Part shown: one piece after another, positions 1 to 64,000 of the stretch
Layout of the letters: every line of letters starts with the position of its first letter
Position numbering within the stretch: position 1 is the first letter of the stretch
NCBI GenBank assembly: GCA_028577615.1
Contig: JAJSDU010000005.1
Coordinates: 38,066-102,065 of the forward strand
Direction: 5' to 3'
DNA from: Nitrosomonas sp.
GTDB lineage: Bacteria; Pseudomonadota; Gammaproteobacteria; Burkholderiales; Nitrosomonadaceae
DNA length: 64,000 nucleotides
The notes under the pieces: model-generated
Databases searched by the model: none
What the model was told of the DNA's origin: nothing
What the model saw: the letters and a program-made list of their open reading frames with translations, nothing else
Position numbers and translations under genes: made by a program

Positions 1-103
1 GACTGATGTCTCGTAGAATTGTCAGCGTATCATCACCGGTGCTGACCTGTTTTGTAAGCGCCTCCGTCCTCAAAATTGGCTTATTGACACGATTCTTTAC
101 CAT
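1..103 (-). CDS. ABC transporter ATP-binding protein (YbbA-like), N-terminal fragment
   Basis: Only the first 34 codons are in the window; the gene continues past base 1. The minus strand from the ATG at 103 reads MVKNRVNKPILRTEALTKQV and continues with an STGDDTLTIL-like stretch. This resembles the start of YbbA/LolD-type ATPases, which begin with a short leader before the first beta-strand. Supporting context is the divergent esterase gene, because E. coli ybbA and tesA are also divergent neighbours. No Walker motif is visible in the fragment, so the call rests on the N-terminal pattern and synteny. Its start codon overlaps the esterase start codon within the tetranucleotide CATG. Confidence 0.6.
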   Translation of the reverse strand, partial: MVKNRVNKPILRTEALTKQVSTGDDTLTILRDIS

Positions 104-821
104 GAAAAAATTCCTAGCTTTTGTAGTCTTCTTCTTTTTTAGCATACACGGTGCTGGCGTATTTGCAACGCCGGCACAACACAAAACCACCATTATGGTT
201 TATGGTGACAGTTTGTCAGCAAATTACGGCATTCCTACCGATGCAGGATGGGTTGCGCTGCTGGAGCAGCGTCTGCTGTCATATTCACCATCTTTCCGGG
301 TCATCAATGCCAGTGTCAGCGGCGAAACAACGCTGGGCGGACGCAATCGCATCGAGCAGGCGCTCAATGTGCATCATCCGGACATCGTTATTCTCGGATT
401 GGGTGCCAATGATGGCCTGCGAGGCGCTGCAATCAGAACAATCTATGACAATCTGGCTGCAATTATTGAAATCTGCCAGAGGAACAATACTGTTGTCCTG
501 CTCGCTGGCATGCAATTGCCGCCCAATTATGGCATGACTTATACCCGAAAGTTCCAGGATATTTACCCGCAGCTCGCCGAATACTATCAAACCGGCCTGA
601 TTCCATTTTTACTTGCCGGGTTCGGTGAAAATAAAGAATTTTTCCAGCCTGACGGCATTCACCCGACGGCGATCGCGCAAAAAATGATCGTTGAAAATGT
701 CTGGCATGTATTACAACCCATGATTCACAAGCATCTCATTGCAACTACGCGTCAAGATGACTTAAAAAAGCCCGCAGATCGGCAGGCAGGTCTGCCGTCA
801 GTTCTAATGGCTGACCATTGA
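102..821 (+). CDS. tesA: Arylesterase / acyl-CoA thioesterase I, GDSL (SGNH) hydrolase, periplasmic
   Basis: A 239-aa SGNH hydrolase that cleaves acyl thioesters, aryl esters or lysophospholipids in the periplasm. Residues 1-23 form a signal peptide (MKK, a run of aromatic residues, then GVFATPA). Block I is YGDSLSANYG with nucleophile Ser37, block III is GLGANDGLRG with the oxyanion Asn, and block V is DGIHPTAIAQ with the catalytic Asp and His. The start at 102 is the one that gives a clean signal peptide; the frame is open upstream to base 6, but that extension has no family resemblance. No Shine-Dalgarno is visible. The 3' end overlaps the convergent rluC by 77 bp. Confidence 0.9.
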   Translation: MKKFLAFVVFFFFSIHGAGVFATPAQHKTTIMVYGDSLSANYGIPTDAGWVALLEQRLLSYSPSFRVINASVSGETTLGGRNRIEQALNVHHPDIVILGLGANDGLRGAAIRTIYDNLAAIIEICQRNNTVVLLAGMQLPPNYGMTYTRKFQDIYPQLAEYYQTGLIPFLLAGFGENKEFFQPDGIHPTAIAQKMIVENVWHVLQPMIHKHLIATTRQDDLKKPADRQAGLPSVLMADH

Positions 822-1725
822 GCGGGTGACTAATCCGCATGCTGGCAGCATGTAAAAACATGCGGTCCAGGCTGACTGAACTGCCACTTCTGGATAACCG
901 CTTATTGATGACAAAATCGCCATATTTGCTGTCGCCGATAATCGGATAACCCAGGTGCGCCAGATGCACACGAATTTGATGCGTACGTCCTGTTTTCAGT
1001 TCGGCGTTCAATAAACTGTAATCCCGCCATGTTTTCAACAACGTAAAAACCGTATGGGCATCCATTGCTTTGAAAGGTGAAGTCTTTTCTTCTGCTTTAT
1101 GATGTTTGCCGGTTGCTACCGTTACACGCCGCTCACCTTCTTTCGTCACATATTTTATCAATGGCAGTTTGACATGTTGCCGCGTATTCGGCCACTTTCC
1201 CCTGACCAGAACCTGATAATGCTTTTCAGTATGCCCGGAACGGATCTGCTGATGCAGTGCAACCAGCGCACTGCGCTTTTTGGCCAGTAACAGTACACCG
1301 GAGGTCTCGCGATCGAGTCGATGCGCCAGCTCAAGAAACCGCATTTCAGGATGCTGCGCACGAAGCTGTTCAATGATGCCGAAACTGATGCCGCTGCCGC
1401 CATGAACAGCAATTCCGGATGGTTTATTGATAACCAGCAGCGCTTCATCTTCAAAAATGATATGCAACAGTGGTGTTTTCGAAATGATCCGTCGTGCTGC
1501 CGTAGCGGTCGCCGGAACCGTAATCGGTGGAATCCTTATCAGATCGCCTGGCGCCAAGCGATAGTGAAAGTCGATGCGTTTGCCGTTAACACGTACCTGT
1601 CCACTGCGTAATAATTGGTAGATATGACTTTTGGGCACATTTTTGCAGCGTTTGAACAAAAAATTGTCAATACGCTGATCAGTGCCGTCTTCACTGACGA
1701 TTTCCTTGACGACCTCGGTTTTCAA
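745..1725 (-). CDS. rluC: 23S rRNA pseudouridine synthase RluC
   Basis: A 326-aa RluA/RluD-family enzyme that isomerises uridines in 23S rRNA (positions 955, 2504 and 2580 in E. coli). The N-terminal S4-like RNA-binding domain (RIDNFLFKRCKNVPKSHIYQ) precedes the catalytic domain with HRLDRETSGVLLL, whose Asp is the nucleophile, and a C-terminal GRTHQIRVHLAHLGYPI motif. The start is TTG; there is no later Met before the S4 domain, and MKTE aligns with the E. coli RluC start. The gene is divergent from rne, as in E. coli, and runs tail-to-tail into the esterase gene with a 77-bp overlap. Confidence 0.9.
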   Translation of the reverse strand: MKTEVVKEIVSEDGTDQRIDNFLFKRCKNVPKSHIYQLLRSGQVRVNGKRIDFHYRLAPGDLIRIPPITVPATATAARRIISKTPLLHIIFEDEALLVINKPSGIAVHGGSGISFGIIEQLRAQHPEMRFLELAHRLDRETSGVLLLAKKRSALVALHQQIRSGHTEKHYQVLVRGKWPNTRQHVKLPLIKYVTKEGERRVTVATGKHHKAEEKTSPFKAMDAHTVFTLLKTWRDYSLLNAELKTGRTHQIRVHLAHLGYPIIGDSKYGDFVINKRLSRSGSSVSLDRMFLHAASMRISHPLNGQPLELTADLPADLRAFLSHLDA

Positions 1726-2270
1726 TAGATTTTTTTGCCTATATGTTGCGTTTTACCTATAATTCCCAACTTGGGTCGAAGTATTTGTTCAAAGTATCAA
1801 AGTGTCCATTCGCTTTCCATTTCATTTCTTCTATTCGGTTGTAAAATCGTTAAGCATAAATTTTCCGCTGAAGTTCTGAAATCTCAAAATATCTCACCTT
1901 GGCAGAATTGCTCAATCAACAGTCAATACTCAGCAGTCATTCAATGAGAGAAGACGAAAAATACTATCGGAACATCACTGCATCAGCAATTTTTTTCGAC
2001 ACAAAGGTGCCAAAAAAACATTCCATAAATTATGAAAGGATCTGATGTTATATAACAATTTCCACTGGCTTCAAGTATTTCAGTAAACTGGATTATTTAC
2101 ATCACTACAGTTATTATAGCTATACCACGATTATTAAATAATAGAATACAATAGAATTAACATAAATTGATTAATAATATTACAATTAAACCCCCGGAAA
2201 CTCGTCATCTTCATTATGTTTTTTTGAAATTTCATCAGTTCGCTTGTGTTGTAACACGTAAGGCATATAA
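1726..2270. promoter_or_regulatory. rluC/rne divergent intergenic region and probable long rne 5' leader
   Basis: This 545-base AT-rich stretch separates the two divergent starts and has no convincing coding potential. In E. coli the rne mRNA has a 361-nt leader that mediates autoregulation by RNase E, so a long leader here would fit. That function is inferred by analogy; I could not fold the RNA or place the promoters with certainty. The last 250 bases are especially A/U-rich, as expected of an RNase E substrate. Confidence 0.4.
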
Positions 2271-4967
2271 ATGAGACGAATGCTATTTAATGCGACCCAA
2301 CCTGAAGAGTTGCGTGTTGCCATTGTCAATGGTCAGAAACTGATTGATCTTGACATCGAATCCATCAATAAAGAACAGCGAAAAAGTAACATCTATAAAG
2401 CAGTAATAACACGACTGGAACCGAGTCTGGAAGCCGCTTTTGTCGATTACGGCTGTGAACGGCATGGTTTTCTTCCATTTAAGGAAATTTCGCCCTGTTG
2501 CTTTGGCGACAGAGCATCGGGAGTTTCGCAAAGCCGTATTCAGGAATTTCTGCACGAAGGGTTGGAGCTGATTGTTCAGGTCGACAAAGATGAACGCGGC
2601 ACAAAAGGGGCAGCATTAACCACATATATTTCGCTCGCTGGACGCTATCTGGTGCTCATACCCAATAATCCCAACAGTGGCGGTGTTTCGCGTCGTATCA
2701 CAGGTGACGATCGCAATGAGATGCGCGAAGTGCTGGCGAAGCTGGAAATCCCGGATGGCATGAGTGTTATTGCTCGAACCGCGGGCATTGGTCGCAGTGA
2801 GGAAGAATTACAGTGGGACTTGAACTATCTGACACAGCTGTGGCGTGCGATCGAAGAAGCGGCCAATAATCAGAGCGGTGTTTTTTTGATTTATCAGGAA
2901 AGCAGTCTGGTTATTCGCGCCATTCGCGATTATTTCAATTATGAAATCGGTGAAATCCTGATCGATAATCGCGAAATATATGAGCAGGCATGCCAGTTCA
3001 TGCTGCATGTCATGCCGGGCAACATCGACCGGTTGAAATATTACCATGATGATGTGCCTTTGTTCTCCCGCTTCCAGATCGAACACCAGATTGAAACGGC
3101 ATATTCGCGGCAGGTCACCTTGCCTTCGGGTGGTGCAATCGTCATCGACCACACTGAAGCGCTGGTATCTGTAGATGTCAACTCCGCCCGTGCTATTCGT
3201 GGCGCAGATATTGAACATACGGCGCTGAATACCAATCTGGAAGCGGCGGATGAGATAGGGCGGCAATTACGTTTACGCGATCTCGGCGGCTTGATTGTCA
3301 TCGATTTTATCGATATGGAATCGTCGCGCAATCAACGTGAAGTTGAAGCCCGTCTGCAGGAAGCATTGCGTCAGGACCGTGCGCGGGTGCAGATCGGCAA
3401 AATATCCCGCTTTGGATTGCTTGAACTGTCACGTCAACGTCTTCGTCCGTCACTCGGCGAAAGCAACTATTCTTCGTGTCCGCGCTGTCATGGCACGGGC
3501 TATGTCCGCAGTACCGATTCCTCCGCGCTGCATGTTCTGCGTATCATTCAGGAAGAAGTCATGAAAGAGCACACCAGTGCATTGCATGTCCAGCTGCCCA
3601 TCGAAGTGGCGACTTACTTGCTGAATGAAAAGCGTACTGAAATTCATGAAATTGAAGAACGGCTTAATGTGGATATCATTCTGATACCCAATATCCATCT
3701 TGAGACGCCGAAATATAAAATAACCCGCTTGCGTCATGAAGATACGAAACAAGCGGAGCCTCAGGCCAGCTACACTTTGGTCGATAAGTCAGCGGAAGAT
3801 CTTGTTCCGGATCTGACCGAACGGAAACAGAAGCCGCAGCGTCCCAAGGCTGCTGTCCAGGGAATAACACCTGCACAGCCTGCGCCAATCCGGGAAGATA
3901 AAACGAGAGAAACATCGCTGCTGGATAAATTCTTTAGCTGGTTTAAGCCGGCGCACAGCGCTGAAACAAGAGAAAATACTCAGACCGAGAATCCTGAAAG
4001 AGCGACGACGAGCGAAAAAGGCGCTTCTTCATCACAGGATCGTAACAAAAAGAATGCACGCGGACGTAATCGGCCACGCAGTCGTGGTGACCGCAAGAAT
4101 CACACATCGGCAAAACAACCGCTGAAGGATGCTGTCGATCAGAATGCTGACAGAAATGAAGTGATAACAGACGTGTCATCTCCATTCAGCGAAGAAAAAG
4201 CAGAGATATCGCTTGTGCAGGCTGATGTGCAATCCTTGCCACTGACGCAGGATATATCCACAGTATCCTCCTCCGATGAATCCGGAGTCATTCCGGCTGC
4301 TGGTGGGGAGGGAAGCATTTCCACTGAAAAGCTGGATGACAAAAAGCGCACGCGCAGACGCCGCAGCCCTCGACAGAAAGATCGTTCCATACACAGCAAA
4401 TCCGTCGAATCTTTTAAAGAGGACTCAGCTGACCATGTACCGCTACCGCTTATTGATGCAGCGACCGATCAACTGCCATTCGCATCGGACTCGATCTCCG
4501 TCTCCGTAGCCAAGCCGCATGCAGTCGATGATTCAGTCCATGCTGCCATTGCTGACCTAAGTCCGGTTGCTGAGAAAATGCATGCACACTCGCCGCTGAC
4601 GCAGCAAGGCAACGAACAATCAGCGATTGATCCGGATATTCGCGCTGCTGATCAACAACATAGCCAAAGTAAAGCTGCTAACCCGGAAATTAACAACGAC
4701 CCGGTATTCGGTCTGCATGAAACACCGGCGGCTATCCGCGTTGCGAAATCATCCGAAGTTTCCGGGGTTTCCAGAAAAATTCCTCATGAACCTCAAAAGA
4801 AGCCGAATCTGGAAGAGAGCGGTCTGGTTATGATTGAAACACCGCCTGAAAAAATCGAGTTATCCGGCGAAGAACAATTGCCATTGAAAAAGCGTCCGCG
4901 ACGGAAAATTAAAAATGCTGATGTGCCCGAAACGGATAATCTGACCCAGATAGAAACACGGGAATAA
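2271..4967 (+). CDS. rne: Ribonuclease E
   Basis: An 898-aa endoribonuclease central to mRNA decay and rRNA/tRNA processing, and scaffold of the degradosome. It starts with the typical [10 protein letters not shown], followed by the S1 domain (about residues 39-120). The catalytic DNase I-like subdomain carries both metal-binding aspartates, D302 in VSVDVNS and D345 in VIDFIDM. The zinc-link C403PRC406HGTGYV holds the tetramer, close to E. coli C404/C407. Residues from about 500 to the end are low-complexity, rich in Arg, Lys, Ser and Glu (for example [13 protein letters not shown]), as in the disordered RNA- and partner-binding tail of the family. The divergent neighbour is rluC. Confidence 0.96.
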
Positions 4968-5012
4968 AGCAAAATAGACCGGGAGTAAGTCCGCAGTAAA
5001 AAGCCGGAACGT

Positions 5013-7736
5013 TTAATGCGCCTGCTCCCAGTTTTTACCGACACCGACATCAACCAGTAAAGGCACATCGAGACTGATCACATTGCTCATATACCGGGGC
5101 AATCCGGACAGAATCGTATCAACTTCATGATCTGGCACCTCGAGTACCAGCTCATCGTGTACCTGCATGATCAGTTGACTTTGTAATCGGGCTTCTGCAA
5201 GCCATCGCTGTACGGCAATCATGGCCAGCTTGATGATATCTGCCGCGGTACCCTGCATGGGGGCATTGATGGCCGCACGCTCTGCACCCTGTCGGCGATT
5301 GCCATTGGGACTGTTAATCTCCGGCAGCCACAGTCTGCGGCCAAGCACTGTTTCGACAAAACCTGCCATTCTGGCTTGCTCCCGGGTGCGCTGCATATAA
5401 TCAGCCACGCCAGGATAGCGTTGAAAGTACCGGTCTATATACGCTCGCGCCGCACTGCGCTGGATACCGAGCTGCGCCGCCAGACCGAATTCCGACATTC
5501 CATAAATCAGACCAAAATTGATAACTTTAGCGTAACGACGCTTTTCTGCATCGATCTGGTCCACCGGTAAGGCAAAAATTTCAGCGGCCGTGGCGCTGTG
5601 AATATCCTCTCCCGCGGCAAAGGCTTTGAGTAATCCATCGTCCTGAGAAATGTGCGCCATAATGCGCAGCTCGATCTGTGAATAATCGGCGGAAACGATT
5701 CTGCAATGCGCGGGAGCGATGAATGCTTCGCGTATCCTGCGGCCCTCAGCGGTTCGCACTGGAATATTCTGTAAATTAGGATCCGAACTGGCCAGACGCC
5801 CGGTTACCGCGACAGCCTGTGCGTAATTGGTATGCACGCGTCCGGTCGCCGGATTAATCATTTGCGGTAACTTATCCGTATAGGTCGACTTTAATTTTGA
5901 AAGTGTACGGTATTCGAGCAGAATTTTCGGCAGCGGAAAGTCCAGCGCCAGTTGCTGCAGTACGTCCTCGTTGGTTGAGGGCACGCCCTTGGGGGTTTTT
6001 TTGACAACCGGCAGTTTCAGACGGTCAAACAGGATTTCCTGTATCTGTTTTGGCGAATTCAGATTAAACGATTGCCCGGATAATTCAAACGCCCGTTGTT
6101 CGAGCACATCCAGTTTCTCACTGAGTTCCAGACTTTGCTTCTGCAGTAACTGCTGATCAAGCAAAACGCCATGGCGCTCCATGGCATATAAAACTGCCAT
6201 AGCCGGCATTTCGATATCCTGGTATATGGACAACTGCCGTGTATCGGACTGGATTCTGGGATACAGATACTGATGCAGGCGCAGCGTGACATCGGCATCT
6301 TCGGCAGCATAGTCTGTCGCCGTTTCGACGGCAACCTGCTCAAAACCGATACGCTGCGCGCCTTTACCGGTGACTTCGTCATAACTGATGGTTTTTACAT
6401 CCAGATGCCGCAGCGCCAAGCTGTCCATATTATGCGGCTTGTGTGATTCGAGTACATAGGATTGCAACAGCGTGTCATGCGCAATGCCATTCAGACAAAA
6501 GCCGTGATTGGCGAAAATGTGTTTGTCATACTTTAAATTCTGACCGACTTTGTGTTTGTCCGCATTTTCCAGCCAGGGTCTGAGTTTTTCCAGCACATAT
6601 TGCCGTTCCAGCTGACGTGGCGCGCCGATATAGTGATGCATCAACGGAATGTAGGCGGCATGACCGCATGCAAAACAGAACGAAATGCCGACCAGCTCAG
6701 CTCGCATCGGATCCAGGCCAGTTGTTTCCGTATCGAGGGATACCAGCGGCGCCGCATTCAGTTTTTCCAGCCAGGTGTTTAACTGTGCATCGTTCAGAAT
6801 GGTCTGATATTCAACAGTGTGATTTTCCCGCCGCTGATCGCGGGGATCCTGTGCGCCGCCATTATCTGCATTTGCTGGATCGGCGTGATTCTGCTGGTGT
6901 AATTCCTGCAGCGCCGATTTCATGCTCAATTCCTCGTAGAGCATCGCCAGACGCCCGGTATCCTGCGGTTTCAGCGTCAGATCGGCAAGGGTGACGGGGA
7001 GCTCAACATTGCACTTGATTTCCACCAGTTTGCGCGAAGTTTCAAACCAGTCAATCGCCTTGCGCAGATTCTCACCAACTACACCCTTGATTTCAGCCAC
7101 ATGCGCAACGATGTTTTCCAGAGATCCGTATTGCTGAAGCCACTTAACCGCAGTCTTCGGTCCCACTTTCTCTACACCGGGGATATTGTCCGAACTGTCG
7201 CCGACCAGCATCAGGTAATCCAGCATGCGCTCCGGCCTGACGCCAAATTTGGCATAAACACGCGCTTCGTCCAGCACCTCATTATTCATGGTATTCACCA
7301 GCGTGATATGCGCATTGACCAGTTGCGCGATATCCTTGTCACCGGTAGAGATAACACACCGCATATTCTGTTGTTCAGCCTGTCTGGCCAGTGTGCCGAT
7401 CACGTCATCCGCTTCTACGCCATCGACAATCAGCAGCGGCCATCCCATCGCTTCAATACAGGCGTGCAACGGCGCTATCTGTACAGCCAGGTCATCCGGC
7501 ATTGACGGCCGGTGCCCTTTGTAATCCGGATAAATTTCATCACGAAATGTTTTACCTTTTGCATCAAACACGCACGCGCTATAATCGGCATGATAATCCT
7601 TGTGCAAACGCTTTAACATATTCAGAACGCCGTGAATCGCACCAGTCGGTTGGTTGTGCTGACTGCGCAAGTCGGGCAGTGCATGGTAGGCGCGATACAG
7701 ATAAGACGAACCATCAACCAGCAATAATGTTTTCAT
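5013..7736 (-). CDS. polA: DNA polymerase I
   Basis: A 907-aa polymerase for Okazaki-fragment maturation and repair. It has three domains: an N-terminal 5'-3' exonuclease (MKTLLLVDGSSYLYRAYHAL, GDSSDNIPGV), a 3'-5' proofreading domain with the acidic DTETTGLDPM motif intact, and a family A polymerase domain with DYSQIELRIMAHIS (motif A), the O helix around RRYAKVINFGLIYGMS, and QVHDELVLEV (motif C). The chosen ATG at 7736 begins at the conserved MKTLLLVDG and has an AGGA six bases upstream; the open frame extends 31 codons further without family resemblance. The divergent LOG gene starts only 11 bp away. The gene ends about 45 bp from rne, convergently. Confidence 0.96.
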   Translation of the reverse strand: MKTLLLVDGSSYLYRAYHALPDLRSQHNQPTGAIHGVLNMLKRLHKDYHADYSACVFDAKGKTFRDEIYPDYKGHRPSMPDDLAVQIAPLHACIEAMGWPLLIVDGVEADDVIGTLARQAEQQNMRCVISTGDKDIAQLVNAHITLVNTMNNEVLDEARVYAKFGVRPERMLDYLMLVGDSSDNIPGVEKVGPKTAVKWLQQYGSLENIVAHVAEIKGVVGENLRKAIDWFETSRKLVEIKCNVELPVTLADLTLKPQDTGRLAMLYEELSMKSALQELHQQNHADPANADNGGAQDPRDQRRENHTVEYQTILNDAQLNTWLEKLNAAPLVSLDTETTGLDPMRAELVGISFCFACGHAAYIPLMHHYIGAPRQLERQYVLEKLRPWLENADKHKVGQNLKYDKHIFANHGFCLNGIAHDTLLQSYVLESHKPHNMDSLALRHLDVKTISYDEVTGKGAQRIGFEQVAVETATDYAAEDADVTLRLHQYLYPRIQSDTRQLSIYQDIEMPAMAVLYAMERHGVLLDQQLLQKQSLELSEKLDVLEQRAFELSGQSFNLNSPKQIQEILFDRLKLPVVKKTPKGVPSTNEDVLQQLALDFPLPKILLEYRTLSKLKSTYTDKLPQMINPATGRVHTNYAQAVAVTGRLASSDPNLQNIPVRTAEGRRIREAFIAPAHCRIVSADYSQIELRIMAHISQDDGLLKAFAAGEDIHSATAAEIFALPVDQIDAEKRRYAKVINFGLIYGMSEFGLAAQLGIQRSAARAYIDRYFQRYPGVADYMQRTREQARMAGFVETVLGRRLWLPEINSPNGNRRQGAERAAINAPMQGTAADIIKLAMIAVQRWLAEARLQSQLIMQVHDELVLEVPDHEVDTILSGLPRYMSNVISLDVPLLVDVGVGKNWEQAH

Positions 7737-7746
7737 TAAAAATCCT

Positions 7747-8466
7747 ATGAGCCTGCAAAATAAACCCGCCACCGCACTTCCTCTGGAAAAGCAATGGTCC
7801 GCAAAAGAATCGTGGCGCTTGTTCGGCATTATGGCAGAATTTGTCGAAGGAACAGAGCGCCTTGATTCGATTCAGCCTGCCGTGAGCATTTTCGGCAGTG
7901 CACGCACCGATGCGAATCATCCGCACTATAAGCTGACCGAACAGATCGCGCGCCAGCTTTCCGATGCCGGTTTCTCGGTTATTTCCGGCGGCGGCCCCGG
8001 CGTCATGGAAGCGGCCAATAAAGGCGCTTACTACGGCAGCTCTCCGAGTATCGGATTGAATATTCAGTTGCCCCATGAGCAGCGTCGCAATCCTTATCAG
8101 GATATCAGCCAGTCATTCCGTCATTTTTTCGCGCGCAAATACATGTTTGTCAAGTTTGCCACTGCCTATGTTGTCATGCCCGGCGGATTCGGCACGCTGG
8201 ATGAACTGATGGAAGCGCTCACGCTCGTGCAAACGGGAAAAACGCGTAAAATGCCGATTATCCTGGTCTGTTCCGATTTCTGGCGCGGTTTGATCGATTG
8301 GTTCAGAAATGTTCTGATCGCGGAAAACTGCATTTCGCCTGAGGACATGGATTTGATACAAATCATCGATGAACCGCAGGAGGTGGTCAGCGCGATTTTC
8401 AAACATTACGAGACCCGCGGTTTCCAGCCCAGTTCCGAGGAACGTGAAATTCAGCTGAATCTGTAA
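7747..8466 (+). CDS. LOG family (TIGR00730-type Rossmann) nucleotide phosphoribohydrolase
   Basis: A 239-aa member of the lysine decarboxylase-like/LOG family, enzymes that hydrolyse the N-glycosidic bond of nucleoside 5'-monophosphates. The signature motifs are both present: ISGGGPGVMEAANKGAY (phosphate binding) and MPGGFGTLDELMEALTLVQ (PGGxGTxxE catalytic motif). Whether the substrate is a cytokinin-type or an ordinary nucleotide cannot be told from the sequence. Only 10 bases separate its ATG from the polA ATG on the other strand, and no Shine-Dalgarno is visible. It is followed by the DUF2782 gene and thrB on the same strand. Confidence 0.88.
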   Translation: MSLQNKPATALPLEKQWSAKESWRLFGIMAEFVEGTERLDSIQPAVSIFGSARTDANHPHYKLTEQIARQLSDAGFSVISGGGPGVMEAANKGAYYGSSPSIGLNIQLPHEQRRNPYQDISQSFRHFFARKYMFVKFATAYVVMPGGFGTLDELMEALTLVQTGKTRKMPIILVCSDFWRGLIDWFRNVLIAENCISPEDMDLIQIIDEPQEVVSAIFKHYETRGFQPSSEEREIQLNL

Positions 8467-8527
8467 CCAACATCGGCGAATTTGGGTAAAATACCCATTC
8501 TGCCATATCAGACCACCGGATAATGCC

Positions 8528-8926
8528 ATGTACCGATTATTATTGATCCTGCTGCTCAGTTTTGCGCTTTCTCTCGCGCTGCCGCTGATGGCACAATCCG
8601 ATAGACCCAAAAATCTGGTACCGCTGCCTGAAATACCGGAGTTACCCAAACTGGACAACGAAGACCTGCCGGAACTGGCCGCGCCGCCGCCATTGCCTCC
8701 CGATATGGAGCTTGACCCCGAGCTCGAGCCGCAGGTAACGATTATCAAGCGCGGCGAAGATACCATTGAGGAATATCGCCTCAACGGTGAGTTGTACATG
8801 ATCAAGGTGACACCGCGCGTTGGCTTTCCCTATTACATGGTCAGAAATCGCGGCCGTATCAACGAACATTCGGGCGAACCCGGAAACAACATCAGTACGC
8901 CCATGTGGCGGCTGCTTGAATTCTGA
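8528..8926 (+). CDS. DUF2782 family exported protein
   Basis: A 132-aa protein with a signal peptide (residues 1-22, MYRLLLILLLSFALSLALPLMA) and a proline/glutamate/leucine-rich linker. The C-terminal domain (VTIIKRGEDTIEEYRLNGELYMIKVTP ... PYYMV) matches the DUF2782 pattern in my recollection of the family, which is found in beta- and gammaproteobacteria near polA and thrB. The function of the family is unknown. The gene lies 61 bp after the LOG gene and 89 bp before thrB, and may share their transcript. Confidence 0.78.
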   Translation: MYRLLLILLLSFALSLALPLMAQSDRPKNLVPLPEIPELPKLDNEDLPELAAPPPLPPDMELDPELEPQVTIIKRGEDTIEEYRLNGELYMIKVTPRVGFPYYMVRNRGRINEHSGEPGNNISTPMWRLLEF

Positions 8927-9015
8927 ACGTGATAGACAGGGACAGCCGCCGTCAAATCATTCAATCCGCTTCCACAACATCCGCATCCACTAGCCTTTTT
9001 CCACGTTATTAACGC

Positions 9016-9966
9016 ATGTCCGTTTTTACACCTGTCACTGAAAAACAACTTTCCGGCTGGCTGAGAAACTACGCACTGGGCGAACTGATCGACTTGCAGG
9101 GCATTTCATCCGGCATCGAGAACTCCAATTTCTTTGTCACTACCGCGCAAAACAAATTTGTATTGACGCTGTTCGAGAAACTGACCACCAGTGAGCTGCC
9201 TTTTTACCTGAATCTCATGGCGCATTTATCCAGTCATCAGATTCCCTGTCCAGCACCGGTTCCCATGCGTGACAACCGATTGTTCGGTGAACTCAACGGC
9301 AAGCCGGCATGTATCGTTTCCTGTTTACCGGGAAAGTCGCTGGAAACCCCGGGTCCGGCGCATTGCGCGGAAGTCGGCAGCATGCTGGCGAAGATGCATA
9401 TCAGCGGGCAGACCTATTCTGCCCGCATGGAGAATCCGCGCGGATTGCGCTGGTGGCAGGCGAGAAAACCGGAAATCGAGCCTTTCCTGAATCCGGGAGA
9501 ATGCGCATTACTCAATAGCGAACTGGATTTTCAGTCATCATCTCAGCCGGAAAATCTGCCCAGCGGCGTCATTCACGCCGATCTTTTCCGGGACAACATC
9601 CTTTTTACCGATCATGCCATCGGTGGCGTGATTGATTTCTATTTCGCCTGCAATGATAATCTGCTGTACGATCTGGCCATTGTCGTCAACGACTGGTGTA
9701 TTACCGAACAGAGAACTCTGGATGAGCCGCGCACATTATCGCTGCTCAGAGCCTATCACAGTATCCGTCCGCTGACTGTGGCCGAACACCATTTCTGGCC
9801 TGTCATGCTGCGCGCAGGCGCATTGCGTTTCTGGATTTCCCGTTTGTACGATTATCATTTGCCCAGGCCGGGAGAGCTCACGCACGCAAAAAATCCAGAT
9901 GAATTTAAAACACTGTTACAGCATCATTCGGAAAATCAGGATAAACTGAAACAACTTTGGCTATGA
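9016..9966 (+). CDS. thrB: Homoserine kinase, choline-kinase-like type
   Basis: A 316-aa kinase that phosphorylates homoserine to O-phosphohomoserine in threonine synthesis. It belongs to the aminoglycoside-phosphotransferase/choline kinase fold used as ThrB in many proteobacteria, not to the GHMP kinases. Visible motifs are [13 protein letters not shown] (nucleotide loop), [13 protein letters not shown] (Brenner-type catalytic loop with Asp and Asn) and [11 protein letters not shown] (metal-binding Asp). Length and start ([16 protein letters not shown]) fit the family. No thrC or hom lies nearby. A TIR-bounded repeat begins directly at its stop codon. Confidence 0.9.
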
Positions 9967-10108
9967 CAGGGTGTTAAAAAATGTAACCGAGGCAGCCGAT
10001 GCAAGGCAGGAACAGGCGAGAGGGCGGAGTTTATGTCTAGGATAAATGAGCATTTTGAGCCTGTTTTTAACGCTGTGGCGGCAACATAGGCAGTTTTTCA
10101 ACACCCTG
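9967..10108. repeat. MITE-like repeat bounded by 15-bp inverted termini
   Basis: A 142-bp non-coding element. The left end CAGGGTGTTAAAAAA (9967-9981) and right end TTTTTCAACACCCTG (10094-10108) are inverted repeats with one mismatch. It abuts the thrB stop codon. Small palindromic elements starting with this kind of AGGGTGTT end are, in my recollection, common in beta- and gammaproteobacterial intergenic DNA; copy number here cannot be judged from one window. No target duplication is obvious. Confidence 0.6.
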
Positions 10109-10189
10109 AACTGTAAGTCTTGTTTTTAGCTTATCTATCATTAAAAAACGAAAAATCGTCATATCGAACTTAACACTGGAGAAGTGCCC

Positions 10190-11218
10190 ATGGAAATTCG
10201 TCAAGTCAGCGCAATACATGGATGGTATTGGATCGTCCAAGGCTTCCAAATGTTTCGCAAAGCGCCAATGGTCTGGATGTTGATTTGTTTCATTCCTTTT
10301 CTGATCGTTGTTACGCTTTCCCTGCTGATCCCTATGGCCGGGCCGCTGATTTTCATGCTCATCGCGCCGGTTTTTCTGGCTGGCATCATGGTAGCCTGCC
10401 GCGATCAGGAGCAAGGCCGGCAAATCGAAGTGTCGCATTTGTTCATCGGGTTCAAAACCCGTACAGCGCCACTCATCACCGTTGGCGGCATTTTTCTGGT
10501 CGGGCTGGTGATTATCTACAGCGTGTTTCTATCGACCGGCGGCAGCGATCTGATCGCCATGCTGGAACGGGGCAAACGTTACGACAGCAGTGAAATAGGC
10601 GGTATATCCAGCAACATTCTGTCTTCCTTTCTGATGGTTATTCTGCTGCAGATTCCACTGCTGATGGCTTTCATTTTTTCTCCGGTATTGATCATCCTGC
10701 ACAATTTCTCGCCGCTTAACGCCATGAAAAAAAGTTTCCAGGCGTGCATACGGAATATCATTCCTTTCTTCGTTTACAACATTATTCTGAATTTATTGTC
10801 CATTATCGTTCTGCTGGTGCCTTATATCGGGCTCGTCATACTGAGCCCCGTCCTTTTTGCGTCGATCTATGTCAGTTATAAGGAAATTCTGCTCGGCGAG
10901 CCGGTCAAGGTGCCCGCTGACGATTACTATTCCGCGGCGGATTATCAAAAAGCAACCTGGTCAAACAGCGGGGAAGAATCCGTCAGACAAGCGCAGGAGA
11001 CTGCTCCTGCGGCAAAAGAGACGACAAAGGATAGAACGGAACAGGCCGCCCGCGTTGAAAAGAAGACGGAAATACTTGAAGGCGATATCGTGCAGTGTTA
11101 TCAGTGCGATATTCTGATTCCGAGGGAAGAAGCCATTCGCTTTGACGGTAAATACTTTTGCAGCGGAGAACATTTCCAGGCGTATCAGGACAGCATGTCA
11201 GCCAGATCGAAGGAATAA
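10190..11218 (+). CDS. BPSS1780-type membrane protein with C-terminal PP0621-like zinc ribbon
   Basis: A 342-aa inner-membrane protein. Residues 1 to about 235 contain six or so hydrophobic segments and start with the family pattern VSAIHGWYWIVQGFQMFRKAPMVW. After a charged linker of about 65 residues comes VQCYQCDILIPREEAIRF, ending with YFCSGEHFQAYQ. This looks like a small metal ribbon (CxxC ... C ... H) of the PP0621 family, which is usually encoded separately. The function of both parts is unknown. ATG at 10190 is preferred over the GTG at 10184 because GGAGA at 10178 sits eight bases before the ATG but would overlap the GTG. Confidence 0.7.
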   Translation: MEIRQVSAIHGWYWIVQGFQMFRKAPMVWMLICFIPFLIVVTLSLLIPMAGPLIFMLIAPVFLAGIMVACRDQEQGRQIEVSHLFIGFKTRTAPLITVGGIFLVGLVIIYSVFLSTGGSDLIAMLERGKRYDSSEIGGISSNILSSFLMVILLQIPLLMAFIFSPVLIILHNFSPLNAMKKSFQACIRNIIPFFVYNIILNLLSIIVLLVPYIGLVILSPVLFASIYVSYKEILLGEPVKVPADDYYSAADYQKATWSNSGEESVRQAQETAPAAKETTKDRTEQAARVEKKTEILEGDIVQCYQCDILIPREEAIRFDGKYFCSGEHFQAYQDSMSARSKE

Positions 11219-11442
11219 GCTTTTCTGCTTATTGCACGCGCTGTGCCGATACGTTTTTCGATAATCTATCTGTTACACACCTTCTCCTGTCGTGCAAAAT
11301 GGCAGGGGAGGGTAGCAAAGATTATAAAAACCACAAACTTTCAATAACCTGTAGAACGTGATGCGGATAAAGGAAAAATACAGCGCTGCAATCGCTCTCC
11401 GGCGGAAAGACTTGTTGCGCTGACAATGCCAATCGCCGGGTT

Positions 11443-11856
11443 TTATTGCCTTTTGTCGTCAGGTGATTTCCTGCTTTCTTTGATAATCGTGGTTTCTTCG
11501 ATAATCTCGGCGTCTTCGACGCGATCGGCTCTGCTGTACTGATCGGTCTGCGCGTTAAATCCCTGTTGCCGGTCATCCGGCGCTGTGCCGGTTTCCTGCT
11601 GCATGTTCCGTCTGAATTTACGGCGCAGCCACCAGATGCGCAAGCCGATAATGATGGCAATCAGTGAAAACAGTGCAACAAAAATGGTGAAAAAGAACAC
11701 GCCCAGCACTGCCAGCAAGGCCAGCACCGGAATCATGATAATCAACGCCACCCAGCGGTTGATGGGTGATGGCGGCGGTGTGCCTGGTGAATCCGTTCCC
11801 TGCTGCTCGTAACTCGAAATTTTCCGGATTATGATTTTGCGGTGTTCGTCATTCAT
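11443..11856 (-). CDS. Hypothetical small membrane protein
   Basis: A 137-aa protein I do not recognise. After a polar 30-residue N-terminus there is one long hydrophobic block (WVALIIMIPVLALLAVLG, then FFFTIFVALFSLIAIIIGL) that could form two membrane helices joined by a tight turn. A basic stretch (WWLRRKFRRN) and an acidic, low-complexity cytoplasmic tail follow. Its ATG overlaps the pepP stop codon (ATGA at 11853-11856), so translation is probably coupled to pepP. The 224 bases downstream hold no recognisable feature. Confidence 0.65.
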   Translation of the reverse strand: MNDEHRKIIIRKISSYEQQGTDSPGTPPPSPINRWVALIIMIPVLALLAVLGVFFFTIFVALFSLIAIIIGLRIWWLRRKFRRNMQQETGTAPDDRQQGFNAQTDQYSRADRVEDAEIIEETTIIKESRKSPDDKRQ

Positions 11857-13160
11857 CGCATTAACTCCTCTATTTCATTGACTGTCTTCGGTACGCCGGC
11901 AGTCAGTACTTCGTTTCCTTCAGATGTAATCAGCACATCATCTTCGATACGCACGCCGATATTCCAGAAAGCCTGCGGTACATTCTCAGCCGGACGGATA
12001 TAGCAGCCTGGCTCCACTGTCAGCGTCATGCCCGCCTGCAATGTCCGCCATTCGCCGTGCTGCTTGTATTCTCCGGCATCATGCACATCCATGCCGAGCC
12101 AGTGTCCCGTGCGATGCATGTAGAACCGTTTGTAATCCTCCGATTCCAGCACGGCGTCAACACTGCCCTGGCACAATCCGAAATCGACAAATCCCTGTGC
12201 CAGAACGTTCAACGCCGCCTGATGCGGATCATTCCACGAATTACCCGGTCTGGCCTGGTCTATCGCCGCCTGCTGAGCAGCCAGGACCAGTTCATAAATA
12301 TCTTTCTGTGCGGGAGAGTATCGGCCATTGACCGGGAATGTCCGCGTGATATCCGCGGCATAGCCGTCAAGTTCGCAACCTGCGTCAATCAGCAATAAAT
12401 CGCCAGCATTCAGTTGTGCGCTGTTATCGATATAGTGCAGTATACAGGCATTGGCGCCGCCCGCCACGATGGAGGTATACGCAGGCGCCTGCGCGCCGTG
12501 CCGGCGAAAAACATGCAACAGCTCGGCTTCGATTTCGTATTCAAACTTGCCCGGTTTTGTCGCCTGCATCGCAACACAATGCGCCTGTGCGGAAATCCCG
12601 GCGGCGCGGCGCATGGTTTGCAGTTCATGCGCGTCCTTGATCAGACGCATCTCATCGAGTATCGTGCGGTAATCACTGATCTGATGCGGTGCGGTCACGC
12701 CACTGCGGCTTTGCGCGCGCACCGTATTGATCCATCCGGCGATGCGCCGCTCCCAGGCGGGATCATGGCCTATGGTGGAATAAACGACGGGCTGATCCGC
12801 GAATAACCTGGGCAGCAGGTCATCCAGCTGCGCAACGGCATAGGTTTCATCGAAGCCGAATGTTTCCCGGGCGAGCAATGGGCCGTACCGGAAACCATCC
12901 CATATTTCTCTTTCCACATCTTTATCGCGGCAGAACAGAATATGCCTGGCCGGTGTTTTTTCGGATGCGGCGACGATCACCAGCACCGCTTCCGGTTCGC
13001 CGAATCCGGTTAAATAGTAAAAATAGCTGTCGAAACGATAGGGATAATGCGCATCCCGGTTACGCAGCTGCTCGGGCGCTGTCGGAATGACTGCCACACC
13101 GCTGTTCATGTTCGACGCCAGTTGTGCGCGTCGGGTTAGATACTGTTCCATTGTTGTCAT
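11853..13160 (-). CDS. pepP: Xaa-Pro aminopeptidase P
   Basis: A 435-aa cytosolic metallopeptidase of the pita-bread fold (M24B) that removes an N-terminal residue next to proline. It has the N-terminal creatinase-like domain (PYRFDSYFYYLTGFGEPEAV) and all dinuclear metal ligands: LLIDAGCELDGYAADITRTF (two Asp), HRTGHWLGMDVHD (His), LTVEPGCYI (Glu) and GVRIEDDVLI (Glu). Length fits E. coli PepP (441 aa). It lies upstream of the small membrane protein with a 4-bp overlap, and 27 bp downstream of murU on the same strand, so amgK-murU-pepP may be one operon. Confidence 0.94.
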   Translation of the reverse strand: MTTMEQYLTRRAQLASNMNSGVAVIPTAPEQLRNRDAHYPYRFDSYFYYLTGFGEPEAVLVIVAASEKTPARHILFCRDKDVEREIWDGFRYGPLLARETFGFDETYAVAQLDDLLPRLFADQPVVYSTIGHDPAWERRIAGWINTVRAQSRSGVTAPHQISDYRTILDEMRLIKDAHELQTMRRAAGISAQAHCVAMQATKPGKFEYEIEAELLHVFRRHGAQAPAYTSIVAGGANACILHYIDNSAQLNAGDLLLIDAGCELDGYAADITRTFPVNGRYSPAQKDIYELVLAAQQAAIDQARPGNSWNDPHQAALNVLAQGFVDFGLCQGSVDAVLESEDYKRFYMHRTGHWLGMDVHDAGEYKQHGEWRTLQAGMTLTVEPGCYIRPAENVPQAFWNIGVRIEDDVLITSEGNEVLTAGVPKTVNEIEELMR

Positions 13161-13187
13161 AAAAAATTACTGTTCAGTCTTAATCCG

Positions 13188-13916
13188 TCAGTCGTTATCC
13201 GCGCGCCGTCCGGTCAATTGTCTGTCGAGTTGCCGCAGGCGTTCCGGCGTGCCAACATCTTCCCAGATGCCTGAAAAATACTCGCCCGTGACTTTCCGTT
13301 CCGTAATCGCCGCGCGCAAAAGCGGCGCCAGTTTTTCCGGCCGTCCCGGCGCTACACCGTTGAATAAAACGGGATGGTAGACGCCGATACCGCTGAACGT
13401 CAGTTGTTTTTCGTCAGTCAATTCAACGGTTCCATTATTTAATGCAAAGTCGCCCGCTACATGATGCGCCGGATTATCCACCAGCACCAGATGCGCCAGC
13501 CGGTCAGCGTTGCCGCACAGCAGCGCCTGCAGAACCGGCAGCAGGCGCGTATAGTCGAATTCGCAGTACACATCGGCATTGACCACCAGAAACGGCCTGC
13601 CGGAATTGGTGTTGGTGCCCGTCAATAGCGGCATGGCGTTCGCGATGCCGCCCGCCGTTTCCAGCACCACATGTTCGGGCGAATACAGGATATGCGCGCC
13701 ATAGCGCTGGCCATCGCCTAACGCATGTTCAATCATTTCGCCCAGATAAGCGTGATTGATCACGAGATGGGTAAAACCGGCCCTTGCAAGACGAATGATC
13801 TGGTGTTCAATCAGCATCCGGTTGCCCGCCATGAGCAGAGGCTTTGGCCTGCTGTCGGTCAGCGGACGCATGCGCTCTCCGCGTCCCGCAGCCAGAATCA
13901 TCGCCTTAAATCGCAT
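13188..13916 (-). CDS. murU: N-acetylmuramate alpha-1-phosphate uridylyltransferase
   Basis: A 242-aa nucleotidyltransferase producing UDP-MurNAc from MurNAc-1-phosphate, the second step of a peptidoglycan recycling route that bypasses MurA (fosfomycin target). The signature [22 protein letters not shown] sits at the N-terminus, followed by [10 protein letters not shown] (metal-binding Asp) and the [10 protein letters not shown] ending. The ATG at 13916 matches the family start [11 protein letters not shown]; a TTG at 13949 that overlaps the amgK stop (TTGA) would add 11 residues. Its neighbour amgK supplies the substrate, which makes the assignment much safer than homology to generic nucleotidyltransferases alone. 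Confidence 0.88.
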
Positions 13917-13945
13917 GGCGGAAAATGCAGCCTGTTGCCAGGCTG

Positions 13946-14947
13946 TCAAAAGGTGTAGCCGACTTTCTGCGCCGGAGTGTTGTCTTCAAGTTCATCGAGT
14001 AGCCCAAGCATGGGGCGCAATTCCTGATAGCGCTCGCACGCCTTGCGCAGATAATGCATCACGCGCGGCATGTCATTCAAATACGCAGCCTTGCCATCAC
14101 GGTAACATAGCCGCGCGAAAATGCCGAGCACTTTGATATGGCGTTGCACACCCATCCATTCAAAATCGCGGTAGAATTCGCCAAAATCACCCGTTACCGG
14201 CAACCCCGCCTTGCGTGCTTTTTCCCAGTAACGAATCGCCCAGTCGAGAATGCATTCTTCATCCCATTGGATATAGGCATCCTTTAACAGGGACACCAGA
14301 TCGTAGGTGATCGGACCGGCAACCGCGTCCTGGAAATCGAGTACGCCCGGATTGGGCGTGGTCACCATGAGATTGCGCGAATGATAATCGCGATGCACGA
14401 ACACGCGCGGCTGTGCAAGATTATTCCGTACGATGCGAACGAATGTCTGTTTCAGAACGGCGTTCTGATCATCCGTCAATGCAGTCTGCAAGTGGCGCGC
14501 CACATACCAGTCCGGAAAAAGACCGAGCTCAAGGCGCAGCAGTTTTTCATCATACGCGGGCAGACTCTCCAGCTGCCGGATCAGTTGCATCTGCACCAGC
14601 GCATCGGTTGCGGCTGTGTAAAGGTTGTTCGCGGTTTCCGGTTCACGGTTCAGCGCCTGCAGATAAGTCGTACCGCCAAGATCGGACAGCAATAAAAATC
14701 CCTGCGCGGCATCGCGTGCAATGATATCGGGCACATGAACCGCGCCGGCCAGCAACTGCGCCACATGTACGAAAGGCGTGCAGTCTTCGTGCTCCGGCGG
14801 TGCATCCATGGCAATCCAGGTTTTATCTCCGGATGTCACGCGGAAATACCGTCTGAAACTCGCATCCGCGGATGCCGGCGCCACGGTAAAGGCTTGTCCG
14901 GGTAATTGCATTTGTAGCCAGTTCTCAAGTAACTGCAAACGATCCAT
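13946..14947 (-). CDS. amgK: N-acetylmuramate/N-acetylglucosamine anomeric kinase
   Basis: A 333-aa sugar kinase with the aminoglycoside-phosphotransferase fold that phosphorylates C1 of MurNAc or GlcNAc during cell-wall recycling. Motifs: [13 protein letters not shown] (nucleotide loop), [14 protein letters not shown] (catalytic Asp) and [20 protein letters not shown] (metal-binding DFQDA). It starts with [11 protein letters not shown]; an ATT three codons upstream is less likely. It lies directly upstream of murU, which consumes its product. The 282 bases between its start and the divergent ubiK should hold both promoters; nothing else is evident there. Confidence 0.88.
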
Positions 14948-15229
14948 GTTAATCACTCGTGCTTTGAAAAACTTTTGAAGATGACCCTGCCGTCAATTCC
15001 TGTTACGATCAAAATTATTTTGGTATATTGAATAAAACAAAAAAATAACAGATTTTCAGCTGCTGCTTATCCTTGATCATTGCCTTGCATCGCGTTTTAC
15101 CGTTGTTTTTGTCACTGCCGGATATGCAGGTACATCAAGCGTAATAAAACCAGTATTTTATCACGCCACATGCGGGGCGAAGATGATTCCGGATTCAACA
15201 GCTATCGCAACATCATCCATGGAGAAAAA

Positions 15230-15583
15230 ATGCTTAACAAAAATATCATTGAAGAAATCAATTCGAAAGTCAGCGAAATTCTGCAGAACAGTCCGGCAAA
15301 AGATGTTGAACGGAATGTGCGCGCGGCGTTATCCGGTGTTTTCTCCCGGCTGGATCTCGTCACGCGGGATGAGTTTGACGTGCAGCAGAATGTTTTGCAG
15401 CGTACGCGGGAAAAATTAACCCAGCTCGAAGCCAAAGTTGCCGAGCTGGAGCAACGGCTCGGTATCAGCAACACCGGCAATGGAACGACAGCCGCCGGCG
15501 CGTTCCGGGCGCAACCGGACTCCACGCAGGGTCAGGATGCAACTGCGCAAAGCGCCGAGGCATCGCCGTCAAATGCGACGTGA
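15230..15583 (+). CDS. ubiK: Ubiquinone biosynthesis accessory factor UbiK (YqiC/BMFP family)
   Basis: A 117-aa protein of the family that helps assemble the UbiJ-containing coenzyme Q complex and has membrane-fusogenic properties in vitro. The N-terminal segment (MLNKNIIEEINSKVSEILQN) is amphipathic. A predicted coiled coil with the LTQLEAKVAELEQRL heptad pattern follows, then a Thr/Ala/Gln-rich tail. The ATG at 15230 has GGAG at 15221 and matches the family start; the frame is open for 50 codons upstream without resemblance. It is followed after 79 bases by comM. Confidence 0.88.
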   Translation: MLNKNIIEEINSKVSEILQNSPAKDVERNVRAALSGVFSRLDLVTRDEFDVQQNVLQRTREKLTQLEAKVAELEQRLGISNTGNGTTAAGAFRAQPDSTQGQDATAQSAEASPSNAT

Positions 15584-15662
15584 TGCGTCCGCCTGTTTCA
15601 AAGTTCATCCGCTCATGATCCCTTGAGGAATCATGGACGCTGACGGCTGACCGCGCACGTCA

Positions 15663-17168
15663 ATGCCGCTCGCTGTGTTGTACAGCCGCGCACTGGCCGG
15701 CATGCATGCGCCGCTGGTTACGGTTGAAACGCATATCGCCAATGGTCTGCCGAGTTTTACCATCGTCGGCCTGCCGGAAACCGAAGTCAAGGAAAGCCGC
15801 GATCGCGTGCGCGCCGCGCTGCAAACCGCGCACTTCAAAATTCCAGCGCAGCGCATCACCGTCAATCTGGCGCCCGCCGACCTGCCCAAGGAAAGCGGCC
15901 GTTTTGATCTGCCGATAGCGCTGGGCATTCTGGCGGCTTCCGGACAAATCCCCGCCGATGCGCTCGACCGCTATGAATGGGCTGGGGAGCTCGCGCTGAC
16001 AGGCGAATTGCGGCCGATACACGGCGCGCTGGCCATGACCTACAGCGCGGCGCAGTCGGGCCGCAGTTTTGTTCTGCCGCAGCAGAATGCGGCTGAGGCG
16101 GCGCTGGTCAAACAGGCGAAAATCTATGCCGCGCAGTCTTTACTGCAAATCTGTTCGCATCTGACCGGCGATGCGCCGTTGCCGGCGTATCACCATCCGC
16201 CGGAAAAGCAGGGCGTCATCCCGGATTATCCCGATATGGATGAGGTCAAGGGACAGACGCAGGTTAAGCGCGCGCTGGAAATCGCCGCCGCCGGAAGCCA
16301 CAGCCTGCTGATGATCGGCCCGCCCGGCACCGGGAAATCGATGCTGGCGGCGCGTTTTCCGGGTATCCTGCCGCCGATGACCGAAGCGGAAGCGCTGGAA
16401 TCGGCGGCCATCCAGTCGCTCGGTCACGGCGGTTTCGATATCCGCAACTGGAAACGCAGACCCTATCGCGCACCGCATCACACTGCATCAGGCGTGGCGC
16501 TGGTCGGCGGCGGCAGCCATCCGCGCCCCGGCGAAATCTCGCTGGCCATGCACGGCGTCCTGTTTCTGGACGAACTCGCCGAGTTCGACCGCAAGGTGCT
16601 GGAAGTGTTACGCGAACCGCTCGAATCCGGCAGGATCACCATTTCGCGCGCAGCGCGTCAGGCCGAATTCCCCGCGCGTTTCCAGCTGATTGCCGCAATG
16701 AATCCCTGTCCCTGCGGTTATCTGGGACACGCTTCCGGCAAATGCCATTGCACGCCGGATCAGATTGCCCGCTACCGCGCGCGGATTTCCGGCCCGCTGC
16801 TCGATCGCATCGACCTGCAGATCGAAGTGCCCGCCGTGCCGCAGGAAGAATTGATGCGCCAGCAGACAGCCGGCGAGAAAAGCGAAGCCATCCGGCGGCG
16901 TATCGAAAAATCCTACCGGAAACAAATCGACCGCCAGGGAAAAGCCAACAATCAATTGAGCGTCAAGGAAATCGACCGGTTCTGCGCGCCTGATCCGGAC
17001 AGCGAAAACCTGCTCAAGCAGGCCATCGCCCGCCTGAACCTGTCCGCCCGCGCGTATCACCGCATTTTGAAAGTCGCGCGCACCATCGCGGATTTGTCGG
17101 ATGCGGATAAAATCGGTAAACAGCATATCGCTGAAGCCATTCAGTACCGGCGGATGGACAAGCACTAG
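15663..17168 (+). CDS. comM: ComM/YifB-family AAA+ ATPase
   Basis: A 501-aa protein of the YifB/Mg-chelatase-like family. ComM is a hexameric helicase promoting branch migration during integration of transforming DNA. The N-terminal Lon-like domain (PLVTVETHIANGLPSFTIVGLPE) is followed by an AAA+ core with Walker A GPPGTGKSM, Walker B GVLFLDELAEF, and the AMNPCPCGYLGH cysteine motif. The C-terminal helical domain ends in QYRRMDKH. Length is typical (about 500-510). Presence of comM does not by itself show natural competence. The 179 bases after it hold no recognised element. Confidence 0.93.
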   Translation: MPLAVLYSRALAGMHAPLVTVETHIANGLPSFTIVGLPETEVKESRDRVRAALQTAHFKIPAQRITVNLAPADLPKESGRFDLPIALGILAASGQIPADALDRYEWAGELALTGELRPIHGALAMTYSAAQSGRSFVLPQQNAAEAALVKQAKIYAAQSLLQICSHLTGDAPLPAYHHPPEKQGVIPDYPDMDEVKGQTQVKRALEIAAAGSHSLLMIGPPGTGKSMLAARFPGILPPMTEAEALESAAIQSLGHGGFDIRNWKRRPYRAPHHTASGVALVGGGSHPRPGEISLAMHGVLFLDELAEFDRKVLEVLREPLESGRITISRAARQAEFPARFQLIAAMNPCPCGYLGHASGKCHCTPDQIARYRARISGPLLDRIDLQIEVPAVPQEELMRQQTAGEKSEAIRRRIEKSYRKQIDRQGKANNQLSVKEIDRFCAPDPDSENLLKQAIARLNLSARAYHRILKVARTIADLSDADKIGKQHIAEAIQYRRMDKH

Positions 17169-17347
17169 CACTAGCTCCAGTCAATGCTTGATATACTGTC
17201 AAAGTGTGATATTTCAGGAATGCATTCTGGATGACGCCGCTCCGATTGATGCTTTATCATTGAATTGTGCAATGAATTGGAATATTGCGCTGTATCTATT
17301 GTTTGCGTATAGAGGGCATTTTTTTCCATAAACGGAATTGATCATTT

Positions 17348-17644
17348 ATGAATATCTACATAAGAACCAAACTATTAATCATTCTGGGTGCTGCTGTTAC
17401 CGGTTGCACTACGACAGCGGATAAAGCCGAAACACTCGACCAGCTCGGCCATTACAGCGCCGGACATCTGATTGCCTGCGATGCGGCGCAATGGGTGAGT
17501 GCCGAAGTCGCCATCAGGCACACGATGGATTTTGCGCGTGCGCGTGAGGAACTTCAACATCCCGGCCAGTGCGGGCCGGGATGCATGAGGGATCTGGAAT
17601 CCTGGCAGCGGGGCGCCGAGAAAGGCGCTTTATGCCGGCAATGA
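17348..17644 (+). CDS. Hypothetical small lipoprotein
   Basis: A 98-aa protein I do not recognise. Residues 1-20 form a lipoprotein signal with lipobox GAAVTGC, so Cys20 is the likely lipidated residue, followed by Thr-Thr-Thr. The mature part is short and contains four further cysteines (IACDAAQW, GQCGPGC, ALCRQ), which suggests disulfides in the periplasm. There is no clear Shine-Dalgarno. It sits between comM and the convergent bolA with no operon partner. Confidence 0.6.
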   Translation: MNIYIRTKLLIILGAAVTGCTTTADKAETLDQLGHYSAGHLIACDAAQWVSAEVAIRHTMDFARAREELQHPGQCGPGCMRDLESWQRGAEKGALCRQ

Positions 17645-17685
17645 ACAACCGGTTAAAACCGGTTTCATACCAGAGCAGGCGCCGC

Positions 17686-18015
17686 TTATCCAGCCGGTTC
17701 ACTGTGCTTGCGGGATGATCCGCCGAGACAGGGCGGAGAATCATGCACCGCTTCATCCCTGTCAGCCCATTCCGCGGGTGTCATGGTGTTTAAAACCAGC
17801 GCATGAATGGAGCGCAGCTCATCGGCAAGCATGGCATTGACCATCCGGTGGCGCGCAACAAGCCTTTTGCCTTCAAACGCGTCAGCGACGATAATTACCT
17901 TGAAATGCGATTCCGAGCCTTTGGGCACATTGTGCTTGTAGCTCTCATTGATGACTTCCAGAAAATGCGGCTGCAAAACCTGAAGTTTGTTTTCGATGAC
18001 ATTTTTAATCAGCAT
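17686..18015 (-). CDS. bolA: BolA family protein
   Basis: A 109-aa protein of the BolA/IbaG family, which pairs with monothiol glutaredoxins to bind and transfer [2Fe-2S] clusters and influences cell morphology. The family core is clear: ESYKHNVPKGSESHFKVIIVADAFEGKRLVARHRMVNAML, broken here for length, ends with the conserved helix carrying ELRSIHALVLNTMTPAEW. Start at 18015 has AGGA nine bases upstream; seven further codons upstream are open but unlike the family. A CGFS monothiol glutaredoxin, its usual partner type, is encoded elsewhere in this window at 60436-60744. Confidence 0.92.
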   Translation of the reverse strand: MLIKNVIENKLQVLQPHFLEVINESYKHNVPKGSESHFKVIIVADAFEGKRLVARHRMVNAMLADELRSIHALVLNTMTPAEWADRDEAVHDSPPCLGGSSRKHSEPAG

Positions 18016-18127
18016 GGTGGCGGTTCCTAAAACCACTTATATTACCGGCTGGGCCCTGATTGGCAATAGCCTTGTTAATTTGTTTATTTGCATCTGATAT
18101 CAACTACTCATAGCTACAGGAAATAAC

Positions 18128-18703
18128 ATGATAAAAATCATCGGTATCGCAGGAAGCCTGCGCAAACAGTCATACAATACCGCATTGCTGCACGCCGCCG
18201 CGCAATTGCTGCCGGAACATGCCGTCCTCGAGATTGCGACAATCCGGGATATTCCGCTCTATAACGAAGATATCGAAACCACCGAAGGCGTTCCACAGGC
18301 GGTCAGCCTGTTGCAGGAACGTATCGCCGCGTCGGATGCGCTGCTGCTGGCCACGCCGGAATATAACCATTCCATGCCGGGCGTGTTGAAAAACGCAATC
18401 GACTGGCTGTCACGCCCGCCGGAGCAGATTCAGCGGGTATTCAGCGAGCGTCCCGTGGCGGTGATCGGCGCCACGCCGGGTGGATTCGGCACCATGCTGT
18501 CGCAAAATGCCTGGCTGCCGGTATTCCGCAGGCTGGGCATGCGCCCCTGGCTCGGTGAAAAAATCATGCTCTCCAAAGCGCAGCATGTTTTTAGTGAAGA
18601 CGGTGCGATACAGGATGAAGCCGTGCGCAAACAGCTTGCGAGTTTTCTTGCCGGGTTTGTTGCCTTTGTCCGAACAAATCGGCTTGGTGCTGGTGGAAAA
18701 TAA
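18128..18703 (+). CDS. NADPH-dependent FMN reductase (ChrR/YieF type)
   Basis: A 191-aa flavodoxin-like quinone/FMN reductase. Motifs are GIAGSLRKQSYNTAL at the N-terminus (FMN phosphate loop) and TPEYNHSMPGVLKNAIDWLSRP, the family signature. E. coli ChrR and Pseudomonas homologues reduce quinones and chromate by two-electron transfer; the physiological substrate here cannot be deduced. AGGAAATAAC before the ATG is a good ribosome binding site. It is divergent from bolA, with 112 bases between the starts. Confidence 0.9.
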   Translation: MIKIIGIAGSLRKQSYNTALLHAAAQLLPEHAVLEIATIRDIPLYNEDIETTEGVPQAVSLLQERIAASDALLLATPEYNHSMPGVLKNAIDWLSRPPEQIQRVFSERPVAVIGATPGGFGTMLSQNAWLPVFRRLGMRPWLGEKIMLSKAQHVFSEDGAIQDEAVRKQLASFLAGFVAFVRTNRLGAGGK

Positions 18704-18831
18704 TCTGATCCGGCTTGATTGGCTGGTTCGCTAGATCGGATAAATCTGGTAACTGGCTTGTTAAGATTCCAGTTTGATATCACATATGCGACTAAGCTTG
18801 AAGTTAATCCGACACGATTCCGCGCTTCCTG

Positions 18832-19701
18832 TTATATGTTAGAGCCTTTCTCATATCCAGTTGAATATCGTTGTTTCAATTGGTCAATGGTTGCGCCAAA
18901 TAAACCCGTAACCGATGAATAATCGGTGACTGGAGACTTTTCTAACATGGCAAGTAGTTTTTTATTTCCGTTGTTAGAATAGTTCAAAACAGAACCATAC
19001 CTTTTGAGTCTTTCAGAATTTATATGAGTTTTTACATACATCGAAAAATTGGCAAGAAAATCATCCAACTCAATAATCAAATCATCGGTTAATGTTATAA
19101 CCTTCTCAGTTAGGTCAACCAGCGAGCCGAAATTAGCCTTGCCCACGCATTCAAATATTTGCTCACAACTGACATTTGCAAATGCTTGTGTGGAATATTT
19201 TTGCACAATTTTTTCTTTGATCGGTCTTTCAATTTCGTTCCGCTTTAACCATAGCTCTTGCACATAGTTGTAGTTATGTATCATGGTTCTAATTCTTGGT
19301 ATTGAGCTCCACTTTGGATATTCGTCACTTGGTTGTTTTGGCACCAAAAAGGAAAGCCGAGAAAAGTCCTCAACGATAGGTTGGGCGGTAAATAGAATTG
19401 TTGGTATTGCAGCTGTTCTTTGAATGGGATTATTCGTTAAATTACCATGATAATTTTGTTTGATTGAGATAAGGTTTGACCTTGCTTCATCAGCGAGCAA
19501 CGTCCATTTATTAGCAGTATCCATTTTTTCCTTTTCAATTTTTATATCTTCTTGGTATCGAAAAGATTTGTAAGCAATTCCAGCGCCCAGTAATGATGTA
19601 AAAAAAGCGCTGGCTATGGGGAATATGTAATCTTTGAAAATGCTACCTTCCTGCCCCAAGCTCTCTATTGCATTTGCTATAAGTTCAGTTTCGTTGTGCA
19701 T
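18832..19701 (-). CDS. Orphan single-pass membrane protein, AT-rich
   Basis: A 289-aa protein I do not recognise. One membrane helix (about residues 25-43, YIFPIASAFFTSLLGAGIAY) follows a short N-terminus. A charged, possibly coiled segment (RYQEDIKIEKEKMDTANKW) and a mostly helical cytoplasmic domain of about 230 residues follow. Base composition is clearly more AT-rich than in its neighbours, with many Asn, Ile and Lys codons, which suggests recent acquisition. A GTG at 19731 would add ten residues; the ATG at 19701 is preferred, though neither has a strong ribosome binding site. The one-helix-plus-soluble-domain layout occurs in many accessory genes, including defence genes, but nothing here proves such a role. 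Confidence 0.6.
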   Translation of the reverse strand: MHNETELIANAIESLGQEGSIFKDYIFPIASAFFTSLLGAGIAYKSFRYQEDIKIEKEKMDTANKWTLLADEARSNLISIKQNYHGNLTNNPIQRTAAIPTILFTAQPIVEDFSRLSFLVPKQPSDEYPKWSSIPRIRTMIHNYNYVQELWLKRNEIERPIKEKIVQKYSTQAFANVSCEQIFECVGKANFGSLVDLTEKVITLTDDLIIELDDFLANFSMYVKTHINSERLKRYGSVLNYSNNGNKKLLAMLEKSPVTDYSSVTGLFGATIDQLKQRYSTGYEKGSNI

Positions 19702-20002
19702 AGATTTTCTTGCCGTGTAAATTAATTGCACTTATTACTTGAATCCAAGTGATATAAAATGTCGGATAACTTAGAATAAAATGTCATATAACATGGTTAA
19801 GTTCTCCTAGCTCCTTATTATTGAATTAACTTCAGAATAAAAACTCAGAATATAGAGCATGAAATGCACTTTTTGAATTTCTACGTTCAAGTAACACGAG
19901 AAGGTTATAAATACATCACATTGGAGACCAAAGGGCAACAATAAAAATTCTTTGGTTCTCCGGCAAGTGTGTCAACAGTCTCTCCGCCCGGATACATGCT
20001 GC
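19702..20002. other. Intergenic region with an imperfect hairpin after nfu
   Basis: About 300 AT-rich bases between the orphan gene start and the nfu stop. The only structure I see is an inverted repeat, GGAGACCAAAG (19923-19933) against CTTTGGTTCTCC (19950-19961), with one bulged base and a 16-base loop. It could end the suf-nfu transcript, but no U-tract follows on the minus strand, so this is weak. The promoter of the orphan gene presumably lies here too. Confidence 0.3.
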
Positions 20003-20563
20003 CTAGCACGCAATAACCTGGATATCCGGCTCGATCGTTTTCAACATATGCTCGATACCGCGCAGTGTGCCGGTGATTGAGCTGGGGCAGGTGCCGCACG
20101 CGCCTTGGTAATGTATTTTCAGAATGTTGCCTTGCAGGCCCAGGATATGCAGATCACCACCGTCGCTTTGCAGGTAGGGACGTACTTCCTCATCGAGCAT
20201 GACGTTGATGCGTTCCAGCCGCTGTTGATCTTCGGGGCTCAGGTTGTTGAGCCAGTCACCCGCGGCTGCGACGGCTTTTTCGGTTTGTTCGCTTGCGGCG
20301 GGTGCTGCCCTGATGGGGTCGGCCACTTCGCGTGCGAGGTCCTGCCAATTGGCTTCGCCGTCCTGGGTTACGGTAATCCAGTTATCGATATAAAAAACGT
20401 TGGTGACATGGTCGATCTCGAACAGCGCGGACGCCAGCGGATCGTCACTGGCGGATTCGGCGTTGTCGTATGAGCACGCGATTCCCCAAGTCAGGGGTTC
20501 TTTCAGAATGAATTTCAAGGCGTTTTTGTTGGGTGTGCCTTCTATGTCAGCAATTTTTGGCAT
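20003..20563 (-). CDS. Nfu-type iron-sulfur cluster carrier
   Basis: A 186-aa protein with an N-terminal Nfu_N domain (IEGTPNKNALKFILKEPLTW) and a C-terminal NifU-like domain with VRPYLQSDGGDLHILGLQG and the cluster-binding CxxC in GACGTCPSSITG. Such proteins receive [4Fe-4S] clusters from the SUF or ISC machinery and pass them to targets. It is the last gene of the suf operon, 81 bases after sufU, which supports that role. It differs from enterobacterial NfuA, whose N-terminus is a degenerate A-type domain. Confidence 0.88.
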   Translation of the reverse strand: MPKIADIEGTPNKNALKFILKEPLTWGIACSYDNAESASDDPLASALFEIDHVTNVFYIDNWITVTQDGEANWQDLAREVADPIRAAPAASEQTEKAVAAAGDWLNNLSPEDQQRLERINVMLDEEVRPYLQSDGGDLHILGLQGNILKIHYQGACGTCPSSITGTLRGIEHMLKTIEPDIQVIAC

Positions 20564-20644
20564 GATTTTGACGAAGTATAAATTTATTCTTTTATGGAGT
20601 TTATTGCGATTGTATTGCGCTGAAATGATGTCAGCCGTAAGCCG

Positions 20645-21133
20645 TCAGTCACTGACGGAAGTAGCCTGCACCGGGTCATCGTCCGATTCTGTCGAAACGC
20701 TGGTCAGGGCATTCAGCGCCGCGTGCAGGGTGTGCCAGGGCAGGATCGCGCATTTGACGCGTGTCGGCAAATCCCGGATGCCCGAGAAGACGGTCAGCCG
20801 GCCTAGATGGTTCGGCTGTTCCGGATCGAGCTTGCCTGTCGCCATGTCACGAAATTCCTGGATCAGCGTTTCGGCGTCGGGGCGTGTCTTGCCTTTGACG
20901 GCGGCGGTCATCATCGATGCAGATGCCTTGCAGATCGCGCAGGATTCGCCATGAAACGCGATATGACTGATCTGGTCGTTTTCTATTTTCAGGGCAATAT
21001 CCAGGCGGTCGCCACATAACGGATTGTGGCCCACGGCATGGTGGCTGGGGTTGTCCAGTACGCCGTAGTTGCGCGGTTTGCGGTTATGATCGAGAATGAC
21101 TTCCTGGTAGAGTGACTTGCTGTTCATCATCAT
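20645..21133 (-). CDS. sufU: SufU-type zinc-dependent sulfurtransferase / scaffold
   Basis: A 162-aa IscU-like protein. It has the SufU Zn-ligand set: Cys and Asp in PLCGDRLDI, Cys in GESCAICKAS and Cys in TRVKCAILPW, with the extra residues between the second and third ligand that distinguish SufU from IscU. In Gram-positive bacteria SufU accepts sulfur from SufS; it stands here where many proteobacteria have SufE. The first of three tandem ATGs overlaps the sufS stop. This indicates tight coupling with sufS. Confidence 0.86.
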   Translation of the reverse strand: MMMNSKSLYQEVILDHNRKPRNYGVLDNPSHHAVGHNPLCGDRLDIALKIENDQISHIAFHGESCAICKASASMMTAAVKGKTRPDAETLIQEFRDMATGKLDPEQPNHLGRLTVFSGIRDLPTRVKCAILPWHTLHAALNALTSVSTESDDDPVQATSVSD

Positions 21134-22389
21134 AAAAAAACTTTCTGTACGTTCCGGATGCCCGCGATCAGGGCATCCACTTCCGATCTGGTGTTGTAAA
21201 AGGCAAAAGAAGCGCGCGAAGTCGCCGGTACCTTGAAACGTTCCATCACCGGTTGCGCGCAGTGGTGGCCGGTGCGCACCGCGATACCGTCTTCATTCAG
21301 AATGGTTCCGATATCATGCGGATGGATGCCGTCGAGCGCGAAAGACAGCACGGCGGTCTTGTGCGCGGCGGTTCCGATGATCCGCAAGCCTTTAATTTCC
21401 GCCATGCGCTCGGTGGCATAGCTGAGCAGTTCATGTTCATGCGCGGCAATGTCGTCCATGCCAATGGATTCAAGGTAGTCAATGGCCGCACCAAAACCGA
21501 TGGCGGCGGCAATAGGAGGGGTGCCGGCCTCGAATTTGTGCGGAATGGCCGCGTAGGTTGTTTTTTCAAAAGTGACCGAGGCGATCATGTCGCCGCCGCC
21601 TTTAAACGGCTGCATGGCTTCAAGCCATGCAGATTTGCCGTAGAGCATGCCGATTCCGGTCGGGCCGCACAGTTTATGCGCCGAGAAGGCATAAAAATCG
21701 CAATCGAGATCCTGCACATCGACGACCATATGCGGCGCAGCCTGCGCGCCATCAACCAGTACCGGAACGCCATGCTGGTGTGCGAAGGCGATCAACGGTT
21801 TGATCGGGTTGATGGTGCCCAACGCATTGGAGACATGAATAAGGCCGACGAATTTTGTGCGTTCATTGAACAGCCTCTCGTATGCCGCGATATCGAGTTC
21901 ACCCGCGTCATTAATCGGCACGACGCGGATGATGGCGCCTTTTTCCTCGGCCAGCATTTGCCAGGGCACGATATTGGAGTGATGCTCGAGCGTGGTCAGA
22001 ATGATTTCATCGCCCGCCTTGATGAACTTGCGGCCGTAGCCCTGCATGACCAGATTGATCGATTCGGTCGTGCCGCTGGTGAAGATGATTTCCCGATCTT
22101 CGCGCGCGTTGACAAACTGCTGTATCCTGCGGCGCGCTTTTTCATATTCCATGGTGGCGACCTCGGAAAGATAATGCACGGCGCGATTGATGTTGGCGTG
22201 CTGGGTGGTCTGATAGTGCACCAGCTGGTCGATGACCTGCCGCGGCATCTGGCAGGAAGCGGCGTTGTCCAGATAAACCAGGGGCTTGTCGCCGACTTTG
22301 ATGCCGAGGATTGGAAAGTCCGCGCGAATCCTTTCTACATCGAAGACAGTATTCGCGCCGGGTGTCATAGAAGCATAAACGTTGGCCAT
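21130..22389 (-). CDS. sufS: Cysteine desulfurase SufS
   Basis: A 419-aa PLP enzyme (group II desulfurase) that takes sulfur from cysteine for cluster assembly. Motifs: TTLEHHSNIVPWQ, the PLP-lysine in FSAHKLCGPTGIG, and the catalytic Cys in VRTGHHCAQPVMERF. The ATG at 22389 lies four bases after the sufD stop; the frame is open 27 codons upstream inside sufD but without family resemblance. It lies between sufD and sufU in the operon. A long open frame antisense to it is a shadow. Confidence 0.94.
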   Translation of the reverse strand: MANVYASMTPGANTVFDVERIRADFPILGIKVGDKPLVYLDNAASCQMPRQVIDQLVHYQTTQHANINRAVHYLSEVATMEYEKARRRIQQFVNAREDREIIFTSGTTESINLVMQGYGRKFIKAGDEIILTTLEHHSNIVPWQMLAEEKGAIIRVVPINDAGELDIAAYERLFNERTKFVGLIHVSNALGTINPIKPLIAFAHQHGVPVLVDGAQAAPHMVVDVQDLDCDFYAFSAHKLCGPTGIGMLYGKSAWLEAMQPFKGGGDMIASVTFEKTTYAAIPHKFEAGTPPIAAAIGFGAAIDYLESIGMDDIAAHEHELLSYATERMAEIKGLRIIGTAAHKTAVLSFALDGIHPHDIGTILNEDGIAVRTGHHCAQPVMERFKVPATSRASFAFYNTRSEVDALIAGIRNVQKVFL

Positions 22390-22393
22390 AGTG

Positions 22394-23713
22394 TTAACTG
22401 TTTTGTGTAGTTTGATTGAGAATGGCCTGCTCGAGCGTGTGCTTGAGCGATGGCACGGGTATGCGGTCAAGAATTTCAGCGCCGAATGCGTAAGTCAGCA
22501 GGTTGCGCGCGGTCAATTCGTTTAAACCCCGGCTTTTCAAATAAAAAATCTCTTCATTGTCGAGTTGTCCCACGGTCGCGCCATGCGCGCATTTCACATC
22601 ATCGGCAAAAATCTCAAGTTGCGGCTTCGTGTCAATCTGCGCCTTGCCGCTCAGCAGCAGATTGCGGCTTGACTGCGACGAATTCGTGCGCTGCGCGTGC
22701 GGGCGTACGATGATCTTGCCGTTAAAGACCGCATGTGAGCTGTCATCAACAATACATTTGTGCTGTTGATGGCTGGTGCAGTGCGGTTTTGCGTGATCAA
22801 TGCGGGTATGCGTATCTGCCAGCTGTCTGCCGGTAATCATCGCCAGTCCGTCTATTGCGCATTCCGCGGCTTGCGCGTTGAATTCAACATCGAGATTAAA
22901 GCGGGAAATCAGTGCGCCAAGGGTAATGCTGACAGACCGGTACTGGCTGCCCTGTTCCAGCGCTACCGCACTGCTGGCAAGATGAAACGCGTTGCCGCTT
23001 TCGCGCTGAACACGGATATGGTTGACTTGCGCGTTGTCCGCGAGGCTGAATTCCGCCACCGAATTGGTGATATAGGTGTTCGCGCCCAAGGCGACATAAT
23101 CCTCGATTACCGTCGCCTGACTGCTGCGTTCACCGATCAGCAGGCAGCGTGGATACTGGGTTGTTTGTTCCTGTGTGGCAATGTACAGCAGATGAATAGG
23201 CGCGCTGACGGCGCAATTTTCAGGTAACACGATCAACGCGCCATCCTGCAAAAAAGCGGTATTCAGTGCGGCGAAGAAGTTATCCCGGAATTGAACATGT
23301 TGCCCCAGATGCGCTTCGGCCAGCGGTGCTTTGGTCAGCGCCGGTGCAGTCAGATTGCCGATCACAAACTGATCATCTTCACTGAGCCGGGATAGCCCGG
23401 GTGAGAAGAAACCGTCTACGAACACCAGGCGATGCGCAGATTCGGCGATACAAAAAGGCTGAATATCGGACAAACGCAATGCGTTGGTTTTCTGTGCAGG
23501 TTTATAGGGTAATTTTGCCAGCGGCGACACATCGGTAAACCGCCATTCCTCATCCTTTACCGTTGGAAATCTTAACCGGCCCGCCTGATCAATCGCTTCA
23601 TTGCGCAAGCGCCGCAACCAGTCCAGGGTATCCTGCGCACCTGAATTCCGTGAATCGGCTGGCAATGCGTTTAACAGGCAGTCGAGATAATCGTTGGCCA
23701 TTGTTTCGCTCAT
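22394..23713 (-). CDS. sufD: SufD, Fe-S assembly scaffold subunit
   Basis: A 439-aa beta-helix protein of the SufBC2D complex. It shows the family core ([27 protein letters not shown]) and the C-terminal [23 protein letters not shown], broken here for length, including the conserved His region that contacts SufB. It is more divergent in sequence than SufB, as usual. Its start overlaps the sufC stop by four bases and its stop lies four bases before sufS. Confidence 0.92.
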
Positions 23714-24504
23714 GTGGATGCTCCCGCCGCGCGTTTCTGGTCGTTGTGAATCCAGTCGTAACCATGGGTTTCGAGTTCAAGCGCCAGTTCCTTGCCGCCT
23801 GTTTTGATGATCCGTCCGGCTTCCATGACATGCACAAAATCGGGGACGATGTGATCGAGCAGGCGCTGATAATGCGTAATCAGAATGATGGCGTTATCCG
23901 TGTTATGGAGGTGATTCACGCCTTTCGCCACGATCTTGAGCGCGTCAATATCGAGCCCTGAATCCGTTTCATCCAGAATGCCGAGTTTGGGTTCCAGTAA
24001 AGCCATTTGAAGGATTTCATTGCGTTTCTTTTCGCCGCCGGAGAAGCCTTCATTGACGCTGCGATCGAGAAAATCGGGCTTCATTTCCAGCAGTTTCATT
24101 TTCTCGCGGACAAAGTCATCGAATTCGAGCGGATCGAGTTCTTCTTTGCCGCGTTTGGCTTGTACCGTGTTGTAGGCCAGCCGTAAGAACTGGCTGTTGG
24201 CGACACCCGGAATTTCGATCGGGTACTGAAATGCCAGAAATACGCCAGCCTGCGCGCGTTCTTCCGCGCTTAATTCCAGTAAATCCTGCTGCTCGTATTG
24301 GATGCTGCCTTGGGTGACATGATAATCCGGGTGCCCGGCGAGGACTTTTGCAAAAGTGCTTTTCCCGGAGCCGTTCAAGCCCATGATGGCATGAATTTCA
24401 CCGCTTCTTACGGTGAGATTGATTCCTTTCAGGATTTCGGTGTCCTGAATGCTGGCGTGCAGGTTATCTACGTTTAAAATGATTGGGTTTTGATTGATGT
24501 TCAT
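23710..24504 (-). CDS. sufC: SufC, Fe-S assembly ATPase
   Basis: A 264-aa ABC-type ATPase that drives cluster assembly on SufBD. It has Walker [17 protein letters not shown], the Q-loop region [11 protein letters not shown], signature [11 protein letters not shown] and Walker [17 protein letters not shown] with the SufC-typical Asp-Glu-Thr-Asp. It has no membrane domain, as expected for a soluble ABC ATPase. The start overlaps the sufB stop (ATGA) and the stop overlaps the sufD start. Confidence 0.96.
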
Positions 24505-25937
24505 CCGACACTGTTCTCTAATTTAAAGCTGAGTAATTTTGTGGCTTCTACTGCAAATTCCATTGGCAGCTGCTGGAATACTTCCTTACAGAATCCATTG
24601 ACAATCATGGATACCGCTTCTTCCGCATCGATGCCGCGCTGCGCAAGATAAAACAGCTGATCTTCGCCAATTTTTGAGGTTGATGCCTCGTGCTCTACCT
24701 TTGCGCTGTTATTGCGCACCTGAATATAGGGGAAGGTGTGCGCACCGGATTGATCACCGACCAGCATGGAATCACATTGCGAGAAATTGCGGGCATTCTC
24801 GGCTGTAGGTGCAATGCGCACGAGTCCGCGATAGCTGCTGTTGGATTTGCCGGCCGAGATACCTTTGCTGATAATCGTGCTGCGGGTATTTTTACCGATA
24901 TGTATCATTTTGGTGCCGGTGTCAGCTTGCTGATGGTGATTGGTTACCGCAACCGAGTAAAATTCGCCGATGGAATTGTCGCCACGTAAAATGCAAGATG
25001 GATATTTCCAGGTGATGGCGGAGCCTGTTTCGACCTGAGTCCATGAAATTCTGGAGTTTATGCCCTTGGCGAGGCCGCGCTTGGTAACAAAATTATAAAT
25101 ACCGCCAACGCCATTTTCATCACCGGCATACCAGTTCTGCACTGTCGAGTATTTGATGTCGGCATGATCCAGCGCGACGAGCTCAACAACGGCGGCATGC
25201 AATTGATTGGTGTCAAATTGCGGAGCGGTGCAACCTTCAAGATATGAAACCGATGCACCTTCTTCGGCAATAATCAGTGTGCGTTCAAACTGCCCCGAAT
25301 CTTGCGTATTGATCCGGAAATAGGTCGACAAATCCATCGGGCATTTAACGCCTTTGGGGATGTAGCAGAAAGAACCATCGGTAAAAACGGCGGAATTCAA
25401 GGCGGCAAAAAAATTGTCGCCAACGGGCACGACAGTGCCAAGGTATTGCCTGACCAGTTCCGGATGATTATGTACCGCTTCGGAAATCGAGCAGAAAATA
25501 ATACCGACTTCAGCCAATTTTTCTTTATAGGTCGTAGCAACGGATACACTGTCAAAAATCACATCGACGGCAACGCCGGCAAGCGCCGCGCGTTCATGCA
25601 TCGGTACGCCAAGCTTTTCAAACGTGCGCAGCAACTCCGGATCGACTTCATCCATGCTGGCCAGTTTGTTTTTCGGTTTTGGAGCCGCGTAATAACTGAT
25701 GGCCTGAAAGTCGATTTTAGGGTATTTGACATTCTGCCAGTGTGGCTCCGTCATGGTAAGCCATTTTTGAAACGCTTCCAGGCGAAAATTGAGAAGCCAT
25801 TCAGGCTCATCTTTTTTTGCTGAAATGAGACGAATAGTTTCCTCATTGAGCCCCTTGGGCGCAACATACGATTCGATATCCGTTACGAAGCCATGTTTAT
25901 AGGGTTGATTAACCAGATTCTGCAGTGCAGCACTCAT
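24501..25937 (-). CDS. sufB: SufB, Fe-S assembly scaffold
   Basis: A 478-aa scaffold on which clusters are built with sulfur from SufS/SufU. Hallmarks are [35 protein letters not shown] (given here as a run of family motifs across residues 190-225), [19 protein letters not shown], and the C-terminal [20 protein letters not shown] with the conserved Cys. Length matches E. coli SufB (495 aa). AAGGA nine bases before the ATG is a good ribosome binding site. It follows sufA by 124 bases. Confidence 0.96.
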
Positions 25938-26061
25938 CGAATTTATTCCTTTTTAAATCTTTCCTGTGATTTGTGACAGATTTATTATTGTTGTAATCGT
26001 GAACAGGATTCTTTTACCGTCGATTCAGTAACAGTTTAATTAGCAAACTGATAAAGTCCCA

Positions 26062-26397
26062 TCACTGGGGATCTTTCAGACTGAAGCTTTCGCCGCAGCC
26101 ACAAGTGTTATCGATATTGGGATTGTTGAGTTTGAAAAAGCTACTAAGACCTTCCTGTGTGAAATCAATCAATGCGCCATTCAAAAATGGCAAGTCCTTT
26201 TCATCAACCACGACTTGTACGTCGTGTGAAGCAAAAAGCCGATCGTGCATTTTGATTTCATCTGCAAAGTCATAAGTATATGCAAAACCCGAACAGCCGG
26301 ATTTCTTGACGCCGACGCGTAAAGCAATACCGTTTCCGCGTTTTGCGAGTTGTTGTTGGACATGTTTTGCAGCTTTCTCAGTTAAAGTGATTGTCAT
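26062..26397 (-). CDS. sufA: A-type Fe-S carrier (SufA/IscA family)
   Basis: A 111-aa HesB/IscA-type carrier. It has the three conserved cysteines, one in KKSGCSGFAYTYDF and two in NTCGCGESFSL near the C-terminus, which hold the cluster. The name sufA is given from its position between iscR and sufB; by sequence alone it could equally be called iscA or erpA. The ATG at 26397 begins the family start MTITLTEKAAKHV with GGTGA eight bases upstream. The 244 bases between iscR and this gene hold no clear terminator or operator. Confidence 0.88.
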   Translation of the reverse strand: MTITLTEKAAKHVQQQLAKRGNGIALRVGVKKSGCSGFAYTYDFADEIKMHDRLFASHDVQVVVDEKDLPFLNGALIDFTQEGLSSFFKLNNPNIDNTCGCGESFSLKDPQ

Positions 26398-26641
26398 TAT
26401 ATTTTCACCGTTAAACGCCATGGTACATACAGGTAATGATGCATTTGCAATGATGGTGTTGATAGTACGTTTTCAGCTTAAGGGGATTCTTGTTTACAGA
26501 AATGACCGATTGAGTAAAACAAAATTTTTGACCTGCCGTAACCCAAATTGTTCGAATACATATAACTAATCAACAAAAAATCGCAATCTTCGGTAATCAA
26601 TAATGAAAAAAGTGGAACGAAGCCAGATTATTTTTTTATTA

Positions 26642-27106
26642 TTATGCAGTTTTGGACCTGCGCATATCAAAAAGCGGAACGATGCTGTCGTCTTGCGGTT
26701 GTATTGTTTGATTATCAACAAGCTCTTTAAGCGTCACGCCGCCCAGGTAGTCGAAAATAAGATCATTCAGTTTGGCCCATAAGTCGTGTGTCATGCATTT
26801 GCTATCGTTGTGACAGTTTTCTTTGCCGCCGCACTGTGTCGCATCAATTGGTTCGTCAACAGCAAGAATAATGTCAGCTACCGATACTTCGTCTAAGCTT
26901 TTGGCCAGACAGTAGCCGCCTCCTGGTCCGCGTACACTGTCTACAAGCTGGGATTGCCGCAGCTTTGCAAAAAGCTGTTCAAGATAAGATAAGGAAATTT
27001 TCTGACGTTGACTGATGTCCGCCAGTGTTACCGGGCTGGTGCTTTGTTGCATGGCAAGATCCAAAAGCGCAGTAACTGCAAATCTTCCTTTCGTTGTGAG
27101 TCTCAT
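26642..27106 (-). CDS. iscR: IscR, Rrf2-family Fe-S-sensing regulator
   Basis: A 154-aa regulator. The start MRLTTKGRFAVTALLDLAM and helix-turn-helix (VTLADISQRQKISLSYLEQLF) are typical. C92, C98 and C104, plus H107, fall at exactly the positions of the [2Fe-2S] ligands in E. coli IscR (TQCGGKENCHNDSKCMTH). The second of two nearby ATGs is chosen because AAGGAG lies eight bases before it. The gene heads the suf operon here rather than an isc operon. Its upstream region carries two tandem type-1 operator matches, so holo-IscR probably represses its own operon. Confidence 0.95.
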   Translation of the reverse strand: MRLTTKGRFAVTALLDLAMQQSTSPVTLADISQRQKISLSYLEQLFAKLRQSQLVDSVRGPGGGYCLAKSLDEVSVADIILAVDEPIDATQCGGKENCHNDSKCMTHDLWAKLNDLIFDYLGGVTLKELVDNQTIQPQDDSIVPLFDMRRSKTA

Positions 27107-27175
27107 ATTCATTACTCCTTGGTTCAAAGTGCTCTGTGTAGAATCGGATTTGTTCAAATAATAAAGGCATTACTT

Positions 27176-27234
27176 ATTGTAAGGAATACTTGATTATTTT
27201 TGTCAACTATACAATTCCCGATTGAATTAGTCAA
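27176..27234 (-). promoter_or_regulatory. iscR/suf promoter region, two possible sigma70 promoters
   Basis: On the minus strand a -35 TTGACT (27234-27229) and -10 TATAGT (27211-27206) are 17 bases apart. A second pair, TTGACA (27206-27201) and TACAAT (27181-27176), has a less favourable 19-base spacer. Each -35 lies inside one of the two IscR operator matches, so binding would block polymerase. Distances to the iscR ATG are about 70-100 bases. Confidence 0.6.
27186..27210 (-). promoter_or_regulatory. IscR type-1 operator match, proximal
   Basis: A 25-base site matching 23 of 25 positions of the published type-1 consensus (ATASYYGACTRWWWYAGTCRRSTAT) by my own alignment. The half-site GTCAACTAT is perfect. 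It overlaps the -35 of the downstream promoter candidate. The comparison was by eye. Confidence 0.7.
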
Positions 27235-27238
27235 CTAT
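27214..27238 (-). promoter_or_regulatory. IscR type-1 operator match, distal
   Basis: A second 25-base site, again 23 of 25 matches to the type-1 consensus, with a perfect TAGTCAACTAT half. The two sites are centred 28 bases apart, so two IscR dimers would sit on similar faces of the helix. Paired sites also occur upstream of iscR in E. coli. Confidence 0.7.
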
Positions 27239-27370
27239 ATTTTTTGAGCAGCAGTCTTCCAAAAAAATGACGAATTGTATCCGTGTGCCGGTTCTGCGGG
27301 ATGTCTGCGAAGCAAGGGATATATTTGTTAGGTCAGGCTGGATTTTATTTGAGTGCAGCAGTGCTTTATC

Positions 27371-27411
27371 AAATAAAAAAGCCGTGCCACTATGATTCAA
27401 AGCAGCACGGC
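27371..27411 (-). terminator. Rho-independent terminator after the cupredoxin gene
   Basis: On the minus strand a 7-bp stem (GCCGTGC 27411-27405 against GCACGGC 27387-27381) is followed by TTTTTTATTT (27380-27371). It lies 42 bases after the cupredoxin stop, so it should end the multicopper oxidase/cupredoxin transcript and insulate the iscR promoter. Confidence 0.75.
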
Positions 27412-27452
27412 GATTGATTAGGATTGAGTGGTTCTGATTTGAATCAGAACTA

Positions 27453-28433
27453 CTATGCGTTCGAAGATTCTTTTTTTCTCAGTGCAATCATTCTCGCAAA
27501 CAGTGGCGCGCAAATGAGGCCAAACAGCAATCCGGTCAAAGCCAGACCCGAGAGCGGTACATTATCATTCAAGAAGTCTATTATCTGCTGCGTTATTGGT
27601 TTTGCATTCTTGCCGCCGGTATTGGCTTTGTCAGATACTTTCGGAAGGTCTTCTGCTTCATAAATATCATTGAGAACATAAGGTGTCAATCCGGGGATGC
27701 TTGGCAGATTCTCGCCGCCTTTCCCAACGACGAGCTGTGCTTTCATGCCCTTTTCCATGTGTTGGGCAATATCGCAGTGCACCAGATAAGTTTCGTCAGC
27801 CGCCGGCACAATCATAGTGCCAGTCACTGTCCTTGGGCCTGTGTTTTCAAGGTGGAACATACCAAGAGGGTATAGGTAACGCGGTAATCCATGCATCATG
27901 AATTGATGGCGAACCTTGTCTTCATTGACAAAATTCCAGGTGATCCTTGAGCAAGGTTTGACGCGCCATTCCTGTTGGTCAAAAGCGAAGGCTGTACCTG
28001 GAAATTTCTGGGCATACTTCCTGCCCGCACGCACGGTAATTTCAATATCTTCTGAAATGCTGCTGCAACTGCTCGGCAGTTTGTCAAAATTTTGCCCCAT
28101 GATATGAGTACCTTCGTGGTCCATGATATGACCGTCGCCATGATGGTGATGCTCACCGTGGGCGTGGTGATCGGCATGATCATGGTCGTGGTGCAGCATG
28201 CCATGCTCCCCGGGCGCGTCTATAGGGTGATCATGTCCGTGATCCATGCCGCTGTGATCATCATGATCATGATCATGATCGCTGTGGTCCATGTCATGCT
28301 CGGAATGATCATGATCAGCATGCTCGTCACGCTTCATATTGTGATCGCTTTGATCGGTAGTGTTATTTTGTGCAAATGCCACAGTGCAGAGAACAATCGT
28401 GCTGAGCACCACAATGAATAAATGCTTAACCAT
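27453..28433 (-). CDS. His-rich membrane-anchored cupredoxin
   Basis: A 326-aa exported protein. After a signal peptide (residues 1-21) comes an 80-residue His/Asp tract (31-110, with repeats such as HSDHDHDHDDH) likely to bind copper or other metals. A cupredoxin domain (about 125-240) follows with a type-1 set: H176 in VRHQF, then H-C220-D-I-A-Q-H225 and M230. The HCD in place of the oxidase HCH means it has no type-3 ligand there. A C-terminal helix (about 295-317, LALTGLLFGLICAPLFARMI) and a basic end anchor it. It overlaps the multicopper oxidase gene by eight bases, so the two products probably work together. Confidence 0.75.
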   Translation of the reverse strand: MVKHLFIVVLSTIVLCTVAFAQNNTTDQSDHNMKRDEHADHDHSEHDMDHSDHDHDHDDHSGMDHGHDHPIDAPGEHGMLHHDHDHADHHAHGEHHHHGDGHIMDHEGTHIMGQNFDKLPSSCSSISEDIEITVRAGRKYAQKFPGTAFAFDQQEWRVKPCSRITWNFVNEDKVRHQFMMHGLPRYLYPLGMFHLENTGPRTVTGTMIVPAADETYLVHCDIAQHMEKGMKAQLVVGKGGENLPSIPGLTPYVLNDIYEAEDLPKVSDKANTGGKNAKPITQQIIDFLNDNVPLSGLALTGLLFGLICAPLFARMIALRKKESSNA

Positions 28434-30150
28434 TTGTCTTGCCTCCTTTTAGGCCTTTAATTCGGGTCATTGCACTTGTCATTGCTGCTAAAGCGTTCCG
28501 CCTTCGGGTGATCAGTAAGTAGATCAGAATACCGGCAATAAAGCCGCCGATTAAATTCATCATGGTGGTTTTTGTTTCAGGATTGAAGCCTGAACGCACA
28601 CCTGGCGGACCTAGAAAGCCGGCTTCGTCCATGTGTTGCCAGATAGGCAATCTTCTTTGATAGTATTCCTTGGTAAAGTAAATGGACAGATCAGTGCCGT
28701 GTGCTGCAATGGGCATGCCGACTTCGTCAAGATAGGATTTGTAAGTGATCATGCTCATACTGCCACCTTCGCTCATGCCGTCGGTCGTTATGCCTTTTTC
28801 GCGATGATCGTGAAAAAGCCATGCGCCCTCACCATAACTGTGCAATCCGTCATTCGTTGTATCGAGTAGCAGATCTAATCGTTGCGCGGGTGCCATATCA
28901 AATACATCGCGAGTGATCCACGCCATTGGATTATGCTCGGTGCCGTCGTAATGTGTAATCGTTGCATGGTGGCCGTGCGTATGAATTGCAACTAGCTCAC
29001 CGCCGCTGTTCAGCATTCGCAGTTTAATTTTTTGATCCGGTTCGGCAATAATCATGGATTCCCGTAGTGTATAGGGGAACGACAAACCGTTTAAAGTGAA
29101 GTAATCTTCGGTTGAATCGGTCATATCATACCTGCGGTTCATTTCCCGCGCGATCAGTCTCGGATCGTTATATTTCTGAATGATCTGAGTCAGTTCTTTA
29201 TCCATGGCATGATAATGCAGGTCGTATTCCTGATCGTAGTGCTCCTTGACGGCTACTGACGGATGACGGACTTTGCCGCCACCAACATTCAATGTCTGCA
29301 ACCAGTTATTCGGACGGTTTTCTTCGATGATAATCATGCCGGCCAATCCCATCGCCAGATGTGTATGTGTCTGAACATGGCAGTGATAAAACATGGTTCC
29401 GGGCTGGCGCGCCTGAAATTCATAGACACGTCTTTGACCGGGCATCAAATCGAGTTCACTGAATTGCGGCACCCCGTCGTTGCCATATTTTCCGCCGTTA
29501 TATTCGTGATGGGAAAAAGGATGATCCACGCCATGCAAATGGATGGTGTGCGGGAAATAATGCGTATTTTCCACAACAATCTGAACAATGTCGCCAACTT
29601 CAACCCGGATTACCGGGGACGGTAAGCGTAATAAATAATTGGCACGAAGACTTTCGAAGTTCTCAGTTGACATGCCGCTGGTTTTGGGGGCAAAAACCCA
29701 CGCGCCGGGTGTTATGCCGGGTGCGATTTCAAATTGGGGTACTAAACCTTCGAAATCAGGCGTCCGTCCGTTAAGTTCAATCACTTCAAGCTTGATGGTA
29801 ATGCGGTCAGGGTCACCATCGCCATCAAGATCATCGGTCTTGATGACGGCATCGGGCGACAGACCGGTCTCCATCAGTGTATTCATGGAGATATTGTTGG
29901 TTCCCTTGACAACGGCTGCGATCAAATAGGGATTGTCCGGGCTGCATTGTTCTGAAGCTTCAATCTGAACGCCTTCGATGACCTGAGCCTTGCGCCATGA
30001 GGCTGGTATTTTGGGATCACACATGGGTTCAACTTCTAACGCTGCGGGATCGACTTTTACGGTTTCAGGCAATTTCAAAGACGCCTGCGCGTTTGTCGTA
30101 GTAAATATCCCACAAAAAGCCAAAATGGCCATAAAATAACGTATTGGCAT
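28426..30150 (-). CDS. Multicopper oxidase with type-1 site in the first cupredoxin domain
   Basis: A 574-aa exported, membrane-anchored copper oxidase. Signal peptide 1-22; a DDLDGDGDPDRI calcium-loop-like segment at 106-117. The first copper motif is H201TIH204LH206G. The second, FYH256C257H258VQTHTH with M267, carries the type-1 Cys. Later motifs are AIH390TH392GHH and LFH447DH449REK, where the usual last-domain Cys is Asp. Having the type-1 site in domain 1 recalls the two-domain type C oxidases, of which the Nitrosomonas europaea blue copper oxidase is the structural example, but this protein is much longer. A C-terminal helix (about 531-550) ends in a basic tail. Substrate unknown; copper, nitric-oxide-related or electron-transfer roles are all possible. 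Confidence 0.78.
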   Translation of the reverse strand: MPIRYFMAILAFCGIFTTTNAQASLKLPETVKVDPAALEVEPMCDPKIPASWRKAQVIEGVQIEASEQCSPDNPYLIAAVVKGTNNISMNTLMETGLSPDAVIKTDDLDGDGDPDRITIKLEVIELNGRTPDFEGLVPQFEIAPGITPGAWVFAPKTSGMSTENFESLRANYLLRLPSPVIRVEVGDIVQIVVENTHYFPHTIHLHGVDHPFSHHEYNGGKYGNDGVPQFSELDLMPGQRRVYEFQARQPGTMFYHCHVQTHTHLAMGLAGMIIIEENRPNNWLQTLNVGGGKVRHPSVAVKEHYDQEYDLHYHAMDKELTQIIQKYNDPRLIAREMNRRYDMTDSTEDYFTLNGLSFPYTLRESMIIAEPDQKIKLRMLNSGGELVAIHTHGHHATITHYDGTEHNPMAWITRDVFDMAPAQRLDLLLDTTNDGLHSYGEGAWLFHDHREKGITTDGMSEGGSMSMITYKSYLDEVGMPIAAHGTDLSIYFTKEYYQRRLPIWQHMDEAGFLGPPGVRSGFNPETKTTMMNLIGGFIAGILIYLLITRRRNALAAMTSAMTRIKGLKGGKTNG

Positions 30151-30558
30151 TTCAACACACCTTTTCAGTTTATTGTATTCAAATTTAACTGTTATATTGT
30201 CGGCCAGTTAACCGGGGTCTTGTTTATTCCCAGAACCCAGAACAGGACTGGCGCTAAAAAACAGAATTTCCTTATAGTTTTATGAAGTTTTCTCAAAAAT
30301 GATTATTTTAAAATGCACCCTTTGTGGTGGAAAGTCTGCAACATGACACCAGGGTTGGATTTCATGACTTTTCGAATTGCTTGTCATTCCAATCAGCTAA
30401 AATGACCATTATACAGAACCCTGAGAATCCTGTATCTCCTCTGTGGTCATTTCTTTTTGGGTAAAATAGCGACTCATCATTTATCTGTAAAGTCTTACAT
30501 ATACACCCTCGGTATTTTTGCATTTAGACAAATGACAAAGACCGGTAATTCTTATTTT
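30151..30558. promoter_or_regulatory. Divergent control region, multicopper oxidase versus RND operon
   Basis: 408 AT-rich bases between the two divergent starts. The clearest structure is a stepped hairpin: AAATGACC (30400-30407) with GGTCATTT (30445-30452), and inside it ATACAG (30411-30416) with CTGTAT (30430-30435). On the plus strand it is followed by a T-rich run, so it could be a leader attenuator or a regulator site for the RND genes. No regulator gene lies next to it. Confidence 0.35.
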
Positions 30559-31692
30559 ATGAAAAAATTTTTGCTGCCAGTTTTAATATTAAACGTTTTT
30601 TTTCTTTTGTTTGCCTGCAGCGACCAGACATCGACGGAAGAGCGGGTGGCAGGGGAGTTGTTGCCGGTCGGTGTGCTGCGCATGCAGCCAGCTACGGTAC
30701 CTGTCAGTGCTGAAACTGTTGCACTGACGGAAGGAGCGAAAGAAATTGAAATACGCCCGAGAGTTGGCGGCATTGTTTTGAGACGTTTCTTTCATGAAGG
30801 CATGGCTGTCAGCGCGGGTGAACCGCTGTATCAGATAGACCCCGAACCTTTCCGCAGGGCGCTGGCTGAAGTCGAAGCGGAATTCCTCGAGCAAAGCATA
30901 CAGGTCATGCGGGCCAATACTGAAAGAAATCGCCACGAAAAGCTGCTGGCCGAGAATTTTGTCAGTCAGCGCGCGTATGATAATGCATATGCTGAATTCA
31001 AATTGAGTGAAGCCGCATTGCACAGTTTAAAAGCGCGCGTGCAGCAGGCAAAACTTGAATTGTCCTATACAACGGTGAGAGCGCCCATTGATGGTATTAC
31101 CGGCCGTTCTCTGGTTTCTGAAGGTGTTCTCGCGGCGGCGAATACCAGTGTATTGACGACTATGGCGCAGATTTCACCGATCTGGGTGCGTTTCAGTTTT
31201 TCCGACAATGAACTTGGCCGTTTCGGAGGACGGCTGAATGAACAGAATGTCGATGAAGTTCGCCTTGTTCTACCGGATGGTGAAGTATATCCATACAAGG
31301 GCAGCATTAATTTTGCCGCCAGCACGATAGATCCGCTGATTGGCACGCAGCAGCTCAGGGCGACGTTTGAAAACACCGAGCAACGTGTGTTGCCCGGCCA
31401 GTTTGTGCGTGTCCGTGTTGTCGCCGGGGAAACCAGTGATGTATTCCTGCTGCCGCAGCGTGCGGTGATGACTTCGGATCTCGGCCGATACGTGTATGTT
31501 GTCGATGAGCGTAATACGGTTACTGTGCGTCCGGTAACCGTAGGTGAATGGATAGGCAAAGACTGGGTGATACTTGATGGCTTGCAGACCGGTGATCGCG
31601 TGGCGGTGGATAATCTGATCCGGTTAGGCCCGGATATGCAGATTGATCCGCAATTGCTCGATTCATCCGAAGTTTTGTCCTATACACACTGA
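30559..31692 (+). CDS. RND efflux periplasmic adaptor (membrane fusion protein), lipoprotein
   Basis: A 377-aa AcrA/MexA-type adaptor that links an inner-membrane RND pump to an outer-membrane channel. The signal ends in lipobox LLFAC, so Cys20 is lipidated. Next come a lipoyl half-motif (RPRVGGIVLRRFFHEGMAV, GEPLYQIDP), a helical hairpin (about residues 95-150), the second lipoyl half (LSYTTVRAPIDGITG) and beta-barrel/membrane-proximal domains (LLPQRAVMTSDLGRYVYVV). ATG at 30559 gives the proper lipoprotein signal; 34 codons upstream are open but unlike the family. The permease follows after 32 bases. Confidence 0.92.
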   Translation: MKKFLLPVLILNVFFLLFACSDQTSTEERVAGELLPVGVLRMQPATVPVSAETVALTEGAKEIEIRPRVGGIVLRRFFHEGMAVSAGEPLYQIDPEPFRRALAEVEAEFLEQSIQVMRANTERNRHEKLLAENFVSQRAYDNAYAEFKLSEAALHSLKARVQQAKLELSYTTVRAPIDGITGRSLVSEGVLAAANTSVLTTMAQISPIWVRFSFSDNELGRFGGRLNEQNVDEVRLVLPDGEVYPYKGSINFAASTIDPLIGTQQLRATFENTEQRVLPGQFVRVRVVAGETSDVFLLPQRAVMTSDLGRYVYVVDERNTVTVRPVTVGEWIGKDWVILDGLQTGDRVAVDNLIRLGPDMQIDPQLLDSSEVLSYTH

Positions 31693-31724
31693 GATAGACA
31701 TAAAACGGACATTTTCAGCCCAGT

Positions 31725-34700
31725 ATGACGAAGTTTTTTATTACACGCCCGATCTTTGCTTCCGTATTGTCAATCATTATAGTCCTGGCAGGCATTGCCG
31801 CGGCTTTTCAGTTGCCGATCGCGCAATATCCCCAGATAACACCTCCTGTGGTGCAGGTAACCGCGAGATTCCCGGGCGCCAGCGCGGAAACGCTGATTAA
31901 AACCGTTGCCGCACCTATTGAAGAACAGCTCAGCGGCGTCGATGATTTGCTGTACTTCAATTCAAGTGCCGATTCGAGCGGACAGCTGACGATTACTGTT
32001 ACATTTGAAATCGGTACCGATATCGATCTGGCGACATTTAATATCAGTAACCGGGTGAATATCGCCTTGCCGCGGCTGCCGGATGAAGTTCGGCGATCCG
32101 GCATTACCATACAGAAGCGCGCCAACGATTTATTGCTTGTCTTTGCGATAACGTCGCAGAATAAAGACCATACGCCGCTATTCCTGGGCAACTATATTAC
32201 CAACAATTTTCTGGATGACCTGAAGCGATCGCGCGGTGTGGGTGAAGCGCGTATTTTCGGTGCGCAGGATTACTCCATGCGCATCTGGCTGCAGCCGGAC
32301 AAGATGGCACAACTGGGGATAACCACCAGCGATATCGCAACGGCGATACGCGCGCAGAATGCGCAGTACGCCGCCGGAAAAATTGGCCAGGACCCGGCTT
32401 TGCCGGATCAGCAACTGGTCTATACCGTAACTGCAAAAGGACGGCTGACTGAGCCTGAAGAGTTCGGTAATATTATCCTGCGCGCCGATGGGACGCGCGG
32501 CGTGCTGTATCTGAAGGATGTAGCGCGCATAGAACTCGGCGCGCAGGAATATAATATCGTTAACATGCTCAATGGCGTGCCGGGAGTTGGCATCGGTATT
32601 TTTTTGCAGACTGGCGCCAATGCGCTGGACACCGCCGCCGAAATCAAATCCAAAATGGAAGAACTGCGGCCGCTTTTTCCAGAAGGCATGCAATATGTGC
32701 TGCCGTATGACACCAGTCAATTTGTCAAAGCGTCTATCTGGGAAGTGGTCAAGACGCTTGGCGAGGCGATGATTCTGGTGGTGCTGGTCGTTTATCTTTT
32801 TTTACATACCTGGCGGGCAACGCTGATTCCGATTATCGCCGTGCCCATTTCCTTGATCGGTACTTTTGCCGGACTGTGGCTGCTGGGCTATTCGATTAAT
32901 ACCATGACATTGTTTGCTATGGTGTTGTCCATCGGTATTGTCGTGGATGACGCAATCGTCGTGCTGGAAAATATCGAACGCCTGATGACGGAGGAAAAAC
33001 TGTCGCCGCTGGATGCGGCGATTAAGGCCATGCAGCAGGTATCCAGCGCGGTAGTCGCCATGACCTTGGTATTGGCTGCGGTATTCGTGCCGGTTGCCTT
33101 TCTCGGTGGCATGGCTGGAGAGTTGTACCGTCAATTTGCGGTAACGGTCGCCGTTGCCGGTGTTATTTCTGGGGTTGTGGCACTGACGCTGACGCCAGCG
33201 CTATGCGCCCTGCTGCTCCAGTCCGCTCAACAGCACGCCGCATTTTTCGAATGGTTTAACCGTATCTTCAATCGTGTGCGTAATTTTTATGTCGGCAGGG
33301 TCAATGCGGCGATACACAATGTCGGCGTCAGTGTTTTAATCTTTGCGGCCTTTATCGCGGGCGTCGGTTACCTGTTGAAGATTATTCCGGGTAGCCTCGT
33401 GCCGCCTGAAGACCAGGGTTATGTGATTGCTGCGGTGATATTGCCGGACAGCGCATCGCTATCCCGCACGACCGCTACGACCGATGCCATTCGTGTTGAA
33501 ATCGAGAAAAACAAGGATGTCGCTTTCCAGTTTGCCGTGAATGGACTGGATTTTATCGGTGGCGGCAATAAAACCAATGTGTCCACGATGTTTACCCGGA
33601 TGACTGAGTGGTCGGAACGTGAATCGACGGCGGATGATCTGGTCGGACGGGTGTTCGCAGCCGGTGCGCAACAGAAAGATGGTCTGGCGGTTGCTTTCAA
33701 TCCGCCTGCAATCCGGGGACTTGGCAGTACCGGCGGGTTTGAGCTCTACGTGCAGAGCCGTACTAGTTCGGATCCGCAGCGTCTGGCCAAAGTTGTCGAT
33801 GATTTTATGGCGGCTTTGACGCAGGATCCGAAGATTGCGTCGATCAACGCATTTTACCGCACCCGGGTGCCGCAGTTTTACATTCACGTCGATGAAGCCA
33901 AGGCGATTTCGCAGGGCATTGCAATTACGGATATTTATGAAACCTTGCAGAGCACTATGGGGTCGCTGTATGTGAATGATTTCAACCGGGCCGGGCGTAC
34001 TTACCGTGTTCAGCTACAGGCCGATGCGGCATTCCGGATGAAACCGGAGGATGTTGGCAAGGTTTATGTGCGTTCAAAGGCCGGGCAGATGGTGCCATTG
34101 TCAGCTTTAATCCGAATCGAGCATGTCATCGGCGCCGAACAACTGGAACGCTTCAATGGATTGTTGTCGGCCAAACTCATCGGCAGCGGCATTGCCGGTC
34201 TCAGCTCGGGTGAAGCGATAGCCCTGGTTGAGCGAATTGCCGAACAGGTATTGCCGGAGGGTTATCAAATCGCGTGGACGGGCAAGGCGTTTCAGGAAAA
34301 GCGCACTGGCGCCGCAGCTGTTTTTGCGTTCAGTTTGGCGATTATCATGGTGTTCCTGATCCTGGCGGCGCAGTTTGAGACCTGGGCGCTGCCGCTTGCG
34401 GTAATCATGGCGGTGCCTTTCGCCATGGCGGGTGCTTTGCTGGCTGTATTGTTGCGGGATATGCCGAACGACATCTATTTTCAGATCGGTATGGTGACAC
34501 TCATTGGGTTGGCGGCAAAAAATGCGATCCTGCTGGTGGAATTCGCCAATCAGAAAATGAAAGCTGGTATGGATGTGACGCGTGCGGCGCTGGAATCGGC
34601 GCAACTGCGTTTTCGCCCGATTGTAATGACTTCAATGGCATTTATATTGGGTGTCGTGCCGCTGGTTATTGCCACGGGAGCCGGTTCGGCCGCGCGTCAG

Positions 34701-34880
34701 TCGATGGGTACCGGTGTATTCGGCGGAATGATTCTGGCCGCGTTTGTATCCACCGTCTTTGTTCCACTGTTTTTTTCCTGGTTTGTTGCGGGGAGGAAGG
34801 CGTCGCCGCCCGCTATGCGCTGGAGAAAATCTGCGTCAATGGTCGCCGCGCCGCTGCATAAACCGGTTAAAAAACGATAA
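31725..34880 (+). CDS. RND efflux permease, HAE1 (AcrB/MexB) family
   Basis: A 1051-aa proton-driven trimeric pump. It starts with MTKFFITRPIFASVLSIIIVL and has the expected two halves, each with a large periplasmic loop. The proton-relay pair D408-D409 in GIVVDDAIVVLENIE and the downstream GLAAKNAILLVEFA mark it as HAE1 (multidrug/hydrophobic substrate) rather than the heavy-metal CusA type, despite the copper proteins next door. No outer-membrane factor or regulator gene is adjacent; the next gene is aroKB after 82 bases. An OMF from elsewhere would have to complete the pump. Confidence 0.95.
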   Translation: MTKFFITRPIFASVLSIIIVLAGIAAAFQLPIAQYPQITPPVVQVTARFPGASAETLIKTVAAPIEEQLSGVDDLLYFNSSADSSGQLTITVTFEIGTDIDLATFNISNRVNIALPRLPDEVRRSGITIQKRANDLLLVFAITSQNKDHTPLFLGNYITNNFLDDLKRSRGVGEARIFGAQDYSMRIWLQPDKMAQLGITTSDIATAIRAQNAQYAAGKIGQDPALPDQQLVYTVTAKGRLTEPEEFGNIILRADGTRGVLYLKDVARIELGAQEYNIVNMLNGVPGVGIGIFLQTGANALDTAAEIKSKMEELRPLFPEGMQYVLPYDTSQFVKASIWEVVKTLGEAMILVVLVVYLFLHTWRATLIPIIAVPISLIGTFAGLWLLGYSINTMTLFAMVLSIGIVVDDAIVVLENIERLMTEEKLSPLDAAIKAMQQVSSAVVAMTLVLAAVFVPVAFLGGMAGELYRQFAVTVAVAGVISGVVALTLTPALCALLLQSAQQHAAFFEWFNRIFNRVRNFYVGRVNAAIHNVGVSVLIFAAFIAGVGYLLKIIPGSLVPPEDQGYVIAAVILPDSASLSRTTATTDAIRVEIEKNKDVAFQFAVNGLDFIGGGNKTNVSTMFTRMTEWSERESTADDLVGRVFAAGAQQKDGLAVAFNPPAIRGLGSTGGFELYVQSRTSSDPQRLAKVVDDFMAALTQDPKIASINAFYRTRVPQFYIHVDEAKAISQGIAITDIYETLQSTMGSLYVNDFNRAGRTYRVQLQADAAFRMKPEDVGKVYVRSKAGQMVPLSALIRIEHVIGAEQLERFNGLLSAKLIGSGIAGLSSGEAIALVERIAEQVLPEGYQIAWTGKAFQEKRTGAAAVFAFSLAIIMVFLILAAQFETWALPLAVIMAVPFAMAGALLAVLLRDMPNDIYFQIGMVTLIGLAAKNAILLVEFANQKMKAGMDVTRAALESAQLRFRPIVMTSMAFILGVVPLVIATGAGSAARQSMGTGVFGGMILAAFVSTVFVPLFFSWFVAGRKASPPAMRWRKSASMVAAPLHKPVKKR

Positions 34881-34962
34881 GTCTAACGGTTAGGCAACCT
34901 GTTAAAATAGCCTGGAAATAAAATGATATGTTAACCAGGTGCGCCGCAAAAAACAGTCCTTC

Positions 34963-36660
34963 ATGAGTAACCGTAAAAAATCGACCGTCTTTGATAAAAA
35001 GACGAAATTGGCCTTGGGTAACGTCAACATTATTCTCGTCGGCATGATGGGCGCCGGGAAAACAACGATAGGCAAATCGCTGGCCAGATATACCGGAAAA
35101 CAGTTTTTTGATAGCGATCACGAAATTCAGGAGCGTACCGGCGTTAAAATTCCGGTGATTTTTGAAATTGAAGGCGAATCCGGGTTTCGTAAGCGTGAGT
35201 CTCAGGTTTTGCGCCGACTGGTCAGAAAGACGGATATTGTTTTGGCTACCGGCGGTGGCGCGATACTCAGCAAGGATAACCGCCGTTTTCTGAAGCAAAG
35301 CGGGATAGTGGTTTATTTGAGAGCAACAGTAAACGATTTATACTGCCGGACGCGGCATGATAAAAACAGGCCGTTGCTGCAAACCAAAGATTTGCGGGCA
35401 AAATTAACCGAGCTCTACGCGCAGCGTGATCAGTTTTACCGCGAAACAGCACATATCATTATCGATACTGGCAAACAGAATATCAGTTCTCTGATCAGAG
35501 AACTGATTGACCGGATGATTGCTTTTGACTCAGGACAACCCATTGATAAAGAACATACTATGCGAACCCTATCAGTAGAATTTTCAGCTTCAGCAGAAAA
35601 ACGCAATTATCCGATTTATATCGGCAATGGCATACTCGCCCGGGCAGAGCTGATTGTCTCCTGTCTGCAGCAGAAGCGTGTGGCGATCGTCAGCAACAAC
35701 ACGGTTGCGCCGCTATATCTGGACAAGCTCAGCACGGCGCTGGAAAGTAATGGCGTGCGGACGATACCCATCATTATTGCGGATGGCGAAGCGTATAAAA
35801 ACTGGGAAACGCTGAATGTGATTTATGACGCGTTATTAAAAAATCATTGCGAGCGCAACACCACGATACTTGCCTTGGGCGGTGGTGTAGTGGGCGATCT
35901 GACGGGCTTTGCGGCTGCAACCTATCTGCGCGGTGTACCGTTTATCCAGATACCGACAACGTTGCTGGCGCAGGTTGATTCTTCCGTCGGTGGCAAAACC
36001 GGCATCAATCATGCATTAGGCAAGAATATGATCGGCGCGTTTTATCAGCCGCGCATGGTGCTGACCGACAGCGCAACGCTGGATACGCTGCCGGACCGGG
36101 AACTGCGCGCCGGCCTGGCCGAAATCATCAAGTACGGGTTGATCCGCGATCCCGTATTTTTCGAGTGGCTCGAGCAGAATATGCAGCGACTGCTGGCGCG
36201 TGACCCGGTGACACTGATCGAAGCGATCCAGCGCAGTTGCGAGAACAAAGCGGAGATCGTCGCCGCGGATGAGCGGGAGAGTGGCGTGCGCGCATTGCTG
36301 AATCTCGGCCATACTTTCGGTCATGCAATAGAAAATGGCATGGGTTATGGCGTGTGGCTGCACGGCGAAGCCGTGGCAGCGGGAACGGTGCTGGCGGCCG
36401 AACTTTCCCGGCGCATGAAATTCATTCCTGAAGCAGACGTCATGCGCATTCGCAGAATTTTTCAGCAGGCAGGCCTGCCGGTCGAAGCGCCAAGAATGGA
36501 GCCGGAAAAATACCTTGAGCTGATGTCGCTGGATAAAAAAGTATCCGCAGGCAAGACGCGCTTTATCGTACTTAACCGTATCGGCGAGGCAGTCATGCGC
36601 GCGGACATTGCCCCCCGGTTGATTGTTGAGACATTGTCCGCCTGCATGATGCATGAATAA
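34963..36660 (+). CDS. aroKB: Fused shikimate kinase / 3-dehydroquinate synthase (AroKB)
   Basis: A 565-aa open frame joining two shikimate-pathway enzymes. Residues 20-190 are AroK, with Walker [20 protein letters not shown] (shikimate-binding Asp) and ATGGGAILS. From M200 onward is a complete AroB of 366 residues, with [16 protein letters not shown], the [20 protein letters not shown] active-site loop and [12 protein letters not shown]. In most proteobacteria the two are adjacent separate genes. Here no stop separates them, and the ancestral aroB start survives as an in-frame ATG at 35560, which could also serve as an internal start. A GTG at 34939 is an alternative N-terminus; neither start has a strong ribosome binding site. 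Confidence 0.9.
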
Positions 36661-37777
36661 CCTCGCCCCGTATGCCGTCTCCGAAAGCAATACGCGCGGC
36701 AGGATCGTCAATGAAGCACCACCGTCCGGACGCAGCGAATTTCAGCGTGACCGCGACAGAATCATTCATTCCAAAGCCTTCCGGCGTCTTGAATACAAAA
36801 CGCAGGTATTTGTCAATCATGAAGGCGATTTATTCCGCACACGGCTGACGCATAGCCTGGAAGTGGCGCAAATCGCCCGCTCCATTGCGCGCAATTTGCG
36901 CCTGAACGAAGATCTGGTTGAGGCCATCACCTTGGCGCATGACCTGGGACACACGCCGTTCGGCCATGCCGGGCAGGATGCGCTGAATCAATGCATGAAG
37001 GCCTACGGAGGATTTGAGCATAACCTGCAATCGTTGCGCGTGGTTGATGTTCTCGAAGAACGCTATGCCGAGTTTGACGGATTGAATTTATGTTTTGAAA
37101 CGCGCGCGGGAATTTTAAAGCATTCTTCCCGGAAAAACGCGCGCAGCCTGGGCACAGTGGGCGAACGCTTTCTCCTGAATCAACGCCCGTCGCTCGAAGC
37201 GCAGCTGGCCAATCTTGCCGATGAGATTGCCTACAATAACCATGACGTCGACGACGGCCTGCGCTCCGGTCTGGTTGATCTGGAACAGTTACAGGAAATC
37301 GACATCTTTTCGCGTCACTGGTCGGCGATTAAGCAAAAATATCCTGCGCTCGCCGAACGTCGACTGATCCACGAGACAGTCAGAGCCATGATCAATACCG
37401 TGGCAACTGACCTGACCGTGCAGAGCGCGCGCAACATCAAGGAAGCCCGGCTAAATGATCTGGCCGGTGTTTATGCGGCTGCACCGCTGATCGGCTTCAG
37501 TCCTGCGATTAAGAAAGCGCAGCTGGAACTCAAAAAATTCCTCCATGAGCATCTGTATCTGCATTTTCGTGTCACGCGCATGAGTAACAAGGCTTCGCAT
37601 ATCATTCGGCGATTATTCGATGCGTTCAGTGCCAATGCGCGCCTGCTTCCGGATAAGCACCAGCTGAAATTCAAACAGATCGGTCATCAGGCCATCGCGG
37701 ATTACATCGCCGGCATGACCGACCGGTATGCCATCAAGGAATACCAGCGGCTATTCGCTGTTGGACCAACCGATTGA
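36653..37777 (+). CDS. dgt: Deoxyguanosinetriphosphate triphosphohydrolase-like protein
   Basis: A 374-aa HD-domain hydrolase that splits dNTPs to nucleoside and triphosphate, lowering or balancing nucleotide pools. Metal-binding motifs are [15 protein letters not shown] (His) and [17 protein letters not shown] (HD), with [12 protein letters not shown] as the third Asp site, broken across the family spacing. The length fits the shorter class-2 dGTPase-like proteins rather than E. coli Dgt (505 aa), so substrate specificity is uncertain. The start lies eight bases inside the end of aroKB, suggesting coupling. It is convergent with prfB, six bases apart. Confidence 0.9.
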
Positions 37778-37783
37778 TCGAAT

Positions 37784-38891
37784 TTATTTCACGCCCTCTT
37801 TCAGGCTGGCCATGATGAACTGATGCAGATCGCCGTCCAGCACGGCTTGGGTATTGCCGACTTCCACATTGGTGCGCAAATCCTTGATTCGTGATTGATC
37901 CAGAACATACGAGCGGATCTGATGCCCCCAGCCGATATCGGTTTTTGAATCCTCGATGCTTTGCTTTTCCTCATTGCGCTTGCGCAGCTCGGCTTCGTAC
38001 AGACGGGATTTCAGCATGGACATCGCTTCGGCTTTGTTCTTGTGTTGCGATCGCCCGCTCTGGCATTGCACGACGATGCCGCTCGGCTGGTGCGTAATAC
38101 GCACTGCGGAATCAGTCTTGTTGATATGCTGACCGCCTGCGCCTGAAGCGCGGAATGTATCAATCCGGATATCCGCGGGATTGATTTCAATATCAAACGA
38201 ATCGTCCACTTCCGGGTAGACGAAGATACTTGCAAACGAGGTATGGCGCCGGTTTCCGGAATCAAATGGGGATTTTCTGACCAGACGGTGCACGCCGGTC
38301 TCTGTTCTCAAGTAACCATAGGCGTATTCACCCGTTACCTTGATGCTGGCGCTCTTGATGCCGGCGATGTCGCCGGGCGACTCTTCCAGGATTTCGACCT
38401 GCAGTCCCTGCCGCTCACAATACCGCAGATACATGCGTTCGAGCATCGATGCCCAGTCCTGCGCTTCCGTACCGCCCGATCCCGACTGCACATCGATAAA
38501 ACAGTTATGCGGATCCATGGGATCGGAGAACATGCGGTGAAACTCCAGTTTCGCAACCGTTTCCTCGATTTTCTGGGTATCGGCATGAATACTCTGCAAT
38601 GCGGCGTCATCCGCTTCCGCGCGCGCGAGCTCAAACAATTCGCCTGCATCGCCTAACTGATGCTGCAACGACTCCAGCGTTTGAACGGTGTCTTCGAGAC
38701 CTTTTTTCTCTCGGCTGATTTCCTCGGCTTTCTTGGGATCGTTCCAGATGCTTGAATCTTCAAGTAATCGCGTCAGTTCTTCAAGTTTCAGTTTCTTGTC
38801 ATCGTAGTCAAAGATACCTCCGCAAATCACTGGCCCGATGATTCAATTCATCCAGCTGTTCTTCCAAAGCATTGATCTGCTCGATTTCCAT
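37784..38891 (-). CDS. prfB: Peptide chain release factor 2, programmed +1 frameshift
   Basis: RF2, terminating at UGA and UAA. The start is ATG at 38891 (AGGGGA seven bases upstream). Codons 1-27 end in CTT at 38813-38811, then an in-frame TGA at 38810-38808. Shifting +1 and continuing from 38809 gives a 368-aa protein, close to E. coli RF2 (365 aa). The shift site is CTT TGA C preceded by GGAGG, as in E. coli, so low RF2 lets ribosomes slip. The decoding tripeptide SPF is in [18 protein letters not shown], and the catalytic GGQ is in [17 protein letters not shown]. Readers that ignore the shift would call a truncated gene from 38830. Confidence 0.95.
38807..38822 (-). promoter_or_regulatory. 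prfB autoregulatory frameshift site
   Basis: The minus strand reads CGG AGG TAT CTT TGA C. The GGAGG acts as an internal Shine-Dalgarno, CTT is the slippery codon and TGA C is a weak RF2-dependent stop. This is the same architecture as the E. coli prfB site, with the zero-frame stop at codon 28. Confidence 0.92.
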
Positions 38892-39061
38892 AATATTTCC
38901 CCTGCCAAGATACAAAACCGGTTATTTTAATCTGAAATGGCATGCTTCTGCCCTGTATTATTTTGAGCAGCAATCTGCTAACGTAAAAAATTCAAAATTT
39001 CACGCCGGACGATTAAAATACCGGATTTACTGAATCAATAAAAAATTGTGCCTTAAATGTA

Positions 39062-39775
39062 ATGCCAAACTATTTTGCTTTGATACCCGCCGCCGGCTAC
39101 GGCGCGCGGATGGACCATCAACTGCCCAAGCAGTATTTGCCGCTGGCTGGGAAACCCATGATTTATCATGCCATCAACACGCTGTGCCGTTCAACAGCCA
39201 TCAGCCGGGTTTTTGTGGTGCTGTCCCCGGAGGATCCCGAGTGGCGGAAATACGACTGGCGCGAGTTTGACGACAAGCTGGCCGTGCTTTATCACGGCGG
39301 CGCCACACGCGCTGAAAGCGTATGCAACGGACTAGCGGCAGCGTCAGCAGTCTGTCCGGACTGTCCGATTGGTGACGAAGACTGGGTGTTGGTGCATGAT
39401 GCGGCCCGGCCTTTGTTCACTCGGAATCAGCTCAGTCAGTTGATCGATGAAATCGGCGAGGATCCGGTGGGTGGATTGCTGGCCGTGCCTGTCGCCGATA
39501 CGCTTAAACGCGGCGACAGGGCTGCGCGTGTTGCACAGACCGAGCCGCGGGAAAATTTATGGCAGGCGCAGACGCCGCAGATGTTTCGCTACCGGATGCT
39601 GCTCAATGCGCTCAGCGGAAACACGCACGCGAATGTGACCGATGACGCCAGCGCGATCGAGGCTCTGGGACTGCATCCCAGGCTTGTGCATAACCGGGAT
39701 TTCAATTTCAAAGTGACTTATCCTCAGGACCTTGAGCTCGCCGAGCTCATCATGCAAAAAAGGAACCATCAATGA
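39062..39775 (+). CDS. ispD: 2-C-methyl-D-erythritol 4-phosphate cytidylyltransferase
   Basis: A 237-aa enzyme of the MEP isoprenoid pathway that makes CDP-methylerythritol from MEP and CTP. The nucleotide-binding signature [20 protein letters not shown] is at the N-terminus, followed by VLVHDAARP and [10 protein letters not shown]. The stop overlaps the ispF ATG by four bases (ATGA at 39772), the classical ispDF pair. Confidence 0.95.
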
Positions 39776-40257
39776 TTTCATTACGAATCGGGCAGGGGCG
39801 CGATGTGCATCAACTGGCGGAAAACCGTCTGCTGGTTATCGGCGGCGTGACCATTCCTTACGAAAAAGGGCTGCTCGGCCACTCCGACGCCGACGTACTG
39901 CTGCATGCGTTGTGCGACGCTTTGCTTGGCGCAGCCGCGCTGGGGGACATCGGCACGCATTTTTCGGATACCGATGCGCAATACAAAAATATCGACAGCC
40001 GGGTTTTGCTGCGCAATGTGCGCCAGCTTTTGCGCGAGCGCAACTACGACATTATCAATATCGATGCAACCATCATCGCGCAGGCACCCAGAATGGCGCC
40101 GCATATTCCGGCGATGATTGCAAATGTCGCGCAGGATCTCGGTATTCCCGGCGGTGCTGTCAATATCAAGGCCAAAACCGCTGAGCATCTTGGCGCGCTC
40201 GGACGTAAGGAAGGTATTGCAGCGGAAGCCGTTTGCCTGATTAATCATACCGGTTAG
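39772..40257 (+). CDS. ispF: 2-C-methyl-D-erythritol 2,4-cyclodiphosphate synthase
   Basis: A 161-aa trimeric zinc enzyme of the MEP pathway. The zinc ligands Asp and His are in GQGRDVHQL and the third in [20 protein letters not shown]; the flexible-loop [10 protein letters not shown] and terminal [13 protein letters not shown] are also present. Length matches E. coli IspF (159 aa). It starts within the ispD stop and is followed by thpR after seven bases. Confidence 0.95.
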
Positions 40258-40264
40258 CACCCGT

Positions 40265-40834
40265 ATGTCTGATATCATCCGGCGGGAAACGGCGCGATTG
40301 TTTTTTGCCATCCGGCCCGACAGCACGATACAGGCGGTGCTGAACCGGATGGCCAGAAAAGTGGTTGCCAGCGAACAGGACGGACGATGCGTCAAACCGG
40401 AAAACATTCATCTGACCGTGCTGTTTCTTGGCGATGTCGAATCGGATAGAATCGATACATTGCGTGAAATCGCCGGCAGTGTTGTTGCGCAGACGTTTAG
40501 TCTGTCCATTCAGGGCACGCTGTTCTGGAAAAAAAACCGCATTGTCATGGCCAATGTAGCGCATTATCCCGCCGCGCTTTTCGCGCTGGCCGGCACGCTG
40601 AAGACAGCGTTGGTCGCCGCGGGTTTTACCTGTGAAGACCGTAAGTACAAGCCGCATATCACGCTGATCCGCAAAGCCGGCGCGCATCTGCCGATGCAGC
40701 TTGAAAACCCGATACAATGGGACGTCGACGACTGGCTGTTGCTGCAATCCCGCTTATCCAGCCACGGTTCGTGTTATAGCGAGCTGGGTCGCTGGCCGCT
40801 TCATTCCATCACTGAAACTGATTCGCAATTTTGA
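40265..40834 (+). CDS. thpR: RNA 2',3'-cyclic phosphodiesterase (2H family)
   Basis: A 189-aa 2H phosphoesterase that opens 2',3'-cyclic phosphate RNA ends and ligates tRNA halves in vitro. Two HxTx motifs are present: HLTVLFLGDV and HITLIRKAG. It starts with the usual RLFFAIRPD region. The stop codon overlaps the TTG start of tsaB (TTGA at 40831). Confidence 0.9.
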   Translation: MSDIIRRETARLFFAIRPDSTIQAVLNRMARKVVASEQDGRCVKPENIHLTVLFLGDVESDRIDTLREIAGSVVAQTFSLSIQGTLFWKKNRIVMANVAHYPAALFALAGTLKTALVAAGFTCEDRKYKPHITLIRKAGAHLPMQLENPIQWDVDDWLLLQSRLSSHGSCYSELGRWPLHSITETDSQF

Positions 40835-41502
40835 AAATCCTCGCTTTTGATACCTCGACCGAATACTGCTCGACCGCACTGCGCCATGACGGCGGCATCG
40901 TCAAGCGGGAGACCTATGCGCAACGCCAGCATTCCGAACTGCTGCTGCCGATGATACAGGACACGCTGACTGAAGCCGGATTGCGGCTGTCCGACCTCGA
41001 CGGACTGGCCTTCGGCGCAGGGCCGGGTTCCTTTACCGGCCTGAGGATAGCCTGCGGCGTGGCGCAGGGGCTGGCGCTCGCCACCGGCCTGCCGGTCATC
41101 GGCATCAGTACGCTGGAAGCCATTGCGCAGCAGAATGCGCATGACAGAATCGTGGTGGCGCTGGATGCGCGCATGGGCGAGATTTATCATGCCGCGTATA
41201 TCCGGCAGGATAATCGCTGGATAGTGGTGAGTGAACCTGCGCTGTGTCAGCCGCAGCGTGCGCCGGTGTTGCCGGAAGGCAGGTGGATGGCCTGTGGAAA
41301 TGGTTTTAAGGTGTATCGTGAGCCGTTACAGACGCTTTACCACGATCAGCTGGTGGCAATACGGGACGAGCAGTATCCGCATGCGCAGGAAATCGGGCAA
41401 CTGGCCGCAATGCAGGCGATCGATGCGTTTTGCACCGATCCGGCGCAAGCCGCGCCGATCTATATCCGCAATAAAGTGGCACTGAAGGAATCCGAGCGGT
41501 GA
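40831..41502 (+). CDS. tsaB: TsaB, tRNA threonylcarbamoyladenosine modification factor
   Basis: A 223-aa ASKHA-fold protein that pairs with TsaD and TsaE to make t6A37 in ANN-decoding tRNAs. The N-terminus LAFDTSTEYCSTAL and GAGPGSFTGLRIACGVAQGLA are diagnostic. The start is TTG, supported by the conserved MKILAFDTS and by the 4-bp overlap with thpR. The stop overlaps the rimI GTG. tsaB-rimI adjacency is widespread in bacteria. Confidence 0.94.
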   Translation: MKILAFDTSTEYCSTALRHDGGIVKRETYAQRQHSELLLPMIQDTLTEAGLRLSDLDGLAFGAGPGSFTGLRIACGVAQGLALATGLPVIGISTLEAIAQQNAHDRIVVALDARMGEIYHAAYIRQDNRWIVVSEPALCQPQRAPVLPEGRWMACGNGFKVYREPLQTLYHDQLVAIRDEQYPHAQEIGQLAAMQAIDAFCTDPAQAAPIYIRNKVALKESER

Positions 41503-41960
41503 ACCAGGCACTGCCATTGAATCCTGAAATCCGGCCCATGCGTGAATCCGATCTGGATCAGGTTATCCGCATCGAGCGGCAGATTTTTCTGTTTCCGTGG
41601 TCGCTGGCGAATTTTGCCGATTCGCTCAAGGCCGGATATCTGTGTCAGGTGATGGAAGAAAACCTGACAATCCTGGGCTACAGCATCCTGATGATCGGTC
41701 CGGATGAATCGCATATTTTGACGCTGGGCATCAATCCCGATTGGCAGCGGCGAGGACTCGGCGAAAAAATGCTGCATTACCTGATCGATCTGTCAGCAGA
41801 ACACGGCGCGAAGTCGGTATTGCTCGATGTGCGCGAATCGAATCAGGGGGCAGCCAGACTCTATCGGCAACTGGGTTTTGAACAGATTGGCAGGCGCAAG
41901 GGTTATTATCCCGCGATGTGTGGCCGGGAAGATGCGCTGGTGATGCAACTCCGGTTATGA
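41499..41960 (+). CDS. rimI: Ribosomal protein alanine N-acetyltransferase RimI
   Basis: A 153-aa GNAT acetyltransferase that in E. coli acetylates the N-terminal Ala of ribosomal protein S18. Motifs are IRPMRESDLDQVIRIERQIF, the acetyl-CoA loop NPDWQRRGLGEKML, and VRESNQGAARLYRQLGFE. The GTG start overlaps the tsaB stop (GTGA). A Met 13 residues in (MRESDLDQ) is an alternative start. The stop overlaps the next gene. Confidence 0.92.
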   Translation: MNQALPLNPEIRPMRESDLDQVIRIERQIFLFPWSLANFADSLKAGYLCQVMEENLTILGYSILMIGPDESHILTLGINPDWQRRGLGEKMLHYLIDLSAEHGAKSVLLDVRESNQGAARLYRQLGFEQIGRRKGYYPAMCGREDALVMQLRL

Positions 41961-42646
41961 ACGAACGGCGCAAGCTCATTCTTAAAACGCTTGGATTGAC
42001 GCCGGTCTGGCGTTTGCGACCATCGGCTCCGGATGCTCATGATGAAGCGGACGTGACCGGAAGCGGCAATCTGGAAATACCCGTTCAGCAGATGAACTGG
42101 GAACAACTGGCGGAAACGGTTGCGCACTGCACGGCCTGTCCGTTACGCAAAACCTGCACGCAGACCGTTTTCGGCGTCGGCGATAAAAATGCCGATTGGC
42201 TGTATATCGGCGAAGGACCGGGTGCGCGCGAGGATGAACTCGGCGAACCGTTCGTCGGTCAGGCCGGAAAACTGCTCGACAACATGCTCGCGGCGATTCA
42301 TCTGCAACGCGGGGATAATGTGTACATTACCAACATCGTCAAATGCCGCCCGCCCGGCAACCGTAATCCGAGCGAAAGCGAAGCGCAGCAGTGCGCGCCG
42401 TATCTGGCGCGGCAGATCGCGCTGATTCAACCGAAACTGATCATCGCGCTCGGCAAAGTCGCCGCGCAAAACCTGCTCAACAGCGACGACAGCATTGCCA
42501 ATTTGCGCGGCAGAATTCACGATTATTGCGGCATTCCGCTGATCGTCACCTACCATCCCGCCTATCTGCTGCGCGCCTTGCCGGAAAAAGCCAAAGCCTG
42601 GCGCGACTTGTGCCGCGCGCGCGAACTGATGGATTCGCTGTCGTAA
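41957..42646 (+). CDS. Type 4 (family 4) uracil-DNA glycosylase
   Basis: A 229-aa Fe-S uracil-DNA glycosylase that removes uracil from DNA. Cluster cysteines include those of [17 protein letters not shown] and the [11 protein letters not shown] region. The active-site loop is [20 protein letters not shown], and the C-terminal motif [10 protein letters not shown] is typical. About 50 N-terminal residues precede the catalytic domain. The ATG at 41957 overlaps the rimI stop (ATGA). Some family members are annotated as phage SPO1 polymerase-related proteins. Confidence 0.92.
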
Positions 42647-42659
42647 CTGCGACTGATTT

Positions 42660-43028
42660 TTACCAGTGTTTCAGGCTGCGGTTCCAGCGATAGAGCAGCC
42701 GGGCAAACGCGTTATAGCACCAGTGAAAAACCTGCCGGATAACCGGCAGTTGTGCGATACGGCCCAGCCAGCGCAGCCGGGGTGTTTTCAACCAGAGAAA
42801 AATGAACGCATCCGCGCCGATTCGGATCTGGCCGCAATCATCGCGCACATGCAGCCGCTCACGAACCTGCTCCAGCGATGACGATGTTTCGCTTGCCGTT
42901 TCGGGATGGTTGTGCACATCGACCCATTCCACATCGTCGACACCGTTACGCGCCATTATCGAACGCTGCTTCTCAATCCCGGCCTTGCAGACCGGGCACG
43001 CGCTGTTGTAATACACCTTGTCAGTCAT
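42660..43028 (-). CDS. DCC-family (DUF393) thiol-disulfide oxidoreductase-like protein
   Basis: A 122-aa protein of the DCC family, small proteins with a DxxCxxC-like N-terminus and a helical C-terminus of unknown physiological role. Here the N-terminus reads VYYNSACPVCKAGIE, keeping the CPVC redox-like motif but with Ser-Ala where the family often has Gly-Asp. RIGADAFIFLWLKTPRLRWLGRI is the conserved C-terminal region. ATG at 43028 fits the family start; the frame is open 26 codons further upstream. It is convergent with the udg gene. Confidence 0.8.
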   Translation of the reverse strand: MTDKVYYNSACPVCKAGIEKQRSIMARNGVDDVEWVDVHNHPETASETSSSLEQVRERLHVRDDCGQIRIGADAFIFLWLKTPRLRWLGRIAQLPVIRQVFHWCYNAFARLLYRWNRSLKHW

Positions 43029-43226
43029 GGGTAATTTGCCGGATCGTTGATCTTGCGGATATTTTAGCATTGCTTCGGTGAGAGATACTGTATTACGTAA
43101 GCACATGGATGCATCGGAATTCTCGGGATTATCAACGCATGTTAATATCCGGTTGTCGCAAAAAATGCATGCAGGCTAACCATACTTTGATGCGTTTGGC
43201 GTGCGCCAAAGAAACGAAAAAAAATC

Positions 43227-46200
43227 ATGAGCTGGAAACAACAACTGATCGAAGAGGTGTTTTTTAGCGGTCTGCGCAGCGTTCTGGCCAAGGCGCTGCC
43301 GGATTACTGGCAACGTCGGGCTAGTGAACGGTTCAACGATTTTAATCCGTTCAGCGTTATCTCAGGCAATCATGATTTGCTGCGCGCGGCGCGTCTGGCC
43401 TGGGTGCAGGCGGCGCTGGAAATGCTGGATGTGGTACGGAAAACGTCTCAATCCGGTGGGCAGGCATTTGATGATAAAAACACCGTTATACGGTTCGGAG
43501 CGCTGGCGCGTAACGCCATCCTGAAAATCCGTACGGATACATTGGATCGGTGCACCAATCCGGGCAACAGTCCGATCGACCATCATCTGCAAACCATCAT
43601 CGAAGGCACTACCGAATTCATTGCGCCGGGAAAAAGCAAAACGCAAAGCCAGTCATTGACGCTGGGTTTTGATCAGACGCTGGCGGCGATTACCGGCTGG
43701 CCGGCGCATGAACTGCCGCCGATGGTGAAGCAGATTGCACGTGACGGGTTGTCGATGATGAACAATGGCTCGAATCGTTCTTTTGGCGAGCTGGTGTTTG
43801 CCGCGTTTGCCGAAATTCTGAAAAATCCGGATCAGTATCCTGAGGCTTATCCGGTCTTTACCATTGCCACACTGGATGCGACGCGCAAGTTATCCGAGGA
43901 AATACTGGTCTGTACTTGCGGTATCGAATGAAAAAATCGACCGATCGATCGCAGTAATCGATGCGTTGCACGTATTTCAACAGGACGCGCAACGCTATCT
44001 GGATGTGCTGCCGCAGTTGGCGGCAGGGCAGGAGCGGATGGCCGGGCAATTGAACACCATTGAAAGCGGCGTCAGTGAAATTCTGAGCCGTATGGTGCAA
44101 ACCGCGCAAACCCACCCCGATGCCAGCGAAGCGGAATCGCTGGCCGAATACCGGAAATTTCTCGACCAGCTGGATCAGTGCGAATTCAAGCAAGTGCTGG
44201 ACAGCCAGCTCGGCAGTCTTGCCGGTTACCGGGCGCAATGCATAGCACGCTAGGCGCAGCCGCGCTATGCGATCGACAAACAGTTTACCCCGTTGGCGCT
44301 TATGCTCGATCAGGGCGAAGATGCGCCGGGCGAGCGTTATCTGCAGCAATCGCAACCTTTTCATGATTTGCGCGACGTGCTGGACGCTGTGCATGACGGT
44401 TAAACCGGTGCTGGTAAACGCTTTCTGGAGGATCTGGCGTTGAATCATCCAAGCGTGCGCGTCATTTTCAGTTGCCGCACGCTGGATTACGGCAGTCAGT
44501 TGACCACCAAAGACCTGCCGCGTATCCCGCAAGTGGAAATCACCGCGTTGACCGACCTGCAAATCGAACAGTTTCTGCGGGTCTATAGCCCGGTTCATGG
44601 CGAATCGTTATGGCGGCAATTGAAGTATACGCCGCAGGCCGATCTCTACCGTTCGCCGTATTACCTTAAACTGCTGATCGATCAGGCGCATGCCGGCAAG
44701 ATACCCAAAGGCCGCACGGCACTGTTTACCGGTTTTGTGCGTGCCATGTTGCAACGTGAAATCCCGGACAACGAGCGTTTGCGCGAGCAGGACTGGTTGC
44801 TGACCGAACGCGAGCGCAAGCGAATCGATCAATGGCAGAATGACTATGAACTGCCCAAACGCGGCAAGCTGTTTAATACGCTGGCAGCGTTTGCGTTTCA
44901 ATTGCAGCAGAAACAACGCGATGGCGAAACGGACAATGTCGGTAATTCCGGCAACTCCGGAAACAAGTCGCAGGTTAGTATCGATTTTGATGACGCGCTG
45001 GATGTGTTGTCGGAACAGATTGAGGATGAAAAACAGCAAGAGCATCTGCTCAACATTGCGGTGGACTTGCAGATTCTCGATATGCCGGGCGACGATGTGC
45101 TGTTTGTCATCAACTGCTGCAGGAATACTTTGCCGCGCGCTATCTGGCCGAACGTTTCAGCGCGGCAAAGGCAGAAGAAAGCAGTGCACTGATCGGTTTG
45201 GCCGGCAGTGCCTGACGCATTGCCGGGTTTGCCGACGACCGGCTGGGAGGAAACGTTTACCCTGGCTGCGGCAATGACGGCGGATGCCGATGCGTTCGTA
45301 CGTGCACTGGCGAAAGTCAATCTGCCGCTGGCCGGGCGTAGTGCGGCGCAACCTGATGTGACTGTCTCTGCCGAGTTGCGCGCGGATTTGCAGCACAGGC
45401 TGGTCGCGCGCAGCCGTGACATCGATACCGATCTGCGTGCACGCATTCTTGCAGGCGATGCACTGGGCGGGCTGGGTGATCCACGTTTCAAAGCGCAGCA
45501 GGGACCGTTGGGCCGCTACCTGCTGCCGCCGATGATCGCAGTTGATGGCGGTAGGTATACGATCGGCAGCGACGAGGGGCTGGAAGACGGTGAAGGCACC
45601 GAAGAAAGTACCCGGAGTGCTATGCGTATTGTCCACGATCTTTATAAAAATAATGTACAGGCTTTTATTCAATTAACTGAAGAATGAGCCTTGACTGAAG
45701 CGCAAATTCAGCAATGGCAAGACTATCTTGCGATGACCGATAACGCGTTTGAAACGCTGCTGAAAGAACGGTGGCCGGATCAGCGTTTTGTACAACCTGG
45801 CAAATGGGGCGATTCGGGATTTGATGCGCCGAACCAGCCGGTAGTCGGCGTGTGCTGGTTTGAAGCGCGTGCGTATTGCGCCTGGCTCAGCGCTCAAACC
45901 GGGCAGCATTACCGCCTGCCGACCGAGGCAGAATGGGAAGCCGCGGCAAGCGGCACGGCAGGGCGCCACTATCCGTGGGGAGAAGCATTTGATGCCACGT
46001 GGTGTAATACGGTTGAAGCCCGGCTGCGGCGTGTCACGCCGGTGGGGGTATTTGTTGAATCGGATACGCCTCCTTCGATATCTACATCGAATTCCGGTAT
46101 TGCCGATCTGGCAGGCAACGTGTGGGAATGGACCGGCAGTGCATACCAGTCGTATCCGTATCGGGCCAGCGACGGCCGAGAAGTGCCGGAAGGCGAGAAT

Positions 46201-46327
46201 CAGCGCGTGTTGCGCGGCGGCTCGTGGGTCAACCTCGGCAGGTACTGCCGTTCTGCTACCCGTCTCAACTTCGCTCCGTCTGATCGCTTCGACGCCACGC
46301 GGCTTTCGTCTTGCCCGAGGCCACTGA
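43227..46327 (+). pseudogene. Decayed NACHT NTPase with C-terminal FGE-sulfatase (C-lectin-like) domain
   Basis: The remains of one large gene in several frames. 43227-43931 encodes an intact N-terminal helical region; a +1 shift near 43905 leads into DALHVFQQDAQRYLDVLPQL, which stops at TAG 44251. The frame resumes with RYAIDKQFTPLALMLDQGE and stops at TAA 44401. The Walker A to Walker B part of the NACHT domain is missing: VHDG*TGAGKRF runs straight into the sensor-like RVIFSCRTLDYGS. The LLQEYFAARYLAERF helix is shifted near 45110, with a stop at 45213. A TGA at 45685 follows, with apparent loss of the start of the FGE domain. The rest (LPTEAEWEAAASGTAGRHY, GNVWEWTGSAYQ, RVLRGGSWV) is clear. 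A last shift puts the ending GFRLARGH (46301-46324) in another frame. NACHT proteins of this type belong to the STAND NTPases, often linked to defence. Confidence 0.8.
46228..46327 (+). other. Possible DGR-type variable region at the end of the FGE domain
   Basis: Between RGGSW and the frame-shifted GFRLARGH lie 23 codons, 21 of which end in C or T, with the first two bases apparently free (GTC, AAC, CTC, GGC, TAC, ACC, TTC, GCC and so on). This is the pattern left when AAY codons of a template repeat are adenine-mutagenised by a diversity-generating retroelement. No reverse transcriptase or template repeat is in the window. The ordinary FGE family also ends in GFRLA, so this remains an inference. 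Confidence 0.4.
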
Positions 46328-46435
46328 GCTCAAGTCAGGCAGGGCCGTGCCCGGAGGGCATGGCCTCCAGTCAGTGAGCAGGCCAGCAGCCGGCTGACCG
46401 CAGCGCGACGGAGCGCGCGAAGGCTCAGGCGGGGG

Positions 46436-46461
46436 ATGAACTGCGCGTTCGTGCAGTTCAT
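46436..46461. repeat. Small hairpin after the decayed gene
   Basis: ATGAACTGC and its inverted copy GCAGTTCAT flank an eight-base loop, forming a 9-bp stem immediately before the larger palindrome. No T-tract follows on either strand, so it is not an obvious terminator. In DGR targets a hairpin often follows the variable region, but this one is more than 100 bases away. Confidence 0.35.
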
Positions 46462-46552
46462 GTAGGGTGGATAAGTGAAACGCCATCCACCATAATCCCG
46501 GAATTTTGGATGGATGGCTGTGGTGGATGGCGTTTCACTTATCCACCCTACA
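46461..46552. repeat. Palindromic repeat element with perfect 32-bp arms
   Basis: The left arm (46461-46492, beginning TGTAGGGTGGATAAG) is an exact reverse complement of the right arm (46521-46552), separated by 28 bases. It can form a very stable hairpin or cruciform. I recall dispersed elements starting GTAGGGTGGATAA in many proteobacterial genomes, where they cluster in accessory regions. There is no coding sequence in it. The whole 46328-46646 gap contains only this, the small hairpin and GC-rich remnants. Confidence 0.75.
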
Positions 46553-46646
46553 ATGGCTACCTTGTCAATTGATGAAAAATTGCAATGGCTAAATAGTGTA
46601 GGTCTATAATCAAAATTTCTGATGATGCTGAATTTCCGGAGGAGAC

Positions 46647-47219
46647 ATGCGTACGATTTTTGCTGTTCTTGTGTTGATGCTCTGTTCCACGCATCTTGCC
46701 GCTGAAAATGACAACGCGGCGCAGCTTGAAGACAAAGCCAGACAGCTTGCCGCGCAGCTGGGCATGCAGTTGAAAGCGCGGCTGCAATCGGCGATTGAAA
46801 CGGGCGGGCCGGCCAGTGCGATTGCGGTGTGCAACGTCGCTGCGCCGGAAATTGCGGCAGAGCTGTCCAGAGACGGCTGGACAGTCGGGCGCACCAGTCT
46901 GAAACTGCGCAATCCCGCCAATCGGCCGGATGCGTGGGAACAAACGACGCTGCTCGCGTTTGAACAGCAACTCGCGTCCGGCACACCCGTGGCCAGTCTG
47001 CAGAACAGCACGGTTGAATCCGATGCCGGCGAGACCCGTTACCGGTTTATGAAGGCGATACCGGTTGATGGGGTTTGCATGGCTTGCCACGGTGAGACGA
47101 TCGCTGAGCCGGTGCGTGCGGCGCTGGCGGAAAAATATCCGCAGGATGCCGCAACCGGCTACAAGCCGGGTGAATTGCGCGGCGCGTTTACCATTACGAA
47201 GATTCTGGCTGCCGATTAG
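46647..47219 (+). CDS. Tll0287-like (DUF3365) periplasmic mono-heme protein
   Basis: A 190-aa exported protein. Signal peptide 1-19 (MRTIFAVLVLMLCSTHLAA); one c-type heme motif CMACH near residue 150 in VDGVCMACHGE; and the family core GPASAIAVCNVAAPEIA with RTSLKLRNPANRPDAWE. The Tll0287/DUF3365 domain is a heme sensor or redox domain found alone or fused to signalling modules. Here it is alone, so electron transfer or heme-based redox buffering is possible. GGAGG ten bases before the ATG is a strong ribosome binding site. It is not part of an evident operon. Confidence 0.85.
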   Translation: MRTIFAVLVLMLCSTHLAAENDNAAQLEDKARQLAAQLGMQLKARLQSAIETGGPASAIAVCNVAAPEIAAELSRDGWTVGRTSLKLRNPANRPDAWEQTTLLAFEQQLASGTPVASLQNSTVESDAGETRYRFMKAIPVDGVCMACHGETIAEPVRAALAEKYPQDAATGYKPGELRGAFTITKILAAD

Positions 47220-47236
47220 CAATGTGCTGAAGTGGA

Positions 47237-47407
47237 CTAGGAGGCTGTCCAAGAATAGACTGATCTACTGCGGACGATTCTGACTGGCTGGCCGGATCTT
47301 CCGATCCTTTTTGTTGAATAGAACGACTATTCGCCTCCAATGATCGAAAAATCCCGCTCAACCAGCCTCGCCCTCGCTACGACCGCCATTCTCGGACAGC
47401 CTCCTAG
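47237..47407. repeat. MITE-like element with 20-bp inverted termini
   Basis: A 171-bp non-coding element. The left end (47237-47256, CTAGGAGGCTGTCC...) and right end (47388-47407, ...GGACAGCCTCCTAG) are inverted repeats with one mismatch in 20. CTAG at both outermost ends may be a target duplication or part of the termini. The inside is non-coding and partly self-complementary. It lies 88 bases before the start of the 835-aa gene, so it could carry or separate that operon's promoter. Confidence 0.7.
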
Positions 47408-47494
47408 GTGGCTGTTGTTTGTTTCAAATCAAAATGTTCGGTTTGCAATTCTGATATGAATATGTAACTATTCATCGTCAAGGAGGGGATCACT

Positions 47495-50002
47495 ATGCAA
47501 ACTCCAGCGCAGACTGCTTCGCACGCCTTTCTCAGTAGTGCGCATTTTCCGGCAACTTCCAGGGATGAATCCCAATCCCTTGAGAATGCGCTTCAGCACA
47601 TCCTTGCACAAGATCATCAAGGCGGTTTTTATGCCATGCTCGCGCGTTATCAGCGTATTCTGGCAGATAACGGTCAACGCCATGTCTGGCCTGTCGTGCA
47701 CAAAAAACTCGAAACGCTGTTCAAATGCGGCAAGGCGGAGGTGATCAGCGGCCCGATGATCGGTATTCCGGTTTCGATACGCGACAGCGATTATTTCAGG
47801 AATCTGGATCGAAACGGAACCGGCGAACGGTCAGTGATGGCCAGTATCGAATGGATGGCAACGGCCTGGAACGCGACGTATGCCGATACCGGCCTGTGGA
47901 TGGGGAAGACGTTTGAACCCGTTTCGCGCGACACCGTTGCTCAAAAAACCGGCAATCATGCGCCGACGGTGAGTGCCTACAATGCGGAAACAATGCGTAT
48001 CGGGCGCAACTTTTTCCGCGAACCGCCCGATCCCAATCTGATTCAGGCGATTGGCCTGCCGGGACTGATGGTGTTGTGGAATCTGAAAAAGCGTCCGCTG
48101 AATACCGGCGCGGAAGGTTTTGACGGCGAGCTGCTGCCGGAAAATCTGGACAAGGAAAAAGCAATTCCTTACACGATGACCGGTGGTTATTTTCTGTGTG
48201 ATATTGGCCAATCGGTTGTTCCTGAAATGAATCACAAGGCTGTGTATCAGTTGAATTACCGCTGGCCTGCGCTGAAGCCGAGTTTTCCGATGACGCGACT
48301 GATCGATGAGATCGTGCGCATCGATGACGGCATTTATCTCGGGCAACTGGTTTTTGCCACGCGCCATTTCAGCCTCGGTAATATCACACTGCCCAACGGC
48401 GATGTCATTTCCATCGGTGAGAACTATCCCGAACGCGGCTTCTGGGAGAAAATCAAACGCTTGCTCGGCATGGGCGGGGCGGATGATAGGCAGTATTACG
48501 GATACCAGAATAACGGTTTCTTTTTGATGGTCGATCCGGCTTTTGCCAGGGCATTTTATGCCGACGACGCCTTTCCGCAGCTGCGGCCGCGTCCGGGTGA
48601 AACCGGTTATCATGAGCTGGGTTATGATCAGTCAGCCGCCGCAGCGCCAACGCCGGTTTCAGCACCGGCTGAAACGCAGGACGTTGCGGCTATATCAGGC
48701 AAAGTCAGGTACGAACCGGAAATTACAGACTGGACTGACGGCTGGCAACAGAATCCGGCGCTTGCCAGGAAATTCACTACGTTTATCCTGGAAGCTTCGT
48801 CGCTGGGTGCGCAGGATGATTTTGTCGAGGACATGCTTGGAAAAGGGGAATCGATACTCCAGATGTTGCAGCGGATCAGCCATGAAATTTCCGCGCAAAG
48901 CAATCCTGACGACGAACTGAAGCATTTTGAAAAGCTCAATGCATTGTTTCGCCGTGGTGTCGCGCCGAAAGTCAGTAACGGTCTGTTTCAAGGCAGCGGC
49001 GAGCGGGGTTATAACTGCCGCCTCGACAGCCGGGAAACGAACGACTGGTACGGCGAACCGGTGCGCACCACCGGATTCGATTATTATCATGGCGCTACGC
49101 TGAATCTGCACTGCGGATTTTCTGAAGCGTTCTCGCCGGAACGACATGAAAAACACGACGATGCCAGGCTTTTTCCCAGTTCGCTGGCCAGCCTGCTGGA
49201 TATGAATTCGCCGCCAAACGTGCTGAATATGACCTGGCATTCCATCGGGAAATTTATTTTTCCGTGGGCGGGAAAGTCGTTTGAACAAATCTCCGCGCGT
49301 AAGTTGAGCATGTTTCTGGATGAAAGCGACGATCTGGCCGAGCGCTATCCCGCAAGAGTCAAAACGCTCAAATCCTTTCTGGCCAGCAGACCACACTACA
49401 TGCTGGTGGAAAAGAACCGGGAGCATTACTGGAAAGCGGATGGCGCTTATGCGAAATATCTGCAAAGCGGCAGCTGGGATAACGGCATGTCCGATGAAGA
49501 CAAGGCATTCTGGGAACAGGAAGCTGCCGCGCACTGGGTGGACGGCAACAATATTCAGGACAAGCGCATCGTTGCAGCAGATCCGTTGATGCGTATTGTA
49601 GACATGAATTACCGCGTGCCCGATGCCTCCCTGCTGGCGGCCGCTGCGGAGGGGCCGACGCCCTTTGCACGGCAAGGCTATATTTTTCTGGGGACGGATG
49701 ATCGGGAATCGGTGCTGGCGATGAATAACGGGCCGGAAAAAAAGAAAAAGGTATTTCAGTTTCATTATCGTTTTCCCATGATCGGCGGTCCGACACCCAT
49801 CGGTTTTTGCCTGGATGAACTTGTGGAGGTCGCTGATGGCCTGTATCTCGGTCAACTGATTTACTCAACGGCGCTAACAGTGCCTTTTCATTCTTCGGTT
49901 GATCCGGGTGACTATAAATATCAGCTTTTTGGCTATTTTCTGTTGCTCGATGATGCCTGGCAATATCACCGGCTGGCAATTGGACTGGATACGCTGCACT
50001 AA
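47495..50002 (+). CDS. Large protein with two related halves, glycyl radical enzyme operon, function unknown
   Basis: An 835-aa protein I do not recognise, with no signal peptide or membrane helix. Residues about 45-345 and 430-835 look like diverged copies: LFKCGKAEVISGPMIG versus LFRRGVAPKVSNGLFQG; WMGKTFEPVS versus WAGKSFEQIS; TRLIDEIVRIDDGIYLGQL (about 265-285) versus GFCLDELVEVADGLYLGQL (about 770-788); then YQNNGFFLMVDPAF versus QLFGYFLLLDDAW. The two are joined by an Ala/Pro linker near residue 385. AGGAGGGG before the ATG is a very strong ribosome binding site. It is the first gene of a four-gene set with the glycyl radical enzyme 21 bases downstream, so it probably handles the substrate or product of that enzyme. 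Confidence 0.8.
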   Translation: MQTPAQTASHAFLSSAHFPATSRDESQSLENALQHILAQDHQGGFYAMLARYQRILADNGQRHVWPVVHKKLETLFKCGKAEVISGPMIGIPVSIRDSDYFRNLDRNGTGERSVMASIEWMATAWNATYADTGLWMGKTFEPVSRDTVAQKTGNHAPTVSAYNAETMRIGRNFFREPPDPNLIQAIGLPGLMVLWNLKKRPLNTGAEGFDGELLPENLDKEKAIPYTMTGGYFLCDIGQSVVPEMNHKAVYQLNYRWPALKPSFPMTRLIDEIVRIDDGIYLGQLVFATRHFSLGNITLPNGDVISIGENYPERGFWEKIKRLLGMGGADDRQYYGYQNNGFFLMVDPAFARAFYADDAFPQLRPRPGETGYHELGYDQSAAAAPTPVSAPAETQDVAAISGKVRYEPEITDWTDGWQQNPALARKFTTFILEASSLGAQDDFVEDMLGKGESILQMLQRISHEISAQSNPDDELKHFEKLNALFRRGVAPKVSNGLFQGSGERGYNCRLDSRETNDWYGEPVRTTGFDYYHGATLNLHCGFSEAFSPERHEKHDDARLFPSSLASLLDMNSPPNVLNMTWHSIGKFIFPWAGKSFEQISARKLSMFLDESDDLAERYPARVKTLKSFLASRPHYMLVEKNREHYWKADGAYAKYLQSGSWDNGMSDEDKAFWEQEAAAHWVDGNNIQDKRIVAADPLMRIVDMNYRVPDASLLAAAAEGPTPFARQGYIFLGTDDRESVLAMNNGPEKKKKVFQFHYRFPMIGGPTPIGFCLDELVEVADGLYLGQLIYSTALTVPFHSSVDPGDYKYQLFGYFLLLDDAWQYHRLAIGLDTLH

Positions 50003-50023
50003 TCTGACAGGAGGAACCAAGCG

Positions 50024-53000
50024 ATGCAGACAGCGAATTTAAACCGTGGCGGCATAGCCATCGATCTTGAACAGGACGCTGTCGAAGCGGATGCGTTCAC
50101 TGCGACGGGCGAGGATGTTGCCTGCTTTCCGATTCCCAATGGCGCGCCGCAGCAAGTCAGGACATTGCAGGATCTTGCGCTGAGCCATATCCGGCTCAGT
50201 GATTTTCCCGTGGTGGAAGACTGGCGTAACCAGTTGTTTGACCCCGCATGGATACCGGAAGTCTGCGATGAATTGCCGCGTTTGCTGACCGAGTTTCTGC
50301 GCATACCGGAGAACGATGCGCTGCCGCCCGCGACGCGTCGTGCGCGTGCATTGAAGCATATTTTCATCCATAAAACGCCGTTGGTGCGCAAAACCGATCT
50401 GCTGCCGGGGCAGACCACGACCAGTTTTGTCGGTCCGGTGGTGCATATGGATATGAGCGGGTACTGTATCTGGCCGGAACTGGAAACCATCGCGACTCGT
50501 CCGCAGAATCCGTTCAAAATCAAACCGGAGGTGGCCAGACGGCTGAACGAGGAGATTTTTCCGTTCTGGCTGGAGCGGCGCACGGTTCAGGAAGCCGCGC
50601 GTTACGCGGATTACGATACCGCGGATTACGCCAATGATCATCGGGATACGGTGGATGGCGGCATGACGGGCGACCGGCCGTCGATCGATCCGCCGTTAAA
50701 GAAACGCGCGGGCGAAACGCCGAAATGCCAGGAATTGTTCGAGCGCATTGCGTTTTACCTGACCGATAAAGCCACGGCTGTTTCGCACACTGCGCCGGAT
50801 TTCAGCCGTGTACTCAGGTATGGCATCGACGGCCTGATCGCGCAGATACAGCTGGATATCCTGCATGTCAATGCGGCGCGCTTGACAGACGAGCAAAAGG
50901 TATTTGCCGAGTCGGTGATTACGGTTTACGAGGGCGTCAGGATTTATGCCGAACATCTTGCCGATGCTGCTGAGAAGGCTGGAAACAGCGAGCTGGCAAC
51001 TATTTGCCGCAAGGTACCGGCAAAACCGGCGGAAACGTTGGCCGAGGCGCTGACGGCTGTATGGATCTGCTATCACCTGCTGTTGCAGGAAAATACCAAT
51101 TTCGGGCTGTCGCTGGGCAGGCTGGATCAGACACTGAATGATTACTATCTGAACGACTGGCAGCAGCAGCCGGACGAAGCATCAAAAGCGGCGTATACAC
51201 GGAAAGCGGTTGAATTGATGTGCCATTTCTTTCTGCGCTGCTCCGATCATGTGCCCTTGTCGCCGGAAACGGCGGAGGTCTTGTTTGCCGGCAGTGGCTC
51301 CAATCAGGCGCTGACGGTTGGTGGTACGCACTATGTCGACGGCAAGACCGTCGATGCGGTCAACGATATGACTTACATCATTCTCAAAGCAACCGAAATA
51401 CTGGCGATTCGCGACCCCAATGTGCATGCGCGCTATCACAAGGATGTGCATCATCGCGCGCCCGATGGCCGGCCGCTGGCGCTGAACGAATTTTCACCCT
51501 ATCTGCGGCGGATTTGTCAGGTCAACCTGATCACGCGTGCGACCCCTGCGCTGCATGGCGATGCGCCGGTGATTCACAGCATGGCGAATTATTATGCGCG
51601 GCACGATCATGTCACGCTGGAAGAAGCGCTTGCCGATGCGCATGACTATGCATCCATTGGATGTATTGAGCAGAACGCCGACCACAAGCACTATGGGCAT
51701 ACCGGATCGACCCTGCTGGTTCTGCCCGCTGTACTCGAGCTGGCCATGTTTGGCGGCAAGCACCGCAGTGACGGTATCGAAAAAAATGATCCTAATCTGT
51801 TTTATGGCAAGCCGGAATACACCACGCCACCGCTGCGTGAAATGACGTCGATGCAGGATTTCATTGACAGCTTTCATGTTCAGCTCGACGAGATGGCGCG
51901 GCACTGCGTGCAGTTTAACAACTATCTGGGGCGCACTCTGGAGAAAGTGAGGCCTTCGCCGTTTTTGTCGGGCCTGTTCGATGGTCCGACCAACAAACCC
52001 GGCGACAGCGGCGCTAAATTCCGCGATGTCTCATCCGGTGGTGCGAAGTACAATTCGTCCGGTGTGGCGATTATCGGGCTTGCCGATGTGATCGATTCGT
52101 TCTGCGTGATCGATGCGCTGGTATTTGGCGGCAAAATGACGGCCGACGAACTGGTTGCCGTACTCGACGCCAATTTTGATCCGGCAAAATTACCGGTAAA
52201 CGAACGCCGGAATTTTCTGAGCACGCTGATCGCGATGATACGCAGACAGTTTTCGAATCGTGAAGACAAACCGCCCTTCAAACTGACACTGGCGCGTTTA
52301 CAGGAATGCGCACAACTGATTCGTCTCGCGCCGAAATACGGCGCCGGTGTGGATGAATCCGAAGATGGACTCTACAACAATGCACTGGCGGTCAAATACA
52401 CCCGCTTGTTGACCAGAATGATACAGGATGTTTTTTTCAAATACCGCACGCACCGTGGCGGGCGCTATCTGACGGGATACTGGAGCATGACCAATCATGC
52501 CGGTTTTGGCCTGCTCTACAAGGCCACACCTAACGGCCGCCGTGACAGCGCATCATTTGCCAGTGGCATTACGCCGTGCCCCGGCATCGTCAAAGGCAAC
52601 GGCGATCCGGTGTTGCTGCTCGATCATATGCTATCGGTGGTCAGTGTTGATCCCGATACGGTGCAAAATGGCTATACCTATAATCTGAGCCTGACGCCGC
52701 GCGGCAGGCAACACTTCAGGGAAGATACCGATCTGTTCGCCATGCATATGAAAACCTTCCTGGATCAGGATGGCGTGCTGGTACAGCTTTGCGTGACTTC
52801 GATCGAAGATTTTATCGCCGCGCATCAGGCCGCTACGGCGGCAGGCAGGGAAGGCGCGGGTGAAGCCGAGCAGCAGGCGCTGGCGCCGTATAAGGATTTG
52901 ATGATTCGCGTGGCCGGATATTCGGCCTATTACGTGACACTGAGTCCGCAAATGCGCCAGGAAATTATCGATCGCGCAAATTTTGATATGAAAAGCGGCG

Positions 53001-53029
53001 TCGAACAACATCCCGCAACAGGAGGCTGA
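50024..53029 (+). CDS. Glycyl radical enzyme (pyruvate formate-lyase-like), specificity unknown
   Basis: A 1001-aa glycyl radical enzyme, about 150-200 residues longer than typical members, mainly at the N-terminus. Family landmarks are all present: TVGGTHYVDGKTVDAVNDMTY; the catalytic thiyl site Cys547 in YASIGCIEQNADH, the Cys-x-Glu form seen in dehydratases, lyases and X-succinate synthases; KATPNGRRDSASFASGITP; and the glycyl-radical loop RVAGYSAYYVTLSPQMRQ with Gly965, 36 residues from the C-terminus. The single-Cys site excludes pyruvate formate-lyase itself, which uses two adjacent Cys. The substrate cannot be read from the sequence. AGGAGG precedes the ATG. The radical requires anoxia and the activase at 53700. 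Confidence 0.92.
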   Translation: MQTANLNRGGIAIDLEQDAVEADAFTATGEDVACFPIPNGAPQQVRTLQDLALSHIRLSDFPVVEDWRNQLFDPAWIPEVCDELPRLLTEFLRIPENDALPPATRRARALKHIFIHKTPLVRKTDLLPGQTTTSFVGPVVHMDMSGYCIWPELETIATRPQNPFKIKPEVARRLNEEIFPFWLERRTVQEAARYADYDTADYANDHRDTVDGGMTGDRPSIDPPLKKRAGETPKCQELFERIAFYLTDKATAVSHTAPDFSRVLRYGIDGLIAQIQLDILHVNAARLTDEQKVFAESVITVYEGVRIYAEHLADAAEKAGNSELATICRKVPAKPAETLAEALTAVWICYHLLLQENTNFGLSLGRLDQTLNDYYLNDWQQQPDEASKAAYTRKAVELMCHFFLRCSDHVPLSPETAEVLFAGSGSNQALTVGGTHYVDGKTVDAVNDMTYIILKATEILAIRDPNVHARYHKDVHHRAPDGRPLALNEFSPYLRRICQVNLITRATPALHGDAPVIHSMANYYARHDHVTLEEALADAHDYASIGCIEQNADHKHYGHTGSTLLVLPAVLELAMFGGKHRSDGIEKNDPNLFYGKPEYTTPPLREMTSMQDFIDSFHVQLDEMARHCVQFNNYLGRTLEKVRPSPFLSGLFDGPTNKPGDSGAKFRDVSSGGAKYNSSGVAIIGLADVIDSFCVIDALVFGGKMTADELVAVLDANFDPAKLPVNERRNFLSTLIAMIRRQFSNREDKPPFKLTLARLQECAQLIRLAPKYGAGVDESEDGLYNNALAVKYTRLLTRMIQDVFFKYRTHRGGRYLTGYWSMTNHAGFGLLYKATPNGRRDSASFASGITPCPGIVKGNGDPVLLLDHMLSVVSVDPDTVQNGYTYNLSLTPRGRQHFREDTDLFAMHMKTFLDQDGVLVQLCVTSIEDFIAAHQAATAAGREGAGEAEQQALAPYKDLMIRVAGYSAYYVTLSPQMRQEIIDRANFDMKSGVEQHPATGG

Positions 53030-53030
53030 A

Positions 53031-53675
53031 ATGCATGCAACGCTACCGGCGCTGCCGAACGGTATTCATCATCTTTTAAAAACCGGACTGCAACTCGGCG
53101 AGAAGCAGCCCGAGCTGGCCGGATTGTTGAACAAGGTGGAGGGCAGAATCCTTGCCGGTGGCATGGCTGCGCTGATCAAACTGGGTTTTGGCTTCCTGAT
53201 CAGCGAAGGATTGAGCGAAAGCAAGGCAGCGCAGGCGCAGGCTTTTTTTCAGGACAATTTTGTTATTAAAGATCCCTATGCTCCGCACGGTATCCGTTAT
53301 TACCAGGGAAAAATTCTCATCCGCACACGCAAACCGGATGACGATATGAATGTGTTGATTCGGTTCTGCCCCAATCCGTCCGAACTTTACCTGGATACGC
53401 CGCTGGGTAAACGGTTCAATCCCTGTGCCGTGGTCGACACGAAGGTGTTGAGCGAGGCGGAAGCGAACCGCATCGAACAGAATCCGGATAAGGTCGACCT
53501 GGTGATTCGTTTCAGCGATGCCAAAGCGATTCTGAATCTGGCGCAACGGCCTGACGCCGATGTGGTGCAGCTGCTGCTTGAGAATCTGGTGCAGATCAGC
53601 GGGAATTTCGGCCATATGTTCAAGTTTGGCGCGATCGGCAAGCATGTGCAGGCTGTATTGTCAGGAATACATTAG
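53031..53675 (+). CDS. SCP2-like (lipid-binding) protein of the glycyl radical operon
   Basis: A 214-aa protein without a signal peptide. The N-terminal half is helical (HHLLKTGLQLGEKQPELAGL, then a hydrophobic AALIKLGFGFLISEG). The C-terminal half (about 100-210) looks like a sterol-carrier-protein-2 fold: LVIRFSDAKAILNLAQRPDADVV followed by NLVQISGNFGHMFKFGAI, the pattern of a strand, helix and G-D/N-like turn in SCP2. The resemblance is by eye and moderate. Its ATG is one base after the enzyme stop, with AGGAGG in the end of the enzyme gene, so expression is coupled. A lipid-like or hydrophobic substrate for the operon is a reasonable inference. Confidence 0.6.
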   Translation: MHATLPALPNGIHHLLKTGLQLGEKQPELAGLLNKVEGRILAGGMAALIKLGFGFLISEGLSESKAAQAQAFFQDNFVIKDPYAPHGIRYYQGKILIRTRKPDDDMNVLIRFCPNPSELYLDTPLGKRFNPCAVVDTKVLSEAEANRIEQNPDKVDLVIRFSDAKAILNLAQRPDADVVQLLLENLVQISGNFGHMFKFGAIGKHVQAVLSGIH

Positions 53676-53699
53676 TTTTGCTCGCGATAGGCGGCGGGT

Positions 53700-54482
53700 A
53701 TGAATGATCGTGGCCTGATATTCGACATCAAGCGCGACAGTACGGAAGACGGGCCTGGCATTCGCACCGTTGTTTTTTTTAAAGGCTGTCCACTGTCATG
53801 CATCTGGTGCCAGAATCCGGAGGGCAAGCGGTTTATGCCGGAAGCCGATGTGAACGGCAACCGGATTGGAACGTGGTATACCGTGGATGAACTGGTTTAT
53901 CGCTTATTGCAGGATAAGCCGTTTTTTACGACGACAGGCGGCGGCGTGACGCTTTCCGGTGGCGAACCGACGCTGCAGATGGATTTTGCCGGACAATTGC
54001 TCCAGGCACTCAAACGAGAGGAGGTTCATACCGCGTTGGAGACTAGCGGTTATTTTTCCTTAGACGCCTTCAAAGAGAAAATGCTGCCTTGGCTGGATTT
54101 GATTTATTTTGATCTCAAATTGATCGATGTGACTGAAAGCGAGCGTTATAGCGGGCGATCCAGCAAGAAAATTTTCGACAATTTCTCAACATTGATCAAA
54201 ACCGCGAAAATTCTTGTCATTCCCCGAATACCACTGATTCCCGGCATTACTGCAACCGAACGGAACCTCAAAGGTATCGCGGCATTTCTGGCAAAACACG
54301 GCGTTAAAACCTGTGCATTGATGCCGTACAACCCGCTCTGGCTGGGCAAGCTTGAGAGTCTGGGAATTGCTGCGCCCCCTTATACCCATAGCCGCTTCAT
54401 GACGACCGATGAACTCAAAACCTGCATCGATTATTTCACTCATGGATCGCATTCAGCGCAAACCCAAGCGGATAGTATGTAA
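53700..54482 (+). CDS. Glycyl radical enzyme activase (radical SAM)
   Basis: A 260-aa radical-SAM enzyme that abstracts a hydrogen from the glycine of the partner. The cluster motif is C30PLSC34IWC37QNPEG; TTGGGVTLSGGEPTLQMDF is the GGEP SAM-binding motif; DLIYFDLKLIDVTESERYSG is typical of activases. There is no inserted double [4Fe-4S] ferredoxin domain between the first motif and the barrel, so it is the short form, as in PflA. It starts 25 bases after the SCP2-like gene and closes the operon. It almost certainly serves the enzyme at 50024. Confidence 0.93.
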   Translation: MNDRGLIFDIKRDSTEDGPGIRTVVFFKGCPLSCIWCQNPEGKRFMPEADVNGNRIGTWYTVDELVYRLLQDKPFFTTTGGGVTLSGGEPTLQMDFAGQLLQALKREEVHTALETSGYFSLDAFKEKMLPWLDLIYFDLKLIDVTESERYSGRSSKKIFDNFSTLIKTAKILVIPRIPLIPGITATERNLKGIAAFLAKHGVKTCALMPYNPLWLGKLESLGIAAPPYTHSRFMTTDELKTCIDYFTHGSHSAQTQADSM

Positions 54483-54483
54483 T

Positions 54484-54512
54484 GTGCAATACTGTCGCGC
54501 ACGGTTTTTTTT
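54484..54512 (+). terminator. Possible terminator after the activase gene
   Basis: A short stem (GTGC 54484-54487 with GCAC 54499-54502) followed by eight T (54505-54512) directly after the activase stop. The stem is weak but the position and T-tract fit termination of the glycyl radical operon. Confidence 0.4.
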
Positions 54513-54597
54513 ACGATCGCGAGAGAATGCGTCCGTAAAAGTGGGCGGGTTTCTTGTAAAATAGCGTATCTGTTTAATCTAAGAAGAAGAGTAAATA

Positions 54598-56058
54598 ATG
54601 TCAGAAACTTACGACGTTGCGGTTATCGGCGGTGGTCCGGGAGGGTATGTTGCGGCAATACGCTGCGGGCAGTTAGGATTAAATACGGTTTGTATCGATG
54701 CATGGAAAAATGCGAAGGGACGCGCCAGTCTGGGCGGCACTTGCCTGAATGTCGGTTGTATTCCATCCAAGGCTTTGCTGGAATCGTCGGAACGCTTTTT
54801 TCAAGTGCAGCATGACATTTCAGCACACGGCATCAAAGTAGAGAATGCAACAGTTGATGTGCCTGCAATGGTTGCCCGGAAAGACAAGATCGTAACGACT
54901 TTTACAGCGGGTATCGCTTCGTTGTTTAAAAAGAATAAAGTCAGATCGGTTCATGGTACGGGAAAGCTACTCAAGCGCGACGATTCCGCCGATGTATGGC
55001 GTATCGAAGTTGTCGATGGCGATGTGGTGCAGCAAGTTCAGGCGAAACATGTCATTGTGGCCACAGGGTCGGTACCGCGCCAACTGCCTATGATTGCGGT
55101 GGATAATGACCGCATTCTCGATAATGCCGGTGCGCTGTCGTTGTCCGAGACGCCGCAACGGTTGGGCGTGATCGGCGCAGGCGTCATCGGGCTCGAAATG
55201 GGCAGTGTGTGGCGCAGGCTGGGTGCCGAAGTCACCATCCTTGAAGCGATGCCGGAGTTTTTAATGGCGGCGGATACGCAGATCGCACAGGAAGCCCGGA
55301 AAATTTTTACCAAGGAAGCGGGACTGAAAATTCTGACCGGTGTAAAAATCAATACGATCAATACCGATGACGCGCAAGTCACTGTCGACTACCTTGATAC
55401 TGAGGGTAACACGCAGCAGTTGTTGGTCGATAAGCTGATCGTGGCGATTGGCCGGGCGCCGAATACTACGGGACTGGGTGTCGATGAGAACGGTCTCAAG
55501 CTGGATGAGCGCGGATTTATTGTGGTGGATGACTATTGCCGCACCAGTTTATCCAATGTCTATGCCGTCGGCGATGTGGTGCGCGGGCCGATGCTGGCGC
55601 ACAAGGCATCGGAAGAAGGCGTGTTTGTGGCCGAAACGATTGCCACCCGTGTAAAAGGCGATGATCAGCAGCATGAGGCTGTTGATTTTAATACTATTCC
55701 CTGGGTGATTTATACCGCGCCGGAAATCGCCTGGGTGGGGAAAAACGAGCAGGAGCTTAAGGCGATGGGTATTCCGTACAAGGCGGGGCAATTTCCTTTC
55801 ATGGCCAATGGCCGTGCGCGTGCGATAAATGCGGCAAGTGGTTTTGTCAAAGTGTTAGCGCACGCTGAGACGGATCGTGTGCTGGGCGTTCATATGATCG
55901 GTCCGCATGTTTCTGAACTGATTTCCGAAGCTGTGATGGCAATGGCATTTTCAGCATGCAGCGAGGATATCGCCGCTATCGTTCATGCGCATCCTTCGTT
56001 GTCCGAGGTGTTTCATGAAGCGGCACTGGCCGCAAATGATCGCGCCTTGCATATCTGA
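54598..56058 (+). CDS. lpdA: Dihydrolipoyl dehydrogenase
   Basis: A 486-aa FAD disulfide oxidoreductase, the E3 component of 2-oxoacid dehydrogenase complexes and the glycine cleavage system. FAD motif VAVIGGGPGGYVAAIRCGQ; redox-active disulfide GGTCLNVGCIPSKALL; NAD motif GVIGAGVIGLEMGSVW; C-terminal dimer motif VHAHPSLSEVFHEAA with the active-site His and Glu. There is no lipoyl domain. No E1/E2 genes are adjacent, so it stands alone in this window. A purine-rich AAGAAGAAGAG stretch precedes the ATG as ribosome binding site. Confidence 0.95.
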   Translation: MSETYDVAVIGGGPGGYVAAIRCGQLGLNTVCIDAWKNAKGRASLGGTCLNVGCIPSKALLESSERFFQVQHDISAHGIKVENATVDVPAMVARKDKIVTTFTAGIASLFKKNKVRSVHGTGKLLKRDDSADVWRIEVVDGDVVQQVQAKHVIVATGSVPRQLPMIAVDNDRILDNAGALSLSETPQRLGVIGAGVIGLEMGSVWRRLGAEVTILEAMPEFLMAADTQIAQEARKIFTKEAGLKILTGVKINTINTDDAQVTVDYLDTEGNTQQLLVDKLIVAIGRAPNTTGLGVDENGLKLDERGFIVVDDYCRTSLSNVYAVGDVVRGPMLAHKASEEGVFVAETIATRVKGDDQQHEAVDFNTIPWVIYTAPEIAWVGKNEQELKAMGIPYKAGQFPFMANGRARAINAASGFVKVLAHAETDRVLGVHMIGPHVSELISEAVMAMAFSACSEDIAAIVHAHPSLSEVFHEAALAANDRALHI

Positions 56059-56235
56059 TTCCTGTCATGCAACGGGAAAGTGTGTGCAGAGCCTGGTTTT
56101 TTGGAATCCGTGGTGGAATACTGCGGAATTGCTGAGTATGGAGATGAAAACGGCTGATCTGGAATGGCCTGGGTCGTTCGATGTATGCAGCCGTTTTGGT
56201 TTTGGTGAATTAAAGCGGATGAATTCGCAGTCTGA

Positions 56236-56709
56236 TTAATTAGGAAGGCAATTCTGGCTTTTCGGATCAACACTGCAGGACCAGCGTAATTCTTTTATGC
56301 CTGCTGCTTTGTTGACCAGATAGTCCGCTTTTAGTTGTTTGTTCTGCTCAGCGGTTAACGCCGCTCTTTCAGGAATGAAGCGCTCGTTACTCCAGAAACG
56401 TATTCTGCAGAACTCGTCTTCACCCTGACATAAACGGGTGATGGCATTGCTGTAAATCGTTTTGTCGGTATGACGGCTTTGCTCGACGAGCACCATGTGA
56501 ACCTTTTTGCCTGAATTGCCCAATTCGGCGATGCGGACGGTTTTCCAGCCGTTACCGTTTTCCAATCCGGCTGAGTCATCTGCCGCTGTTTCTTCCGCTA
56601 CAGTTGCTTCATCGACCGCGTCCGCTGTGTCTTTATCCGATTCAGCGTATGCCGCGCAGGAAAGGCTTAATGTTAAAAACAAAAGTGTGCAAAAAAACTT
56701 TTTGTTCAT
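56236..56709 (-). CDS. Hypothetical secreted protein
   Basis: A 157-aa protein I do not recognise. Signal peptide 1-22 (MNKKFFCTLLFLTLSLSCAAYA). Because the hydrophobic core ends LSCAAYA, either lipidation at Cys18 or cleavage after AYA is possible; the latter fits the signal peptidase rule better. An acidic, low-complexity stretch (TADAVDEATVAEETAADD) precedes a compact domain with four cysteines (RLCQGEDEFCRIRFW, WSCSVDPKSQNC) likely in two disulfides. GGAGA five bases before the ATG is a good ribosome binding site. It is convergent with lpdA and divergent from hemA. Confidence 0.7.
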   Translation of the reverse strand: MNKKFFCTLLFLTLSLSCAAYAESDKDTADAVDEATVAEETAADDSAGLENGNGWKTVRIAELGNSGKKVHMVLVEQSRHTDKTIYSNAITRLCQGEDEFCRIRFWSNERFIPERAALTAEQNKQLKADYLVNKAAGIKELRWSCSVDPKSQNCLPN

Positions 56710-57140
56710 AAAATCTCCATGACGAACTTTATTTTTTCTATAATTCAAGCACTATAAGCTTTCAAAAATAATGCTATTGAAATGACATGGGTCGGAGAAA
56801 TAAATTTCTCCGACCCATGTCAGCAGCAGAAGTATAACCCAAAGCCATAGGGCGGGGCACTGTTTTTTTGTATCGTGATTCTGGAAAGTATGACGGTTTC
56901 TGCGATATTAAAATGATGCTTAGTGCTTGCCGTAAAAACGCACAGAACGGAAGGTGTGTGGCGCTGTCTGATACAGATGTAATTCATGCAGACGATGATT
57001 TCTCCAGGTAGCGGCGACGAGCATTTCAATGCCAGCTATTGATCTGCACAGGATTTGCAAGACAGGATAGTATTTATATCCGCTTAATATTATAATCTCA
57101 AGTTTTTTTATTCCGGTCAGTTGCTTAAACACTAACGCTC
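56710..57140. other. Intergenic region between the secreted protein gene and hemA
   Basis: 431 bases carrying divergent promoters, which I could not place with confidence, and the palindrome at 56783-56822. Short open frames here have no recognisable protein or ribosome binding site. Nothing else is evident. Confidence 0.4.
56783..56822. repeat. Perfect 18-bp palindrome with 4-base loop
   Basis: TGACATGGGTCGGAGAAA (56783-56800) and its exact reverse complement (56805-56822) surround TAAA. No T-tract follows on either strand, so it is not a standard terminator. It lies 74 bases upstream of the secreted protein start and 319 bases upstream of hemA, and may be a dispersed repeat or a strong RNA hairpin. 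Confidence 0.65.
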
Positions 57141-58394
57141 ATGCAGTTATTCGCCTTTGGTATTAATCATACTACAGCGCCGCTGGATGTGCGCGAACAG
57201 GTCACATTCCCGGAGAATGCCATGGAACATGCGTTGCATGATCTTGTTGGGCGTAATCCGATCAAGGAAGCCGCGATTGTGTCGACCTGCAACCGTACAG
57301 AGGTTTATTGCAGTACCGAAAAACCTGAAGAAGCCATGCGCTGGCTGGCGGATTTTCACCACTTGCAGGTGCATGATCTGGATCCTTATCTCTATAAGCT
57401 GCCGCGCGAGAAAGCGGTCAAGCATGCTTTCCGTGTGGCTAGTGGGCTCGACTCAATGGTGCTCGGTGAACCGCAGATTCTGGGTCAGTTGAAGAGTGCG
57501 GTTAAATCGGCCGAGAATGCGGGCACGCTGGGTTTGCTGCTGCACAAGCTGTTTCAACGGACATTTTTTGTTGCCAAGGAGGTGCGGAGTTCCACTGAAA
57601 TTGGTTCAAATTCAGTATCCATGGCTGCCGCAGCGGCACGACTTGCTGAACGGATCTTCGGTGAAATCAGTGAGCAGCGTATCCTGTTTATCGGCGCTGG
57701 AGAAATGATTGATTTGTGCGCCAGCCATTTTGCCGCGCGTAACCCAAAACATATTACAGTCGCAAATCGAACCATTGAGCGTGCGCAGGCGTTGTCAAAA
57801 AGATTCAACGCCACTGCGATCACTCTGGCGGATCTGCCGGATCAGCTGGCTTTGCACGATATCGTAGTAACCTGTACGGCCAGTCCATTGCCTATTCTGG
57901 GAAAGGGCATGGTTGAACGCGCCATTAAAGCACGCAAACATCGTCCTATTTTTATAGTCGATCTTGCTGTGCCGCGCGATGTCGAGTCGGAAGTTTCCGA
58001 ACTGGATGATGTTTTCCTCTATTATGTCGATGATTTGTCTGATATTGTGAAAGAGGGCATGGATGCACGGCAAAGCGCCGTAGCCCAGGCGGAATCCATT
58101 ATTGATAATAATGTTATTGATTTTATGCGCTGGCTGGCGACACGCGAGCTAGTGCCAACAATACGCGCATTACGCGATCAGGGTGAGCGTTATCGCCGCC
58201 ACGAATTGGAGCGAGCATCCAGGATGCTCGCCAGGGGTGAAGATCCCCGGAAGGTAATGGAGTCATTGAGTAACGGTTTGATGAATAAATTCCTGCATAT
58301 CCCGTCCAGTTCCCTGAATCATGCGACTGTTGATGAGCGCGAGCAGCTGGTTGAACTCGTTAATAAACTTTATCAATTGCATCGCCCGCAATGA
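57141..58394 (+). CDS. hemA: Glutamyl-tRNA reductase
   Basis: A 417-aa NADPH-dependent enzyme, first step of C5-pathway tetrapyrrole synthesis from Glu-tRNA. It starts [19 protein letters not shown], has the catalytic Cys in [29 protein letters not shown], and the NADPH domain ([16 protein letters not shown]). In nitrifiers it feeds a large demand for heme. Its stop overlaps the prfA start (ATGA at 58391), the common hemA-prfA-prmC arrangement. Confidence 0.96.
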
Positions 58395-59470
58395 AAGCGA
58401 GCCTTACTCGCAGGCTCGACCGTTTGAGTGTACGGCTTAACGAGCTCAATCAATTACTCAGCAATGAAACGGTCACTGCGGATCTGGATAATTTCCGCAA
58501 GCTGTCTCGCGAACATGCAGAAATCATACCGGTAGTCGATCTGTATCATGCTTATCAACAGGTTGAAGGGGATCTGCAGACTGCTCGGGAAATGGCTTCT
58601 GATCCGGAAATGCGCGAATTTGCTGAAGCTGAAATACAAGCCGGAAAGGAAAAACTGGCTGTAATCGAGACAGAATTGCAAAAACAGCTGTTGCCGAAAG
58701 ATCCCAATGATGAGCGTAATATTTTTCTGGAAATACGCGCAGGGACAGGTGGTGACGAATCCGCGCTGTTTGCGGCCAATCTGTTTCGCATGTATTCACG
58801 TTATGCTGAACGGCGCAATTGGCAGGTTGAGGTCATATCGCAAAGCCCATCGGATATCGGCGGATATAAAGAGATTATCGCCAAAATCATCGGTCAGGGC
58901 GCATACTCCAGGCTTAAATTCGAATCCGGCGGTCATCGCGTGCAGCGTGTTCCGGTGACGGAAACTCAAGGGCGTGTTCATACTTCGACATGCACTGTGG
59001 CGGTTATTCCTGAGGCGGATGAAATCAGCGAAGTGCAATTGAATCCGGCTGAGCTGCGGATCGATACATTCCGTGCCTCGGGTGCGGGTGGCCAGCATAT
59101 CAACAAGACCGATTCGGCGGTAAGAATTACACATTTGCCAACTGGTATTGTGGTCGAATGTCAGGATGGTCGTTCGCAGCATAAGAACAAGGCGCAGGCG
59201 ATGAGTGTGCTGGCTGCGCGCATTCATGCCAAGCAGATGCGCGCACAACAGGCTGAGCAGGCCGCTACGCGGAAATCACTGGTTGGTACAGGGGAGCGTT
59301 CCGAAAGAATACGCACCTATAATTTTCCGCAAGGCAGGGTGACCGATCATCGCATCAATCTGACGCTCTATAAAATGGATCAGATCATGGATGGCGATAT
59401 TGATGAAATCTGTTCAGCGCTGATGGCGGAGCATCAGGCCGAGCAACTTGCCGCTTCGATGGAAGAATGA
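58391..59470 (+). CDS. prfA: Peptide chain release factor 1
   Basis: A 359-aa factor recognising UAA and UAG. The decoding tripeptide is PVT ([15 protein letters not shown]), the catalytic GGQ is in [19 protein letters not shown], and the C-terminal helix starts around [20 protein letters not shown]. The length equals E. coli RF1 (360 aa). It is translationally coupled to hemA and followed by the methyltransferase that modifies its GGQ glutamine. Confidence 0.96.
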
Positions 59471-59581
59471 GCGGAAAGTATGTCTGTTATTGCGCGGTCA
59501 ATCCGGTCGGTACGTTAATCCTTCGTCTGAGATTGCGGATTGGAACAGCAAGTCAGTCATCAGGGAAAGATTGATTCGTGC

Positions 59582-60409
59582 ATGGATACAATTGCACGGG
59601 TATTAGCCTGGGCATGCCGGAAAATCGAGGCAACAGACGCGCGCATGTTGCTTCAGCATGTGTTGCGGGTTAATCATGCGTACTTGTTAACCCGCGCTGA
59701 GGAGCCGGTTTCCGCATTGCAGACCGCGGCGTTCAGAGCGCTCGTTTTACAGCGCGTGAGCGGTATGCCGGTGGCGTATTTGACCGGCGAGCGTGCATTT
59801 TATGATCAGATTTTCAAAGTGACTCCCGCTGTTCTGGTGCCGCGCCCGGAAACCGAGCTGCTGGTCGATCTTGCGCTGGAAACAATGATTGAGGACAGGT
59901 CTTGCCAGGTTCTGGATCTCGGAACAGGAAGCGGTGCAATCGCGATCACTATTGCCAAGCACCGGCGTCGGGCGAATATTGTCGCGGTAGATTTGTCTAA
60001 CGATGCACTTTCTGTTGCGCAGTGGAACGCGTCCAATCTGGCTGCTGATAATGTACGACTGATCCGGGGCAGCTGGTATGAACCGCTTGGCGCAGATGAG
60101 AAATTTGATTTGATCGTTTCTAATCCGCCTTATGTGGCTGAACATGATCCGCATCTGCAACAGGGTGATTTGCGGTTTGAGCCATCAATCGCCCTGTCAA
60201 CCGGAGAAAATGGGCTTGCCTGTCTGCGCCATGTTATTGCAGAAGCGCCCGCTTATCTGGTTGACGGCGGGCGGCTGCTGGTGGAACATGGTTATGATCA
60301 GTCAGCGATCTGTCGACTGTTAATGGAACGTGCCGGACTTGAAGATATCAAAGTGCACAAGGATCTGGCCGGTATTGAACGTGTTTGTGATGGTCGCTAT
60401 TTTATGTAA
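59582..60409 (+). CDS. prmC: Release factor glutamine methyltransferase PrmC
   Basis: A 275-aa SAM-dependent enzyme that N5-methylates the glutamine of the GGQ motif in RF1 and RF2, both encoded in this window. N-terminal helical domain (RVLAWACRKIEATDARMLL), VLVPRPETELLVDLAL, SAM loop VLDLGTGSGAIAITIA and the catalytic VSNPPYVAEHD (NPPY). The ATG at 59582 matches the family start; the frame is open to a TTG at 59540. Confidence 0.94.
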   Translation: MDTIARVLAWACRKIEATDARMLLQHVLRVNHAYLLTRAEEPVSALQTAAFRALVLQRVSGMPVAYLTGERAFYDQIFKVTPAVLVPRPETELLVDLALETMIEDRSCQVLDLGTGSGAIAITIAKHRRRANIVAVDLSNDALSVAQWNASNLAADNVRLIRGSWYEPLGADEKFDLIVSNPPYVAEHDPHLQQGDLRFEPSIALSTGENGLACLRHVIAEAPAYLVDGGRLLVEHGYDQSAICRLLMERAGLEDIKVHKDLAGIERVCDGRYFM

Positions 60410-60435
60410 TTCTTACTGTTATGGAGTGAATAAAA

Positions 60436-60744
60436 ATGAATGTAGAAGACGTGATTAAAGAGCAAGTGACAACCCACCCCGTGGTGTTATACATGAAGGG
60501 TACGCCCGAACAGCCGCAGTGCGGTTTTTCCGCCAATGCCATCAATATTCTGAATGCCTGTGGCGTCGATGAGCTTTTTACGGTCGATGTGCTGCAGGAT
60601 CCGGAAATTCGCCAGGGTATTAAGGATTATTCAAACTGGCCAACAATTCCGCAGCTTTATGTCAATGGCGAATTCATTGGCGGTTCTGATATTCTGACCG
60701 AAATGTATCAGAACGGCGAATTGCAGGAGCTGTTCAAAGAATAA
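60436..60744 (+). CDS. grxD: Monothiol glutaredoxin, CGFS type
   Basis: A 102-aa [2Fe-2S] carrier. The cluster Cys lies in [11 protein letters not shown], preceded by [13 protein letters not shown]; glutathione-binding residues appear in [19 protein letters not shown]. It probably partners with BolA, encoded at 17686, and with the SUF system. It lies 26 bases after prmC and 26 bases before the convergent yqaA. Confidence 0.95.
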
Positions 60745-60770
60745 GGTTTCAAGCGCAGCGCCGATAACGA

Positions 60771-61211
60771 TCAACCGATTGTCGCCGCAACAGCATTGGC
60801 CGCTGTGGCGACAATCCAGTATCGTACAAATTTACCAATCGCCATGAAAATCATGGCGGATATCCAGTTGACTCTCAGCCAGCCAGCCGCAACGCACAGT
60901 GCATCGCCAATAACCGGCGCCCAGGATAGCAGCAGAATCGGTGAACCATGATTGTGCACCCATTCCAGATAACGTGAAGTATTCCCGGTTTTTTTGAGGA
61001 TTGTTTTTTCATCCGGGATCAATCGTCCGATCAGGTAAGAGCTCATGCCGCCCAGTGTGTTGCCAATAGTGGCCAGGATAAGCGCCTGCCAGAGCAGATC
61101 GGGGTAGGCAATCAAAACACCCGCAAGTACAGCTTCAGAACCGCCAGGCAGCAGTGTCGCGGCGAGAAAGCTGCTGGTAAAAAGTGTCAGCAGGCTTGCT
61201 TGTTCATCCAT
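60771..61211 (-). CDS. yqaA: YqaA-family inner membrane protein (DedA-like/VTT fold)
   Basis: A 146-aa membrane protein with about four hydrophobic segments. ATLLPGGSEAVLAGVLIAYP and GNTLGGMSSYLIGR are the hallmarks of the YqaA branch of the SNARE-associated/VTT superfamily. The related DedA proteins act in lipid carrier recycling and membrane homeostasis; the specific role of YqaA is unknown. It follows metR on the same strand after 110 bases. Confidence 0.85.
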   Translation of the reverse strand: MDEQASLLTLFTSSFLAATLLPGGSEAVLAGVLIAYPDLLWQALILATIGNTLGGMSSYLIGRLIPDEKTILKKTGNTSRYLEWVHNHGSPILLLSWAPVIGDALCVAAGWLRVNWISAMIFMAIGKFVRYWIVATAANAVAATIG

Positions 61212-61321
61212 CAGTTTAGTCCATTCAAGTGGTTATAAGTCTGTGCGGACAAGTTTGCCGCAGAGTTTCCGGAATATCTCAGTCGCCTGGCAAGATTCTG
61301 GAATTCGATACCAATGCTATT

Positions 61322-62236
61322 TTACAGTGCGTGTGGATGTCCATTCAGGCGATCTGCTGCCTGCTGCCCGACTGATTTGAATTTTAATATATATGGAACA
61401 GAGCGGTCGGTTTCTCTGATGGCCAGAAATAATTTCTGGCGCAGGCCCTGTTTTCCGATGCTGATTTTTTTGAGTTTCAGCGCATTGATCTTTGAATCGA
61501 TGAGCCATTCGGGTAAAACACACACGCCACGATTGAGCGCAGTCATCTGCAAAATAATTTCGAGCGATTCAATTTGCTTTAACTGGGCAGGCGCTATATG
61601 CGCTGGCGTCAGGAAACGTGTGAAAATATCAAGCCTCTCCAGCGGCACCGGAAAAGACAGCAGTATTTCCTTACTGAGATCTTCGGGTTTCAATTGCCTG
61701 GTGCTTGCCAGCATGTGATGCCGGGATACCAGTAAAACCAGTGGATATTCGGCCAGGGTTTCATAGTGAATTTTTTCTTTTTTGATTAAATCGGGCGTAA
61801 CCAGAATATCGATATGGTGATTGAGCAATCCTTCGAGTCCGGAGAATTGAAATTTCTGCACGATATCGATATCGATTCCGGGCATTTGCTGCATGAATGG
61901 ACCGATGACGGCATTCAACCACTGGAAGCAGGGGTAGCATTCCACGCCTATGCGCAGAATACCCTGGCAGCCTTCGCTATAGGCCTTCAATGTTTTCTCC
62001 GCCTGCGATAAAACAGGCAGAATCTGATTTGCGACATCCAGTAACAATCGGCCTGCCTGTGTCAGCCGCAGGCCGCGCCCTTCTTTTTGCCACAACGCAA
62101 TGCCCAGTTTCTTTTCCAGATAGCTGATCTGGTGCGATAGCGCCGGCTGGCTAAGACACAAGGCATGTGCTGCTCCAGTGAGTGTTCCGTGATGATCAAG
62201 CGATTGTATGATTCTAAGGTGACTGTGTTCAATCAT
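61322..62236 (-). CDS. metR: LysR-type regulator MetR
   Basis: A 304-aa LysR-family activator. The N-terminal helix-turn-helix ([22 protein letters not shown]) and effector domain with [15 protein letters not shown] and [11 protein letters not shown] match MetR, which uses homocysteine as co-inducer and activates metE and other methionine genes. Divergence from metE, with 104 bases between the starts, is the classical layout and supports the name. A MetR operator should lie in 62237-62340; I see TGAA and TTCA halves there but not with the canonical spacing. Confidence 0.92.
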
Positions 62237-62340
62237 GTATGAGAAATATTAATGGAAGTCTTGAAATTCATCATTATTATTTATTGTTTGCTGTTTGTAC
62301 AATAATGCGTCCATTTTTTATTTTGAACGGTAGATCAATC

Positions 62341-64000
62341 ATGACAACAACACATAGCTTAGGGTTTCCCCGTATCGGCCGTCAGCGCGAGCTGAAATTC
62401 GCGCTGGAGCGTTACTGGAAAAAAGCAATAACCGAAGAAGCGCTGCTGGAGGCGGCAGTGGATCTGCGTATCCAGAATTGGCAGGATCAGGCGGCGCTTG
62501 ACTGGTTACCGGTGGGCGATTTTTCGTTATACGATCATGTACTTGATACCAGCTTCCTGTTGGGTAACGTGCCGGAGCGGATCAGTCGGTTACCCGGGAA
62601 GGAGCTGGATCATTATTTCCGCCTGGCCAGAGGGCGCGGCCTGTCCGATGATGCTGACTGTGCGTGCGTCAGCGCCGGAGAACTGACCAAGTGGTTCGAT
62701 ACCAACTACCATTACATTGTCCCTGAATTTGATAAAAGCACACGGTTCTCGCTCAATGCCGGGCAGTTGCTGCAGCAGATCCGGGAAGCCCGGCAGCGGC
62801 ATGGCGGGGTGAAGCCGGTTATTCTGGGGCCGGTTACTTATCTTTGGCTCGGCAAATGCAAAGACGCCACTGATAAGCATGATCTGCTGGACGATTTGAT
62901 TCATGTTTACGAACAGCTCTTCAAGGCGCTGAAAAATGCGGGCGTTACATGGGTACAAATTGACGAACCGGTGCTGGTTATGGAGCTGAATGAATCCTGG
63001 AAGCATGCGTTGCGGAAAACGTATTATCAATTACAGGCGGTGCCGGTGAATCTGATGCTGACGACTTATTTCGGGCAATTACAGGAAAACTTGCAGCTGG
63101 CTTGTGAATTGCCCGTAGACGGAATCCATCTTGATGCGGTTACAGCAAGAGATGAAGTCGACAGAATGATCGACTGGCTGCCAGGCCACAAGATACTGTC
63201 TCTTGGTGTCATCAATGGGCGCAATATCTGGAAAACCGATCTGAATGCAACGCTGGACTGGTTGGAACCTGTCCATGCGCGCCTGCAGGAACGGCTGTGG
63301 CTCGCGCCATCCTGTTCGCTGCTGCATGTGCCGATTGATCTCGACAATGAGCAGGCATTAGTGCCATTAGTGCATGACATTCGTTCATGGCTGGCGTTTG
63401 CCGTGCAGAAATTACAGGAAGTCAAAGTTCTGGCAACCGCGCTCGATCATGGCAGGGAGGCTGTTTACGAGGCATTGCAGGAGAATCAGGCGGCAATCGA
63501 AAGCCGTCGGCAGTCTGAATATGTGCACTGCGCTGCGGTTAAATCACGCCTGATCGAAATCAATCCGGCAATGAGCAGACGCAAGTCGTCTTACGCGCAA
63601 CGCACCGGAGAACAGAGAAGAAAAATACCTTTGCCACTTTTCCCAACCACGTCAATCGGTTCTTTTCCACAGACACAGGTTATTCGCCAGACCCGTCTGG
63701 ATTTTCGCAAAGGCAAATTGTCGGCGGAATCATACCGGCTGACGATGCGGAAAGAGATTGAACGCTGCGTGCGCGAACAGGAAGCGCTTGATCTTGACGT
63801 GCTGGTTCATGGCGAACCCGAGCGCAACGATATGGTGGAATATTTTGGCGAGCAGCTTGCGGGATTTGCCCTGACGCGACACGGCTGGGTGCAGTCCTAT
63901 GGATCAAGATGCGTTAAACCGCCAATTCTCTATGGTGATGTATCGCATACGCACGAGATTACCGTGGAGTGGATTCAATATGCGCAGTCGCTGACTGAAA
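62341..64000 (+). CDS. metE: Cobalamin-independent methionine synthase, 3' end missing
   Basis: The first 553 codons of a protein normally about 760 aa; the gene runs off the window. It transfers a methyl group from 5-methyltetrahydropteroyltri-glutamate to homocysteine without B12. Start [20 protein letters not shown], then [25 protein letters not shown] and, at the start of the C-terminal barrel, [14 protein letters not shown] with [17 protein letters not shown]. The catalytic zinc ligands lie beyond base 64000. It is divergent from metR, which probably activates it. Confidence 0.95.

Follow-up and report, generated by a model that had tools for sequence, protein, structure and literature searches.

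A predicted SCP2-fold protein encoded directly beside an unusual glycyl radical enzyme in Nitrosomonas points to possible anaerobic chemistry on a hydrophobic molecule

The closest described counterparts of the protein considered here are UbiJ, whose SCP2 domain reportedly binds hydrophobic ubiquinone intermediates and organises an enzyme complex, and UbiT, the proposed anaerobic counterpart of UbiJ, which would play the same role without oxygen and whose SCP2 domain comprises residues 45-133 of 174 (PMC6747719). Our protein resembles both in its predicted SCP2 fold (the best structural match is UbiJ-SCP2) and in being a small accessory protein beside metabolic enzymes; with UbiT it would also share an oxygen-independent pathway and an SCP2 domain positioned towards the C-terminal side (PMC6747719). 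It is unlike UbiJ and UbiT in that it has no match to the Pfam SCP2 profile (PF02036), its N-terminal helical part is longer, and its partner is a glycyl radical enzyme (GRE) as opposed to the hydroxylases UbiU/UbiV. As regards the SCP2 family at large, strands and helices succeed one another in the model as they do in that family, and there are fold matches to human, Yarrowia and Aedes SCP2, but the protein lies below Pfam detection. The partner GRE is like the B12-independent glycerol/diol dehydratases and other PFL2-type GREs in its PF02901 domain and its Gly/Cys/Glu/His/Arg catalytic set; unlike the dehydratases, it has Phe and Gly in place of the diol-binding His281 and Asp447, and it is 1001 aa long versus 787 aa for 1r8w. 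To our knowledge, GREs of known substrate act mostly on small soluble molecules, the exception being the hydrocarbon-using succinate synthases. We found no description of this gene block in the titles and abstract openings of the open-licence papers that we searched.

The window (the whole 64-kb stretch of Nitrosomonas DNA that was analysed) comes from a host genome of 2.6 Mb, the assembly of which is 90.5% complete; the loci most similar to it belong to Nitrosomonas MAGs and strains. The block runs on the + strand in the order 835-aa protein, GRE, SCP2-like gene and GRE activase, and a dihydrolipoamide dehydrogenase-type gene comes after it:

47419..47432, + strand: one-mismatch FNR-box-like site TTGTTTCAAATCAA, located 76 bases 5' of the first block gene
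47495..50002, + strand: 835-aa conserved protein without a Pfam/NCBIfam domain; internal tandem repeat (hhalign), alignment A2
50024..53029, + strand: glycyl radical enzyme, 1001 aa, of a subfamily without a name; PF02901
53031..53675, + strand: SCP2-like gene, 214 aa, ATG start; ORF, alignment A1, model, Foldseek and hydropathy
53700..54482, + strand: GRE-activating radical SAM enzyme, 260 aa, CxxxCxxC, 5 Cys; TIGR02494
54598-56058, + strand: dihydrolipoamide dehydrogenase-type gene, 3' of the activase

Just 5' of the block lie genes for an FGE-sulfatase-type domain protein (45691-46377) and a Tll0287-like protein (46647-47219).

The earlier note on this DNA placed the start of the SCP2-like gene one base past the stop of the enzyme gene, and so it is: the GRE stop occupies 53027-53029 and the ATG begins at 53031. 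Its ribosome-binding site, AGGAGG, sits inside the tail of the GRE gene. The gap from GRE stop to SCP2-like start is 1-21 nt in the 19 junctions that we measured, and the protein is 51-97% identical across 20 relatives (the closest, at 97%, in Nitrosomonas sp. SJ634); for these two reasons, 53031-53675 is a real gene. In alignment A1, which contains 21 SCP2-like sequences, column identity averages 77% and 62 columns are invariant, a number that is high for a lipid carrier alone and that equally fits a protein-protein interface.

The SCP2-like gene lies directly 3' of the GRE in 19/19 measured junctions. Bearing in mind that these loci were retrieved via the SCP2-like gene, this half of the pairing test is not independent; the independent test is a search from the GRE side, which among 61 relative genomes found the GRE in 9 and the SCP2-like gene in 10, with all 9 GRE genomes also carrying the gene. 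The tenth gene-bearing genome (G023) has an SCP2-like gene with a broken frame and no GRE match. The GRE is in the same locus for 18 of the 21 loci that carry the SCP2-like protein. The sequences of L017 and L021 begin within the SCP2-like gene; the first part of the L017 copy, together with a 72% identical GRE, was located at the terminus of a second contig from that genome. L020 (2751-4060), in which a fragment of the SCP2-like protein (residues 77-181) and of the activase (110-258) occur with no GRE match, is a decayed remnant of the block. The GREs of alignment A3 are 66-95% identical to that of the window, the GRE of L068 is 62% identical, and the pairing is kept in such distant loci (L068, L069, L070 and L018; GRE 62-72% identical) as well as in 9 of the 61 relatives. 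Thus, the coupling proposed in the earlier note is supported and is tight, the same pair does recur in other genomes, and we conclude that the gene pair is real and specific.

Within the set of 61 relatives, all matches fall inside the genus (gene in 10/37 genomes, GRE in 9/37), which marks the block as accessory. Wider samples are sparser still: the SCP2-like gene occurs in 3/398 genomes of the phylum sample (host included), in 2/295 genomes around the Nitrospiria locus (the Nitrospiria genome included), and in 1/48 genomes of the class of G279, namely G279 itself. A remote phylum match (G491, E 3.1e-4) was dropped because it runs antisense to a long ORF. Gammaproteobacteria are among the carriers, which are labelled Nitrosomonas, Sedimenticola and, for three MAGs, Sulfuricurvum, Candidatus Polarisedimenticolaceae and Nitrospiria; strains with the block include N. 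oligotropha Nm45 and Nm75 and N. aestuarii Nm36. The block therefore recurs across phyla but is rare; this patchy distribution, combined with high identity, suggests horizontal transfer. The GRE gene appears split in L010 (genome G028); it adjoins runs of N, and we read the split as an assembly gap.

The partner is evidently a GRE: it matches PF02901 at E 3.4e-96, and its C-terminal motif RVAGYSAYY, which includes Gly965 (the predicted radical residue, codon 52916-52918), does not vary among the 17 sequences of A3, although the PF01228 score of 19.9 bits is slightly below the 22.2 cut-off. All of the named GRE equivalogs (CutC, HypD, HpsG/HpfG, HPAD, IAD and PFL) score far below their NCBIfam cut-offs, the best of them reaching 201 bits versus 1050; the broader subfamily model TIGR01774 gives 322.9 versus 678.2. 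By these profile comparisons, the enzyme belongs to no named GRE family. All 50 matching plasmid records are <60% identical to it (23.9-25.6% among the matches listed). Among solved structures, PFL2 (2f3o) and glycerol dehydratase (1r8w) come closest in sequence. We mapped residues by profile alignment to 1r8w, with substrate residues in 1r9d numbering, and took the roles of the mapped residues to be those that they have in glycerol dehydratase. The catalytic residues are kept (glycerol dehydratase to GRE: His164 to His255, Cys433 to Cys547, Glu435 to Glu549, Gly763 to Gly965, Arg782 to Arg984), whereas the pocket residues are changed (His281 to Phe360, Ser282 to Gly361, Tyr339 to Asn427, Asp447 to Gly561, Tyr640 to Trp820), so that the substrate-binding set of the B12-independent diol dehydratases (His281, Ser282, Tyr339, Asp447) is absent from this enzyme. 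All ten mapped residues are invariant across the 17 sequences of A3. This combination of kept and replaced residues indicates that the radical core is intact and that the pocket is different and less polar, and the changes relative to glycerol dehydratase would suit a substrate of greater size or hydrophobicity.

We also obtained an AlphaFold model of the SCP2-like protein, which is of moderate quality (mean pLDDT 67.6, pTM 0.68) and derives from a shallow alignment of 21 sequences. Confidence is highest for residues 71-160 (block pLDDT 80-92) and lower for residues 1-70 (31-69) and 171-214 (41-58); the last of these regions includes the final SCP2 helices and strand. The predicted architecture comprises an N-terminal helical part (~1-77) and a C-terminal SCP2-type alpha/beta domain (~78-211), in which strands are followed by a helix (142-149), a strand (157-161), two helices (164-171 and 178-184), a strand (188-191) and a C-terminal helix, which we take to be the SCP2 order. 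When the model was compared with the PDB by Foldseek (350,542 chains), 13 of the best 15 rows carried the SCP2 label (UbiJ-SCP2, Aedes SCP2-like, 2cx7, Yarrowia SCP2 and human SCP2), and the remaining two were the alkylsulfatase 2yhe, an enzyme with an SCP2-like C-terminal domain. The best row, 6h6p (UbiJ-SCP2), has E 0.016, probability 0.99, an rmsd of 5.2 and a TM score of 0.60 by target length and 0.36 by query length. No row reached E <=0.001, and several of the SCP2 rows superpose poorly (rmsd 5-12 angstroms).

The sequence evidence is of a different kind. None of the 21 family members matched the Pfam SCP2 profile, even at E 10; thus, the SCP2 look that the earlier note gave to the C-terminal half stands at the level of the predicted fold (model and Foldseek) and not in profile searches, the check that the note itself had named, where no SCP2 match was found. 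The host genome has no PF02036 (UbiJ/UbiT-type SCP2) match at E 0.001 (assembly 90.5% complete), and 48/56 genomes of the class sample do have one. In the Pfam/NCBIfam scans the sole match of the SCP2-like protein was to KARI_C, at a chance-level E of 0.11, and neither the protein nor its profile found a credible match among PDB sequences. For hhalign we assembled four partner sets, with the UbiJ-like and UbiT-like members assigned by eye. Against the UbiJ-like SCP2 domains the probability was 18-26%, with residues 140-198 aligned in a register that agrees with the predicted fold; the score (25.8) exceeded the shuffle maximum (19.9), and 0/100 column shuffles were as high. The other sets did not respond: 30 pooled SCP2 domains gave probabilities of 4.0% and 1.8% (5/100 shuffles as high, not significant), the UbiT-like domains were not significant (7/100), and a three-sequence set of other SCP2 domains was near zero. 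As one of the four sets responds, we use the UbiJ-like signal as supporting evidence only.

These data bear on the possibility that SCP2 is the wrong label for this protein and that the fold resemblance is a by-product of the shallow alignment. The Pfam result, the Foldseek E values and superpositions, and the low confidence of the model over 171-214 would all be expected on that account; the convergence of 13 of the best 15 rows on one fold label, and the separate UbiJ-like profile signal in the same register, would not, and we consider it improbable. An SCP2-type fold for the C-terminal domain is, in our judgement, probable from the model, and the label 'SCP2-like' stands on fold and not on sequence family. 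The structure prediction that the earlier note had called for thus yielded SCP2 topology in a model of moderate quality, with a best Foldseek E of just 0.016.

Another feature of the protein is a hydrophobic segment in its N-terminal part, at residues 40-58 of the window protein (19-residue mean hydropathy 1.86). In 21 of 24 rows (two of the rows being the same gene) the hydropathy maximum falls around residues 36-59, and three members, L018, L068 and L069, have it elsewhere. Judged by its hydropathy, this segment (~40-58) may contact the membrane.

The activase scores 219 bits against TIGR02494 (cut-off 174.35). We compared its cysteine content in six chosen loci (L071, which has a longer ORF with 11 Cys and an upstream extension, was left out): a Cys-rich ferredoxin-like insert is absent from the window, L009 and L013 (5, 7 and 5 Cys) and present in L018, L069 and L068 (14, 15 and 16 Cys). 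The occurrence of insert-bearing and insert-free activases in the same block offers a natural experiment on the role of the insert.

It also brings into play a second account, in which the SCP2-fold protein binds no lipid and is a structural or regulatory subunit of the GRE, concerned with stability, activase docking or radical protection. Small subunits occur in other GREs, such as 4-hydroxyphenylacetate decarboxylase and benzylsuccinate synthase, and SCP2 folds also serve without lipid transport, as they do at the C-terminal end of alkylsulfatases and Eis acetyltransferases. The invariant columns of A1 and the adjacency to the GRE and activase genes fit a protein-protein interface, and an activase without an insert makes dependence on a partner conceivable. 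On the other hand, the three loci with an insert still have the SCP2-like protein, which hence does not replace the insert; the small GRE subunits of which we are aware are Fe-S proteins, unlike this one; and the hydrophobic segment, outside L018, L068 and L069, fits contact with a membrane or lipid. We regard a purely structural or regulatory subunit as unlikely, though deserving more weight than a spurious fold.

The 835-aa protein that opens the block has no Pfam match of note in 14 members. It is 57-91% identical in 13 relatives (A2) and contains an internal tandem repeat (hhalign probability 98.2%, E 4.4e-14); its AlphaFold model (mean pLDDT 43.4) is too poor to use. Motif look-alikes pointed to kinship with GXWXG/DUF4334, which hhalign did not bear out, at a probability of about 1% (N-terminal half, score 19.9, 1/50 shuffles higher; C-terminal half, 20.2, scored without shuffles). 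The gene occurs in 10/14 cassette genomes, being absent from G279, G506, G803 and G806, and is on the other strand in L015 and L021. In the 398-genome phylum sample the protein is found in two genomes only, both of which have the GRE block. A single stop codon interrupts the gene in G006/L071 (2848-5298) and in G805, and these copies of the block look decayed.

In 14/19 loci, a DUF6765 ORF lies directly 3' of the activase (e.g., L009 9418-10509); on inspection, the arrangement of its His and Asp residues is reminiscent of zinc phospholipase C or of HD-type folds, a likeness that we offer as an assumption. Such a neighbour invites the idea that the SCP2-like protein acts on membrane lipids, alone or with the DUF6765 protein, and shares only its regulation with the GRE. 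Against this, the host genome has no DUF6765 match at E 0.001 (a search without a positive control, in the 90.5% complete assembly), and the pairing with the GRE holds where DUF6765 does not adjoin the block (the window, L001, L012, L018, L019, L068, L069 and L071). We find this idea the least credible of the alternatives, and very improbable.

Some upstream sequences suggest anoxic control of the block. An exact FNR-like box lies within 400 bases upstream in 4/16 cassettes (L008, L009, L011 and L016), three of which (L009, L011 and L016) have a sequence in common and look closely related; an exact site occurred in 0.125% of shuffled stretches, the shuffles preserving single-base composition only. 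In L009, a CRP/FNR-family regulator gene (1480-2229) is divergent from the block, and the exact box (2385-2398) lies between the two. One-mismatch sites are located upstream of the block in the window and L001; since sites of this kind are frequent (7 in the 64-kb window, TTGTTTCAAATCAA included), the window's own FNR-box-like site is weak on its own.

We hypothesize, by analogy with UbiJ and UbiT, that the protein is an SCP2-fold accessory of an anoxic GRE, one that binds a hydrophobic substrate or positions the GRE at the membrane; we put this forward tentatively, as a reading with a little less than an even chance of being right. The activase would install the radical on the GRE, where the Gly965 radical would generate a thiyl at Cys547 that attacks the substrate, and the SCP2-fold protein would retain the hydrophobic substrate or intermediate, or anchor the GRE to the membrane, on which the hydrophobic stretch of its N-terminal helices could rest. 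The same pathway would also involve the 835-aa protein, as well as the DUF6765 protein in the loci that have it. The data show a conserved gene block, the pairing with the GRE, the catalytic motifs of that enzyme and an SCP2 topology in a moderate model; a hydrophobic ligand, its delivery to the GRE, membrane contact and anoxic expression are what we infer. The lipid carrier of the earlier note, with its long-chain, isoprenoid or aromatic substrate, is an idea of the same inferential kind, and as a whole it is plausible.

More doubtful, and more far-reaching, is the proposal of a GRE class whose substrate, handed over by a dedicated SCP2-fold partner, would be a membrane lipid, an isoprenoid or a molecule of the quinone type. 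With its small size, its conservation across phyla and its occurrence in named strains, the block lends itself to testing. If the GRE is indeed tied to an SCP2-fold protein, GRE chemistry would extend to membrane lipids or quinone-like compounds, and an oxygen-sensitive radical pathway would operate in ammonia oxidisers, organisms otherwise known mainly as aerobes. If the proposal is true, oxidisers of ammonia and of sulfur that live at the border between oxic and anoxic conditions would possess an anoxic lipid-modifying radical system, of which the 835-aa protein would be a third component.
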